Source of the DNA: Prevotella sp.
GTDB taxonomy: Bacteria; Bacteroidota; Bacteroidia; Bacteroidales; Bacteroidaceae
DNA length: 38,938 bases
NCBI GenBank assembly: GCA_017964785.1
Contig: JAGCRH010000068.1
Location: forward strand, 1 to 38,938
Direction: 5' to 3'
The notes beneath the pieces were generated by a model. That model was not told the DNA's origin, made no database searches, and was given only the letters and a program-made list of their open reading frames with translations. This document shows positions 1-38,938 of the stretch, one piece after another. Positions within the stretch are counted from its first letter, which is position 1. Each line of letters begins with the position of its first letter. The translations under genes were made by a program, and so were the position numbers.

Positions 1-614
1 ACTATGTAGGTCAGGTTCCTGGTTGTAAGACCCTTACTGGTGATTGGCTTGATATCGGCTCTAACTATAACAACGATTATGTGAGCAACATCAACCGTGT
101 TCCCGCCAAGGCCATGCCTGTCTATCTGTTCACACAGAGTGAACTGCAGTTCCTCATTGCCGAGGTGCAGGCTCGTTTCGGCAACAACGACGCTGCTGCC
201 AAGGCTGCTTACGAGGCTGCTGTGAAGGCTGACTTTGCTTCTCGCGGCATCGCTGGTGCTGACGCCTTCCTCGCTGCTCCGAAGACCAGTTGGAGTGCTC
301 AGGCCAGTCAGGCTGACAAGCTGAAGATGCTCTACATGCAGAAGTGGGTGGCTTTCTTCTATCGCAACCACATGGAGGCTTGGTCTGAGGCCCGTCGTAC
401 CGATGTGCCCGCTCTCTCCTCAGTTTCTGCTAAGGACGTTTTTGAAGGCTCTACTGACTACAAGGCTGGTGACTTCATCAATCCAGGTATCAACTTCATC
501 GAGGGCGAAGGTCTGGCTAAGCGTGTGCCTTATCCTGGCAATGCCCGTCAGTATAACAGAAACACACCTGCTGTGAAGTATCTGAACGACCGCGTATTCT
601 GGGATGTGAAATAG
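1..614 (+). CDS. SusD-like nutrient-binding outer-membrane lipoprotein, 3' part only
   Basis: The reading frame is open from base 3, so the gene starts upstream of the window and only the C-terminal ~200 residues are present. The segment LYMQKWVAFFYRNHMEAWSE followed by ARRTDVP resembles the C-terminal alpha-helical region of the SusD-like_2 branch of the SusD/RagB superfamily, surface lipoproteins that act as lid and ligand binder over a SusC-type TonB-dependent channel. The frame ends in TAG at 612-614, and two small lipoprotein genes follow at 38 and 15 nt, suggesting one operon. The order SusD-like, Ig-like lipoprotein, lipid-binding-like lipoprotein matches my recollection of the B. thetaiotaomicron BT2261-2264 peptide-transport locus. 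The partner susC should lie just upstream of base 1. Family assignment is fairly secure; the peptide substrate is inference. Confidence 0.85.
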   Translation, partial: YVGQVPGCKTLTGDWLDIGSNYNNDYVSNINRVPAKAMPVYLFTQSELQFLIAEVQARFGNNDAAAKAAYEAAVKADFASRGIAGADAFLAAPKTSWSAQASQADKLKMLYMQKWVAFFYRNHMEAWSEARRTDVPALSSVSAKDVFEGSTDYKAGDFINPGINFIEGEGLAKRVPYPGNARQYNRNTPAVKYLNDRVFWDVK

Positions 615-652
615 TGAGAAGAAGTAATAATCATCAAAATAGACAATAGTAT

Positions 653-1369
653 ATGAAAAAGATATTTTTCTATGGTCTGATACTTGGAATGTCTGTTTTT
701 GGTCTGACATCGTGCAGTGATGACTACGAAAAGACAGACTCCCGTCTGACCTATTATGTAAATCTGGAAATGCAGGGTGATGCATTCGTTCAGGTGCCCA
801 TTGGTACCAGTTATTCTGATGCTGGTTGTAAGGCTACGATGAACGGACAGGATGCCACCAATCGCATTGTCACGACAGGTATTGATGCCATCGATGTGAA
901 TACCGCCGGCCTTTATACGGTGACTTACTCTGCTGTCAACGACGACGGTTTCCCCGCTTCGGTATCTCGTACAGTGGCTGTCTGTGACCCAACTATTACC
1001 ACTAATATTGCTGGTACATGGACTACTCAGGCTGGAACACAGCGTATCTATGGTGGCGCAACTGTAACACCGTTTGCTGGCTATACTTGTAAGATTACGA
1101 AGGCTGCTCCTGGCATCTTCGCTGTTTCTGACTTCTTCGCCGGTTACTATGACCAGCGTGCCGGTTATGGAAGCAGTTACGCTTGTAAGGGTTATTTACA
1201 GTTGTTGGCCGACAACACACTCGTCTGCTTGAGCAACGGTGTGGCTGGCTGGGGTGACTCTCTTGATGAGGGTACCTTCGCAGGTACATTCGATCCCGAA
1301 ACGGAGACTCTGACTTGGCAGTGCGATTATGCTGGCTCTATGACGTTCTATATTACATTAAACAAATAA
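653..1369 (+). CDS. Ig-like domain lipoprotein (BT_2262/DUF5012 type)
   Basis: A 238-residue lipoprotein precursor with lipobox LTSC (Cys21) and an acidic +2/+3 (SDD). Residues ~30-112 form a DUF5011/BT_2262-like immunoglobulin fold; the segment VPIGTSYSDAGCKA followed later by GLYTVTYSAVNDDG is characteristic. The remainder (~115-238) is beta-rich and Gly/Tyr-rich, with a C-terminal strand FYITLNK. It lies 38 nt after the SusD-like gene and 15 nt before the next lipoprotein, so it is probably co-transcribed. In the B. thetaiotaomicron complex, small lipoproteins of this kind sit on the outer surface of the SusCD transporter; by analogy this would be an accessory surface subunit. No catalytic motif is visible. 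Confidence 0.82.
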   Translation: MKKIFFYGLILGMSVFGLTSCSDDYEKTDSRLTYYVNLEMQGDAFVQVPIGTSYSDAGCKATMNGQDATNRIVTTGIDAIDVNTAGLYTVTYSAVNDDGFPASVSRTVAVCDPTITTNIAGTWTTQAGTQRIYGGATVTPFAGYTCKITKAAPGIFAVSDFFAGYYDQRAGYGSSYACKGYLQLLADNTLVCLSNGVAGWGDSLDEGTFAGTFDPETETLTWQCDYAGSMTFYITLNK

Positions 1370-1384
1370 GAATAGTTAGTAATT

Positions 1385-1900
1385 ATGAAGAAATATATTT
1401 CAATAATGGCAATGGCACTGATGCTCTCTTGGGGCTTCACTGCCTGCGATGTGGAGACCGACGAAGAGCCCGGTGGAACCAACATTCAGGATATGTGCGG
1501 TAACTGGGATGTTACGTGGTATGTTGTATGGCCTAATGGAGAAGAGGAAGAGTGGACCGATGGTACTATCTTTACCTACAACAAGGCTGATAATGGCACC
1601 ACACAGATGTGGATGTCTGATCAGGATTCATACCTGGGTTTGCAGTTCCTTGCAAACATCGACTACGCTGCCAAGACCTTTACCGCTGCTGAGAGCGAAA
1701 ATGTTGAAGGCGGGGGTAAGGTTACTGTAACCAACGGTAAGATCCTTCCGGGCGCTGGCAAGAACCTCCACGGTGTAGCCTGCGATAGCATCTCATTTGA
1801 GATTACATTCAGCGATGACCCGTATCCTGCAAAATACGGTTATGCTGACTTCTCTCACTATCGCGTAGAAGGAAAGAAGTACTCTGGCTTCACAGAGTAA
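1385..1900 (+). CDS. Lipid-binding/lipocalin-like small lipoprotein (PF12888-like)
   Basis: A 171-residue lipoprotein precursor with signal MKKYISIMAMALMLSWGFTAC (lipid-modified Cys21). The mature part opens with an acidic linker and then a compact beta-barrel-like sequence (DMCGNWDVTWYVV near residues 37-50; SISFEITFSDDPYPAKYGYADFSHYRVEG near the end), which fits the Bacteroidota family annotated as lipid-binding lipoprotein. It is the last gene of the SusD-like operon and is followed 24 nt downstream by strong hairpins. In BT2261-2264-type complexes a small lipoprotein of this class is part of the transporter. The lipid-binding name comes from fold similarity only. Confidence 0.78.
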   Translation: MKKYISIMAMALMLSWGFTACDVETDEEPGGTNIQDMCGNWDVTWYVVWPNGEEEEWTDGTIFTYNKADNGTTQMWMSDQDSYLGLQFLANIDYAAKTFTAAESENVEGGGKVTVTNGKILPGAGKNLHGVACDSISFEITFSDDPYPAKYGYADFSHYRVEGKKYSGFTE

Positions 1901-1923
1901 TCCTTGAGGATCATATAAAAAAC

Positions 1924-1951
1924 GATGGCGGTGTTTTTCAACATCGCCATC
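1924..1951. terminator. Hairpin downstream of the SusD-like operon
   Basis: GATGGCG (1924-1930) pairs with CGCCATC (1945-1951), and the stem continues inward through TGTT/AACA with one G-T pair. It lies 24 nt after the stop of the small lipoprotein, at a convergent junction. The following AT-rich run is only a weak U-tract. Confidence 0.6.
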
Positions 1952-1954
1952 ATT

Positions 1955-1998
1955 TATAAACAAATGGCTGGTGTTTGAGCACCAGCCATTTGTTTATA
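1955..1998. terminator. 19-bp perfect inverted repeat at a convergent junction
   Basis: Arms 1955-1973 and 1980-1998 are perfectly complementary over 19 bp around a 6-nt loop (TTTGAG). The outer part of the stem is A/T-rich, so RNA from either strand ends its stem in A/U pairs. It lies between the ends of two converging operons and probably serves both as a bidirectional terminator. Confidence 0.72.
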
Positions 1999-2003
1999 TA
2001 CAT

Positions 2004-2021
2004 CTGCATCAGATGATGCAG
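2004..2021. terminator. Third small hairpin, next to the end of the BACON lipoprotein gene
   Basis: CTGCATC (2004-2010) pairs with GATGCAG (2015-2021) around a 4-nt loop AGAT. It is 12 nt beyond the stop codon of the minus-strand BACON lipoprotein, where a terminator for that operon would be expected. There is no convincing U-tract. Confidence 0.4.
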
Positions 2022-2033
2022 GAGAAAACACGA

Positions 2034-3398
2034 TTATTTGTGGAAGAGTTTAAAATTTGTGGGAAGGTTCTCACGGCTCTTAGACTTGATTCCACCCTTG
2101 GCTGCAGCCCTACGTGCTGCAGCAGTAGTAGCCTTTACAAACAGCGTGGTTCCACCCTCAGGGATTTCCCACCACCAACCTTGAGTATAATCAGGATCAG
2201 TTGCCATGATGCAAAGGTCTGTCGACACAATGCCGTCAGGAGTGATGTCAAACGCAATAACATCTTGGTCTGATACGCTCATCAGGAGATTGCCATAATC
2301 ACCATAATCGGGATCTACCAATATACCTAATTTTTGGTAAGCATATATGTAGAGTTTGTCTGCTGTGTAGAAACCATAGATCGTATTGCCTGGAACATAG
2401 AAGTCCTTTAAGATAACATCACCTTCTTCAGCGTCTTCGCCCTTATATTCCTCAATGGTGAAATTGCCCAGGTCATAGGTGTTCTGGCCAGACCAATAGA
2501 AGGTGAATGTACCCAATAACGGGTTCTCCTCTTCTTGGGGATCTTGGGGATCGGTAGCCTCTGCACCCTTCTGTGTGACGGTTATGGTCTTCGTAATGTC
2601 CAGCGTCTTCACGGTAATCGTGCCTTCACGTGCCTCGCCAGTATTCTCAGCGACACTTACGAAAAGCGTGTCGGCCGTGGCATTGAATTCACATGCCATC
2701 CAGTCAGCACCAGCCTCTACCGACACAGGACGGGAGTGCTCAATGGCAATAGGCTGAACACCGCCTGTATTTGGCACTTCAATGGCAGTCTTCTCAAGAT
2801 TAAATAAGATGGCATTCTGAGTAATCACCAAGGTGTCCTTCACAACGCCGGTCTGGATAGCCACAAAGCCAATACGCTCGGTCTCTGTATCGTTCGAGGC
2901 TGCCACAATCTCAATGTTACTGGTCGCGCTGTTAAACGATGCTGTCAGCCAGTCGGTCAGGCTGGCAACAGTCACATTGGTCGTTTGGGCAACAGGAATG
3001 CTGATCTTCGCATTGTCTGTATCTGCCATCTGATATACATTACCCTCGACAAGTCCGTAGATGATGCCACGCTGGGTGATATTAACCTCCTTGGTAGCGG
3101 TGGCTGATTTCAGTAAAACATTTGTTGAGCGACCTTCCAGTCTGTCATTAGCGGCAACTGTCAGGGTGACGGTGTTGCCACTAACAGCAACAGTCAGCCA
3201 GTCTACATTAGAGGTAGCAGTGATCGCCTCAGAACTATTAACAACGATAGACCCAGTACCGCCTGCTGCCTCAAAGAAGGCATCAGCGCTCTTCAGTGAG
3301 AGTTGGGCAGGAGCGGTGTACGTGGGATCATCATTGCTGCAGGACGTGAATGAAATCACGCCTGCCAGCAATATCATGATACTTAATAATTTTTTCAT
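2034..3398 (-). CDS. Lipoprotein with three BACON-like domains
   Basis: A 454-residue lipoprotein precursor with signal MKKLLSIMILLAGVISFTSC (Cys20); an ATG two codons upstream (3404) is possible but adds only MY. Three tandem BACON-like modules follow, at roughly residues 25-115, 115-200 and 200-285, each with a DWLTV/DWLTA/DWMAC-type strand and ending in a VNITQRG/LVITQNA/ITVTQKG strand. A Pro/Glu-rich linker (DPQDPQEEENP) then leads to a C-terminal domain of ~165 residues that I cannot assign. BACON domains are surface-exposed binding or spacer modules in Bacteroidota. It is the last gene of the susC operon, 13 nt after the DUF4302 gene, and is probably a surface accessory lipoprotein. Confidence 0.82.
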   Translation of the reverse strand: MKKLLSIMILLAGVISFTSCSNDDPTYTAPAQLSLKSADAFFEAAGGTGSIVVNSSEAITATSNVDWLTVAVSGNTVTLTVAANDRLEGRSTNVLLKSATATKEVNITQRGIIYGLVEGNVYQMADTDNAKISIPVAQTTNVTVASLTDWLTASFNSATSNIEIVAASNDTETERIGFVAIQTGVVKDTLVITQNAILFNLEKTAIEVPNTGGVQPIAIEHSRPVSVEAGADWMACEFNATADTLFVSVAENTGEAREGTITVKTLDITKTITVTQKGAEATDPQDPQEEENPLLGTFTFYWSGQNTYDLGNFTIEEYKGEDAEEGDVILKDFYVPGNTIYGFYTADKLYIYAYQKLGILVDPDYGDYGNLLMSVSDQDVIAFDITPDGIVSTDLCIMATDPDYTQGWWWEIPEGGTTLFVKATTAAARRAAAKGGIKSKSRENLPTNFKLFHK

Positions 3399-3411
3399 AT
3401 ACATTATTCAA

Positions 3412-4716
3412 TTAATCGTTAAACGGATCAAGATTCTTATCCCAAACTGTAATGATATTGTTAGGAATATCATCATCGGCAAGTTGAATCCACATCGGAG
3501 ACTTGGGGTTGTCGCATGTCAGTGTAAAGGTCCTTACAACAGGAACCACACTGCCATTTTCATCAAGTTCAGGACTACAGCCGAATGGAACCACCATATA
3601 ATCGAAACGGGCATTTTTCACATACCAGTCGCCATTGCTGTAGTTTCCCTTGGGATAATATACAAGTCTGACCTTGTCATCGCCAACCAACTCATATTGG
3701 AAGCCGATGACACCACCGTAACCGCTACTATTGAAGGTGAAGCCCCAATAAGAGCCGTTCTTGCCGAAGTAGAAATAGGCAAGCTGCTCACCCAGCTCAG
3801 GCATGATCTGTTCCTTGATAGCCGTCCAGAAAGGAATACCGAATTCACCCATGTTACTCAGGCTACAAGCCCATAGACCTTCAACCAAAGTGGAATTGAT
3901 GGGAGGTACGATGCCGTTCAGCACAATGCTGGCATCGGTGGTACTGGGGAAGTCGTATGTATCGGCAACATACTTGAATCCGCTAATCTCCTTGTTGTTG
4001 ATGTTGATAGGCTCGTAGAACTCGATACCTGCGTCGGTCACCACGAAAGGCACGTTGATCGTGGTATCGGTAGTGGCCGTAGCATAGGTCATCTCGAAAT
4101 TACGGTTTGTCTTGACAATGTCTACGTCTGTGCTACCAATTGTCATGGTGTACTTGGGGAAGTCCATGTCATCCTCGACAGCATTGACTTTCTCAATATA
4201 CTCGGCCCAGTTGTCGCCCTGATAGGGAACCATCGTGGCATAGTTGCCGCTTTTCTTACCCTTCAGGACAATCTTCTCGTCTGATGCAGAGATAAACTCA
4301 AAGTCGTAGTCGCCTTCCCAGCCCGTTCCAGCAGAACCTAAGACGGGGTCTGGTGTGGAGAACTTATGGAAGATGTCGTTGAAGGTGTCGAACGACAAGA
4401 CGACACCAGCACTCTGCGTAATCTTGTAATAGCTCTCGGCTGAAGCCTCTGGTTCGTCAATGTCGCTGGCTGCAGTCACCTTGCCGTCGGCGGAGAACTT
4501 CAGAAGAACATTGTATCCACCATACGTACGATAAGGTGAAGGATAATACTTCATCAGCCAACCATGTTCTGCACCAGCAAGAATTTCGTAGTCGGCAGCA
4601 ATAGCCTCTTCGGCGCGCTGAGCCGAGGGCTTGTCAAAGATGTCCTCCTGGTCTTTCAGACATGATGTCAGCAAACTCAGGAACACAACGCCTAATAATA
4701 TATGTATTTTCTTCAT
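3412..4716 (-). CDS. DUF4302 family lipoprotein
   Basis: A 434-residue lipoprotein precursor with lipobox LLTSC (Cys19). The mature N-terminus carries the pattern RAEEAIAADYEILAGAEHGW followed by LMKYYPSP and a Tyr/Gly-rich strand, typical of the DUF4302 family encoded in Bacteroidota susC-susD operons beside a zinc-binding metallopeptidase. The rest is beta-rich with many aromatic residues. It lies 12 nt downstream of the metallopeptidase and 13 nt upstream of the BACON lipoprotein, so it is the fourth gene of a five-gene operon. Function is unknown; a surface ligand-binding role beside the SusCD pair is inferred from context. Confidence 0.85.
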   Translation of the reverse strand: MKKIHILLGVVFLSLLTSCLKDQEDIFDKPSAQRAEEAIAADYEILAGAEHGWLMKYYPSPYRTYGGYNVLLKFSADGKVTAASDIDEPEASAESYYKITQSAGVVLSFDTFNDIFHKFSTPDPVLGSAGTGWEGDYDFEFISASDEKIVLKGKKSGNYATMVPYQGDNWAEYIEKVNAVEDDMDFPKYTMTIGSTDVDIVKTNRNFEMTYATATTDTTINVPFVVTDAGIEFYEPININNKEISGFKYVADTYDFPSTTDASIVLNGIVPPINSTLVEGLWACSLSNMGEFGIPFWTAIKEQIMPELGEQLAYFYFGKNGSYWGFTFNSSGYGGVIGFQYELVGDDKVRLVYYPKGNYSNGDWYVKNARFDYMVVPFGCSPELDENGSVVPVVRTFTLTCDNPKSPMWIQLADDDIPNNIITVWDKNLDPFND

Positions 4717-4728
4717 ATTGCTTCTTAA

Positions 4729-5604
4729 TTAATCAAGTGTTTGCAAATCTAACATAGTAACATTGGCAGAACGACGCTGAACAATCTCACGCAGTTTGTC
4801 GATGTCGATTTCCCAAGCCGTTTTGAGCCAGTCGCGCACAATGTCGAGTTTTGACTCAATGGCTGCTTTTCCGTCTGGGCTTGCCTTGGCCAACTGAGCG
4901 TCCCACCAAGCCTGGTCGTGCGTTACGTAGTTGGCAATAATCTCAACGAAGTCCTCTCGAGCCTCACGGCTGGCATAGTCCGTGATAAAGCCCAGGTCGA
5001 GCCATTCGTCTTCATCCAGATTGACCCAACTCTCAGACTGATAGTTGGCTGCCGTGACCTCATTGAATTCAACGGGATAGGGCTTCGTCTGATGGAGGAT
5101 ATGGGCAAACTCATGGTGCATGGTCTTGAAGAACCAGTAGTTCAGGAACTCGATGTCTGGATTCTTGTAGTCAATATTGTTGACGTTGTAGAGGGTAATC
5201 TTCATACCGCCCTCAGCGACGCCCAGCGTCACGGAACCGTCGTTGTAGCCGTAAGAGCCGACGAAATGCATGATTTTCGGGCAGTACTTACGGATGAAGT
5301 CACGTCCCAACAGTTCTTCATACGACTCGATCCACAGATACTTAGTCAGTTTGGCCAGCGCAACAGCCTTGTCGTAACTGGCAGGGGCAAGGTTCTTCTC
5401 TGTATCGCTCTCCTTATATTCGAAACGATATTTCAACTGAATATTGTAGGGTTGCTGATAGTTGACCTCCAGCCACTTGTCGAGCGGGGTGGGATTGACT
5501 ATCGTCTCATCGGGGAAGATACTCTTCTCGTCAAGTTTGTCCTCGCTGCATGATGCCATCAGAAACATGGCACCCAATGCTAAAAGATAATATCTTATTT
5601 TCAT
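4729..5604 (-). CDS. Putative zinc metallopeptidase lipoprotein (Mx1-type)
   Basis: A 291-residue lipoprotein precursor with lipobox MASC (Cys19). A canonical HExxH site is present at residues 164-168 (MHHEFAHILHQ), with acidic residues at ~217-221 (AREDFVEIIANYV) that could supply a third zinc ligand, as in gluzincins. Length and context fit the Bacteroidota family annotated putative zinc-binding metallopeptidase (PF15890). It is third in the susC-susD operon, 18 nt after susD. A lipid-anchored peptidase next to a SusCD importer suggests trimming of proteins or peptides before uptake. Peptidase activity and substrate are inferred; the HExxH motif is seen directly. Confidence 0.86.
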   Translation of the reverse strand: MKIRYYLLALGAMFLMASCSEDKLDEKSIFPDETIVNPTPLDKWLEVNYQQPYNIQLKYRFEYKESDTEKNLAPASYDKAVALAKLTKYLWIESYEELLGRDFIRKYCPKIMHFVGSYGYNDGSVTLGVAEGGMKITLYNVNNIDYKNPDIEFLNYWFFKTMHHEFAHILHQTKPYPVEFNEVTAANYQSESWVNLDEDEWLDLGFITDYASREAREDFVEIIANYVTHDQAWWDAQLAKASPDGKAAIESKLDIVRDWLKTAWEIDIDKLREIVQRRSANVTMLDLQTLD

Positions 5605-5622
5605 AATGCTATTCCTTTATTG

Positions 5623-7248
5623 TTATTTATTACGTGGATTGGGGGTCAAACCGGCAGAAATGACGTCAGCAGGCAACTGCAAGGCACGGCGTGGGTCGTC
5701 GAGCAGCAACTTGTCGTCGGGCTGTCCCTCACGGTTGTGGGCTATCTCGATACCCCAGCGCTTAATGTCACACCAGCGACCGCCTTCCTGCATCATCTGG
5801 CAACGGCGCATGTGCAGGATGAACTGGATCATATTCTCCTGAGGAGAACCTTCCGCATCAATGGTAAATCCTAACGGGTGGAGGTGCTTCTTGGCTGTGC
5901 CGTTGTCGGCACTGGCAACAACAGGACCACCATTGCCGTCGTCCATGTACTTCATACCAGTACCTGTCTCTGCGTCATAGGTGCCGTAGCACAGGTCAAC
6001 CAGTTCCTGAGTTGTCTGCATACCACTACCAGTATTGGTGGACAGCCAGAGGTTCATGTCCTTTAAGGCATTGGCCAGATCACCTTTTACAGCGTATGCC
6101 TCAGCACGGCAGAGCAGTGTCTCGTCGCCACAGAGTTGAACATAGACGTTACGACGATAACCGATGCGGTTCACCTTGTCGGTATACTCAAAGTAACCAT
6201 AGTACTTGGAAATATTCAGCGTCTGGACAGGACCCCAGCAGGAATGAGACATCAACAAGCCGACATTTACAGGTGAGTCCCAATCTCCCCAGATACCTGA
6301 GGCGCGATAGGTCTCCATCTTGGCAATATTGGGCTGATCATGACCATAGCGGTTGCCAAGGCTCCAGGCACCAAGGATATAACCACTTGACGAGTAGGCT
6401 GTCTGCAACAGGAAATTGGCATTCTCACTCGCATTGATATAGGCATTACAACGGGTCTCATAGTCAGAAGCCAGTTCTTTGACGAGATGGGTCCAGTTGC
6501 GCAAGTTATTAGAAGGATTGCTACCCAAAGCAGCAGTGGCATACTCGATACACTTGTCCCATTTCTGGTAGAATAGGTTAAAACGGGCCGCGAAAGCGTA
6601 TGCAGCCTTCTTGTTGAAATGATACTTGGGAACGGTATAGATGTTATCATCAATCAAAGGCAGACCTTCCTCGATATCATCGCTGATATGCTTGTAGAGT
6701 TCAGCCATCGTGCCACGCTGGTAGTCTGGTTTGACCAGCGTCTCAGGAGCCAGGGAATAGGGCAGCCCCATATCTGTATCGGCAGTTGTGGGATTGTAGC
6801 CCAAGCAGAACACATTCGCCAGTTGAAAGTGAGCCCATGCACGGCAGAGCAGCGCCTCACCGCGATAGGCATTCATATCGGCAGGATTTCCCATCTCTTC
6901 GATGGCAGCCAAAGCCTGATTGGCGTGAGCGGCAGCCATATAGCAGGCATCCCATACAGACTGGGCAGCATCGTTATCCGTGCTGGTCTGGTCTTTCCAG
7001 AGATAAGCCTCTTCCTGCTCCAGTTCTGCAATATCGTAGGTGGAACCATTATCGCGGGCATTATCCGACGACATCTCCAAGATCAGATTGGAGTTGTTTT
7101 GCGCATAGGCACTTACCAGCAGTTTGGAAACCTTATCCACAGTGTTCACCTCTGCACGATCATCGGGCACTTTGTCCAGATAGTCGTCGCAAGAAGTCAA
7201 TGCCAGTAAACTGGTAGCGAAAATATATACTAAATAATGTCTTTTCAT
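5623..7248 (-). CDS. SusD/RagB family outer-membrane lipoprotein
   Basis: A 541-residue lipoprotein precursor with signal MKRHYLVYIFATSLLALTSC (Cys20) followed by DDYLDKVPDDRAEV, the classic SusD N-terminal motif. TPR-like helices with GEALLCRAWAHFQLANVF (residues ~130-147) and a second DETLLCRAEAYA helix in the C-terminal half are diagnostic of SusD/RagB. The C-terminus contains FILHMRRCQMMQEGGRWCDI, then KRWGIE, and ends NPRNK, as usual for the family. It starts 27 nt after the susC stop. It should form the lid of the SusC channel and bind the imported ligand. The neighbouring metallopeptidase hints at peptides, but the sequence alone does not fix the ligand. Confidence 0.95.
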   Translation of the reverse strand: MKRHYLVYIFATSLLALTSCDDYLDKVPDDRAEVNTVDKVSKLLVSAYAQNNSNLILEMSSDNARDNGSTYDIAELEQEEAYLWKDQTSTDNDAAQSVWDACYMAAAHANQALAAIEEMGNPADMNAYRGEALLCRAWAHFQLANVFCLGYNPTTADTDMGLPYSLAPETLVKPDYQRGTMAELYKHISDDIEEGLPLIDDNIYTVPKYHFNKKAAYAFAARFNLFYQKWDKCIEYATAALGSNPSNNLRNWTHLVKELASDYETRCNAYINASENANFLLQTAYSSSGYILGAWSLGNRYGHDQPNIAKMETYRASGIWGDWDSPVNVGLLMSHSCWGPVQTLNISKYYGYFEYTDKVNRIGYRRNVYVQLCGDETLLCRAEAYAVKGDLANALKDMNLWLSTNTGSGMQTTQELVDLCYGTYDAETGTGMKYMDDGNGGPVVASADNGTAKKHLHPLGFTIDAEGSPQENMIQFILHMRRCQMMQEGGRWCDIKRWGIEIAHNREGQPDDKLLLDDPRRALQLPADVISAGLTPNPRNK

Positions 7249-7275
7249 ATTTCTTCTATCATTAAATGTATGAGA

Positions 7276-10200
7276 TTAAATACCCAATTTCAGCGTCATA
7301 GTGAACTGCTTAGGCATAGGAGCGGCTACACCACCAGTATTGAAGAACTCAGGATCCTGACCGTTCAACTTCTTGTCGGCATAGATCAGGAAGAGGTTGG
7401 TGGCCTGCAGTTTCAAAGAGAGACTGTTCAGTTTCAGCGGACTGATGAATTGCTTGGGGAAGTCGTAACTGAGTGAGATCTCCTTCATGCGGATGAAATC
7501 ACCCTTGGCAATTCGTTCCGTAGAGTAGTTGTAAGCATTGTATGCACGACGCAGGTAGGAGTCGTTCTCGTCCAGGCGCTTGTCGGCAATCACGGGAATG
7601 TTGGTGAATGCCTCATCACCAGCCTGAGTCCAACGGTTTACAAACTCTTTTGGCAGAGCGTCGAGGTCAGAATATCTACGAGAGAATACCGGGTCAAGAC
7701 GAACCACATTGCCGAAAGCGTATGTGATGAACACGTTCAATTTAAGTCCCTTATACTGGAATAAGTTACCAAACGATCCAGTCACTGTGGGATCTGTGGG
7801 GCCCTCATAGATCAGATAGTCACGGTTCTCGCGGTCCTGGAAGTTAAACTCGCTAATAGTCTCTTCGCCCATCTCGTTGATGAAGGTGGGAAGACCCTGA
7901 TCGTTAAGTCCTTTGAAATCGATGGAGAACAGGGAACGTACGGGATAGCCTTCCAGGGTGAAGCCTGTACCGGAAATCATGTCGATGATACGTGCCTTGG
8001 TGTCAAGTTCTGTCACCTCGTTCTTGGCATACGAGAAAATGAAGTCGGTGTTCCACTTGAAGTCCTTACCTGCGATGTTCTTGGTAGAAAGGGTGAATTC
8101 AACACCATGTGACTTCATGGAAGCAACGTTGGCATACTTTGTGGTCTGACCTCCGATACCCATGGTGTTAATCGTACCGATCAGGTCGTAGTTGTTACGC
8201 TTATACCAGTCGAATGCGAAGTTGATGCGGTTTTTCAGGAAACCGATTTCAGCCCCTAAATTAAACTCGTGCTTCTTCTCATAGGTCAACTCAGAGTTCT
8301 CAAGGTCGTCAATCTGCAGACCGCTCTCACCTACACCGGTGAAGGGACGCCAGGGATTGAAACTCTTGATGACTACCTGTGAGTTGGTGACAGTTGTCGG
8401 ACCACGGTCACCAGTCAGAGAGTATGAAGCCTTCAGGGTGAAGTTTGATACGGTATTCTTGAATGTGTCATGGAACCAAGGCTCCTCATGGGCATTCCAT
8501 GCACCAGAGATGTTCCATGTGGGCAGCCAGCGGGCACTGCGGCTCTTACCCAGTTTGTTGGTACCTTCGTAACGTACGGTACCATTAATCGTGTAGCGAC
8601 CTTTCCAAGAATAGGTGAAGTTGCCGAAGAAAGCGGCAGAGCGGCTATAAGTATTGGAAACGGTATAATATGCAGCGTTCTCCTCCTGAGTCTGCTTGAA
8701 GTAGTGGTAGTCGTACTTGGCCAGCATACCCATGTCATACTGCATACCTACGCCATTGAAGAATGTCTTGCTGCGTTCAATATCGTTCACCTCCATACCG
8801 CCGAACAGATTGACGATGTGGTCTTCGTTGAAGACATCATTATACTGGGCCGTTGCGCGGAAGTCCCAACTGTTCATCTTATACTTGGTCTGACGATAGA
8901 AACCGCCATAGGGCAGCACCGACTCCTTCAGACTGTTCTCGATATCGGGATCGCTGTAGAGCCAGGGGTTATTGTCGCGCATCGTGGCATCGTCCATGGC
9001 ACGGTAGGCCATTGCCTGATTTGAGTTGTCCATGATAAAGTGCTCCTGCGAAGTTGTAGAGTACTTATAGGCACCAAGCACTGACAATGTAACCTTCTGA
9101 ATGGGCTTATACTGCAACTCGGCCTGGAAACGGGTGTCAACAACATCCAGATCCATGTAGTTATTGTCCAGTTCATTCAAAATGTTGAACGGAGCGTAGT
9201 TACGGATATAGTACTCATCAGTAGCCAGTGTACGTGAGGTATTCATGGAGTAACTGTAAGGGTTGATATCGAAGTCACGACGAACCTCACCGTATACCGG
9301 GTCGATATCAGATGCTAACGTACCAGGAGCCTGCTGCTTACGATACGAAGCGTTGCTAATCAGGTTCAGAGTAAGTTTCTTGGAGATATTGTAGTTGGCA
9401 TTGACGTTGGCCGTGTAGCGCTGAACCTTAGACTTCTTGTACCATCCCGGATCATTCATCAGTGAGAATGAAGCATAGTACTGGGCCTTCTCTGTACCTG
9501 ACGAAAGGCTGATAGAGTGGTTGTGCTGGATGGAATTAGAGAACAACTCATCAAACCAGTCGGTATTGCGATACTCTGCCTCACGCAGGTAAGCCGTCTT
9601 GGCTGCTTCCGTGTTAGGCAAGGCAAACTGGCCTGTAGCCTCGTCATAGGTGTTGATCAGGCGGTACATCTTACCATAGACACCACTCTCAGAGGCACGA
9701 TAGGTCTCAGCCATGTTCAGCCAGCCACCTTTCTCCATCTCACGGTAGACACTCATCTGTTCCTGTGAGTTCATGATGTTGAAGTTTGAATAACTGGGCT
9801 TCAGGCGCATGGTGTACTCACCGGTATAACTGATCTTATTGGAACCGGCCTTACCTTTCTTGGTGGTGACGACAATCACACCTGCCATCGCGCGCGCACC
9901 ATAGATAGAGGTGGCGGAACCGTCCTTCAGGATCTGGAACGACTCGATGTCGTCGGAGTTCAGGCCGGCAATGGCCGATGAAATCAGCGTCTCGGCATCA
10001 CCGCTCGACAGGTCGTCGGCATCCACCTCGGTCACGTCCTCCATGATGACGCCATCGACCACCCACAGCGGCTTCGACGAACCATAGATAGAAGTGGCAC
10101 CACGTACGCGGATTTTCGGAGCGGTACCGAATGTACCAGATACGTTCTGTACAGACACACCAGCCGCACGACCTTCCAGTGAGCGTGAGATATCTGCGAC

Positions 10201-10593
10201 ACCATTCAGTTTGGCATCTTCAGCAGAAATCTTCGTGGTAGCACCGGTAAACAATCGACGGTCTGTCTTCTGCATACCCGTTACCACCACTTCGTCCAGA
10301 GACTGGCCGTCAGGAGCCAGGGTCACCTGCATGCCATTCAGGGCATTGAGGGTCACGCTCTTCATGCCAATGTAACTGATGACAATCTTCTTCCCTTCGG
10401 GTACTGAGAGGGAGAACTGTCCGTTCACGTCGGTTACGACACCTGTCTTGGAGCCTTGTACAACGACTGAGGCTCCGATGACGGGTTCACCGTCTTCCTG
10501 CGAGATGACGGTTCCTGTAACCTTCGTTTGTGCCAATGCCAATCCCACATACAGGAAAAGGCTGGCGAGAATCAAACTAAGTCTTTTCATCAT
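7276..10593 (-). CDS. SusC/RagA family TonB-dependent outer-membrane transporter
   Basis: 1105 residues. There is a signal peptide (cleavage after the LALA at ~18-21), a carboxypeptidase-regulatory-like domain at ~22-100 (GTVISQEDGEPVIGASVVVQ), the TonB-box-like strand DEVVVTG (~99-105), a plug domain with PLWVVDGVIM and SIYGARAMAGVIVVTTKKGK, and then a ~850-residue beta-barrel ending in the strand FTMTLKLGI. No STN (FecR/sigma-coupling) domain precedes the regulatory-like domain, and no ECF sigma/anti-sigma pair is visible, so this locus is probably controlled otherwise. It is the first gene of the operon, driven by a near-consensus promoter 46 nt upstream. It imports the ligand captured by the adjacent SusD, powered by TonB/ExbBD. 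The start could be 10593 or the adjacent Met codon at 10590. Confidence 0.96.
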   Translation of the reverse strand: MMKRLSLILASLFLYVGLALAQTKVTGTVISQEDGEPVIGASVVVQGSKTGVVTDVNGQFSLSVPEGKKIVISYIGMKSVTLNALNGMQVTLAPDGQSLDEVVVTGMQKTDRRLFTGATTKISAEDAKLNGVADISRSLEGRAAGVSVQNVSGTFGTAPKIRVRGATSIYGSSKPLWVVDGVIMEDVTEVDADDLSSGDAETLISSAIAGLNSDDIESFQILKDGSATSIYGARAMAGVIVVTTKKGKAGSNKISYTGEYTMRLKPSYSNFNIMNSQEQMSVYREMEKGGWLNMAETYRASESGVYGKMYRLINTYDEATGQFALPNTEAAKTAYLREAEYRNTDWFDELFSNSIQHNHSISLSSGTEKAQYYASFSLMNDPGWYKKSKVQRYTANVNANYNISKKLTLNLISNASYRKQQAPGTLASDIDPVYGEVRRDFDINPYSYSMNTSRTLATDEYYIRNYAPFNILNELDNNYMDLDVVDTRFQAELQYKPIQKVTLSVLGAYKYSTTSQEHFIMDNSNQAMAYRAMDDATMRDNNPWLYSDPDIENSLKESVLPYGGFYRQTKYKMNSWDFRATAQYNDVFNEDHIVNLFGGMEVNDIERSKTFFNGVGMQYDMGMLAKYDYHYFKQTQEENAAYYTVSNTYSRSAAFFGNFTYSWKGRYTINGTVRYEGTNKLGKSRSARWLPTWNISGAWNAHEEPWFHDTFKNTVSNFTLKASYSLTGDRGPTTVTNSQVVIKSFNPWRPFTGVGESGLQIDDLENSELTYEKKHEFNLGAEIGFLKNRINFAFDWYKRNNYDLIGTINTMGIGGQTTKYANVASMKSHGVEFTLSTKNIAGKDFKWNTDFIFSYAKNEVTELDTKARIIDMISGTGFTLEGYPVRSLFSIDFKGLNDQGLPTFINEMGEETISEFNFQDRENRDYLIYEGPTDPTVTGSFGNLFQYKGLKLNVFITYAFGNVVRLDPVFSRRYSDLDALPKEFVNRWTQAGDEAFTNIPVIADKRLDENDSYLRRAYNAYNYSTERIAKGDFIRMKEISLSYDFPKQFISPLKLNSLSLKLQATNLFLIYADKKLNGQDPEFFNTGGVAAPMPKQFTMTLKLGI

Positions 10594-10638
10594 AAATTTG
10601 GTTATTGATTAAATTGATTTTGAATACATATTAGGCTG

Positions 10639-10670
10639 CAAAGGTAGTTAAAAATATCCTAAAAAACAAA
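10639..10670 (-). promoter_or_regulatory. Bacteroidota-type promoter of the susC operon
   Basis: On the minus strand TTTG (10670-10667), a 20-nt spacer and TACCTTTG (10646-10639) match the Bacteroidota -33/-7 consensus exactly. Transcription should start near 10634, giving a leader of ~40 nt before the susC ATG. Confidence 0.85.
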
Positions 10671-10731
10671 TATTTCTATAAAAATGTTATTCTTTCATGC
10701 ATGATGGGGGCTTTATCGGGTGATATTTGTG

Positions 10732-10739
10732 TATTTTTG
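10732..10739 (+). promoter_or_regulatory. -7 box just upstream of the M64 peptidase gene
   Basis: TATTTTTG fits TAnnTTTG and ends 6 nt before the ATG at 10746, so a transcript from it would be nearly leaderless. I see no matching TTTG at the expected -33 position, so a regulator may be needed, or the box may be fortuitous. Confidence 0.45.
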
Positions 10740-10745
10740 CAAGTG

Positions 10746-12404
10746 ATGAAAAGAATACTGACCATATTTGCCGCAGGACTTATGCTGGCTGCACTGTTCA
10801 GTTGCTCGGAGAATGAGGCAGGTGACATCACCCTGACGACCAGTGGGACAACGGAACTCTATTCGGTGACGAACCAGAGTGCAGATATTAAGTTCAAGGC
10901 GAGCAGTTCGTGGAAGGCGAGTAGTTCGGCCAAGTGGCTGACTGTTTCGCCCAAGAGCGGTGAGGCGGGTGACCATGTCATTACCGTTGCGACCACTGCC
11001 ACCAACCGCACGGGCAGTTCCCGTGTATCGCAGGTGACCATCGTGTCGGGCAGTACGCAAAAGACCATTTCCGTCAAACAGCGTGGCGAGTATGCCGTTT
11101 TCGACTCCGAGGAACTGAACTTCCCTTCCGAGGGTGCTATATTTCGGGCTGGTTTCCGGACGAACCTGGAAGAGAACCAACTGCATCTCTATGCCACCGT
11201 CGGTCTGGATGAATGGCTCAAGAACACAAAGTCTGATGCCCGTACCAGAGCGGAGTATATAGGGGATTTATACCCGTTGCGCGCCTTGCCGAACGAGTCC
11301 ACAAATCCCCGTGACGGTGCACTGTTCTTTGTGATGGAGGATAAGGAGGGCAACTTATTAGGGCTCGACACCTTGTTTGTCTATCAGGAAGGCAGTGATC
11401 AGGGATATGCCTCTTCCGACTATTCGGCTGACGGGAAGGTGGAATTGCTGAACAAGGCCACTGAGGGAAAGGGCATCCCCATCGTCCTGATGGGCGACGG
11501 CTTCATCGACAAGGAGATTGCCGACAGCACCTACGCCCGTGTGATGCAGCAGACGATGGAGAACCTCTTCAGCGAGGAGCCCATCAAGTCGCTGCGCGAT
11601 TACTTCAATGTCTACCAGGTGACGGCCGTTTCCCGTCGCAACCGTTTCGATGGTATCTCTTCAACGGCCTTTGGTACAATACCTGACCATCAGACGATGA
11701 GCATCGATGTAGACGCCGCGTCGGTGATGAAATATGTCAAGAAGGTGGAGGACATCGACTCCGTGAACACCCTGGCGGTGGTCATTCTGAATGCCAATAT
11801 CAGCCGGGGTGTCACTTATATGATGGGCAGCAACAGACAGGACTACAACTACGCCATCGCCCTCTGTCCAGTCATCGACAGTCTGAAGAGCGAGATGTTC
11901 CGTTCTGTATTGGTGCATGAAGCCGTGGGACACGGGTTTGCCAAACTGGCCGACGAGTATGTGCGCTCTACGGAGGGCTCTGCCACCGACGCAGACATCA
12001 GGTATCTGAAGGAGATGCACGAGAAATGGGCATGGTTTATGAATGTCGATTCGGAGAAGGACTCCACGAAGGTCATCTGGACGCAGTTCATCTACGACCC
12101 GGAGTTTGCCAATGAGCAGATCAGCACCTACGAGGGCGGCTATACGTTCTATAAGGGTGTGTACCGTCCGACGCAGGGGAGTATGATGAACTCCAACGAT
12201 GCGCCCTTCAATGCACCCAGTCGACAGGCTATATATAATAAGGTGATGAAGTTGGGACTTGGCAAGACCCCGTCGTATGAGGAGTTCGTTGCCTTTGACC
12301 AGCAGCATAAGCCCACGGTGTGGACTTACCAGTCGCGGACACGAAGCAATGGCTGGGGAGAATGGTTGCATCCTGCCCCGCCGAGAATCATCTGGCGACC
12401 CTAA
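10746..12404 (+). CDS. M64 family metallopeptidase lipoprotein with N-terminal BACON domain
   Basis: The start at 10746 is chosen because it gives a proper lipoprotein signal, MKRILTIFAAGLMLAALFSC (Cys20); an upstream ATG at 10701 would put 15 odd residues in front of it and precedes the likely -7 box. 552 residues. Residues ~30-112 are a BACON domain (WKASSSAKWLTVSPKSGEAG through ISVKQRG). A beta-rich spacer follows, then the M64 (IgA-peptidase-like) catalytic domain with PIVLMGDGF near the start and HEAVGHGFAKLADEY at residues 391-405, which carries the HExxH zinc site and the conserved downstream D/E. It is transcribed divergently from the susC operon. It is probably a surface endopeptidase feeding peptides to the neighbouring SusCD systems. 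Its stop codon overlaps that of tadA on the other strand. Confidence 0.92.
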   Translation: MKRILTIFAAGLMLAALFSCSENEAGDITLTTSGTTELYSVTNQSADIKFKASSSWKASSSAKWLTVSPKSGEAGDHVITVATTATNRTGSSRVSQVTIVSGSTQKTISVKQRGEYAVFDSEELNFPSEGAIFRAGFRTNLEENQLHLYATVGLDEWLKNTKSDARTRAEYIGDLYPLRALPNESTNPRDGALFFVMEDKEGNLLGLDTLFVYQEGSDQGYASSDYSADGKVELLNKATEGKGIPIVLMGDGFIDKEIADSTYARVMQQTMENLFSEEPIKSLRDYFNVYQVTAVSRRNRFDGISSTAFGTIPDHQTMSIDVDAASVMKYVKKVEDIDSVNTLAVVILNANISRGVTYMMGSNRQDYNYAIALCPVIDSLKSEMFRSVLVHEAVGHGFAKLADEYVRSTEGSATDADIRYLKEMHEKWAWFMNVDSEKDSTKVIWTQFIYDPEFANEQISTYEGGYTFYKGVYRPTQGSMMNSNDAPFNAPSRQAIYNKVMKLGLGKTPSYEEFVAFDQQHKPTVWTYQSRTRSNGWGEWLHPAPPRIIWRP

Positions 12405-12853
12405 CGCTTCTGCTGAAAGAAATCCTGCATTAACTGGCGGCACTCCTCCTCGAGTATGCCGCCAGTTATTGTTGCCTTGGGGTGCAGGGCGTGGGGCGCA
12501 TACTCATGATAGCCCCGTTTCTCGTCGGTGCAGCCGTAGACGATACGGGGGATCTGTGCCCAGCCGATGGCACCGGCACACATCACACAGGGCTCCACCG
12601 TGACGTAAAGCGTACATTCCGTCAGGTATTTGCCGCCTAAGAGATTGGCGGCAGAGGTGATGGCCTGCATCTCAGCATGGGCCGTCACATCACAGAGGGT
12701 CTCCGTCAGGTTGTGGGCACGGGCGATGATGCGGTCCTTGCATACCACCACCGCCCCGATGGGAATTTCTCCTTCCTGATATGCCTGTCGCGCCTCGTCG
12801 AGGGCCCGCTGCATATAGAACTCGTCTTTCTTCTGCTGGTCTTGTTCAATCAT
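12401..12853 (-). CDS. tadA: tRNA-specific adenosine deaminase TadA
   Basis: 150 residues from the ATG at 12853. The longer frame starting at 12880 (MVLIYYLCT...) lies upstream of the likely -7 box and is not family-like. The zinc/catalytic motifs of the cytidine/deoxycytidylate deaminase fold are intact: HAE at 59-61 and PCVMC at 88-92. GEIPIGAVVV (28-37) and IGWAQIPRIVYGC are typical of TadA, which converts A34 to inosine in tRNA-Arg(ACG). A more general nucleoside deaminase (e.g. guanine deaminase) is less likely given GAIGWAQIPRIVYG. It converges on the M64 gene with a 4-bp overlap (CTAA serves as TAA on plus and TAG on minus). Confidence 0.9.
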   Translation of the reverse strand: MIEQDQQKKDEFYMQRALDEARQAYQEGEIPIGAVVVCKDRIIARAHNLTETLCDVTAHAEMQAITSAANLLGGKYLTECTLYVTVEPCVMCAGAIGWAQIPRIVYGCTDEKRGYHEYAPHALHPKATITGGILEEECRQLMQDFFQQKR

Positions 12854-12881
12854 GGTGCAAAGGTAATAAATAAGCACCATG
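12851..12881. promoter_or_regulatory. tadA promoter region: -7 box inside an 8-bp inverted repeat
   Basis: The minus-strand -7 box TACCTTTG occupies 12865-12858, only 4 nt before the tadA ATG (12853). A perfect inverted repeat, CATGGTGC (12851-12858) and GCACCATG (12874-12881) with a 15-nt spacer, brackets this box and includes the start codon. No TTTG is found at -33. The layout could be an operator or an RNA hairpin; it may also be chance. Confidence 0.4.
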
Positions 12882-12952
12882 ATAGTATAGATGTTTTAGT
12901 TAATTATATATAAAAACATAACACAGAAAGAGAAAGTTTAAAAAATAAACAC

Positions 12953-12960
12953 TATATTTG
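12953..12960 (+). promoter_or_regulatory. -7 box of the membrane protein/regulator pair
   Basis: TATATTTG matches TAnnTTTG 21 nt before the ATG at 12982. The -33 element is not recognisable; the upstream stretch is purine-rich. Confidence 0.55.
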
Positions 12961-12981
12961 TACTCTCAATAACCGTAGTGT

Positions 12982-13569
12982 ATGACTACTGCCGAACTCG
13001 ATATCATCAGCCGAATGCGTGGCGAGATTTATGGCCACAGGGTACCGACGGGCGAGAACCTTTTTCTTGTCTGGGGTTACCCGACGGCATTCTTCTTGCT
13101 TGTAGAGTTTGCCGCTCTTATGCTGTGGAAGGAGAACTGGTGTAACTGGATCTGGATGGGCATCCCCTTGGTGGGTGCGCCACTGATGATTCATTTCCTG
13201 CGTAAGGACTACGACCGTACGGGCAACCGCTCGCTGGATGCGAAGGTCATCCTCTATATGTGGATCTTCGTGGGCTTCGTGAGTTGCCTGGGTGGGGCCA
13301 CGATGGGCTTCGCGGGTGTCTTCGAGATGCTCTACTGTACGTTTCAGGGGATTCTCGTTGGCTTTGGCTGTTTCCTCACGGGCGTCATTCTGCGCTTCCG
13401 TCCCAAGACGGTATGCGGCATCGTGGGCACGGCGCTCTCCTTCGTCAGTCTCTTCTTCCGGGGCGACCTCTGGCCGTGGCAACTGCTCATCACAGCCCTT
13501 GTCACTGTCATCACCCTCATCATTCCTGGTCACTTGTTCAACAAATACGTTAAGAATTATGGCGTTTAA
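12982..13569 (+). CDS. Six-helix integral membrane protein of unknown function
   Basis: 195 residues with about six hydrophobic segments (roughly 25-45, 50-70, 88-112, 115-136, 140-157 and 162-184). The first ~22 residues are polar and include IISRMRGEIYGHRVPTGEN. I do not recognise a catalytic or transport motif. The gene overlaps the start of a small winged-helix regulator by 11 bp (13559-13569), so the two are translationally coupled; such membrane protein plus PF13601-type regulator pairs are common in Bacteroidota. The helix-turn-helix protein may control this gene, or the membrane protein may modulate the regulator. Confidence 0.75.
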   Translation: MTTAELDIISRMRGEIYGHRVPTGENLFLVWGYPTAFFLLVEFAALMLWKENWCNWIWMGIPLVGAPLMIHFLRKDYDRTGNRSLDAKVILYMWIFVGFVSCLGGATMGFAGVFEMLYCTFQGILVGFGCFLTGVILRFRPKTVCGIVGTALSFVSLFFRGDLWPWQLLITALVTVITLIIPGHLFNKYVKNYGV

Positions 13570-13900
13570 GTTTCCTGTTATCAACCCGTTGCTGCACAAC
13601 GAACTGCGGCTGAAAATCATGGTGGCCCTCGACAGTCTGGAAAGTGCCAACTTCATGTATCTGTGTGAGATCACCGGTGCCACACGCGGTAACCTGAGCA
13701 TCCAAATCAAGACCCTTCAGGAGGCCGGTTATATCCAGATGGACAAGAGTGGCAGTGGCCCTGCCGCCCGTTCCGTCTGCCGCATCACCCGCCTGGGCCA
13801 CGATGCCCTCCGAACCTATGAACTTGGCCTGCGTCGTCTCTTCGAAGAACGCGTGCCTGCAAAGAAAGATACTCCCCCCAAGTCGGGAACATTAATATAA
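13559..13900 (+). CDS. Winged-helix transcriptional regulator (HTH_34-like)
   Basis: 113 residues starting at ATG 13559 inside the end of the membrane-protein gene; the frame is open much further upstream, but the family sequence starts with FPVINPLLHNELRLKIM. The segment LRLKIMVALDSLESANFMYL, followed by CEITGATRGNLSIQIKTLQEAGYI, is a MarR/ArsR-like winged helix with a recognition helix around residues 43-58, followed by a wing with R/S-rich residues (RSVCRITRLGHDAL). It matches the PF13601 group of short transcriptional regulators. Residues after ~98 form a short Lys/Pro tail. Overlap with the membrane protein gene implies co-translation. Confidence 0.85.
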   Translation: MAFKFPVINPLLHNELRLKIMVALDSLESANFMYLCEITGATRGNLSIQIKTLQEAGYIQMDKSGSGPAARSVCRITRLGHDALRTYELGLRRLFEERVPAKKDTPPKSGTLI

Positions 13901-13942
13901 TTGTTGAGTATTCAATTTATTATTAACTAAAATATTACGCTT

Positions 13943-16672
13943 ATGAAAACAAAACTTACGAAACTGATGTGCGCCCTGTTCGCTGCAATGGTGTGCACGA
14001 GTGTGAACGCCCAGAACTATTGTGGCTATCCTAATGAGGAGGATGTCGCTTGGGAACTGAATGGTAGCCAACTCGTCTTTGAGGGTACCGGTGCCATCAA
14101 GGAGTATTCGCACGACATGCCGACGGTATATCCGTGGTTTTCTCAGATGGAAACCATCCAGTCGGTCATCATCGGTGAAGGCATCACCAGCATCCCAGCA
14201 TGGGCCTTTGCCATGTACGAAAATCTACGCAGCATCTCACTGCCAAGCACTCTGAAGACCATTGGCTGGGCGTGTCTAGAGGAGACTAACCTGTGGAATG
14301 TTTCGTTGCCTGAAGGACTTGAGACGATTGAAGCATACGCCTTCATGATGTGTCCGTTCCCCTCGGTCAGCATCCCCAGCACCGTGACGGAAATTGGCGA
14401 ACGCGCTTTTGGCTATTGCGAATCTCTGGAGTCCGTCGGTTGTTATGCAGATGCGCCTCCGACACTTGGCAGCAATGCCTTTGGCGATAGTCCCATTGAG
14501 ACCGTTTATGTTCAGTCAGAGAAAATCGCTACTTATCAGGCTGCCGACGGCTGGAGTGACTTCGGTGACAAGATCCAGAGTCCTGCAGGCTATTGCGGAC
14601 CCGACGGTAGCGACGAGGACAGCGACGACGATGTGACGAAAGCCACTTGGGCGTTCGACATGGCCACGCACACCCTGACTATCAGCGGCACGAAGTTGGG
14701 ACAGTACAACCGTCCCTGGGATAGTGCCGGCATGGGCGGTCAGGGCGGCGGCTTCAACCCCGACAACAATGTGGGCTACCCTTGCGGCATCTACCACTTG
14801 GTCATTGAAGAGGGTATAACGGCCATCCCTGCCATGGAGTTTTATATGAATCTCGCCATCACCGATGTCATTCTGCCGAGTTCTCTGACAGACATCGGCA
14901 TGGGAGCCTTTGGTGAGTGTTTTGCCTTAGAAAGTTTCACCGTCAATGCGACCACACCTCCGACACTCGGCGATGAAGTCTTTATGGACTGTACGACCAT
15001 CCCGACAATCTATGTTCCCGCCGCGAGCGTCGATGCCTATAAGTCTGCTTGGAGTGCCTATGCTGATAAGATACAGGCTATCGGCGGTGCACCTGAGCCT
15101 ACCACCACAACAACCTTCACCTATACCGCTACGGAACAGGTGACGAAGTTCGACACCTATGCCAACTTTACTGGAGCCACTGGTGTCAAATCACACACGT
15201 TTGCCGATGGCGCAGGAACTGTTGTCTATGAAGGAACTGTAACAGGGTTGGAATTTAAGGCTCTGAATGCTACAAATCTGACGTCTATTACAATCCCAGA
15301 GAGCGTGACAACATTAGGTGAGCGGGCTTTCACTGACTGCTCAAAATTAACCAGCATCACGTTCGACGGTACACCAGTAATCAAGACCATTGGTGACTAT
15401 GCCTTTGCTGGTTGCAAGGCTCTGACTGCATTCGATATGCCGAGTACCGTGACAGCACTTGGTAGCAGTGCATTCTCAAATAGTAAAGAACTGACTGCCA
15501 TTACAATTCCTGAGGGCGTGACAACCATCGGTGAATATACTTTCAGAGGTTGCGAGAAGTTGGAGACCGTCACCTTTGCTGGTACACCGTCGGTGACTGC
15601 CCTCGAAAGTTCTGCCTTCGGCGGTTGCAAAGTCTTGGCTGCTATCGCCATTCCTGCCACTGTAGAAACGATTGGTGATGGTGCTTTCACTGGATGTACG
15701 GCTCTTGCTTCCGTCACGTTCACGGAAACATCGGTTCTCACAACCATTGGCACAAGTGCTTTTAGTAGTTGTCCAAGTCTGACTACCATCACTCTGCCGG
15801 AGAGCGTGACAACGCTTGGTGCAATCCAGACAGTGGGAGATGAAACCTATTATAATAACTCCGTCTTCTGGGGTTCTGGACTGACTTCATTCGTCCTCCC
15901 GAAGAATGTCACAACGATCTATGGTGGCGGCATGTTTGCCAACTGCCCTTTGACTTCGTTGACGGTGGATGCTGCTAATACTAACTACGCCGACCTTGGT
16001 TGTAACGCAATCTTCGAGAAGGCTACAGACAAGTTGGTGGCAGGTTGCGTCGCCACCACTGTGCCAGATGGTACTAAGGTCATCGGCCGTGAAGCCTTCT
16101 TCGCTGAGGAACAGCCGTTTACCATTACTCTGCCTGAGAGTGTTACCACCATCGAAGAACGCGCCTTCCACTATGCTACGGGTCTGACAGATATCAACAT
16201 CCCGTCCGGTGTGACAGAGATCCCTGATGAGACTTTTGCGCAGTGTAACTTTACTGAACTTGTCATCCCCGACGGCGTGACCTCTATAGGAAAGATGGCC
16301 TTTATGATGTGTATGAACCTGAAGACCATTACCCTTGGCAGTGGTCTAACCACTATTGACGAATGGGCCTTTGGAATGTGCCCGAACGTGACAGATGTCT
16401 ATTGTTATGCTGCCCCATTTACGACTTGGGATGGTGAAGGCTTCGCTGAGGAGAAGGCCACCAAGTTCCATGTGGCAGATGATGACCTTACGGCCTGGAC
16501 GACAAAGTTCCCCGATGCCAATGTTACCTTCGTAACCGACCTTCCCACTGGCATAAAGGAAATCAGTAACCGTCAGGTTGAGGGTGCCCGCTACAACCTC
16601 AGCGGCCAGCGTGTGAGTGATGGCTATAAGGGCATTGTCATCATGAATGGCAGAAAGGTTCTCACCAAGTAA
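13943..16672 (+). CDS. BspA-type leucine-rich repeat (LRR_5) surface protein
   Basis: 909 residues with a signal peptide ending near SVNAQ (residue ~24). It contains many repeats of the BspA/Treponema LRR_5 class, with pattern SITIPESVTTLGERAFTDCS and variants. The repeats fall into three blocks (about 50-215, 280-385 and 420-850). The first two blocks are separated by a short acidic stretch (GSDEDSDDD, ~226-234), and each new block opens with a small beta module instead of a repeat. The C-terminus (GARYNLSGQRVSDGYKGIVI then MNGRKVLTK) is the short Prevotella-style end that resembles a type IX secretion sorting signal. BspA-like proteins bind host or matrix proteins; here that role is inferred. 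No promoter is evident in the 42-nt gap after the regulator gene, so read-through is possible. Confidence 0.9.
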   Translation: MKTKLTKLMCALFAAMVCTSVNAQNYCGYPNEEDVAWELNGSQLVFEGTGAIKEYSHDMPTVYPWFSQMETIQSVIIGEGITSIPAWAFAMYENLRSISLPSTLKTIGWACLEETNLWNVSLPEGLETIEAYAFMMCPFPSVSIPSTVTEIGERAFGYCESLESVGCYADAPPTLGSNAFGDSPIETVYVQSEKIATYQAADGWSDFGDKIQSPAGYCGPDGSDEDSDDDVTKATWAFDMATHTLTISGTKLGQYNRPWDSAGMGGQGGGFNPDNNVGYPCGIYHLVIEEGITAIPAMEFYMNLAITDVILPSSLTDIGMGAFGECFALESFTVNATTPPTLGDEVFMDCTTIPTIYVPAASVDAYKSAWSAYADKIQAIGGAPEPTTTTTFTYTATEQVTKFDTYANFTGATGVKSHTFADGAGTVVYEGTVTGLEFKALNATNLTSITIPESVTTLGERAFTDCSKLTSITFDGTPVIKTIGDYAFAGCKALTAFDMPSTVTALGSSAFSNSKELTAITIPEGVTTIGEYTFRGCEKLETVTFAGTPSVTALESSAFGGCKVLAAIAIPATVETIGDGAFTGCTALASVTFTETSVLTTIGTSAFSSCPSLTTITLPESVTTLGAIQTVGDETYYNNSVFWGSGLTSFVLPKNVTTIYGGGMFANCPLTSLTVDAANTNYADLGCNAIFEKATDKLVAGCVATTVPDGTKVIGREAFFAEEQPFTITLPESVTTIEERAFHYATGLTDINIPSGVTEIPDETFAQCNFTELVIPDGVTSIGKMAFMMCMNLKTITLGSGLTTIDEWAFGMCPNVTDVYCYAAPFTTWDGEGFAEEKATKFHVADDDLTAWTTKFPDANVTFVTDLPTGIKEISNRQVEGARYNLSGQRVSDGYKGIVIMNGRKVLTK

Positions 16673-16720
16673 GTCCGCCCAAGACGATATTAATCCAAAT
16701 AACTAATAAAAAGAAACATT

Positions 16721-19084
16721 ATGAGAAAAAGTCTATTATCCATGCTTGCCATAGTGGCAATGCTGATCCTGCCGGGCAGAGCCTGGGCAGATGTTACGAT
16801 GACGTTCAGTTTCGTCGACAGTAAAAACGCTGCGATTGAAGGACTGAGCCAGTACGACTCAAAGGTGTCTGTCTATTCGCAGGGTGAATCGGTGGGAAAC
16901 GCCACTGCCATCAGGGACGATGAATGGAATTTCACCGGTAGTTGGATGCTGACTTTCGATGATGCCTATGCTGGAAAGACCGTTTCGTATGAGACATCGT
17001 ATGGCCAGCGGGGAACCTTTACCGTTACCCAAGATGAAACAGTGAAAGTACAACTGATGAAGTTGACCGTCACCGTGAAGGACACGGAAGACCAGCCAGT
17101 CCTTTCCACGTCTGTCTCTATTTATATGCCAAATGGCGACTCTAATAGTTATTATACTGACGATAACGGTACTTTCGCACAGTACTTTGCTGCAGGCGAG
17201 GGCTACAGATGGCGTTGGGGTGATCAGAGCGGTACTTTCGACTTGACTGATGACTATGCGCTGAGCATCATAAAGCAGGCTGCTACCTCGTTCAACCTAA
17301 CTGTCGGTTGTAGGTATGGCGACTATCCCGTCAGAAGCGGTAACGTTTACCTATATAAATATGGTGAGACTGATGAATCTATTGAATACTTCTACAATGG
17401 CAGTGGCAGCAGGAAGTTGGAAGCCGGCGACTACTGGCTGAGAGATGAGGTGGGCGTGTTCAGCGAGAAGATTACCGTGAATGCTGACATGAGTTACTGG
17501 CTGGAATACCATAAGGTGACCTTCACATCGGCTACTGGCGATAAGCCAAATGTCGGCCAACAAGTGAGGGTGTATTCCAACTATGATCCTGAGGGCTATA
17601 ATAATTATTACAAATCATCAAACACCAACGACAAGGGTGAGGTCACGATGTATCTGCAGGCAGGAACCTATACCTACAGTCACCTCGGTTCGATGGCAGA
17701 ATTCACCGTGAATACAACCGATCAGGATCAGACTGTGGCCATCAAGACCAGTAGCGTGACCATCACCCTCGACTGTAGCGCCACTGCTGCCGAACTGGCA
17801 GAGCAGACATTCAGGTGGGCAAAGAGTGAAGAAACTAACAGTTGGAATTATACAAATGTGCAGCCCGAGGGCAAGATCATCACAATCTCACCCCTCGTGG
17901 CTGGTAATTACAAGTTGGTCATCAACGGCATGAACACCGTGGAAGTGGAGGTCGCTGAAGGTGAGAATAACAAGACTGTAAAACTGAATGCCCTCCAGTT
18001 CACGACCAACATTGAGACGACAAGTTACGTGTACGTCAATGAGGGTGAGGGTCGTTTTGCCTTTAACAAGAAGTACTACCTGACCACTGGTGACTACACG
18101 TATGGTATTTCTTCTTACGGAGAGCCTTTAGGTATCGTTAACCTGACAGCCGACCAGGACATCCCGCTGAACCACGGTGTCTTGACTGTGACGGTTAAGG
18201 ACAGCAAGGGTGTTGTGGAAGGCCAGTACGTGACCTTCGGTGGAAGAGGAGGCAATACTGACGAGAACGGAAAGGTGACCTTCACGCAGTTGCTGGAACC
18301 CACAAACAAATTCACGTTGGAGGCTTCTGACTGCTACGTTGAGAAAGAGATTATCCTGGTGGCAGGAGATAATACAGCAGAACTGACCATCCCCGACAAT
18401 GTTACTTTCAATGTCCTCCACATGGGAAAGGCCTTTACTGCAAACGCATTGTGGGTTATCTCGGTTGATGATCAGCACGTCAACTACCGTGTAAGAGTGA
18501 ATGAGGGTGTCGGTACGGCACGTCTTAACCCGGCCCTGACATACAGAATTGAGGATTATCATGGTACGACAACCATCAAAGAGGGCAGCACCCTGTCGCT
18601 GGGTAAAATCAACATAACCACCGAAGGCGACGGTATCGCACTGCCTATGGAGAACTGGGATGCCGTCAGCACATACAATGTGGTGGTAGGTAGCAATGTC
18701 CGTCTGGCTGCTATCCCCGTCAGCGGCAGTGAGTTCCAGGGATGGGACATCAATGGCACCAACTATGATGTGGCAATGGTGGACATGACCATCACGGATC
18801 CGGAAACGACGGCGAAGGCTAAGTTCGGTGAGGCTTCCAGTGCCCCGACACAGGCCCGCCAGTTGAAGGCCAATGCTTCGTTCAGCACCGATGGACAGTT
18901 CGTTTATCTGCAGGGCAATATCGAGGGAACGGCACAGATATTCACGTTTGACGGCAAACTGATGAAGAGGTTGGGTGTGATCGGCGACCGTATCGGTATC
19001 TACGACCTGCCCACAGGTGCCTATCTCATCAAGGTGACCGACGAAAGCGGTACTGTGCAGGTTGGCCGAGTCCTGAAAGACTAA
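16721..19084 (+). CDS. Large secreted beta-rich protein with type IX-like C-terminal domain
   Basis: 787 residues with signal peptide MRKSLLSMLAIVAMLILPGRAWA. The body is a series of beta-sandwich-like modules, several of the carboxypeptidase-regulatory/SpaA type, recognisable by motifs such as LTVTVKDSKGVVEGQYVTFG and YYTDDNGTF; a later segment (~665-710) resembles the GxxFxGW repeats of InlB/Flg_new domains (SEFQGWDING). After a T/Q-rich linker (~715-722), the last ~75 residues read like a type A type IX sorting domain (AQIFTFDGKLMKRL, GIYDLPTGAYLIKVTDESG, QVGRVLKD). It lies 48 nt after the LRR gene and is followed by a strong terminator. No enzymatic motif is seen; adhesin or surface-layer scaffold is a guess. 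Confidence 0.78.
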   Translation: MRKSLLSMLAIVAMLILPGRAWADVTMTFSFVDSKNAAIEGLSQYDSKVSVYSQGESVGNATAIRDDEWNFTGSWMLTFDDAYAGKTVSYETSYGQRGTFTVTQDETVKVQLMKLTVTVKDTEDQPVLSTSVSIYMPNGDSNSYYTDDNGTFAQYFAAGEGYRWRWGDQSGTFDLTDDYALSIIKQAATSFNLTVGCRYGDYPVRSGNVYLYKYGETDESIEYFYNGSGSRKLEAGDYWLRDEVGVFSEKITVNADMSYWLEYHKVTFTSATGDKPNVGQQVRVYSNYDPEGYNNYYKSSNTNDKGEVTMYLQAGTYTYSHLGSMAEFTVNTTDQDQTVAIKTSSVTITLDCSATAAELAEQTFRWAKSEETNSWNYTNVQPEGKIITISPLVAGNYKLVINGMNTVEVEVAEGENNKTVKLNALQFTTNIETTSYVYVNEGEGRFAFNKKYYLTTGDYTYGISSYGEPLGIVNLTADQDIPLNHGVLTVTVKDSKGVVEGQYVTFGGRGGNTDENGKVTFTQLLEPTNKFTLEASDCYVEKEIILVAGDNTAELTIPDNVTFNVLHMGKAFTANALWVISVDDQHVNYRVRVNEGVGTARLNPALTYRIEDYHGTTTIKEGSTLSLGKINITTEGDGIALPMENWDAVSTYNVVVGSNVRLAAIPVSGSEFQGWDINGTNYDVAMVDMTITDPETTAKAKFGEASSAPTQARQLKANASFSTDGQFVYLQGNIEGTAQIFTFDGKLMKRLGVIGDRIGIYDLPTGAYLIKVTDESGTVQVGRVLKD

Positions 19085-19124
19085 CCAACAGACAGATGTG
19101 GACAGCCCCGCTGTCATACTAAAG

Positions 19125-19159
19125 AGAATCGCTACCAGCAATGGTAGCGGTTCTTTTTT
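19125..19159 (+). terminator. Rho-independent terminator after the secreted-protein genes
   Basis: A 13-bp stem (19125-19137 with 19142-19154, one T-G pair) closed by a GCAA tetraloop and followed by a T-run to 19159. It sits 41 nt past the stop codon of the beta-rich protein and upstream of the birA promoter. Confidence 0.9.
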
Positions 19160-19170
19160 ATCCCCTTTGA

Positions 19171-19202
19171 TTTGCATATTTCAGGGGAATTGTGTACCTT
19201 TG
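19171..19202 (+). promoter_or_regulatory. Promoter of birA-pyrH
   Basis: TTTG (19171-19174), a 20-nt spacer and TACCTTTG (19195-19202) are a full consensus match. The -7 box ends only 9 nt before the birA ATG (19212), so the leader should be about 5 nt. Confidence 0.85.
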
Positions 19203-19211
19203 TCGGCGAGA

Positions 19212-19982
19212 ATGAAGTTTGAGGTCATACATATCGACGAGACGGACTCCACCAACCGCTGGCTGCGTGATAACCCGCCCTTATTTGGCAATAACCCTGC
19301 CTTATTGAAGAATAAGGGCCGCTTATTGAGAAAGGGGTGCCCTGTGGTTGTGGCGGAGTATCAGACCGCAGGGAGGGGTTGCGGAACGAACCAATGGGAG
19401 AGTGAGCGCGGCAAGAACCTGACGTTCTCGATGCTGATCCATCCCTCGGATGTGCCGGCAGCGAAGCAGTTCATTCTGTCGATGGCCAATGCGCTGGCAC
19501 TGAAACGGACACTCGACGACTATGTAGATGGCATCAAGATCAAATGGCCCAACGACATCTATTGGCATGACCGGAAGATTTGCGGCACGCTGATAGAAAC
19601 CACGTTGCAGGGCAGCAGGATCCAGGACTGCATCATCGGCACGGGCATCAACATCAACCAGAGAGCATTCCTGAGCGATGCACCGAACCCAGTATCGCTT
19701 TGTCAGATTCTTGGTCACGAGGTGGACCGCGAGGAGGTTCTGGAAAAAGTGCTGAATTATTCAGACGACTACATGCTGGCTGTGGACCAGGGCTTATGGG
19801 AAGACATCAGAGCGTCATACCGCGCTCATCTCTACCGTTTAGAGGAGAGTCACGATTTTATAATCAGTGGTCAGAGGGTCTGCTGCAAATTGGTGGGTGT
19901 CACAGACGACGGACATCTGCGCTTACTGCATGATCACACGCCCACTGACTATGCTTTTAAGGAAGTACAGTTTTGTTTATAG
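19212..19982 (+). CDS. birA: Biotin--[acetyl-CoA carboxylase] ligase
   Basis: 256 residues from ATG 19212; the family N-terminus IHIDETDSTNRWL follows directly, and an upstream in-frame start (19098) would overlap terminator and promoter. The biotin protein ligase motifs are present: GRGCGTNQW (variant of GRGRxGRxW), IKWPNDIYW, KICGTLIET and GTGININ. There is no N-terminal helix-turn-helix, so this is a mono-functional (class I) ligase that biotinylates carboxyl carrier proteins without acting as a repressor. The second position of the GRGRxGR loop region is Cys instead of Arg (GRGCG). A four-unit heptanucleotide array begins within the last codons and fills the spacer to pyrH. Confidence 0.93.
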   Translation: MKFEVIHIDETDSTNRWLRDNPPLFGNNPALLKNKGRLLRKGCPVVVAEYQTAGRGCGTNQWESERGKNLTFSMLIHPSDVPAAKQFILSMANALALKRTLDDYVDGIKIKWPNDIYWHDRKICGTLIETTLQGSRIQDCIIGTGININQRAFLSDAPNPVSLCQILGHEVDREEVLEKVLNYSDDYMLAVDQGLWEDIRASYRAHLYRLEESHDFIISGQRVCCKLVGVTDDGHLRLLHDHTPTDYAFKEVQFCL

Positions 19983-20002
19983 TTTATTGTTTATAGTTTA
20001 TA
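19975..20002 (+). repeat. Heptanucleotide array at the birA/pyrH junction
   Basis: Four tandem 7-mers: GTTTATA, GTTTATT, GTTTATA, GTTTATA. The birA stop (TAG, 19980-19982) is formed across the first unit boundary, and pyrH starts 3 nt after the last unit (20006). Confidence 0.9.
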
Positions 20003-20005
20003 GAT

Positions 20006-20716
20006 ATGGCAAGATTTAAGAGAATTCTATTGAAGTTGTCAGGCGAGAGCCTGATGGGAAAGCAGGGTCACGGTATTGACCCTGAGCGTCTGGGCGACTA
20101 TGCCCGTCAGATTAAGGAAGTGGCCGAGATGGGTGTGCAGATCGGTATCGTTATTGGTGGCGGAAACATCTTCCGTGGCCTGAGTGGTTCGAAGAAAGGC
20201 TTTGACCGTGTGAAGGGCGACCAGATGGGTATGTGCGCCACAGTCATCAACTCACTGGCACTGAGCAGCGCCCTCGATGCAGAAGGTGTGAAGAACAAGG
20301 TGCTGACGGCCATCCGCATGGAACCGATCGGTGAGTTCTACAGCAAGTGGAAAGCTATCGAGGCTATGGAGAACGGATATGTATGTATCTTCTCCGCTGG
20401 TACGGGTCAGCCTTATTTCACCACCGATACAGGAAGTAGTCTGCGTGGCGTGGAGATTGAGGCCGATGTGATGCTGAAAGGAACTCGCGTGGACGGCATC
20501 TATACCGCCGATCCCGAGAAGGATCCGACAGCCACGAAGTTTGAGGATATCTCTTATCAGGAGGTGTTGGAGCGCGGCTTGAAGGTGATGGATCTCTCAG
20601 CCGTCTGCATGTGTCAGGACAACAACCTGCCCATCTATGTCTTCAACATGGACATCGTCGGTAATCTGAAAAAGGTGATGGAAGGCGAGCAGATCGGAAC
20701 GCTCGTACATCCATAG
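20006..20716 (+). CDS. pyrH: UMP kinase (uridylate kinase)
   Basis: 236 residues, the normal length for the bacterial hexameric UMP kinase of the amino-acid kinase fold. KRILLKLSGESLMGKQGHGI at the N-terminus, VIGGGNIFRG (phosphate-binding glycine loop), a AGTGQPYFTTDT segment for UMP/ATP binding, and the C-terminal DNNLPIYVFNMD are all intact. It phosphorylates UMP to UDP in pyrimidine nucleotide synthesis. The gene usually next to it in bacteria (frr) is absent here; instead it follows birA, and it ends 5 bp from the convergent DUF4834 gene with no visible terminator between. Confidence 0.97.
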   Translation: MARFKRILLKLSGESLMGKQGHGIDPERLGDYARQIKEVAEMGVQIGIVIGGGNIFRGLSGSKKGFDRVKGDQMGMCATVINSLALSSALDAEGVKNKVLTAIRMEPIGEFYSKWKAIEAMENGYVCIFSAGTGQPYFTTDTGSSLRGVEIEADVMLKGTRVDGIYTADPEKDPTATKFEDISYQEVLERGLKVMDLSAVCMCQDNNLPIYVFNMDIVGNLKKVMEGEQIGTLVHP

Positions 20717-20721
20717 AGGAT

Positions 20722-21108
20722 TTAACTGACTTCCTCGAACTCGACGTACTCGCCGTCGCTGTTGTCGAAGATCTTTTTCTTCTCTTCGCTCTCGCGGTCG
20801 TCGATGATTGTTACACCACTATCCGTAGTTGTCTTGCGGGTAGTGGTTTGCTTTTCTGTCTTCGGCTCTTGCTTCTTGCTGCCGCTGCTCTTGAAGTAGT
20901 CCTTGTCGAAAGGATTTTTCTCCCGCTGCTCCCTTTGGTTGCGGATATACTCCTGACGACTGTATTTCTTACCACCAGTATTCATAAACTGTTCCTGCAT
21001 GTCTCTCATGTTCCTGACGCCTTTGTACATGAAACGGAGCACCACCGCTACGACGACGGCGATACCAATGAGGATAAAAAGAATGATGGCAACAAATCCT
21101 TTCAGCAT
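20722..21108 (-). CDS. DUF4834 family small membrane-anchored protein
   Basis: 128 residues: one N-terminal transmembrane helix (~5-26), then a basic region with the MYKGVRNMRDMQEQFMNTGG pattern seen in the DUF4834 family of Bacteroidota, a Lys/Thr-rich low-complexity middle (~75-95) and a very acidic C-terminal tail (SDGEYVEFEEVS). It lies 15 nt downstream of pssA as the last gene of the psd-pssA operon, a neighbourhood I recall as common in Bacteroidota. Function is unknown; a cytoplasmic-tail membrane protein connected with phospholipid synthesis is inference from linkage. Confidence 0.85.
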   Translation of the reverse strand: MLKGFVAIILFILIGIAVVVAVVLRFMYKGVRNMRDMQEQFMNTGGKKYSRQEYIRNQREQREKNPFDKDYFKSSGSKKQEPKTEKQTTTRKTTTDSGVTIIDDRESEEKKKIFDNSDGEYVEFEEVS

Positions 21109-21123
21109 AATATAGATTGTTTT

Positions 21124-21804
21124 TTAGGTTGTTTTATGAGTGGCAATAGACAGAATGACATACCATGCAATGATGGCGGCCAGGCCAGTGACTCCCAACA
21201 GGAGCAGCAGTGGTATGCAGGAGAGGATAAAGATGTATTTGATCTCATTGCCCTTCCAGCCCCAGGTCTTGAACTTCAAGGCGAACATGGGGATTTCGGC
21301 AATGAGCAACCAGCAACTGATAAAAGTGCCAACGAGAATACACCATTCCATGCCCTCAAAGCAGATGGCTTTTTCCTGCAAGCCCACGATGAGTGAACCC
21401 CAGAAGAGGGCATTGGCAGGGGTGGGGAGTCCGATGAAACCCAAGGCCTGTCGCTCGTCAAGGTTGAACTTCGCGAGGCGCAAAGCCGAGAAGGCTGCCA
21501 TCACAAAGGCGAGGAAAGGCACGATAGGAATATGGATATGGAAGGTGCAGAGATAACTGAACACAATAGCCGAGGGGGCAAAGCCGAAGGTGATGTCGTC
21601 GGCCAATGAGTCGAGTTCCTTGCCGATGGGGGAGGAGACGTGCAGCAGGCGTGCCACCATCCCGTCGAAGAAATCAAAGACCGCTCCAATCACGATGAAC
21701 AGTAGCGCCAGATAGGTCACACCCATGAATGCCCAATAGGTGGCGATGCAACCTGAGATGAGGTTGCAGCAGGTGATCGTATTTGGGATATGCTTCTTAA
21801 TCAT
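21124..21804 (-). CDS. pssA: CDP-diacylglycerol--serine O-phosphatidyltransferase
   Basis: 226 residues from ATG 21804; an upstream extension of the frame overlaps psd and is not family-like. The CDP-alcohol phosphatidyltransferase signature D-G-x2-A-R-x8-G-x3-D-x3-D is complete (DGMVARLLHVSS, then GKELDSLAD), with about seven to eight hydrophobic helices around it. The N-terminus IPNTITCCNLISGC is typical of PssA. It makes phosphatidylserine from CDP-diacylglycerol and serine, which the adjacent psd then decarboxylates to phosphatidylethanolamine. The start codon is part of a heptanucleotide array that occupies the spacer from psd. Confidence 0.95.
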   Translation of the reverse strand: MIKKHIPNTITCCNLISGCIATYWAFMGVTYLALLFIVIGAVFDFFDGMVARLLHVSSPIGKELDSLADDITFGFAPSAIVFSYLCTFHIHIPIVPFLAFVMAAFSALRLAKFNLDERQALGFIGLPTPANALFWGSLIVGLQEKAICFEGMEWCILVGTFISCWLLIAEIPMFALKFKTWGWKGNEIKYIFILSCIPLLLLLGVTGLAAIIAWYVILSIATHKTT

Positions 21805-21822
21805 TGAACATTGACCATTGAA
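21802..21822 (-). repeat. Heptanucleotide array at the psd/pssA junction
   Basis: On the plus strand CATTGAA, CATTGAC, CATTGAA (three units, then CAT). In the transcribed sense the unit is TTCAATG: the ATG of the last unit is the pssA start codon, and the psd stop lies 2 nt before the first. Confidence 0.88.
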
Positions 21823-21824
21823 CA

Positions 21825-22514
21825 TTATGCCAATTTTGCGATGACCGTCTGGTCGCCCGTTGTGGGCTGGTTCATTGTGACACAGGCCTTGGCCGTCAGC
21901 GGCAGGAATACATCCACACGCGAACCCAGTTTGATAAAGCCCATGTGCTCGTCGATATAGCACTCCTCTTCGGGTTTGGCGTATGTGACGATACGACGGG
22001 CCACGGCGCCGGCAATCTGGCGCACCAAGATATCCTCACCCTCGGGCGTAGTGATCATGATGTCAGAATGCTCGTTCTCCTCGCTGGCCTTGGGCAGCCA
22101 CGCTTTGTGGTAGTTGCCGTTGAAATGCTTCACAAACTTCACCTTGCCGTCAACAGGAAACCAGTTGGCGTGTACGTTCCACGGACTCATGAAGATAGAG
22201 ATCATCAGGCGCTTGTCGTGGAAGTAGTCATTCTCCTCGGCTTCCTCCACCACGACGATCTTGCCGTCGGCAGGTGCCACAACCAATTTCTCTGTGTCGC
22301 CGTTAAAGTAGCGGATGGGACAGCGGTAGAAGTTCAGTGCCACAAACCAGACGGTTCCGAAGATGATAATAAAAATCCAAAAAGGAATATGTGATTCGAA
22401 GAGCCGCAGGAGCAGCGCACCGATAGCGATGATCAGTCCGGCACTAAGTGTCAGTTCGTTGGTACCCTCGCGGTGAATCCTGATTTTTTTCAGTTTCTTG
22501 ATTCTTTCTCCCAT
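21825..22514 (-). CDS. psd: Phosphatidylserine decarboxylase, short (PSD-A/C-like) form
   Basis: 229 residues with two adjacent hydrophobic segments near the N-terminus (~23-40, 44-62). The self-processing site is visible as [10 protein letters not shown] (Gly197-Ser198), where Ser198 would become the pyruvoyl cofactor; other PSD motifs include [12 protein letters not shown] and [16 protein letters not shown] with the conserved His. It decarboxylates phosphatidylserine to phosphatidylethanolamine at the inner membrane. It is first gene of the operon psd-pssA-DUF4834, driven by a consensus promoter that is back-to-back with that of dnaE. Confidence 0.95.
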
Positions 22515-22548
22515 TAGTTATCTTTCCGATTGTTTTCGTTTCCGGTTG

Positions 22549-22580
22549 CAAAGGTACATCTTTTTTGCGTAAATTACAAA
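22549..22580 (-). promoter_or_regulatory. Promoter of the psd-pssA-DUF4834 operon
   Basis: Minus-strand TTTG (22580-22577), 20 nt, TACCTTTG (22556-22549). The predicted start near 22544 gives a ~30-nt leader. Confidence 0.85.
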
Positions 22581-22596
22581 CTTTTCACACTTTTCT

Positions 22597-22628
22597 TTTG
22601 ATATTCTCAGGATTTAGCAGTAACTTTG
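22597..22628 (+). promoter_or_regulatory. Promoter of dnaE
   Basis: TTTG (22597-22600), 20 nt, TAACTTTG (22621-22628); the predicted start near 22633 leaves a leader of ~27 nt before the ATG at 22660. The -33 elements of this and the psd promoter are only 16 nt apart. Confidence 0.85.
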
Positions 22629-22659
22629 ACCCACGAAAACGGAAAAAGCAAGCATTTCG

Positions 22660-25600
22660 ATGGAAGATTTCATACATCTGCACGTACATACATACTACTC
22701 AATCCTCGATGGACAGTCGAGTATCAAACGGCTTGTCAACAAGGCGATAGACGATGGCATGAAGGGCATGGCCATCACTGATCACGGTGACATGTTCGGC
22801 ATCAAAGAATTTCACGATATCTGCAACGAGGTAAACAAAGGCCGCAAGAAAGAAGGACTCGAACCCTTCAAACCCATCTTCGGCTGTGAGATGTATGTGG
22901 CCCGTCGAGGTGATAAGAGCCTGAAAGAGCATAAGGAGGACTTGGGTGGCTACCACCTGATCGTGCTGGCCAAGAATGCCAACGGCTACAAGAACCTGAT
23001 CAAACTGGTCAGTAACTCGTGGGTCGATGGCTTCTATAACCGTCCGCGTACGGATCGGATGGAATTGGAGAAATACCACGAGGACCTGATTGTCTGTTCG
23101 GCCTGTATTGCTGGTGAGGTGCCTGCCAAGATATTGAAAGGGGATATTGCCGGAGCCCGTGAGGCCATTGAGTGGCACCAGCGGCTCTGGGGCGACGACT
23201 ATTATTTGGAGTTACAGCGCCACGAGGTGACGGATCCCAATATCCGTGCCAACCGTGAGACCTATCCCATGCAGCAGCAGGCCAACAAGGTGCTGATAGA
23301 ACTGGCCAAGGAATACGGTATCAAACTCATCTGCACCAATGATGCCCATTTTGTGGACAAGGAGAATGCCGAGGCCCACGACCATCTGCTCTGTCTCTCG
23401 ACAGGTAAGGACCTCGACGATCCGACGCGTATGCTCTATTCCAAGCAGGAGTGGTTCAAGACGCGTCAGGAGATGAACGATATTTTCAGTGATGTGCCAG
23501 AGGCACTGGCCAATACCTTAGATATATTAAATAAGGTGGAGGTCTATAGCCTCGACAACGACCCCATCATGCCGTTCTTCCCCATCCCTGAGGACTTCGG
23601 TACGGAAGAAGAGTGGCGAAAGAAATTCACGGAACAGCAACTCTATGACGAGTTTACCTCCGATGAGAACGGCCAAAACCAACTCTTGCCAGAGGAAGGC
23701 CAGAAGAAAATTAAGAAACTTGGCGGCTATGACAAACTCTACCGCATCAAGTTTGAGGCCGACTATCTGGCGAAACTGGCGTACGAGGGTGCCAAGCGTA
23801 TCTATGGAGATCCTATTCCTGACGAGGTGCTGGAACGTGTCAAGTTCGAACTGCACATCATGAAGACGATGGGTTTCCCAGGCTACTTCCTGATTGTGCA
23901 GGACTTTATCAATTCTGCCCGTGACGAACTGGGTGTGATGGTAGGCCCTGGCCGTGGTTCTGCGGCAGGCAGTGTGGTGGCCTATTGTTTAGGCATCACA
24001 AAGATCGACCCGTTGAAGTACGACCTGCTGTTTGAGCGTTTCCTCAACCCTGACCGTATCTCGCTCCCTGATATTGATACTGACTTCGACGACGACGGAC
24101 GAGGTCGCGTGTTGAAGTGGGTGGAGGATAAGTACGGCCATGAGAACTGTGCCCATATCATCACCTACGCCACGATGGCCACAAAGAACTCCATCAAGGA
24201 TGTGGCTCGCGTAGAAAAGGTACCCATCCCTATATCCAATGCCTTGTGTAAGGCCATCCCAGATCGTCTGCCAGACGGTCCTGACGGTAAGGCTACGAAG
24301 ATGAACCTGCCCAATGCCATCAAGTATGTACAGGAGTTACGCGATGCGGAGGCCTCTAATGACAAGGCGCTGGCCAATACCATCAAATACGCGAAGATGT
24401 TGGAGGGAACGGTACGTGGAACGGGTATCCATGCCTGTGGCTTCATCATCTGTCGCGACCCCATCAGTGACCACGTGCCAGTATCGACGGCAGATGATCC
24501 TGACTTCAAGGGTGTAAAGACCAACTGTACGCAGTACGACGGACATGTGATTGAGTCGACAGGACTCATCAAGATGGACTTCCTGGGGTTGAAGACTCTC
24601 TCGGAGTTGAAGGAGGCCTGTGAGAATATCAAGCGAACCAGAGGCATTGAGGTGGACCTCGATCATATCCCCATCGACGACCCCAAGACCTACGAACTCT
24701 ACCAGCAGGGCCGCACCATCGGCACCTTCCAGTTTGAGTCGGACGGTATGCGTAAATACCTGCGTGAACTGAAACCCACCGTGTTTGAGGATCTGATCGC
24801 CATGAACGCCCTCTACCGTCCAGGGCCGATGGGCTATATCCCTCAGTTTATCCGTCGTAAGCACGGCGATGAGCCAATCACCTACGATATCCCCATCATG
24901 GAGAAATACCTGAAAGATACCTATGGTATCACGGTGTATCAGGAGCAGGTGATGTTGCTCTCGCGTCTCTTGGCCGATTTCACCAGAGGCGAGAGTGATG
25001 CACTTCGTAAGGCGATGGGTAAGAAGAAGAAAGACATCGTTGATGCGATGAAGCCGAAGTTCATTGAGGGGGGTAAGAAGAATGGCCATGACCCCAAGAT
25101 ATTGGAGAAGATATGGGCCGACTGGGAGGCATTTGCCTCTTACGCCTTCAACAAGTCGCATGCCGCCTGTTATTCCTGGGTGGCTTACCAGACGGCCTAC
25201 CTCAAAGCCAACTATCCTGCTGAGTTCATGGCGGCAATCATGAGTCGTCGGCGTGACCAGATTACGGAAATCACCAAACTGATGGACGAGTGCAAGCAGA
25301 TGGGTATCGCCACCTTAGGTCCCGATGTGAACGAGTCGTATGAGAAGTTTGGTGTGAACCACCATGGTGAGATCCGTTTCGGCCTGGGTGCCATCAAGGG
25401 CATGGGCGACTCGGCAGCACTGGCCATCATCGAGGAACGCGAGAAGAACGGACTCTACAAGGATATCTATGACTTTGCCCAGCGTGTCAGTTTCTCATCC
25501 ATCAACCGCAAGGGCTATGAGAGTCTGGCCCTGAGTGGGGGATTCGATAGTTTTGGTATCCGTCGTGAGGACTACTTTGCCGTCAACAACAAGGGTGAGA

Positions 25601-26391
25601 TGTTCTTAGATACCTTGGTGCGCTACGGTCAGGCCTACCAGCAGGAGAAGGCCGAGATGCAGAACTCCCTCTTTGGAGCCTTTGGCGAAGGTGTTGAGAT
25701 AGCCCGTCCGCCTGTGCCGAAGAGCGAGGCACGTTGGAGCGACATTGAACGACTGAACAAGGAGCGCGACCTCGTGGGTATCTACCTCTCCGCTCATCCC
25801 CTTGATGAGTATAAGATTGTGCTCGACAACCTGTGCAATACCAAGTGTGCCGAATTGGCAGACCGAGGTATCGCCTTAAAGGACAGGGAAGACATTACCT
25901 TGGGTGGCGTCGTCACCAGCGTCCAGTCGAAGTTTGGTAAGAACAATAAGCCTTGGGGGATAGTCACCCTTGAAGACTTCGACGGCCCTGGTGAGTTGGT
26001 GCTCTTCGGCGACGACTGGATCAATCTGAATGGCAAGTTCATCGAAGGGGCGGCCATCTATGTCACAGGCAAGATGCAGGCACGTTTCTTTAATAGCAAT
26101 CAGAAGGAATTGAAAGTGACAAATGTCGAGTTGCTGCAAACCGTCAAGGAGAAGTCGATAGACAGGATCACCATCTCGCTGGCCTCAGATATGCTTGATG
26201 AACAGATCGTGGCGGAACTCAGCGAGATTATCAGTGAGAATCCAGGGAAGACCAAACTCTTCTTCCTCCTCCGCGACTCACAGAGTAGGAACCACGTGCT
26301 GCTGCGTGCCTCGAACGGAGGTGTAGACGTGCGTCATACGCTGATTGACTATATCGAGAGCCATGAGATGCTCGACTATAAGATTAATTGA
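22660..26391 (+). CDS. dnaE: DNA polymerase III alpha subunit (replicative polymerase)
   Basis: 1243 residues, within the usual range for DnaE. The PHP domain starts at once (FIHLHVHTYYSILDGQSS) and keeps the TDHGDMFG metal-site motif. The polymerase core has GPGRGSAAGSVVAYCLG and catalytic aspartates Asp471 and Asp473 (LPDIDTDF) and Asp640 (KMDFLGLKTL), corresponding to E. coli D401, D403 and D555. Further on come the fingers (YQEQVMLLSRLLADF), a helix-hairpin-helix region, and an OB-fold near residues 1075-1160 (ITLGGVVTSVQSKFGKNNKP). It has its own promoter and ends in a heptanucleotide array, followed by a sigma-54-type site before trxA. Confidence 0.97.
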   Translation: MEDFIHLHVHTYYSILDGQSSIKRLVNKAIDDGMKGMAITDHGDMFGIKEFHDICNEVNKGRKKEGLEPFKPIFGCEMYVARRGDKSLKEHKEDLGGYHLIVLAKNANGYKNLIKLVSNSWVDGFYNRPRTDRMELEKYHEDLIVCSACIAGEVPAKILKGDIAGAREAIEWHQRLWGDDYYLELQRHEVTDPNIRANRETYPMQQQANKVLIELAKEYGIKLICTNDAHFVDKENAEAHDHLLCLSTGKDLDDPTRMLYSKQEWFKTRQEMNDIFSDVPEALANTLDILNKVEVYSLDNDPIMPFFPIPEDFGTEEEWRKKFTEQQLYDEFTSDENGQNQLLPEEGQKKIKKLGGYDKLYRIKFEADYLAKLAYEGAKRIYGDPIPDEVLERVKFELHIMKTMGFPGYFLIVQDFINSARDELGVMVGPGRGSAAGSVVAYCLGITKIDPLKYDLLFERFLNPDRISLPDIDTDFDDDGRGRVLKWVEDKYGHENCAHIITYATMATKNSIKDVARVEKVPIPISNALCKAIPDRLPDGPDGKATKMNLPNAIKYVQELRDAEASNDKALANTIKYAKMLEGTVRGTGIHACGFIICRDPISDHVPVSTADDPDFKGVKTNCTQYDGHVIESTGLIKMDFLGLKTLSELKEACENIKRTRGIEVDLDHIPIDDPKTYELYQQGRTIGTFQFESDGMRKYLRELKPTVFEDLIAMNALYRPGPMGYIPQFIRRKHGDEPITYDIPIMEKYLKDTYGITVYQEQVMLLSRLLADFTRGESDALRKAMGKKKKDIVDAMKPKFIEGGKKNGHDPKILEKIWADWEAFASYAFNKSHAACYSWVAYQTAYLKANYPAEFMAAIMSRRRDQITEITKLMDECKQMGIATLGPDVNESYEKFGVNHHGEIRFGLGAIKGMGDSAALAIIEEREKNGLYKDIYDFAQRVSFSSINRKGYESLALSGGFDSFGIRREDYFAVNNKGEMFLDTLVRYGQAYQQEKAEMQNSLFGAFGEGVEIARPPVPKSEARWSDIERLNKERDLVGIYLSAHPLDEYKIVLDNLCNTKCAELADRGIALKDREDITLGGVVTSVQSKFGKNNKPWGIVTLEDFDGPGELVLFGDDWINLNGKFIEGAAIYVTGKMQARFFNSNQKELKVTNVELLQTVKEKSIDRITISLASDMLDEQIVAELSEIISENPGKTKLFFLLRDSQSRNHVLLRASNGGVDVRHTLIDYIESHEMLDYKIN

Positions 26392-26407
26392 ACATTGAAC
26401 ATTGAAA
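26387..26407 (+). repeat. Heptanucleotide array at the 3' end of dnaE
   Basis: ATTGAAC, ATTGAAC, ATTGAAA; the dnaE stop codon TGA (26389-26391) is inside the first unit. It is essentially the same unit as at the psd/pssA junction, in opposite orientation to transcription. Confidence 0.88.
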
Positions 26408-26409
26408 TG

Positions 26410-26426
26410 TTGGCACGACTTTTGCA
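26410..26426 (+). promoter_or_regulatory. Sigma-54 (RpoN) -24/-12 promoter upstream of trxA
   Basis: TTGGCACG (26410-26417), N4, TTGCA (26422-26426) matches the RpoN consensus YTGGCACG-N4-TTGCW at every fixed position, with the GG and GC doublets separated by exactly 10 nt. A transcription start would fall near 26437, ~30 nt before the trxA ATG. No TAnnTTTG promoter was found in the 75-nt dnaE-trxA gap. Confidence 0.75.
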
Positions 26427-26466
26427 GAAGTATTAATATGTAATTATCATAAAATCAGAAAAGATT

Positions 26467-26781
26467 ATGGAAGTAACAATCACAAGTGAGAATTTTGAGA
26501 GCCTGAAGAAAGGCGATCTGCCTTTGGTAGTGGATTTCTGGGCAACATGGTGTGGCCCCTGTCGTATGATTGGCCCAATCATTGCGAAGTTGGCAGAGAA
26601 ATACGACGGTAAGATTGCCGTTGGTAAGTGTGACGTAGAGGACAACGACGACCTCGCTGCAGAGTTTGGTATCCGTAACATCCCCACCATCCTGTTCTTC
26701 AAGAACGGTGAGGTGGTTGATAAGATGGTGGGTGCCCAAAGCGAGGCTAAGTTGGACGAGAAATTCCAGGCACTGCTTTGA
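26467..26781 (+). CDS. trxA: Thioredoxin
   Basis: 104 residues, a single thioredoxin fold with the active site WCGPC (Cys29, Cys32) in VVDFWATWCGPCRMIGP and the cis-Pro segment RNIPTILFFKNG. No signal peptide, so it is cytoplasmic and reduces protein disulfides. It starts 40 nt after a perfect sigma-54-type site and is followed 3 nt later by a small acidic gene with which it should be co-transcribed. Confidence 0.97.
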   Translation: MEVTITSENFESLKKGDLPLVVDFWATWCGPCRMIGPIIAKLAEKYDGKIAVGKCDVEDNDDLAAEFGIRNIPTILFFKNGEVVDKMVGAQSEAKLDEKFQALL

Positions 26782-26784
26782 TCT

Positions 26785-27105
26785 ATGGCCAGCATTGAAG
26801 AAGAACTCAGGCTCGACGAAGAAGAGAATCAGCGGGAACTGGCGTTCATCCGCGAGCAGATTCCCTTTGATGCCAAGAAGCATTACAGCGACCAGAGCAT
26901 CCTGTATATGATGGACTTGATAGTAGACTATTACTATTCGAGTGGCATCTTAGAGAGTACTGAGGAGGAGGTTGACATCGACTTGGAGGCTGTGGCCGAC
27001 TATGTCTGTCGCAAGGCTAAGGAGGAAGGTGTCACCAACCTCGATCCGGAATATGTGCTCTTCGTCGTACAGGCAGACCTGGACTTTCAGGAACAAAACC
27101 TTTGA
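26785..27105 (+). CDS. Small acidic protein of unknown function, downstream of trxA
   Basis: 106 residues, strongly acidic, with no signal peptide or membrane segment. It opens with a charged helix (IEEELRLDEEENQRELAFIR) likely to form a coiled coil, then SDQSILYMMDLIVDYYYSSG and a C-terminal YVLFVVQADLDFQEQNL. I have seen proteins of this look annotated as conserved hypothetical in Bacteroidota but know no function. Three nt after the trxA stop, it is surely in the same transcript. It ends 4 bp from the convergent tsaE gene. Confidence 0.78.
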   Translation: MASIEEELRLDEEENQRELAFIREQIPFDAKKHYSDQSILYMMDLIVDYYYSSGILESTEEEVDIDLEAVADYVCRKAKEEGVTNLDPEYVLFVVQADLDFQEQNL

Positions 27106-27109
27106 ACGT

Positions 27110-27538
27110 TTAGAAGAGGATGGTGCGAGTGCCGTCCTCTTTTTCTTTGATGTGCACCTTGACGGCATCCTCAGGGAGTACTTCCTCTATCAGTTCAGGC
27201 CACTCGATGAAGCAGAGTGCGCCAGAATAGAAGTAGTCTTCGAACCCCATATCGTAGACTTCTTCCAGTTTCTTGATGCGATAGAAGTCGAAATGGTAGA
27301 TTTTAGAGGTGAGAGGTGAGAGGTGAGAGGTAAGAGAATACTCATTCACGATGGCGAAGGTGGGTGAGGTGATGACATCCTCCACACCCAGTTCTTCACA
27401 GATGGCCTTGATGAAAGTGGTCTTGCCAGCCCCCATCTCTCCGTAAAATGCAAACACACGGTGCTCGCCGATATGCTCGATAAACTCGCGAGCCGCCTCG
27501 CCGATATGCTCTATATCCTTAATCTGAATACTAATCAT
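27110..27538 (-). CDS. tsaE: tRNA threonylcarbamoyladenosine biosynthesis ATPase TsaE
   Basis: 142 residues from ATG 27538 (a TTG three codons upstream is less likely). The Walker A motif FYGEMGAGKTTFIKAI (~31-46), ITSPTFAIVNEY, YHFDFYRI and ALCFIEWPE are the hallmarks of TsaE, the ATPase partner of TsaB/TsaD in making t6A37 of ANN-decoding tRNAs. Between NEY and YHFDFYR lies SLTSHLSPLTSKI, a loop written by a four-unit heptanucleotide array in the DNA; in E. coli TsaE this loop is about 7 residues, so a few extra residues are present, yet the frame and motifs are intact. It is last gene of the aroA-porW-porX-tsaE run. Confidence 0.93.
   Translation of the reverse strand: MISIQIKDIEHIGEAAREFIEHIGEHRVFAFYGEMGAGKTTFIKAICEELGVEDVITSPTFAIVNEYSLTSHLSPLTSKIYHFDFYRIKKLEEVYDMGFEDYFYSGALCFIEWPELIEEVLPEDAVKVHIKEKEDGTRTILF
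27305..27332 (-). repeat. Heptanucleotide array inside tsaE
   Basis: On the plus strand AGAGGTG three times and AGAGGTA once, four 7-mers in tandem inside the tsaE coding sequence. In the coding sense (CACCTCT) the unit has no stop triplet in any frame and encodes the loop LTSHLSPLTS. Gain or loss of one unit would shift the frame. Confidence 0.92.
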
Positions 27539-27542
27539 AATC

Positions 27543-27577
27543 TTCAATGTTCAATCTTCAATGTTCAATCTTCATCT
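27543..27577 (-). repeat. Heptanucleotide array at the porX/tsaE junction
   Basis: On the plus strand TTCAATG, TTCAATC, TTCAATG, TTCAATC, then a diverged TTCATCT. The porX stop (27572-27574) is in the diverged unit; in the coding sense the clean units (CATTGAA/GATTGAA) carry TGA. Confidence 0.9.
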
Positions 27578-29137
27578 CTTCTTCCCTGTCAGTGTGATGA
27601 GTGGGATAATCATCTCCTCCATCGAGATGCCGCCGTGCTGGAAGGTGTCGCGGTAGTAGGAGACGTAATAATTGTAGTTGTTGGGATAGGCGAAGAACGA
27701 GTCGCCTGTGGCAAACACATAACTCGTAGAGAGGTTGGGCGCAGGTAACAGCGCCTTACGAGGCTCCTTGATGGTAAACAGGCTCTTGTCGTCGTAGGCC
27801 AGGTTCTTGCCGAGTTTATAGCGCAGGTTGGTGTTCGTGTTCCTGTCGCCTACGATCTTCACAGGCTGTGTACTGCGGATGCTGCCGTGATCGGTGGTGA
27901 CGATGACTTTATAGTCTTTCTGCGCGATATACCTGAAAAAGTCGGCAATCACGGAGTGGCGGAACCAGGAGAGGGTGATGCTGCGGTAGGCACTCTCGTT
28001 GTTGGCCAGTTCGCGTACCATCTTCGACTCCGTACGGGCATGACTCAGCATATCGATGAAGTTGAACACGACCACATTTAGGTCGTTTTTCTCCAAACGG
28101 CTCAGTTGCTGCATCAGTCTGTCGGCATCCAACGAGTTGTTCACCTTATGATAGGAAAAGGTGTTCTTTCTGCGATAGCGGTCTAACTGCGTCTTGATGA
28201 GCGGTTCTTCGTTCAGGTTCTTGCCTTCCTCCTCGTCCTCGTCCACCCAGAGGTCAGGAAACATCTCCGCAATCTTATCAGGCATCAGACCAGAGAAGAT
28301 GGCGTTACGGGCATATTGCGTGGCCGTTGGCAGGATGCTGCAATAGAGTTGTTCGTCGATCTCGAACTGGTCGCTGAGTTCGCGTGAGAGCATCCGCCAC
28401 TGGTCGTAGCGGAAATTGTCGAGCACCACGAGGATCACTTTCTTCTGTTCATTGAGGAGCGGAAAAATGGTGGTCTTGAAAATCTCTGGCGAGAGGATCG
28501 GCCTCTTATTATCCCTAGGATTTCCCAAACTCGCCACCCAGTCGAGGTAGTTCTTCCTGATAAACTTCGCAAAGCCGAGGTTGGCTTCCTGCTTCTGCAT
28601 CTGGAGCATATCAGTCATACTGCTCTCCGTGCTACTCAGTTCCAGTTCCCAGTGCACGAGGCGCTTGTATACTTCCACCCAGTCCTGCCAAGTCTGACAG
28701 TCCATGATTTGCATCGCAATCTGCTGGAAGTTCTGCTGATACTGGCTCTGCGTCACCTCCGTCTCAATCTCTTTGCGGTGGATGTTCTTTTTCAGGGTCA
28801 GGAGTATCTGGTTGGGGTTGACGGGCTTGATCAGGTAGTCGGCAATCTTCTGGCCGATGGCCTGTTCCATGATATTCTCTTCTTCGCTCTTGGTGACCAT
28901 CACCACAGGGGTGGTGGGGTGTATCTCCTTGATGCGCTGCAAGGTTTCCAAACCGCTGATACCTGGCATCTGTTCGTCCAACAGCACCAGGTCATAGTTG
29001 TGCTCTCGACAGAGGTCGATGGCGTCAGTGCCATTCGAGACTGTCGTCACCTCATAGCCTTTCTTTTCCAAGAACAAGATCTGCGCCCTTAACTGCTCAA
29101 TCTCGTCATCCACCCATAATAATATGCCGTTCGTCAT
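27572..29137 (-). CDS. porX: PorX-type response regulator with PglZ domain
   Basis: 521 residues. Residues 1-~120 are a CheY-like receiver with the acidic pair Asp10-Asp11, phosphorylatable Asp54 (LVLLDEQMPG) and the conserved T/K (VMVTKSEE). The remainder is an alkaline-phosphatase-fold PglZ domain with metal-site segments FIDMLSHAR and TTDHGSIRS. This receiver-PglZ fusion of ~520 residues defines PorX, which with the sensor PorY and sigma factor SigP regulates the type IX secretion system in Porphyromonas; related proteins also occur in species without the system. The gene lies 36 nt after porW, supporting a secretion role here. No porY or sigP is seen in the window. Confidence 0.93.
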   Translation of the reverse strand: MTNGILLWVDDEIEQLRAQILFLEKKGYEVTTVSNGTDAIDLCREHNYDLVLLDEQMPGISGLETLQRIKEIHPTTPVVMVTKSEEENIMEQAIGQKIADYLIKPVNPNQILLTLKKNIHRKEIETEVTQSQYQQNFQQIAMQIMDCQTWQDWVEVYKRLVHWELELSSTESSMTDMLQMQKQEANLGFAKFIRKNYLDWVASLGNPRDNKRPILSPEIFKTTIFPLLNEQKKVILVVLDNFRYDQWRMLSRELSDQFEIDEQLYCSILPTATQYARNAIFSGLMPDKIAEMFPDLWVDEDEEEGKNLNEEPLIKTQLDRYRRKNTFSYHKVNNSLDADRLMQQLSRLEKNDLNVVVFNFIDMLSHARTESKMVRELANNESAYRSITLSWFRHSVIADFFRYIAQKDYKVIVTTDHGSIRSTQPVKIVGDRNTNTNLRYKLGKNLAYDDKSLFTIKEPRKALLPAPNLSTSYVFATGDSFFAYPNNYNYYVSYYRDTFQHGGISMEEMIIPLITLTGKKR

Positions 29138-29140
29138 AAC

Positions 29141-29175
29141 TTTTCACTTTTCACTTCTCACTTTTCACTTCTCTT
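29141..29175 (-). repeat. Heptanucleotide array at the porW/porX junction
   Basis: On the plus strand TTTTCAC, TTTTCAC, TTCTCAC, TTTTCAC, TTCTCTT. It fills nearly the whole spacer between the porW stop (29174-29176) and the porX start (29137). In the transcribed sense the unit GTGAAAA includes TGA. Confidence 0.92.
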
Positions 29176-32100
29176 ACCAGAAGTCATCGCCGAAGTCGAA
29201 GTCTTCCACTTGTTTCTTTTCTGTCTTCTTGGCAGGCGCTCCAGGCAGGATGCCGTCGTCGTCGCTCTCCTCGCCGTCCTCTTCGCCTTCCGTCGTATCC
29301 TCTAATTCACTGCCCTCGTCCTCTGGGTCGATGATCTCCACGTTGTCAGGCCGTATCAGCAGTTTCTCTTCACTGATCTTCATCGGCACGAAGGTCTCTT
29401 CATAGAAACGTTCGTACTCTTCGTAAGAGAACCGGCTCCCCAACAGGGCGAGGTTCTGACTACTGATGATGAGGCTCAGACAGGGTCGCAGCCGTTCTGC
29501 CATCGCCTTGTCGGCATAGAGTTGACGGGCATATTGCAGGGCCTCGTCGTAACTGAGGAAGCCGCTGAACACCATCCTGTGATACTCGCCAGGCGCCACA
29601 TAGCCTTCCTCGTCCTCCTCCACGTATGGTGGTTCTGCCGCCTCTATCTGTATCTCGAAGTTACGCACCAGGAAATTGGTGAAGTTGTAGCGCGCCATCT
29701 CGTAGAGCAGTTGGTTCTCGTTGACGGAGTCGGGTTGATAGGTCAGGATGAAGAGGAAGTCCTGTTCACGGGAGGCATTCAACGTGTCTGTCACGGTGGA
29801 GTCGGCCGTCAGGGTGATATCCCTTCGTGACCAGACGTCGCCGATGTCAAACTTACCACCATGCAACCGTCGTCCGTCCTGTACGCCCTTGATGATCATA
29901 CCAGCCAACTCGCTCACCTCACTCTCCGGATACTTCTCCACCACCACTTTCAGTTGTTCGATACAGCCGTCGCCATCGCCGTCGTTCAGTCGGCTCAGAC
30001 CGTCGATGAAGATGAACTTCGCACGGTTCTCACCCAGTGGAAAGCGTTCTTCCGATATCTTCGCATTGGCACGTATCATCTGGTGATTGTCGTCCTTGAA
30101 GGCCTGGTAGGTGGCGGCATAGAGCGAGTCCTCGATATGCTCGCCAAACTGGGCATTCTCGAAGTAGTAGGGATCGCTCAGCAGGATGGTCCATTCACTC
30201 TCTGGGTGGTCCGTCTGCAAATGCGCCAGACAACTGTCCGCCAGATCCGCTCGTCCTTGTCGTGAGTAGAGCAGGAACATGTGATACCATGCCTCGTCTA
30301 AATGCTCAAAGTCCGGATAGTCGCCTGTCAGTCGCAGGAATTGCTTTTCGCTGAGGCGCAGGTTTTCAAGTTTGTCCTTGAAGATGATGCCAGAGTGCAA
30401 CAGTCCGTCCTTGATGATGTCGTGGCAGGCGGCCTTCATCTCGTCGGTGGTAGGTATCTGTGCCAGATAGTACTCGCGGTTGTGTGGGTCGTTGGCGAGG
30501 GTATCTTCTGGGATGGTGTCCACTGGAAGGGCTGCGATGGAGTCAGGCAGGACGCCGAGGCTGTCTGCCAGAGCGGCGAGGCTATCGGTGGGGAGGGATG
30601 GGTTAGATGGGTCGGTGGGAGCAGACTCCTCTGGATTGAGGTTCACCACCGTCTTGTTCACACGCTGCCAGTCGTCAGCATTCTCGCGCTTACCCCATTG
30701 CCGCTGGAAGGTCTGTTTACCCTGGTTCACTGCCATCGGATTGTAGAAGTACCACTGTCCGTTGCCCTGTTGTGGAGCGGTGGGGGCTGTCGGCGCGTTG
30801 GTGCGCTGCATATTGTCGCCCTTGGCGGCGTTCTGCTGCATGATCTGTTCGGCTTCGAGTTCCTGCTGCCTGCGCAATTCCTCCTTCTCTTTCTTTTTCA
30901 GTTCGTCGATGATGCGGTCGATCACCTTCAACTGCTCTTCCTCTGGCATCATCGAGAGTTCCAGCAGCGAGTCCTGTAGGTGGATGGCATCCGTATAAGG
31001 CACCAGTTCGTCGAGCACCTTCGAGCGGTTCGACAGTTCCTCGTAGTCGTCGCGATCCTTATCCAAGAGACCGATGGCCTCGCCGTAGCAGCGCTGGGCA
31101 TCGTTGTATTTCTCCATCTCCCAGTACAGATTACCCAAGGTCAGCAACAGCACACCTTTCTCTATGCCGCTGCGTGTGGCCTTCTCGTTGCCTTTCTCGT
31201 AGGCGGCGATGGCCTTTGCCGTATCCTTCTGGGCCATGTAGATATTACCCATGGCATAATACACCTGATCCAGATAGTCCTTGTTGTTGTCGTTGCGCGC
31301 CATGCGTTTCAGTCTGCTGATCATCCCCTTGGCATTCTCTGCGGCGACGACTTCCGTCTGGGCGATGCGGGCATTGAACTCCATCTCGTAGGGGGGATGA
31401 CAGCCCACCACCTTCTTGAAGGCGCGCTCTGCCTCGGCACGGTTGCCGAGTTGGCGCTGTATCTGTCCCATCAGGAACCACTCGCGGGCCCTCAGTTTGC
31501 TGCGCTTCTCGTGCTTGATGACTTTCCGCAGATAGGGCACGGCCTTTTCCAACTCCCCATTACGCAGGTAGTAGTCGGCATAGGTGTAGTCCCAGTCCTT
31601 CACGGTACGGAAGTCCACCGAGTCGCGGTTCATATTGCGGATCACGTCCTCTGCATCGTAGAGCCAGTCCAGTTCCACATAGCACTTGGCGAGCCACGCC
31701 CTTGCCAGTCCGTTCTGCATGGGCTGTGTCTGGTAGAGTCGGCTCATATAGGAGAAGGTTGCGGCGGCCTCGTCGAAGGCACCCTTTTGGAACTGCGCCT
31801 TGCCCAACAGCATCCACGCCTTCCAGATAAACGGGTTGTACTCCCTGCGCTCCAGCCACTCTCGGTCCTTGGCGGTCTTAGTCTTGCCGCTCTTCCATTC
31901 AGGCTTGGCCTTGATACTGTGCATCTTGATGGCCTTTTCCGCCTTCTCGATGGCACGTTCGTACTGGCCCTTGCCGATCTCTCGGCTGTTCTTGTTGCCG
32001 ACGGGGTAGAGTGGGAGGGTCTCAGTATAGTTGTCCTGATTGCTTTTCTCCTTTTCGAGGTTGCCGTCGATGAAGGCCTGCTGCCCGTTGTAGTAGATGT

Positions 32101-32236
32101 TGTATTTGGCGTTGAACGAGTGCCACCAGCGCGACTGGGCTGTGTTGTGCTTGGTGGAACATGCGGCGAATAGGATGATCGTGGTGACAAATAAGAGGAA
32201 AGAGGAAAGAGGAAAGAGACTTCTTCCTTCTACCAT
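29174..32236 (-). CDS. porW: PorW/SprE-like TPR lipoprotein of the type IX secretion system
   Basis: 1020 residues. Lipoprotein signal ends in LFAAC (Cys26), followed directly by STKHNTAQSRWWHSFNAKYN then IYYNGQQAFIDG, which matches the N-terminus of SprE (Flavobacterium) and PorW (Porphyromonas). TPR-like helices run from ~140 to 400 (e.g. EWFLMGQIQRQLGNRAEAER), then a charged coiled-coil stretch with EEEQLKVIDRIIDELKKKEK, a long Pro/Asp linker (~540-600), more helical repeats, and an acidic tail ending DFDFGDDFW. PorW links the core secretion complex to the rest of the machine at the periplasmic side. The signal sequence is written by a heptanucleotide array. Assigned by N-terminal pattern, domain order and linkage to porX. 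Confidence 0.87.
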   Translation of the reverse strand: MVEGRSLFPLSSFLLFVTTIILFAACSTKHNTAQSRWWHSFNAKYNIYYNGQQAFIDGNLEKEKSNQDNYTETLPLYPVGNKNSREIGKGQYERAIEKAEKAIKMHSIKAKPEWKSGKTKTAKDREWLERREYNPFIWKAWMLLGKAQFQKGAFDEAAATFSYMSRLYQTQPMQNGLARAWLAKCYVELDWLYDAEDVIRNMNRDSVDFRTVKDWDYTYADYYLRNGELEKAVPYLRKVIKHEKRSKLRAREWFLMGQIQRQLGNRAEAERAFKKVVGCHPPYEMEFNARIAQTEVVAAENAKGMISRLKRMARNDNNKDYLDQVYYAMGNIYMAQKDTAKAIAAYEKGNEKATRSGIEKGVLLLTLGNLYWEMEKYNDAQRCYGEAIGLLDKDRDDYEELSNRSKVLDELVPYTDAIHLQDSLLELSMMPEEEQLKVIDRIIDELKKKEKEELRRQQELEAEQIMQQNAAKGDNMQRTNAPTAPTAPQQGNGQWYFYNPMAVNQGKQTFQRQWGKRENADDWQRVNKTVVNLNPEESAPTDPSNPSLPTDSLAALADSLGVLPDSIAALPVDTIPEDTLANDPHNREYYLAQIPTTDEMKAACHDIIKDGLLHSGIIFKDKLENLRLSEKQFLRLTGDYPDFEHLDEAWYHMFLLYSRQGRADLADSCLAHLQTDHPESEWTILLSDPYYFENAQFGEHIEDSLYAATYQAFKDDNHQMIRANAKISEERFPLGENRAKFIFIDGLSRLNDGDGDGCIEQLKVVVEKYPESEVSELAGMIIKGVQDGRRLHGGKFDIGDVWSRRDITLTADSTVTDTLNASREQDFLFILTYQPDSVNENQLLYEMARYNFTNFLVRNFEIQIEAAEPPYVEEDEEGYVAPGEYHRMVFSGFLSYDEALQYARQLYADKAMAERLRPCLSLIISSQNLALLGSRFSYEEYERFYEETFVPMKISEEKLLIRPDNVEIIDPEDEGSELEDTTEGEEDGEESDDDGILPGAPAKKTEKKQVEDFDFGDDFW

Positions 32237-32423
32237 CGTCCATCTTACTTCTTCCTTCTTCCATCAGACAGTGCAACTTGCATGTCTCGTCATGAGCGGC
32301 TGTGCACGTGGAACAATCATGTCCCTGTTCGATGGTGTCCTTCCCCTTGTCGAACCGGTTGGCCACTGCGGCAACGATGCCCAGCACCACGATCATCCCT
32401 ATGCAAACCAGCGCAAAACTCAT
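32022..32423 (-). CDS. Small Cys-rich membrane protein with frame running into porW
   Basis: The frame starts at ATG 32423 (inside ATGA with the aroA stop) and is 133 codons long. Residues 1-~20 are a transmembrane helix (FALVCIGMIVVLGIVAAVAN), followed by GHDCSTCTAAHDETCKLHC, four clustered cysteines and histidines suggestive of metal or Fe-S binding. From residue ~55 on the sequence is low-complexity, and then, for ~70 residues, an out-of-frame reading of porW (overlap 32022-32236). The natural protein probably ended near MEEGRSK, and the present long tail may come from loss of the stop in the repeat-rich junction. I do not recognise the family. Confidence 0.6.
   Translation of the reverse strand: MSFALVCIGMIVVLGIVAAVANRFDKGKDTIEQGHDCSTCTAAHDETCKLHCLMEEGRSKMDDGRRKKSLSSFLFPLICHHDHPIRRMFHQAQHSPVALVALVQRQIQHLLQRAAGLHRRQPRKGEKQSGQLY
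32195..32267 (-). repeat. Heptanucleotide arrays across the start of porW
   Basis: Two adjoining parts with period 7. At 32195-32218 the plus strand has GAGGAAA three times plus GAG, encoding the LFPLSSFLLF of the PorW signal peptide. At 32219-32267 seven degenerate heptamers follow (ACTTCTT, CCTTCTA, CCATCGT, CCATCTT, ACTTCTT, CCTTCTT, CCATCAG), containing two 19-nt near-copies exactly 28 nt (4 units) apart. The porW start codon lies in the third heptamer. Confidence 0.85.
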
Positions 32424-33676
32424 CCTATTTCTTCTACGGTAAAACCGGCCTCGGCCAGACTGACCCAGAACGCTGGGTACGACTTTGTCACCACTTGTGG
32501 ATGATTAATGATGATGCTGCCCGATTTCAAGGCATACGGCGCGAAGGCCAGTGCCATCCGATGGTCCTCGTAGGTGTCGATGCCCTGTTCCATCGTGGGC
32601 GCACAGGTTTCACCGTTCCAGATCAGTTCACTGTCGTTCCTGCTCTCTATCACGTAGCCCAGTTTCCGCATCTCCTTTTTCAGGGCCTCAATACGGTCTG
32701 TCTCCTTGATTTTCAGCGTCGAAAGTCCCTTGAAGTGGAAGGGGACACCCTTGGCGGCACAGGCCACGACGAAGGTCTGAGCCAGGTCGGGCGAGTTGAC
32801 GAAATCGTATTCCAGTTTCGGCAGACAGCGTCCGTTGGTCTGGATGGTCACCGTCTGCGGCTTGGTCGATTTCTTCGACTGGAAGGTGGTCTTCACGCCC
32901 AACATACTGAAAATGTATCTCACCACGGAGTCGCCCTGCTTCGAGCCGTCTTTCAGGCCCGTGAGGCGCAGTTCCGCGTCGCGGTCGTCCGTCAGTGCCA
33001 GCATCTCATACCAGTAGGAGGCGCCGCTCCAGTCGTTCTCGATCAGGTAGTCGCGGTGCTTGTAGGGCTTGGGTTTCACGGTGATGGTGTCGCTGGCCGT
33101 CCATTCCGCATCCGCGCCGAACTCGCCCATCATGTAGAGCGTCAGGTCTATGTAGGGGCGTGAGATGATGTCACCCGTCAGTCGCAGTTCCAGTCCCTTT
33201 TCCAGCGCAGGGCCGATCATCAGTAGTGCCGAGATGTATTGCGAACTCACGTTGCCCGCAATCTCCAAGGTGCCGCCTTGCAGTTTCTGACCAGTGATGC
33301 GGAGTGGGGGGAAGCCCTCCTCGCCAGCGTAGGTGATGTCTGCTCCCAAGGCGCGCAGGGCGTCCACCAGGATACCGATGGGACGGTGCTTCATCCGTTC
33401 TGTGCCAGTGAGGGTGTGCATGCCTGGTGTCACTGAGAGGTAGGCCGTCATAAACCGCATCGCCGTACCTGCCGCCTTGATGTTGATCTCCTCCGGCATG
33501 TCGCGCAGCGCCTTGATGATCACTTCCGTATCGTCGCAGTCGCTCAGGTTCTGGGGCAGTGTCTCGCCGCCGCTCAACGCATGGATGATGAGCGCACGGT
33601 TTGAGATGCTCTTCGAGGCCGGCAGCGCCACGGTGGCGTTCAGCGTCTTCGGAGCCGTAATCTTATATTGTGTCAC
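32420..33676 (-). CDS. aroA: 3-phosphoshikimate 1-carboxyvinyltransferase (EPSP synthase)
   Basis: 418 residues. Phosphate and substrate motifs of EPSP synthase are present: LPASKSISNRALIIHAL at the N-terminus, AAGTAMRFMTAYLSV (the GNAGTAMR-type loop), LGADITYAGEEGFPPL, IKETDRIEAL and YEDHRMALAFA. It makes 5-enolpyruvylshikimate 3-phosphate in the shikimate pathway. The GNAGT loop reads KAAGTAMR here; I have seen such forms in Bacteroidota. It is the first gene after a consensus promoter and its TGA overlaps the ATG of the next small gene, so porW, porX and tsaE downstream are probably in the same transcript. Confidence 0.95.
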   Translation of the reverse strand: MTQYKITAPKTLNATVALPASKSISNRALIIHALSGGETLPQNLSDCDDTEVIIKALRDMPEEINIKAAGTAMRFMTAYLSVTPGMHTLTGTERMKHRPIGILVDALRALGADITYAGEEGFPPLRITGQKLQGGTLEIAGNVSSQYISALLMIGPALEKGLELRLTGDIISRPYIDLTLYMMGEFGADAEWTASDTITVKPKPYKHRDYLIENDWSGASYWYEMLALTDDRDAELRLTGLKDGSKQGDSVVRYIFSMLGVKTTFQSKKSTKPQTVTIQTNGRCLPKLEYDFVNSPDLAQTFVVACAAKGVPFHFKGLSTLKIKETDRIEALKKEMRKLGYVIESRNDSELIWNGETCAPTMEQGIDTYEDHRMALAFAPYALKSGSIIINHPQVVTKSYPAFWVSLAEAGFTVEEIG

Positions 33677-33729
33677 TTTTTTCGAGTTTTATCTTGTTTA
33701 TTTTTTCCTTTTTTCCTTTAAATAACGTG

Positions 33730-33761
33730 CAAAATTACACATTATTATTTGTATAGGCAAA
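33730..33761 (-). promoter_or_regulatory. Promoter of the aroA-porW-porX-tsaE unit
   Basis: Minus-strand TTTG (33761-33758), 20 nt, TAATTTTG (33737-33730). Predicted start near 33725, leader ~49 nt, pyrimidine-poor in RNA terms and A-rich just before the ATG. Confidence 0.83.
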
Positions 33762-33808
33762 AATCATCTGTAAAAAAACGTTGTTTTACAAAAAAAGTTC
33801 CCTGAAAA

Positions 33809-33840
33809 TTTGGTCAATCCGAAAAAACGTTGTACTTTTG
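33809..33840 (+). promoter_or_regulatory. Promoter of tRNA-Pro
   Basis: TTTG (33809-33812), 20 nt, TACTTTTG (33833-33840). The start near 33845 gives a ~39-nt 5' leader containing a small hairpin (TGACC 33850-33854 with GGTCA 33859-33863), to be removed by RNase P. Confidence 0.85.
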
Positions 33841-33883
33841 CAGGCGATTTGACCGAAGGGTCAGTGCAAGTTGCAAAAATGTT

Positions 33884-33956
33884 CGGGGCTTAGCGCAGTT
33901 GGTAGCGCACACGTCTGGGGGGCGCGAGGTCGCTGGTTCGAGTCCAGTAGCCCCGA
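33884..33956 (+). tRNA. tRNA-Pro (anticodon GGG)
   Basis: A 73-nt cloverleaf. Acceptor stem CGGGGCT (33884-33890) pairs with AGCCCCG (33949-33955), discriminator A33956. D stem GCGC/GCGC, anticodon loop CTGGGGG (33915-33921) with GGG at 33917-33919, T arm GCTGG-TTCGAGT-CCAGT. CCA is not encoded (ACATT follows). The C1-G72 pair and the anticodon identify proline. The anticodon stem contains one A-C mismatch (33911 with 33925). Confidence 0.95.
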
Positions 33957-33965
33957 CATTTTAAG

Positions 33966-33997
33966 AAAAGGCTGAGAAGTGATTCTCAGCCTTTTTT
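33966..33997 (+). terminator. Terminator after tRNA-Pro, probably bidirectional
   Basis: Stem GGCTGAGAA (33970-33978) with TTCTCAGCC (33983-33991), loop GTGA, extended by AAAA/TTTT and followed by six T. The flanking A-run provides a U-tract on the minus strand for the DUF4380-like gene that ends 27 nt away. Confidence 0.93.
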
Positions 33998-34023
33998 GTT
34001 CTGTTATTTTCAGTCAGGATCCC

Positions 34024-34899
34024 TTACCCTTTGATCATATCGAGCACCTTCTTTTTGAGGGCTTCGCTGGGCTGGGCGGAGTCGTAGGGCTGCAGATACC
34101 AGCGGACGGTCCATGTGAACTCCTCACCGGGTTTCAGCGTGGTGTAGGCACCCTGGCTCTCCAACTCGATGAAGGTCTTGCGCTGGTTCACGTAGACCTG
34201 TATCTCGGCCTCGTCGGGAGCAGGCTGCGACTTGTCGATGTCCTGAAATTTCTTCACCATCAGCAGACCCTTGGCGCAGTGGGCCAACCAACCCTTGCCG
34301 TCGGCATTGATCTTACGGTTCTGCTGGGCCTCGTCGGCGGTGTACCAACTGAGTCCGAAGGCAGACCGGAAGTCCATCAGGCCTGCGGGGGTGATGTCCT
34401 CGACGGCTGCATCGAAGAAGATGATGCCGTCGTTGGGGACGCGGGTGATCTCCCACGGCGCCACCTGGCGCGTCTCTTCCGACTTGTTGATGATGGTGTA
34501 GGCCACCACGATGGCCTTGTCGGCAGGATCGACGCTGAACTCCTTGCGGATCTGATATTTGAGGCGTCCTGACACCTCACTCGTCATGACGAGTTTGTCG
34601 CCGGTGGTCACCTGGTAGGGCATACGGTCGAACTCGGGCACCGGGGGCCAGTTCCATTCTTTCTGTGGACTGGTCCAGAAGGTGCTGCCAAACGAGTTGG
34701 GGAAGGTGGTCTGACTGATCACCTCGTCGTCGCCGTATTTGAAAGAGAGGATTTTGCCGCCGTCTTTTGAGACGGTCATCGTGACCTTGTCGTTCTGGAT
34801 GGTGTACTTACCGTCGCCGTTGTCGGTGATGGTGGCGGCGCTTGCCGTGATGCAACTGGCGAAGACTGCCGTTAGGATGGATGCTAAGAATTTCTTCAT
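34024..34899 (-). CDS. Exported DUF4380-like (aldose-epimerase-fold-like) protein
   Basis: 291 residues with a signal peptide (MKKFLASILTAVFASCITASA). The mature protein opens with a short beta hairpin TITDNGDGKYTIQNDKVTMT and SKDGGKILSFKYGDDEVIS, then a W-rich segment (FWTSPQKEWNWPP), the pattern of the DUF4380/galactose-mutarotase-like beta-sandwich families that bind sugars. There is no lipobox at the cleavage site: the only Cys in the signal (FASC) is before ITASA. It has its own promoter and is divergent from the esterase-GH3 pair, suggesting a role in glycan use. Enzymatic activity is not established. Confidence 0.75.
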   Translation of the reverse strand: MKKFLASILTAVFASCITASAATITDNGDGKYTIQNDKVTMTVSKDGGKILSFKYGDDEVISQTTFPNSFGSTFWTSPQKEWNWPPVPEFDRMPYQVTTGDKLVMTSEVSGRLKYQIRKEFSVDPADKAIVVAYTIINKSEETRQVAPWEITRVPNDGIIFFDAAVEDITPAGLMDFRSAFGLSWYTADEAQQNRKINADGKGWLAHCAKGLLMVKKFQDIDKSQPAPDEAEIQVYVNQRKTFIELESQGAYTTLKPGEEFTWTVRWYLQPYDSAQPSEALKKKVLDMIKG

Positions 34900-34931
34900 G
34901 AATAGTTATTATTTATTGTTGAATGCGGGTG

Positions 34932-34962
34932 CAAAGTTATGAAAAAGATTCCGATTGACAAA
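34932..34962 (-). promoter_or_regulatory. Promoter of the DUF4380-like gene
   Basis: Minus-strand TTTG (34962-34959), 19 nt, TAACTTTG (34939-34932). Predicted start near 34927; leader ~28 nt. Confidence 0.8.
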
Positions 34963-35002
34963 GCGACGTATGTTTAAAAAACTTTAATCTTACGGAAGTG
35001 TA

Positions 35003-35034
35003 TTTGGTACGTTCATTTTTTTTGCTTATATTTG
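35003..35034 (+). promoter_or_regulatory. Promoter of the esterase-GH3 operon
   Basis: TTTG (35003-35006), 20 nt, TATATTTG (35027-35034). It lies downstream of an in-frame upstream ATG (34998), which rules that ATG out and supports the start at 35070. Confidence 0.87.
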
Positions 35035-35069
35035 CCCGAAATTTTCTAACTTACTTAAACTATATGCAT

Positions 35070-37151
35070 ATGAGAAAAGTAAAATGTGTTGCTATTGCCG
35101 CATTATTTGGACTGGCAACAAACTGTTGGGCTCAGCAGTCCGCAGTCAAATCAACCGTCTGTAATCCAGATGGAACCGTGACCTTTAACTACAAGAATGA
35201 CTCTGCAAAGAGTGTGATGGTGGATGTCCAGTTTGCCCAGGGGCGTAAGGAGATGACCCGTAATGCCGATGGCGTCTGGACTGTGACACTCGGTCCTGCC
35301 GCTCCCGACATGTATCCCTACTGCTTCGTGGTGGATGGCGTGAGTGTGATGGACCCTCAGAACCCGCAGTACTTCCCCAACGAGGGCTTCAAGAACAGTC
35401 TGCTGGAAATCAAGTCGAAGGACGGACTGCCCCACGACATCAAGGATGTGCCCCACGGACGTGTGGAGTATATCCACTATTATTCGAAGAGTCTCGGTGG
35501 CACCAACAATGCCATCGTCTATCTGCCGCCCAGTTACAACTCGATGGGCATGGGTGGCGGCGGCTTCAATATGGGAGCCGAGCAGAAGAAATATCCCGTG
35601 TTCTATCTCATCAGCGGTACGACGGACACCGAGGAGGTGTATCTGAAAGTGGGCCGTGTGAACTATATCCTCGACAACCTGATTGCCGAGAAGGCCGCCA
35701 AGGAGATGATCGTGGTGCTGCCCTACGGTAATCCCACGAAACTGTTGCCGACGCCGAAGGATGGCGGTCCGCAGATGCAGTTTGGTAACGATGTGTTCAG
35801 CAAGGATCTCATCAACGACCTGATGCCTTATATCGAGAAGAACTACCGGACGGTGAACAATCGCGACAACCGTGCCATCGGCGGTTTCTCCCGTGGTGGT
35901 AACCAGGGTCTGCTGAATGGTCTGACAAACCTCGATAAGTTCTCTTATCTGTGCAGTTACAGTTCGTTCACCTCGACGGATATCCCCAATGTGTATGACA
36001 ATGCCGCCGATACCAACAAGAAGATCCACCTCTTCTGGCTGGGTGTGGGTACGGATGACTTCCTTTATGGCAATGCCCGCGACTATATGGAGTTCCTCGA
36101 CAGCAAGGGTATCAAGAGCGTGAAGGAGTTTACCACTGGTAAGTTCGGACACACCTGGATGAACGCCAAGTACTTCCTGACGAAGACCCTGCCGTTGCTG
36201 TTCAACAAGAAGGCTTCTGAGGAGGCCATGAAGAACGGTCAGCCTGCCCCTGCCAAAACGGGTCAGGAGCAGCAGTTCACGCCTGGTGTGATGGCTCGTC
36301 TCTTCCCGCGTCCTATTATCTCGCCTGAATATAACGAAGACGGTATCATCTTCCGTTTCAAGGCTCCCGAGGCCAAGAAGGTAGAGTTGGAGTGTGAGAT
36401 GCTGCCGGAGAATATCGCCATGGAGCGTGACAGCGACGGTGTGTGGAGCGCGACGCTGACCGACCACCTCTTTGACACCTTCGAGTATTGCTTCGTGGTG
36501 GACGGCACGCAGGTGGCCGACCCGAGTAATATGTATCTTGCCGCAGAAAAGGGCTTTAAGTACAGCGTGGCCGACAATCCCCAGTCGCCTTTCAACTTCG
36601 CCTCGATGGGTGACATTGAGCACGGAAGGGTATCCTACGACTACGAGCGGAATGAGGCCTGGTACACCTCGCCGATGCAAGGTCAGCAGGGCGGTGGTAT
36701 GTTTATGATGCCTACGATGATCCAGTTGGTTCCTGCTCAGGGCGAGACCATGGAGAGTTGGTTCAAGGTGGGTGGTGCCGACGCGATTGTCGACAAACTC
36801 GTGGCCGACGGTAAAGCCAAGGCTTGTGTTCTCACCACCAGTAACATGGACTTCATGCAGGGAATGCCTGGTGGCGGTGGCGGAATGCCTGGTATCCAGA
36901 TGGATGTGCTGAAAGCCGATGATTATCCCACATGGGGTCTGCGTCGTGCTGCCCTGATTAAGTTGCTCCTCGAAATTGCCAAGCGTCCTGCACCTCAGAT
37001 GGGTGGCTTTGGTGGCTTCGGTGGTGGTCGTGCCGGTGGTGGCGGCGGTCGTCGTGGTGGCGGCGGTGGCTTCCCAGGCGGTGGCGGCGGCTTCCCAGGT
37101 GGCGGCGGTGGCTTCCCCGGTGGTGGCGGCTTCCCTGGCGGTGGCTTCTAA
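35070..37151 (+). CDS. Two-module CBM48-esterase (esterase D/feruloyl-esterase-like) with glycine-rich tail
   Basis: 693 residues from ATG 35070, giving signal MRKVKCVAIAALFGLATNCWA; ATG 35064 adds only MH. Module 1: a CBM48-like N-terminal beta domain (~30-125), then an esterase D-type alpha/beta hydrolase with nucleophile Ser274 (GGFSRGGNQG), acid Asp329 or Asp330 (GTDDF) and His361 (GHTW), a full triad. Module 2: another CBM48-like domain (~420-510), then a shortened hydrolase region without GxSxG or catalytic His. The last ~55 residues are glycine-rich with repeated GGGGGFP. Similar modular esterases remove feruloyl or acetyl groups from arabinoxylan. A GH3 gene follows closely and is probably co-transcribed. 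Confidence 0.87.
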   Translation: MRKVKCVAIAALFGLATNCWAQQSAVKSTVCNPDGTVTFNYKNDSAKSVMVDVQFAQGRKEMTRNADGVWTVTLGPAAPDMYPYCFVVDGVSVMDPQNPQYFPNEGFKNSLLEIKSKDGLPHDIKDVPHGRVEYIHYYSKSLGGTNNAIVYLPPSYNSMGMGGGGFNMGAEQKKYPVFYLISGTTDTEEVYLKVGRVNYILDNLIAEKAAKEMIVVLPYGNPTKLLPTPKDGGPQMQFGNDVFSKDLINDLMPYIEKNYRTVNNRDNRAIGGFSRGGNQGLLNGLTNLDKFSYLCSYSSFTSTDIPNVYDNAADTNKKIHLFWLGVGTDDFLYGNARDYMEFLDSKGIKSVKEFTTGKFGHTWMNAKYFLTKTLPLLFNKKASEEAMKNGQPAPAKTGQEQQFTPGVMARLFPRPIISPEYNEDGIIFRFKAPEAKKVELECEMLPENIAMERDSDGVWSATLTDHLFDTFEYCFVVDGTQVADPSNMYLAAEKGFKYSVADNPQSPFNFASMGDIEHGRVSYDYERNEAWYTSPMQGQQGGGMFMMPTMIQLVPAQGETMESWFKVGGADAIVDKLVADGKAKACVLTTSNMDFMQGMPGGGGGMPGIQMDVLKADDYPTWGLRRAALIKLLLEIAKRPAPQMGGFGGFGGGRAGGGGGRRGGGGGFPGGGGGFPGGGGGFPGGGGFPGGGF
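36997..37151 (+). repeat. Glycine-rich heptapeptide repeat tail of the esterase
   Basis: GGC/GGT-rich DNA encoding GGFGGFGGGRAGG, then repeated GGGGGFP (21-nt units from about 37054) to the stop. The units vary only at third codon positions, which suggests recent expansion followed by silent drift. Confidence 0.85.
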
Positions 37152-37184
37152 TGTGAAAGTATGAATAGTAAATATAGTATTAAA

Positions 37185-38938
37185 ATGAGAAAATTGATTT
37201 TGGCGGCAGTGACCGCTATGATGGCCCTGACCAGTGCGTCGGCCCAGTACAAGTATGAATGGCAGAACCCGAAGTTGCCGACGGCACAGCGTGTGGAGAG
37301 TCTGCTGAAAATGTTGACACCCGAGGAGAAGGTGGGACTGATGATGAACAAGTCCATCAGTATCGACCGTCTGGGCATCCCCTCCTACAACTGGTGGAGT
37401 GAGGCCTGTCACGGTGTGCGTCAGGGCGGCTATACCGTCTATCCGCAGCCGATCGGACTGGCTGCTGCCTTCAATGCGCAGTTGGTCTACGACGTGTTCT
37501 CGCAGGTGTCTGATGAGGCCCGTGCCAACTGGAACCGCAGTGACCATAATATCTTCAATGTGCCGATGGGCGTGACCTACTATCCTGGTAATCCTGAACT
37601 CACCTTCTGGTGCCCCAACGTAAACATCTTCCGCGATCCGCGATGGGGCAGGGGACAGGAGACCTGTGGTGAGGACCCCTATTTGAATGCCGTTCTCGGC
37701 GTGCAGACCGTGCTCGGTATGCAGGGCAACGATGATCACTACTTCAAGACCCATGCCTGTGCCAAGCACTATGCCGTGCACAGCGGTCCGGAGCCCTTAC
37801 GCCACTCGATGAATGTGGAGCCCACCAACCGTGATCTGTGGGAGACCTATCTGCCTGCCTTCAAGGCGCTGGTTAAGAAAGGCAACGTGCGTGAGGTGAT
37901 GTGCGCCTACCAGCGCTTCGAGGGGAAACCCTGTTGCACCAGCGACCGTCTGTTGATTGACATCCTGCGCAACAAGTGGGGCTACGATGCCATCGTGCTC
38001 ACCGACTGCGACGCCATCAACAACTTCTTCAACCGTGGTCAGCACGAGACGCATAAGGACGGCCTCTCTGCCTCTGTCGACGCCGTGTTGAACGGTACCG
38101 ACTTGGAATGCGGTAAGGTATTTATGTCACTCACCGAAGGTCTGAAACAGAACCTGATTAAGGAGAGTGACCTCGATGCCCACCTGCGTAAGACCCTCAC
38201 AGGTCGTTTCGAACTGGGTATGTTCGATCCCGCTGACATGCTGCCTTGGGCGAAACTCGGTCCTGAGGTCATCAGTAGCGAGAAGAACGACGAGATGGCT
38301 ACACAGGCTGCCCGCGAGTCGATGGTGCTGTTGGAGAACAAGGGCAATGTGCTGCCCCTCTCGAAGAGCATCAAGACCCTCGCCGTCCTCGGTCCGAATG
38401 CTGACGATGTGGAACTCCTGAACGGTAACTACGGTGGCACGCCTACCGACAACCACAAGCACTCGCTGTTGGAGGGTATCAAGAATGCCGTGCCAGGGGC
38501 CAAGATCATCTATAACAAGGCTTGCGAACTGAACGATGAGTACACGACTGTACACCACATTCAGGACTTCAATGGCGGCAAGGGTATGTTCGTGGAGTTC
38601 TGGAACAACAAGAACCTCGAAGGCGATCCCGTGAAGACGGACTACTATACCAACGAGTTCAACTTCTCGACCTTTGGTGCCTGGGGCTTTGCCGAGGGTG
38701 TCGACAACAACAACCTCTCCGTCCGTATCACGGGTAAGTACAAGGCCACCTTCACAGGTGAGATGAAGTACACCCTGAGCACGGATAACGGCTACATCCT
38801 GAAAGTCAACGGCGAGGTCGTTGAGGAGAACAAGGGCGGTGGTCGTCGTGGCTTCGGAGGCGGTTTCGGCTTCGGACGCCGTGGTGCCGACTACAAGGGC
38901 TTCCCTGTGGAGGCTGGTAAGACCTACGATGTCGTCAT
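37185..38938 (+). CDS. Glycoside hydrolase family 3 (beta-xylosidase/beta-glucosidase), 5' part, runs off the window
   Basis: The start is taken at ATG 37185, which gives a clean signal peptide MRKLILAAVTAMMALTSASA; ATG 37161 in the same frame would add 8 residues. No stop occurs before 38938. GH3 features: YNWWSEACHGV, FWCPNVNIFRDPRWGRGQET (then CGEDPYL), a K-H pair in ACAKHYAVHSGPE, and the nucleophile aspartate Asp274 in IVLTDCDAI. The C-terminal alpha/beta sandwich begins with ARESMVLLENKGNVLPL and is interrupted by a PA14-like insertion (~455 on), which itself carries a glycine-rich stretch near 38834-38886. It acts on oligosaccharides in the periplasm; with the esterase this suggests xylan use, though beta-glucosidase cannot be excluded. 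Confidence 0.93.
   Translation, partial: MRKLILAAVTAMMALTSASAQYKYEWQNPKLPTAQRVESLLKMLTPEEKVGLMMNKSISIDRLGIPSYNWWSEACHGVRQGGYTVYPQPIGLAAAFNAQLVYDVFSQVSDEARANWNRSDHNIFNVPMGVTYYPGNPELTFWCPNVNIFRDPRWGRGQETCGEDPYLNAVLGVQTVLGMQGNDDHYFKTHACAKHYAVHSGPEPLRHSMNVEPTNRDLWETYLPAFKALVKKGNVREVMCAYQRFEGKPCCTSDRLLIDILRNKWGYDAIVLTDCDAINNFFNRGQHETHKDGLSASVDAVLNGTDLECGKVFMSLTEGLKQNLIKESDLDAHLRKTLTGRFELGMFDPADMLPWAKLGPEVISSEKNDEMATQAARESMVLLENKGNVLPLSKSIKTLAVLGPNADDVELLNGNYGGTPTDNHKHSLLEGIKNAVPGAKIIYNKACELNDEYTTVHHIQDFNGGKGMFVEFWNNKNLEGDPVKTDYYTNEFNFSTFGAWGFAEGVDNNNLSVRITGKYKATFTGEMKYTLSTDNGYILKVNGEVVEENKGGGRRGFGGGFGFGRRGADYKGFPVEAGKTYDVV

Follow-up and report, generated by a model that had tools for sequence, protein, structure and literature searches.

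Tandem arrays with a seven-nucleotide period and varying unit sequence at gene junctions and within genes of Prevotella

The window, a 38,938-nt stretch of DNA from Prevotella sp. (assembly GCA_017964785.1, contig JAGCRH010000068.1), belongs to a genome of 2.88 Mb in 147 contigs that is 81% complete, hereafter G000. Within a collection of named genomes, its PorX protein is closest to entries from Prevotella and Prevotellaceae, many being assemblies from rumen metagenomes. A search for another genome of this species found none; the nearest genome, G013, shows 83% identity over a 2.7-kb query. Gene names assigned to this region in the original prediction are borne out by NCBIfam matches to BirA, PyrH, PssA, Psd, DnaE, TrxA, TsaE, PorX and PorW. 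Between 19.97 and 32.27 kb, Tandem Repeats Finder detected eight arrays of period 7. All seven sites at which such arrays had been proposed do carry them, with coordinates correct to within a few bases. The window contains four exact runs of at least 11 matches at period 7 and four at period 14, compared with a mean and a maximum of 0 at both periods in 100 third-order Markov simulations of the same sequence.

Several of the arrays are closely fitted to gene ends. At the birA/pyrH junction, 4.1 copies of GTTTATA (19975..20003, plus strand) contain the TAG stop codon of birA and lie 2 nt from the pyrH ATG. The psd/pssA junction holds 3.6 copies of an ATTGAAC-class unit (21802..21826, minus strand; GTTCAAT on the coding strand), and the pssA ATG is part of the last unit. 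At the same site G007 has an ATTAAAC array, and a search of G013 and G031 detected none. At the end of dnaE, 2.9 copies of ATTGAAC (26387..26406, plus strand) include its TGA stop; this array is absent in five of six aligned relatives, and in G007 a heptad-like stretch of two to three units can be seen by eye. The gap between porX and tsaE is spanned from stop to start by 5.1 alternating copies of ATTGAAC and ATTGAAG (27539..27574, minus strand), with the porX TGA stop in phase with the units. Similarly, the gap from the porW stop to the porX start is spanned by 4.6 copies of an ACTTTTC-class unit (29139..29173, minus strand; GAAAAGT on the coding strand), which Tandem Repeats Finder calls as period 7 at 29139-29170 and as period 14 at 29139-29173. 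An identical run of 32 letters occurs on another contig of the same genome (G000:C8:2106-2137) and, in two copies, in G031.

The remaining arrays reach into coding sequence. Inside tsaE, 4.6 copies of AGAGGTG (27305..27336, minus strand; CTCTCAC on the coding strand) add the residues SLTSHLSPLTSK, and the TsaE loop that holds them is shorter in most of 40 aligned relatives. The start of porW was correctly singled out, but it carries two arrays rather than one. The first, 3.7 copies of AAGAGGA (32193..32218, minus strand), lies in an apparent lipoprotein signal peptide, where its coding strand reads LFPLSSFLL; the NCBIfam model of PorW begins at residue 20, beyond the array-coded stretch. The second, a degenerate CTTCTTC-type heptad array with 77% matches (32220..32262, minus strand), covers the start codon and the sequence upstream. 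Different heptad arrays occupy the porW start region in G013 and G007.

Units differ between sites, as originally proposed, but fewer kinds are involved than the six listed: CATTGAA, TTCAATG and the dnaE/trxA unit are ATTGAAC in another phase or on the other strand, which leaves five classes plus the degenerate array at 32220. GGG is absent from the consensus unit of every window array, so that none shows the four or more GGG tracts of G-quadruplex repeats, and TAACTGA is not among the units (GTTTATA, ATTGAAC, AGAGGTG, ACTTTTC, AAGAGGA and degenerate CTTCTTC). The junction arrays of the window are probably, for the most part, neutral filler.

The restriction of arrays to 19-33 kb holds within the window and fails beyond it: they belong to a genome-wide set and are not a regional feature. 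In 489 kb of G000 picked regardless of arrays, the counts for periods 5 to 11 were 0, 4, 54, 19, 11, 4 and 5. A set of 240 G000 spacers, 61.5 kb in total, held 0, 0, 34, 9, 5, 3, 4 and 0 arrays of periods 5 to 12, respectively, whereas 20 dinucleotide shuffles of these spacers gave 0.2 arrays each for periods 7 and 8 and at most one for any period per shuffle. The anticipated excess of period 7 over shuffled spacers is thus evident, and 37 of the 240 spacers contain an array of period 7 or 8. It turned out, however, that the period is not invariably 7, as had been claimed, since period 8 is common and a clear second. According to gene calls from a purpose-built hexamer caller, compared by eye with the open reading frames of the window, 28 of 39 period-7 arrays fall in the 15% of G000 called intergenic. 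On the genome scale the arrays are scattered nearly at random (40 bins of 10 kb, mean 1.13 arrays, variance 1.26). Contigs L111-L120, picked for carrying ATTGAAC, were treated separately as a biased set. One 50-kb stretch of E. coli K-12 yielded no array of periods 4-12.

Relatives differ in the kind of array and apparently also in abundance. Among 35 congeners, an RKTRA core at a spacing of 7 matched 378 times in G006, 309 times in G007 and 267 times in G009, and had 0 matches in G002, G011, G012, G016, G017, G024, G026 and G029. This pattern is a rough gauge, with 112 matches for its reversed control in G000 against 129 for the real core, and it undercounts: G003 has a single match genome-wide, yet 9 period-7 arrays in 140 kb. 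Few matches therefore do not mark a genome as array-poor. In G024, 40 kb inspected directly held 0 arrays.

We then asked what orthologous junctions look like in other species. Arrays do occur there, often with other units, which supports the original idea that the period is kept rather than the sequence. At porX/tsaE, four of nine aligned species carry arrays, each with a different unit: GTTCAAT in the window, ATTACTA/ATTACTC in G022, CTAATTC in G007 (about 11 copies) and ACTTTTC/ACTCTTC in G031; the other five have none (one further row, from a G031 contig that had been mapped wrongly, was omitted). At porW/porX, six of seven rows appear array-like by eye, with units of ACTTTTC, ACTTATC, ACTATTC, GTAAACT or ATTTATC type. 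The detector confirmed those of the window, G081, G018 and G007, as well as that of G031 at a laxer threshold, and found no array in G013. In a wider species set many genomes lack arrays at the window junctions, and L026, L035, L045, L068 and L072 (by eye also L025 and L061) have period 8 there, L045 carrying both periods. Even a single site may change period: at L098:10034 the array has period 8 in G000 (33 nt) and period 7 in both G013 (28 nt) and G031 (31 nt as detected). At L098:12649, AAGTGAA in G000 (32 nt) corresponds to TAGTGAA/CAGTGAA in G031 (31 nt) and, by eye, to a degenerate AAGTGAT-like stretch in G013.

To gauge how far position is conserved, we mapped the G000 arrays (n=106) to about 220 kb of sister sequence, in which few sites were mappable and some are counted twice through overlapping loci. 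An array was also present in the sister at 4 of 10 period-7 sites for G013 and 5 of 14 for G031, and at 0 of 2 period-8 sites. In the reverse direction, 7 of 10 sister arrays had a counterpart in G000, in regions that had been picked for carrying arrays. What persists is the period and, in G000, the size, but not the unit sequence; position is conserved to a moderate degree. With three species only, homogenisation of an existing array and independent births at one site are inseparable.

The size of the arrays is itself characteristic. Period-7 lengths in G000 peak at 31-32 nt, with 38 of 54 at 29-34 nt, 12 shorter and 4 longer; 29-34 nt corresponds to about 4.5 copies, so that a preference for about four units is apparent. 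Under simple length decay most arrays would lie close to the 18-19 nt at which detection begins, and the G000 pattern differs from this. Of the period-8 arrays in G000, 10 of 19 measure 32-37 nt. A similar peak is seen in G028 (17 of 38 at 29-32 nt), and the distribution is broader, with long arrays included, in G009 and in a set of 80 loci from many species. Because arrays without G tracts show the preference here, G-quadruplex formation is not the general reason for four copies.

Unit vocabulary is small inside a genome and different between genomes. The intergenic arrays of G000 use 17 distinct units in 28 arrays, compared with a mean of 27.4 and a minimum of 24 for random seeds (1000 draws), and its in-gene arrays use 9 in 13 (random minimum 11). 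G009 has 14 distinct units in 49 intergenic arrays, one unit accounting for 26, and G028 has 11 in 23. In the 80-locus set, 30 distinct units make up 42 intergenic arrays (random minimum 37), and its in-gene arrays, with 11 distinct units in 12, show no deficit relative to random seeds. Among distinct period-7 units, TTG/CAA, GTT/AAC and TGA/TCA are enriched 2.0-, 1.9- and 1.8-fold.

These data bear on the possibility that the arrays arise by local replication slippage only. In such a scheme the preference for 7 nt would be set by the DNA polymerase, and units shared between genes would be convergent, slippage-prone sequences; the stretch held by the polymerase was offered as the reason for 7 nt by Mrazek and colleagues, as cited in PMC4679880 and PMC4692102. 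Local slippage fits a period spectrum that tops at 7 with 8 next, and it fits the finding that one site can carry either period. On the other hand, random local seeds should give a genome a larger vocabulary than is seen, and an identical imperfect 30-nt array occurs in both an rnfC-like gene and a GH3 gene. The latter argument has limited force, as the variant space is small: identical arrays of 30-32 nt are suggestive, and we rejected them as proof of copying. On balance, slippage acting alone seems possible, if doubtful.

The arrays are also oriented: of 214 intergenic ones, 156 have their purine-rich strand directed away from the closest gene edge, compared with 4657 of 9190 array-free windows. 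Within 30 nt of 3′ ends, 38 of the 45 arrays that do not touch the gene show this polarity, as do 19 of 24 at 31-100 nt from 5′ ends; it is weak far from 3′ ends (15 of 26) and opposite in arrays overlapping a 5′ end (1 of 6). Facing pairs are convergent in 15 cases and divergent in 3. We considered a hairpin function and rejected it: of five facing pairs folded, three beat their shuffles (z -3.9, -2.0 and -10.6) and two did not (-0.6 and +1.4).

Arrays often fill the entire gap from stop to start, many abut a start codon, and in 44 of 100 array/gene-end pairs within 30 nt the array overlaps the stop codon of the gene that precedes it. The strand that carries the stops is, close to gene ends, the sense strand in 59 arrays and the antisense strand in 10. 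A stop trinucleotide is present on a strand in 137 of 142 intergenic period-7 arrays, compared with a maximum of 127 in 500 permutations. A supply of stops in every frame, an attractive purpose for the arrays when the window is viewed by itself, was nevertheless rejected. The reversed core is nearly as common as the real one in G000, distinct period-7 units contain stops no more often than the permuted maximum (55 in both), and period-8 units show no excess; moreover, in-gene arrays draw on similar kinds of unit but carry the stops on the opposite strand, and in 38 of 43 the coding strand is free of stops in all three frames.

Some in-gene arrays lie at the beginning of proteins. In the unbiased G000 sample, 12 of 23 fall within the first 45 residues, although for 8 of these 12 the called reading frame had to be lengthened to an ATG further upstream, a step biased towards N-terminal hits (4 of 15 for frames as called). 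By eye, 10 of the 12 read as signal-peptide cores, including that of PorW, in which LFPLSSFLLF is followed by a lipobox-like stretch. In two others of these ten, LLFTLHFSLFTSLSAQ and VSLLHLFTFSPLMAQ, the core is followed by AQ. T-rich strands give hydrophobic peptides, which fits signal sequences, and by eye PorW of L026, L045 and L066 has different arrays at the same place. Elsewhere, arrays coincide with longer loops. In all four proteins compared with solved homologues there are extra residues at the array: 7 in RnfC, 7 in TrpF, 19 in GDP-L-fucose synthase and 15 in an M3 peptidase. Seven residues equal 21 nt, or three heptads. The peptide FNVQCSM occurs in internal stretches of unrelated proteins. 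Selection presumably excludes strands with in-frame stops and restricts additions within genes to multiples of three bases.

Some arrays are associated with promoters. Among 117 intergenic TAnnTTTGCA boxes of G000, whose TAnnTTTG part we take to be the Bacteroidetes -7 element, 12 are preceded by a heptad array within 46 nt; the spacing between array and box is 6-10 nt in 15 of 21 pairs, a few arrays pairing with two boxes. The association is enriched in G000 (13 of 38 arrays, compared with 7.1% for randomly placed spacer sites, and 3 of 11 arrays from the biased contigs) but not in G028 (2 of 43), G009 (2 of 54), G003 (1 of 9) and the 80 loci (6 of 76). For this reason we rejected promoter function as a general role. 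Nonetheless, the promoter and signal-peptide arrays have probably become functional.

More broadly, the arrays could be selected regulatory elements, each bound at the RNA or DNA level by a protein or by part of the ribosome, or providing stops in three frames after genes. The boxes with arrays at a preferred spacing, the bias of stop-bearing strands towards sense, the excess of stop-containing arrays over permutations and the many arrays adjoining start codons would all suit this interpretation. Yet the units are too diverse for one binding protein, and orthologous junctions are often array-free. Together with the failed stop controls and the lack of promoter association in other genomes, this makes regulatory selection the least probable account, and a very unlikely one.

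One type of promoter array is part of a longer repeat. The element of about 57 nt, GCGGYAGCAAAT-(TTTTCAC)4-TT-TTTTTTG-TAtCTTTG, has at least 41 matches in G031, where 40 of 194 candidates were scored, as well as copies in G000; by eye, a GGYARCAAA motif lies upstream of 11 of 15 listed G031 copies. The view that no single mobile element explains the arrays consequently stands for the set as a whole and not for this type, which belongs to a dispersed element. By analogy with REP sequences, which are thought to be inserted by RAYTs, an enzyme might insert a micro-element consisting of an array of about 31 nt with or without conserved flanks. Such copy-and-paste would account for the dispersed promoter element, for FNVQCSM in unrelated proteins and for the preferred array size. 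At non-promoter arrays, however, we noticed by eye no conserved ends or target duplications, and the obvious enzyme families are missing from several array-rich genomes. Among genomes rich in the core pattern, which are 81-94% complete, Y1_Tnp had no match in G008 and G019, in a comparison of 60 relatives by eye, and RVT_1 had none in G007, G008, G018, G019, G022 and G031. A Y1 transposase or reverse transcriptase as the array maker was accordingly rejected, and the micro-element as such appears unlikely.

Any explanation has to accommodate the period, the size and the dispersal of the arrays, the different units at orthologous sites, the polarity and the extra residues in genes. The reading we prefer, to which we give even credence, is that a DNA-level process of duplication or copying, specific for unit length, fixes the length and roughly the copy number but not the sequence, giving arrays that in G000 are typically about 31-35 nt long, and that a reading-frame filter acts on the products. 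The starting seed, roughly one and a half units long, would gain about three more, either because DNA synthesis slips or because another array is copied. Loops of 7-8 nt would probably exceed the capacity of mismatch repair, the efficiency of which falls strongly for loops above 1-3, according to PMC4060949. Recurrent slippage could then even out the units inside an array, so that orthologous arrays would come to have another unit with the same period and a similar size; slippage with homogenisation would explain both in-place unit change and the switch between 7 and 8. The small vocabulary and the units common to unrelated genes would follow if existing arrays served as templates for copying, and some arrays, such as the promoter element, may have spread together with their flanks. 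Selection would purge arrays that break genes, leaving survivors in stop-start spacers, upstream of -7 boxes, in signal-peptide cores, which may have been built from arrays, and in protein loops.

Several observations sit uneasily with unit-length-specific duplication. A peaked length with few short arrays and a small vocabulary are awkward for pure slippage, and purine-strand polarity and convergent facing pairs are not predicted by plain slippage. In G009 and in the 80-locus set the lengths form only a broad peak, the in-gene arrays of the latter lack the deficit of units, and a large number of orthologous sites are empty. A bolder proposal, which we regard as somewhat unlikely, is that a dedicated DNA-synthesis activity of some Bacteroidales writes about 32 nt in 7- or 8-nt steps, gauging length and not sequence, the sequence being renewed in place with period and size kept. 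The resulting blocks would be reused as ready-made parts: gene spacers, promoter spacers that keep a constant distance to the -7 box, hydrophobic signal-peptide cores and protein loops.

In either case, the word varies by place and species but is rarely of another length, which suggests a process that fixes length over sequence. Since one genome has many units and a given junction bears different arrays in related species, the period can be studied separately from copy number and sequence. With the four-copy preference present where G tracts are missing, the G-quadruplex drops out as its general explanation. Should recruitment from arrays prove true for signal peptides and promoters, it would offer a visible route from repeats to functional parts.

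Heptanucleotide repeats are a known kind of sequence, found in cyanobacteria, Xanthomonas and Beggiatoaceae, and the present arrays share their basic features: head-to-tail 7-nt units above chance expectation, mostly between genes. The short tandemly repeated repetitive (STRR) sequences of cyanobacteria are likewise intergenic tandem heptanucleotides; unlike the arrays described here, they have few units and occur in another phylum. For arrays in Prevotella, we found no description among the matches listed from the open-licence literature, which does not prove absence. The original statement that no equivalent had been described cannot be upheld more generally, given the GGGAATC arrays of Xanthomonas (PMC4692102) and the TAACTGA arrays of Beggiatoaceae, cyanobacteria and five Bacteroidetes (PMC4679880). 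Related works include a survey from 2014 of how repeats are represented (PMC4060949) and one of satellites (PMC6749651). Phase-variation repeats at contingency loci resemble our arrays as tandem repeats near gene starts but have units of 1-5 nt and affect mostly surface genes (in part PMC4692102), whereas here many housekeeping genes are involved.

Rehm 2015 (PMC4692102) describes GGGAATC and GGGGA(C/T)T heptameric repeats in Xanthomonas and Nostoc, relates the four-copy preference in Xanthomonas to G-quadruplexes, and reports for Xanthomonas both polarity away from the gene edge and convergent pairing. As presented there, each genome has one G-rich unit type; the present arrays have many units, mostly without G tracts, occur with period 8 too, and occupy promoter, signal-peptide and loop niches. 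TAACTGA direct repeats, as described in MacGregor 2015 (PMC4679880), also form 7-nt intergenic arrays, often directly before start codons and in some cases over stops, and are missing from some junctions in close relatives; a post-transcriptional regulator was hypothesised to bind them. The difference is that in those repeats the unit is fixed, related heptamers being rarely repeated in the main genome examined in that text, whereas in the arrays described here the unit is free.

The reversed form of the core pattern (the RKTRA core at a set spacing), used as a control for the rough abundance of heptad arrays, was very abundant in G051, a genome from another family of the same order. Match counts were very high both at a spacing of 8 (524 and 607) and at a spacing of 7 (299 and 287). 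Therefore, a different unit vocabulary seems to have been amplified in G051.

Heptad arrays are also found within genes. In PorX of other species, they lie within the mid-region stretch of the protein and their units differ (L018:5364-5463, L019:3127 and L022:10605). Inside a gene encoding Fer4_20 and Pyr_redox_2 domains, a facing pair of heptad arrays (L088:14565-14642; RNA fold z of -3.9) contributes an extra stretch to the protein.

A second class of arrays, with a period of 22, occurs between genes in the relative G028 (L123-L142; for example, L125:4589-4668 and L138:4465-4532). All 26 such arrays in 400 kb of this genome were called intergenic, as were all 39 in the 80-locus set drawn from many species. 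Many have palindromic units, such as AATATAGCCTATTTT together with a 7-nt spacer.

In G000, the genome holding the window, and in the relative G031, a 57-nt promoter element that combines a heptad core with a conserved upstream motif is scattered 5′ of unrelated genes (L230-L258). It could represent a mobile promoter or a regulon.

Just beyond the array region of the window lies a tRNA-Pro(GGG) gene (33884-33957). Between dnaE and trxA, the window carries TTGGCACGACTTTTGCA (26410-26426), which by its consensus resembles a sigma-54 -24/-12 element. Many of the relatives listed have something similar between the two genes.
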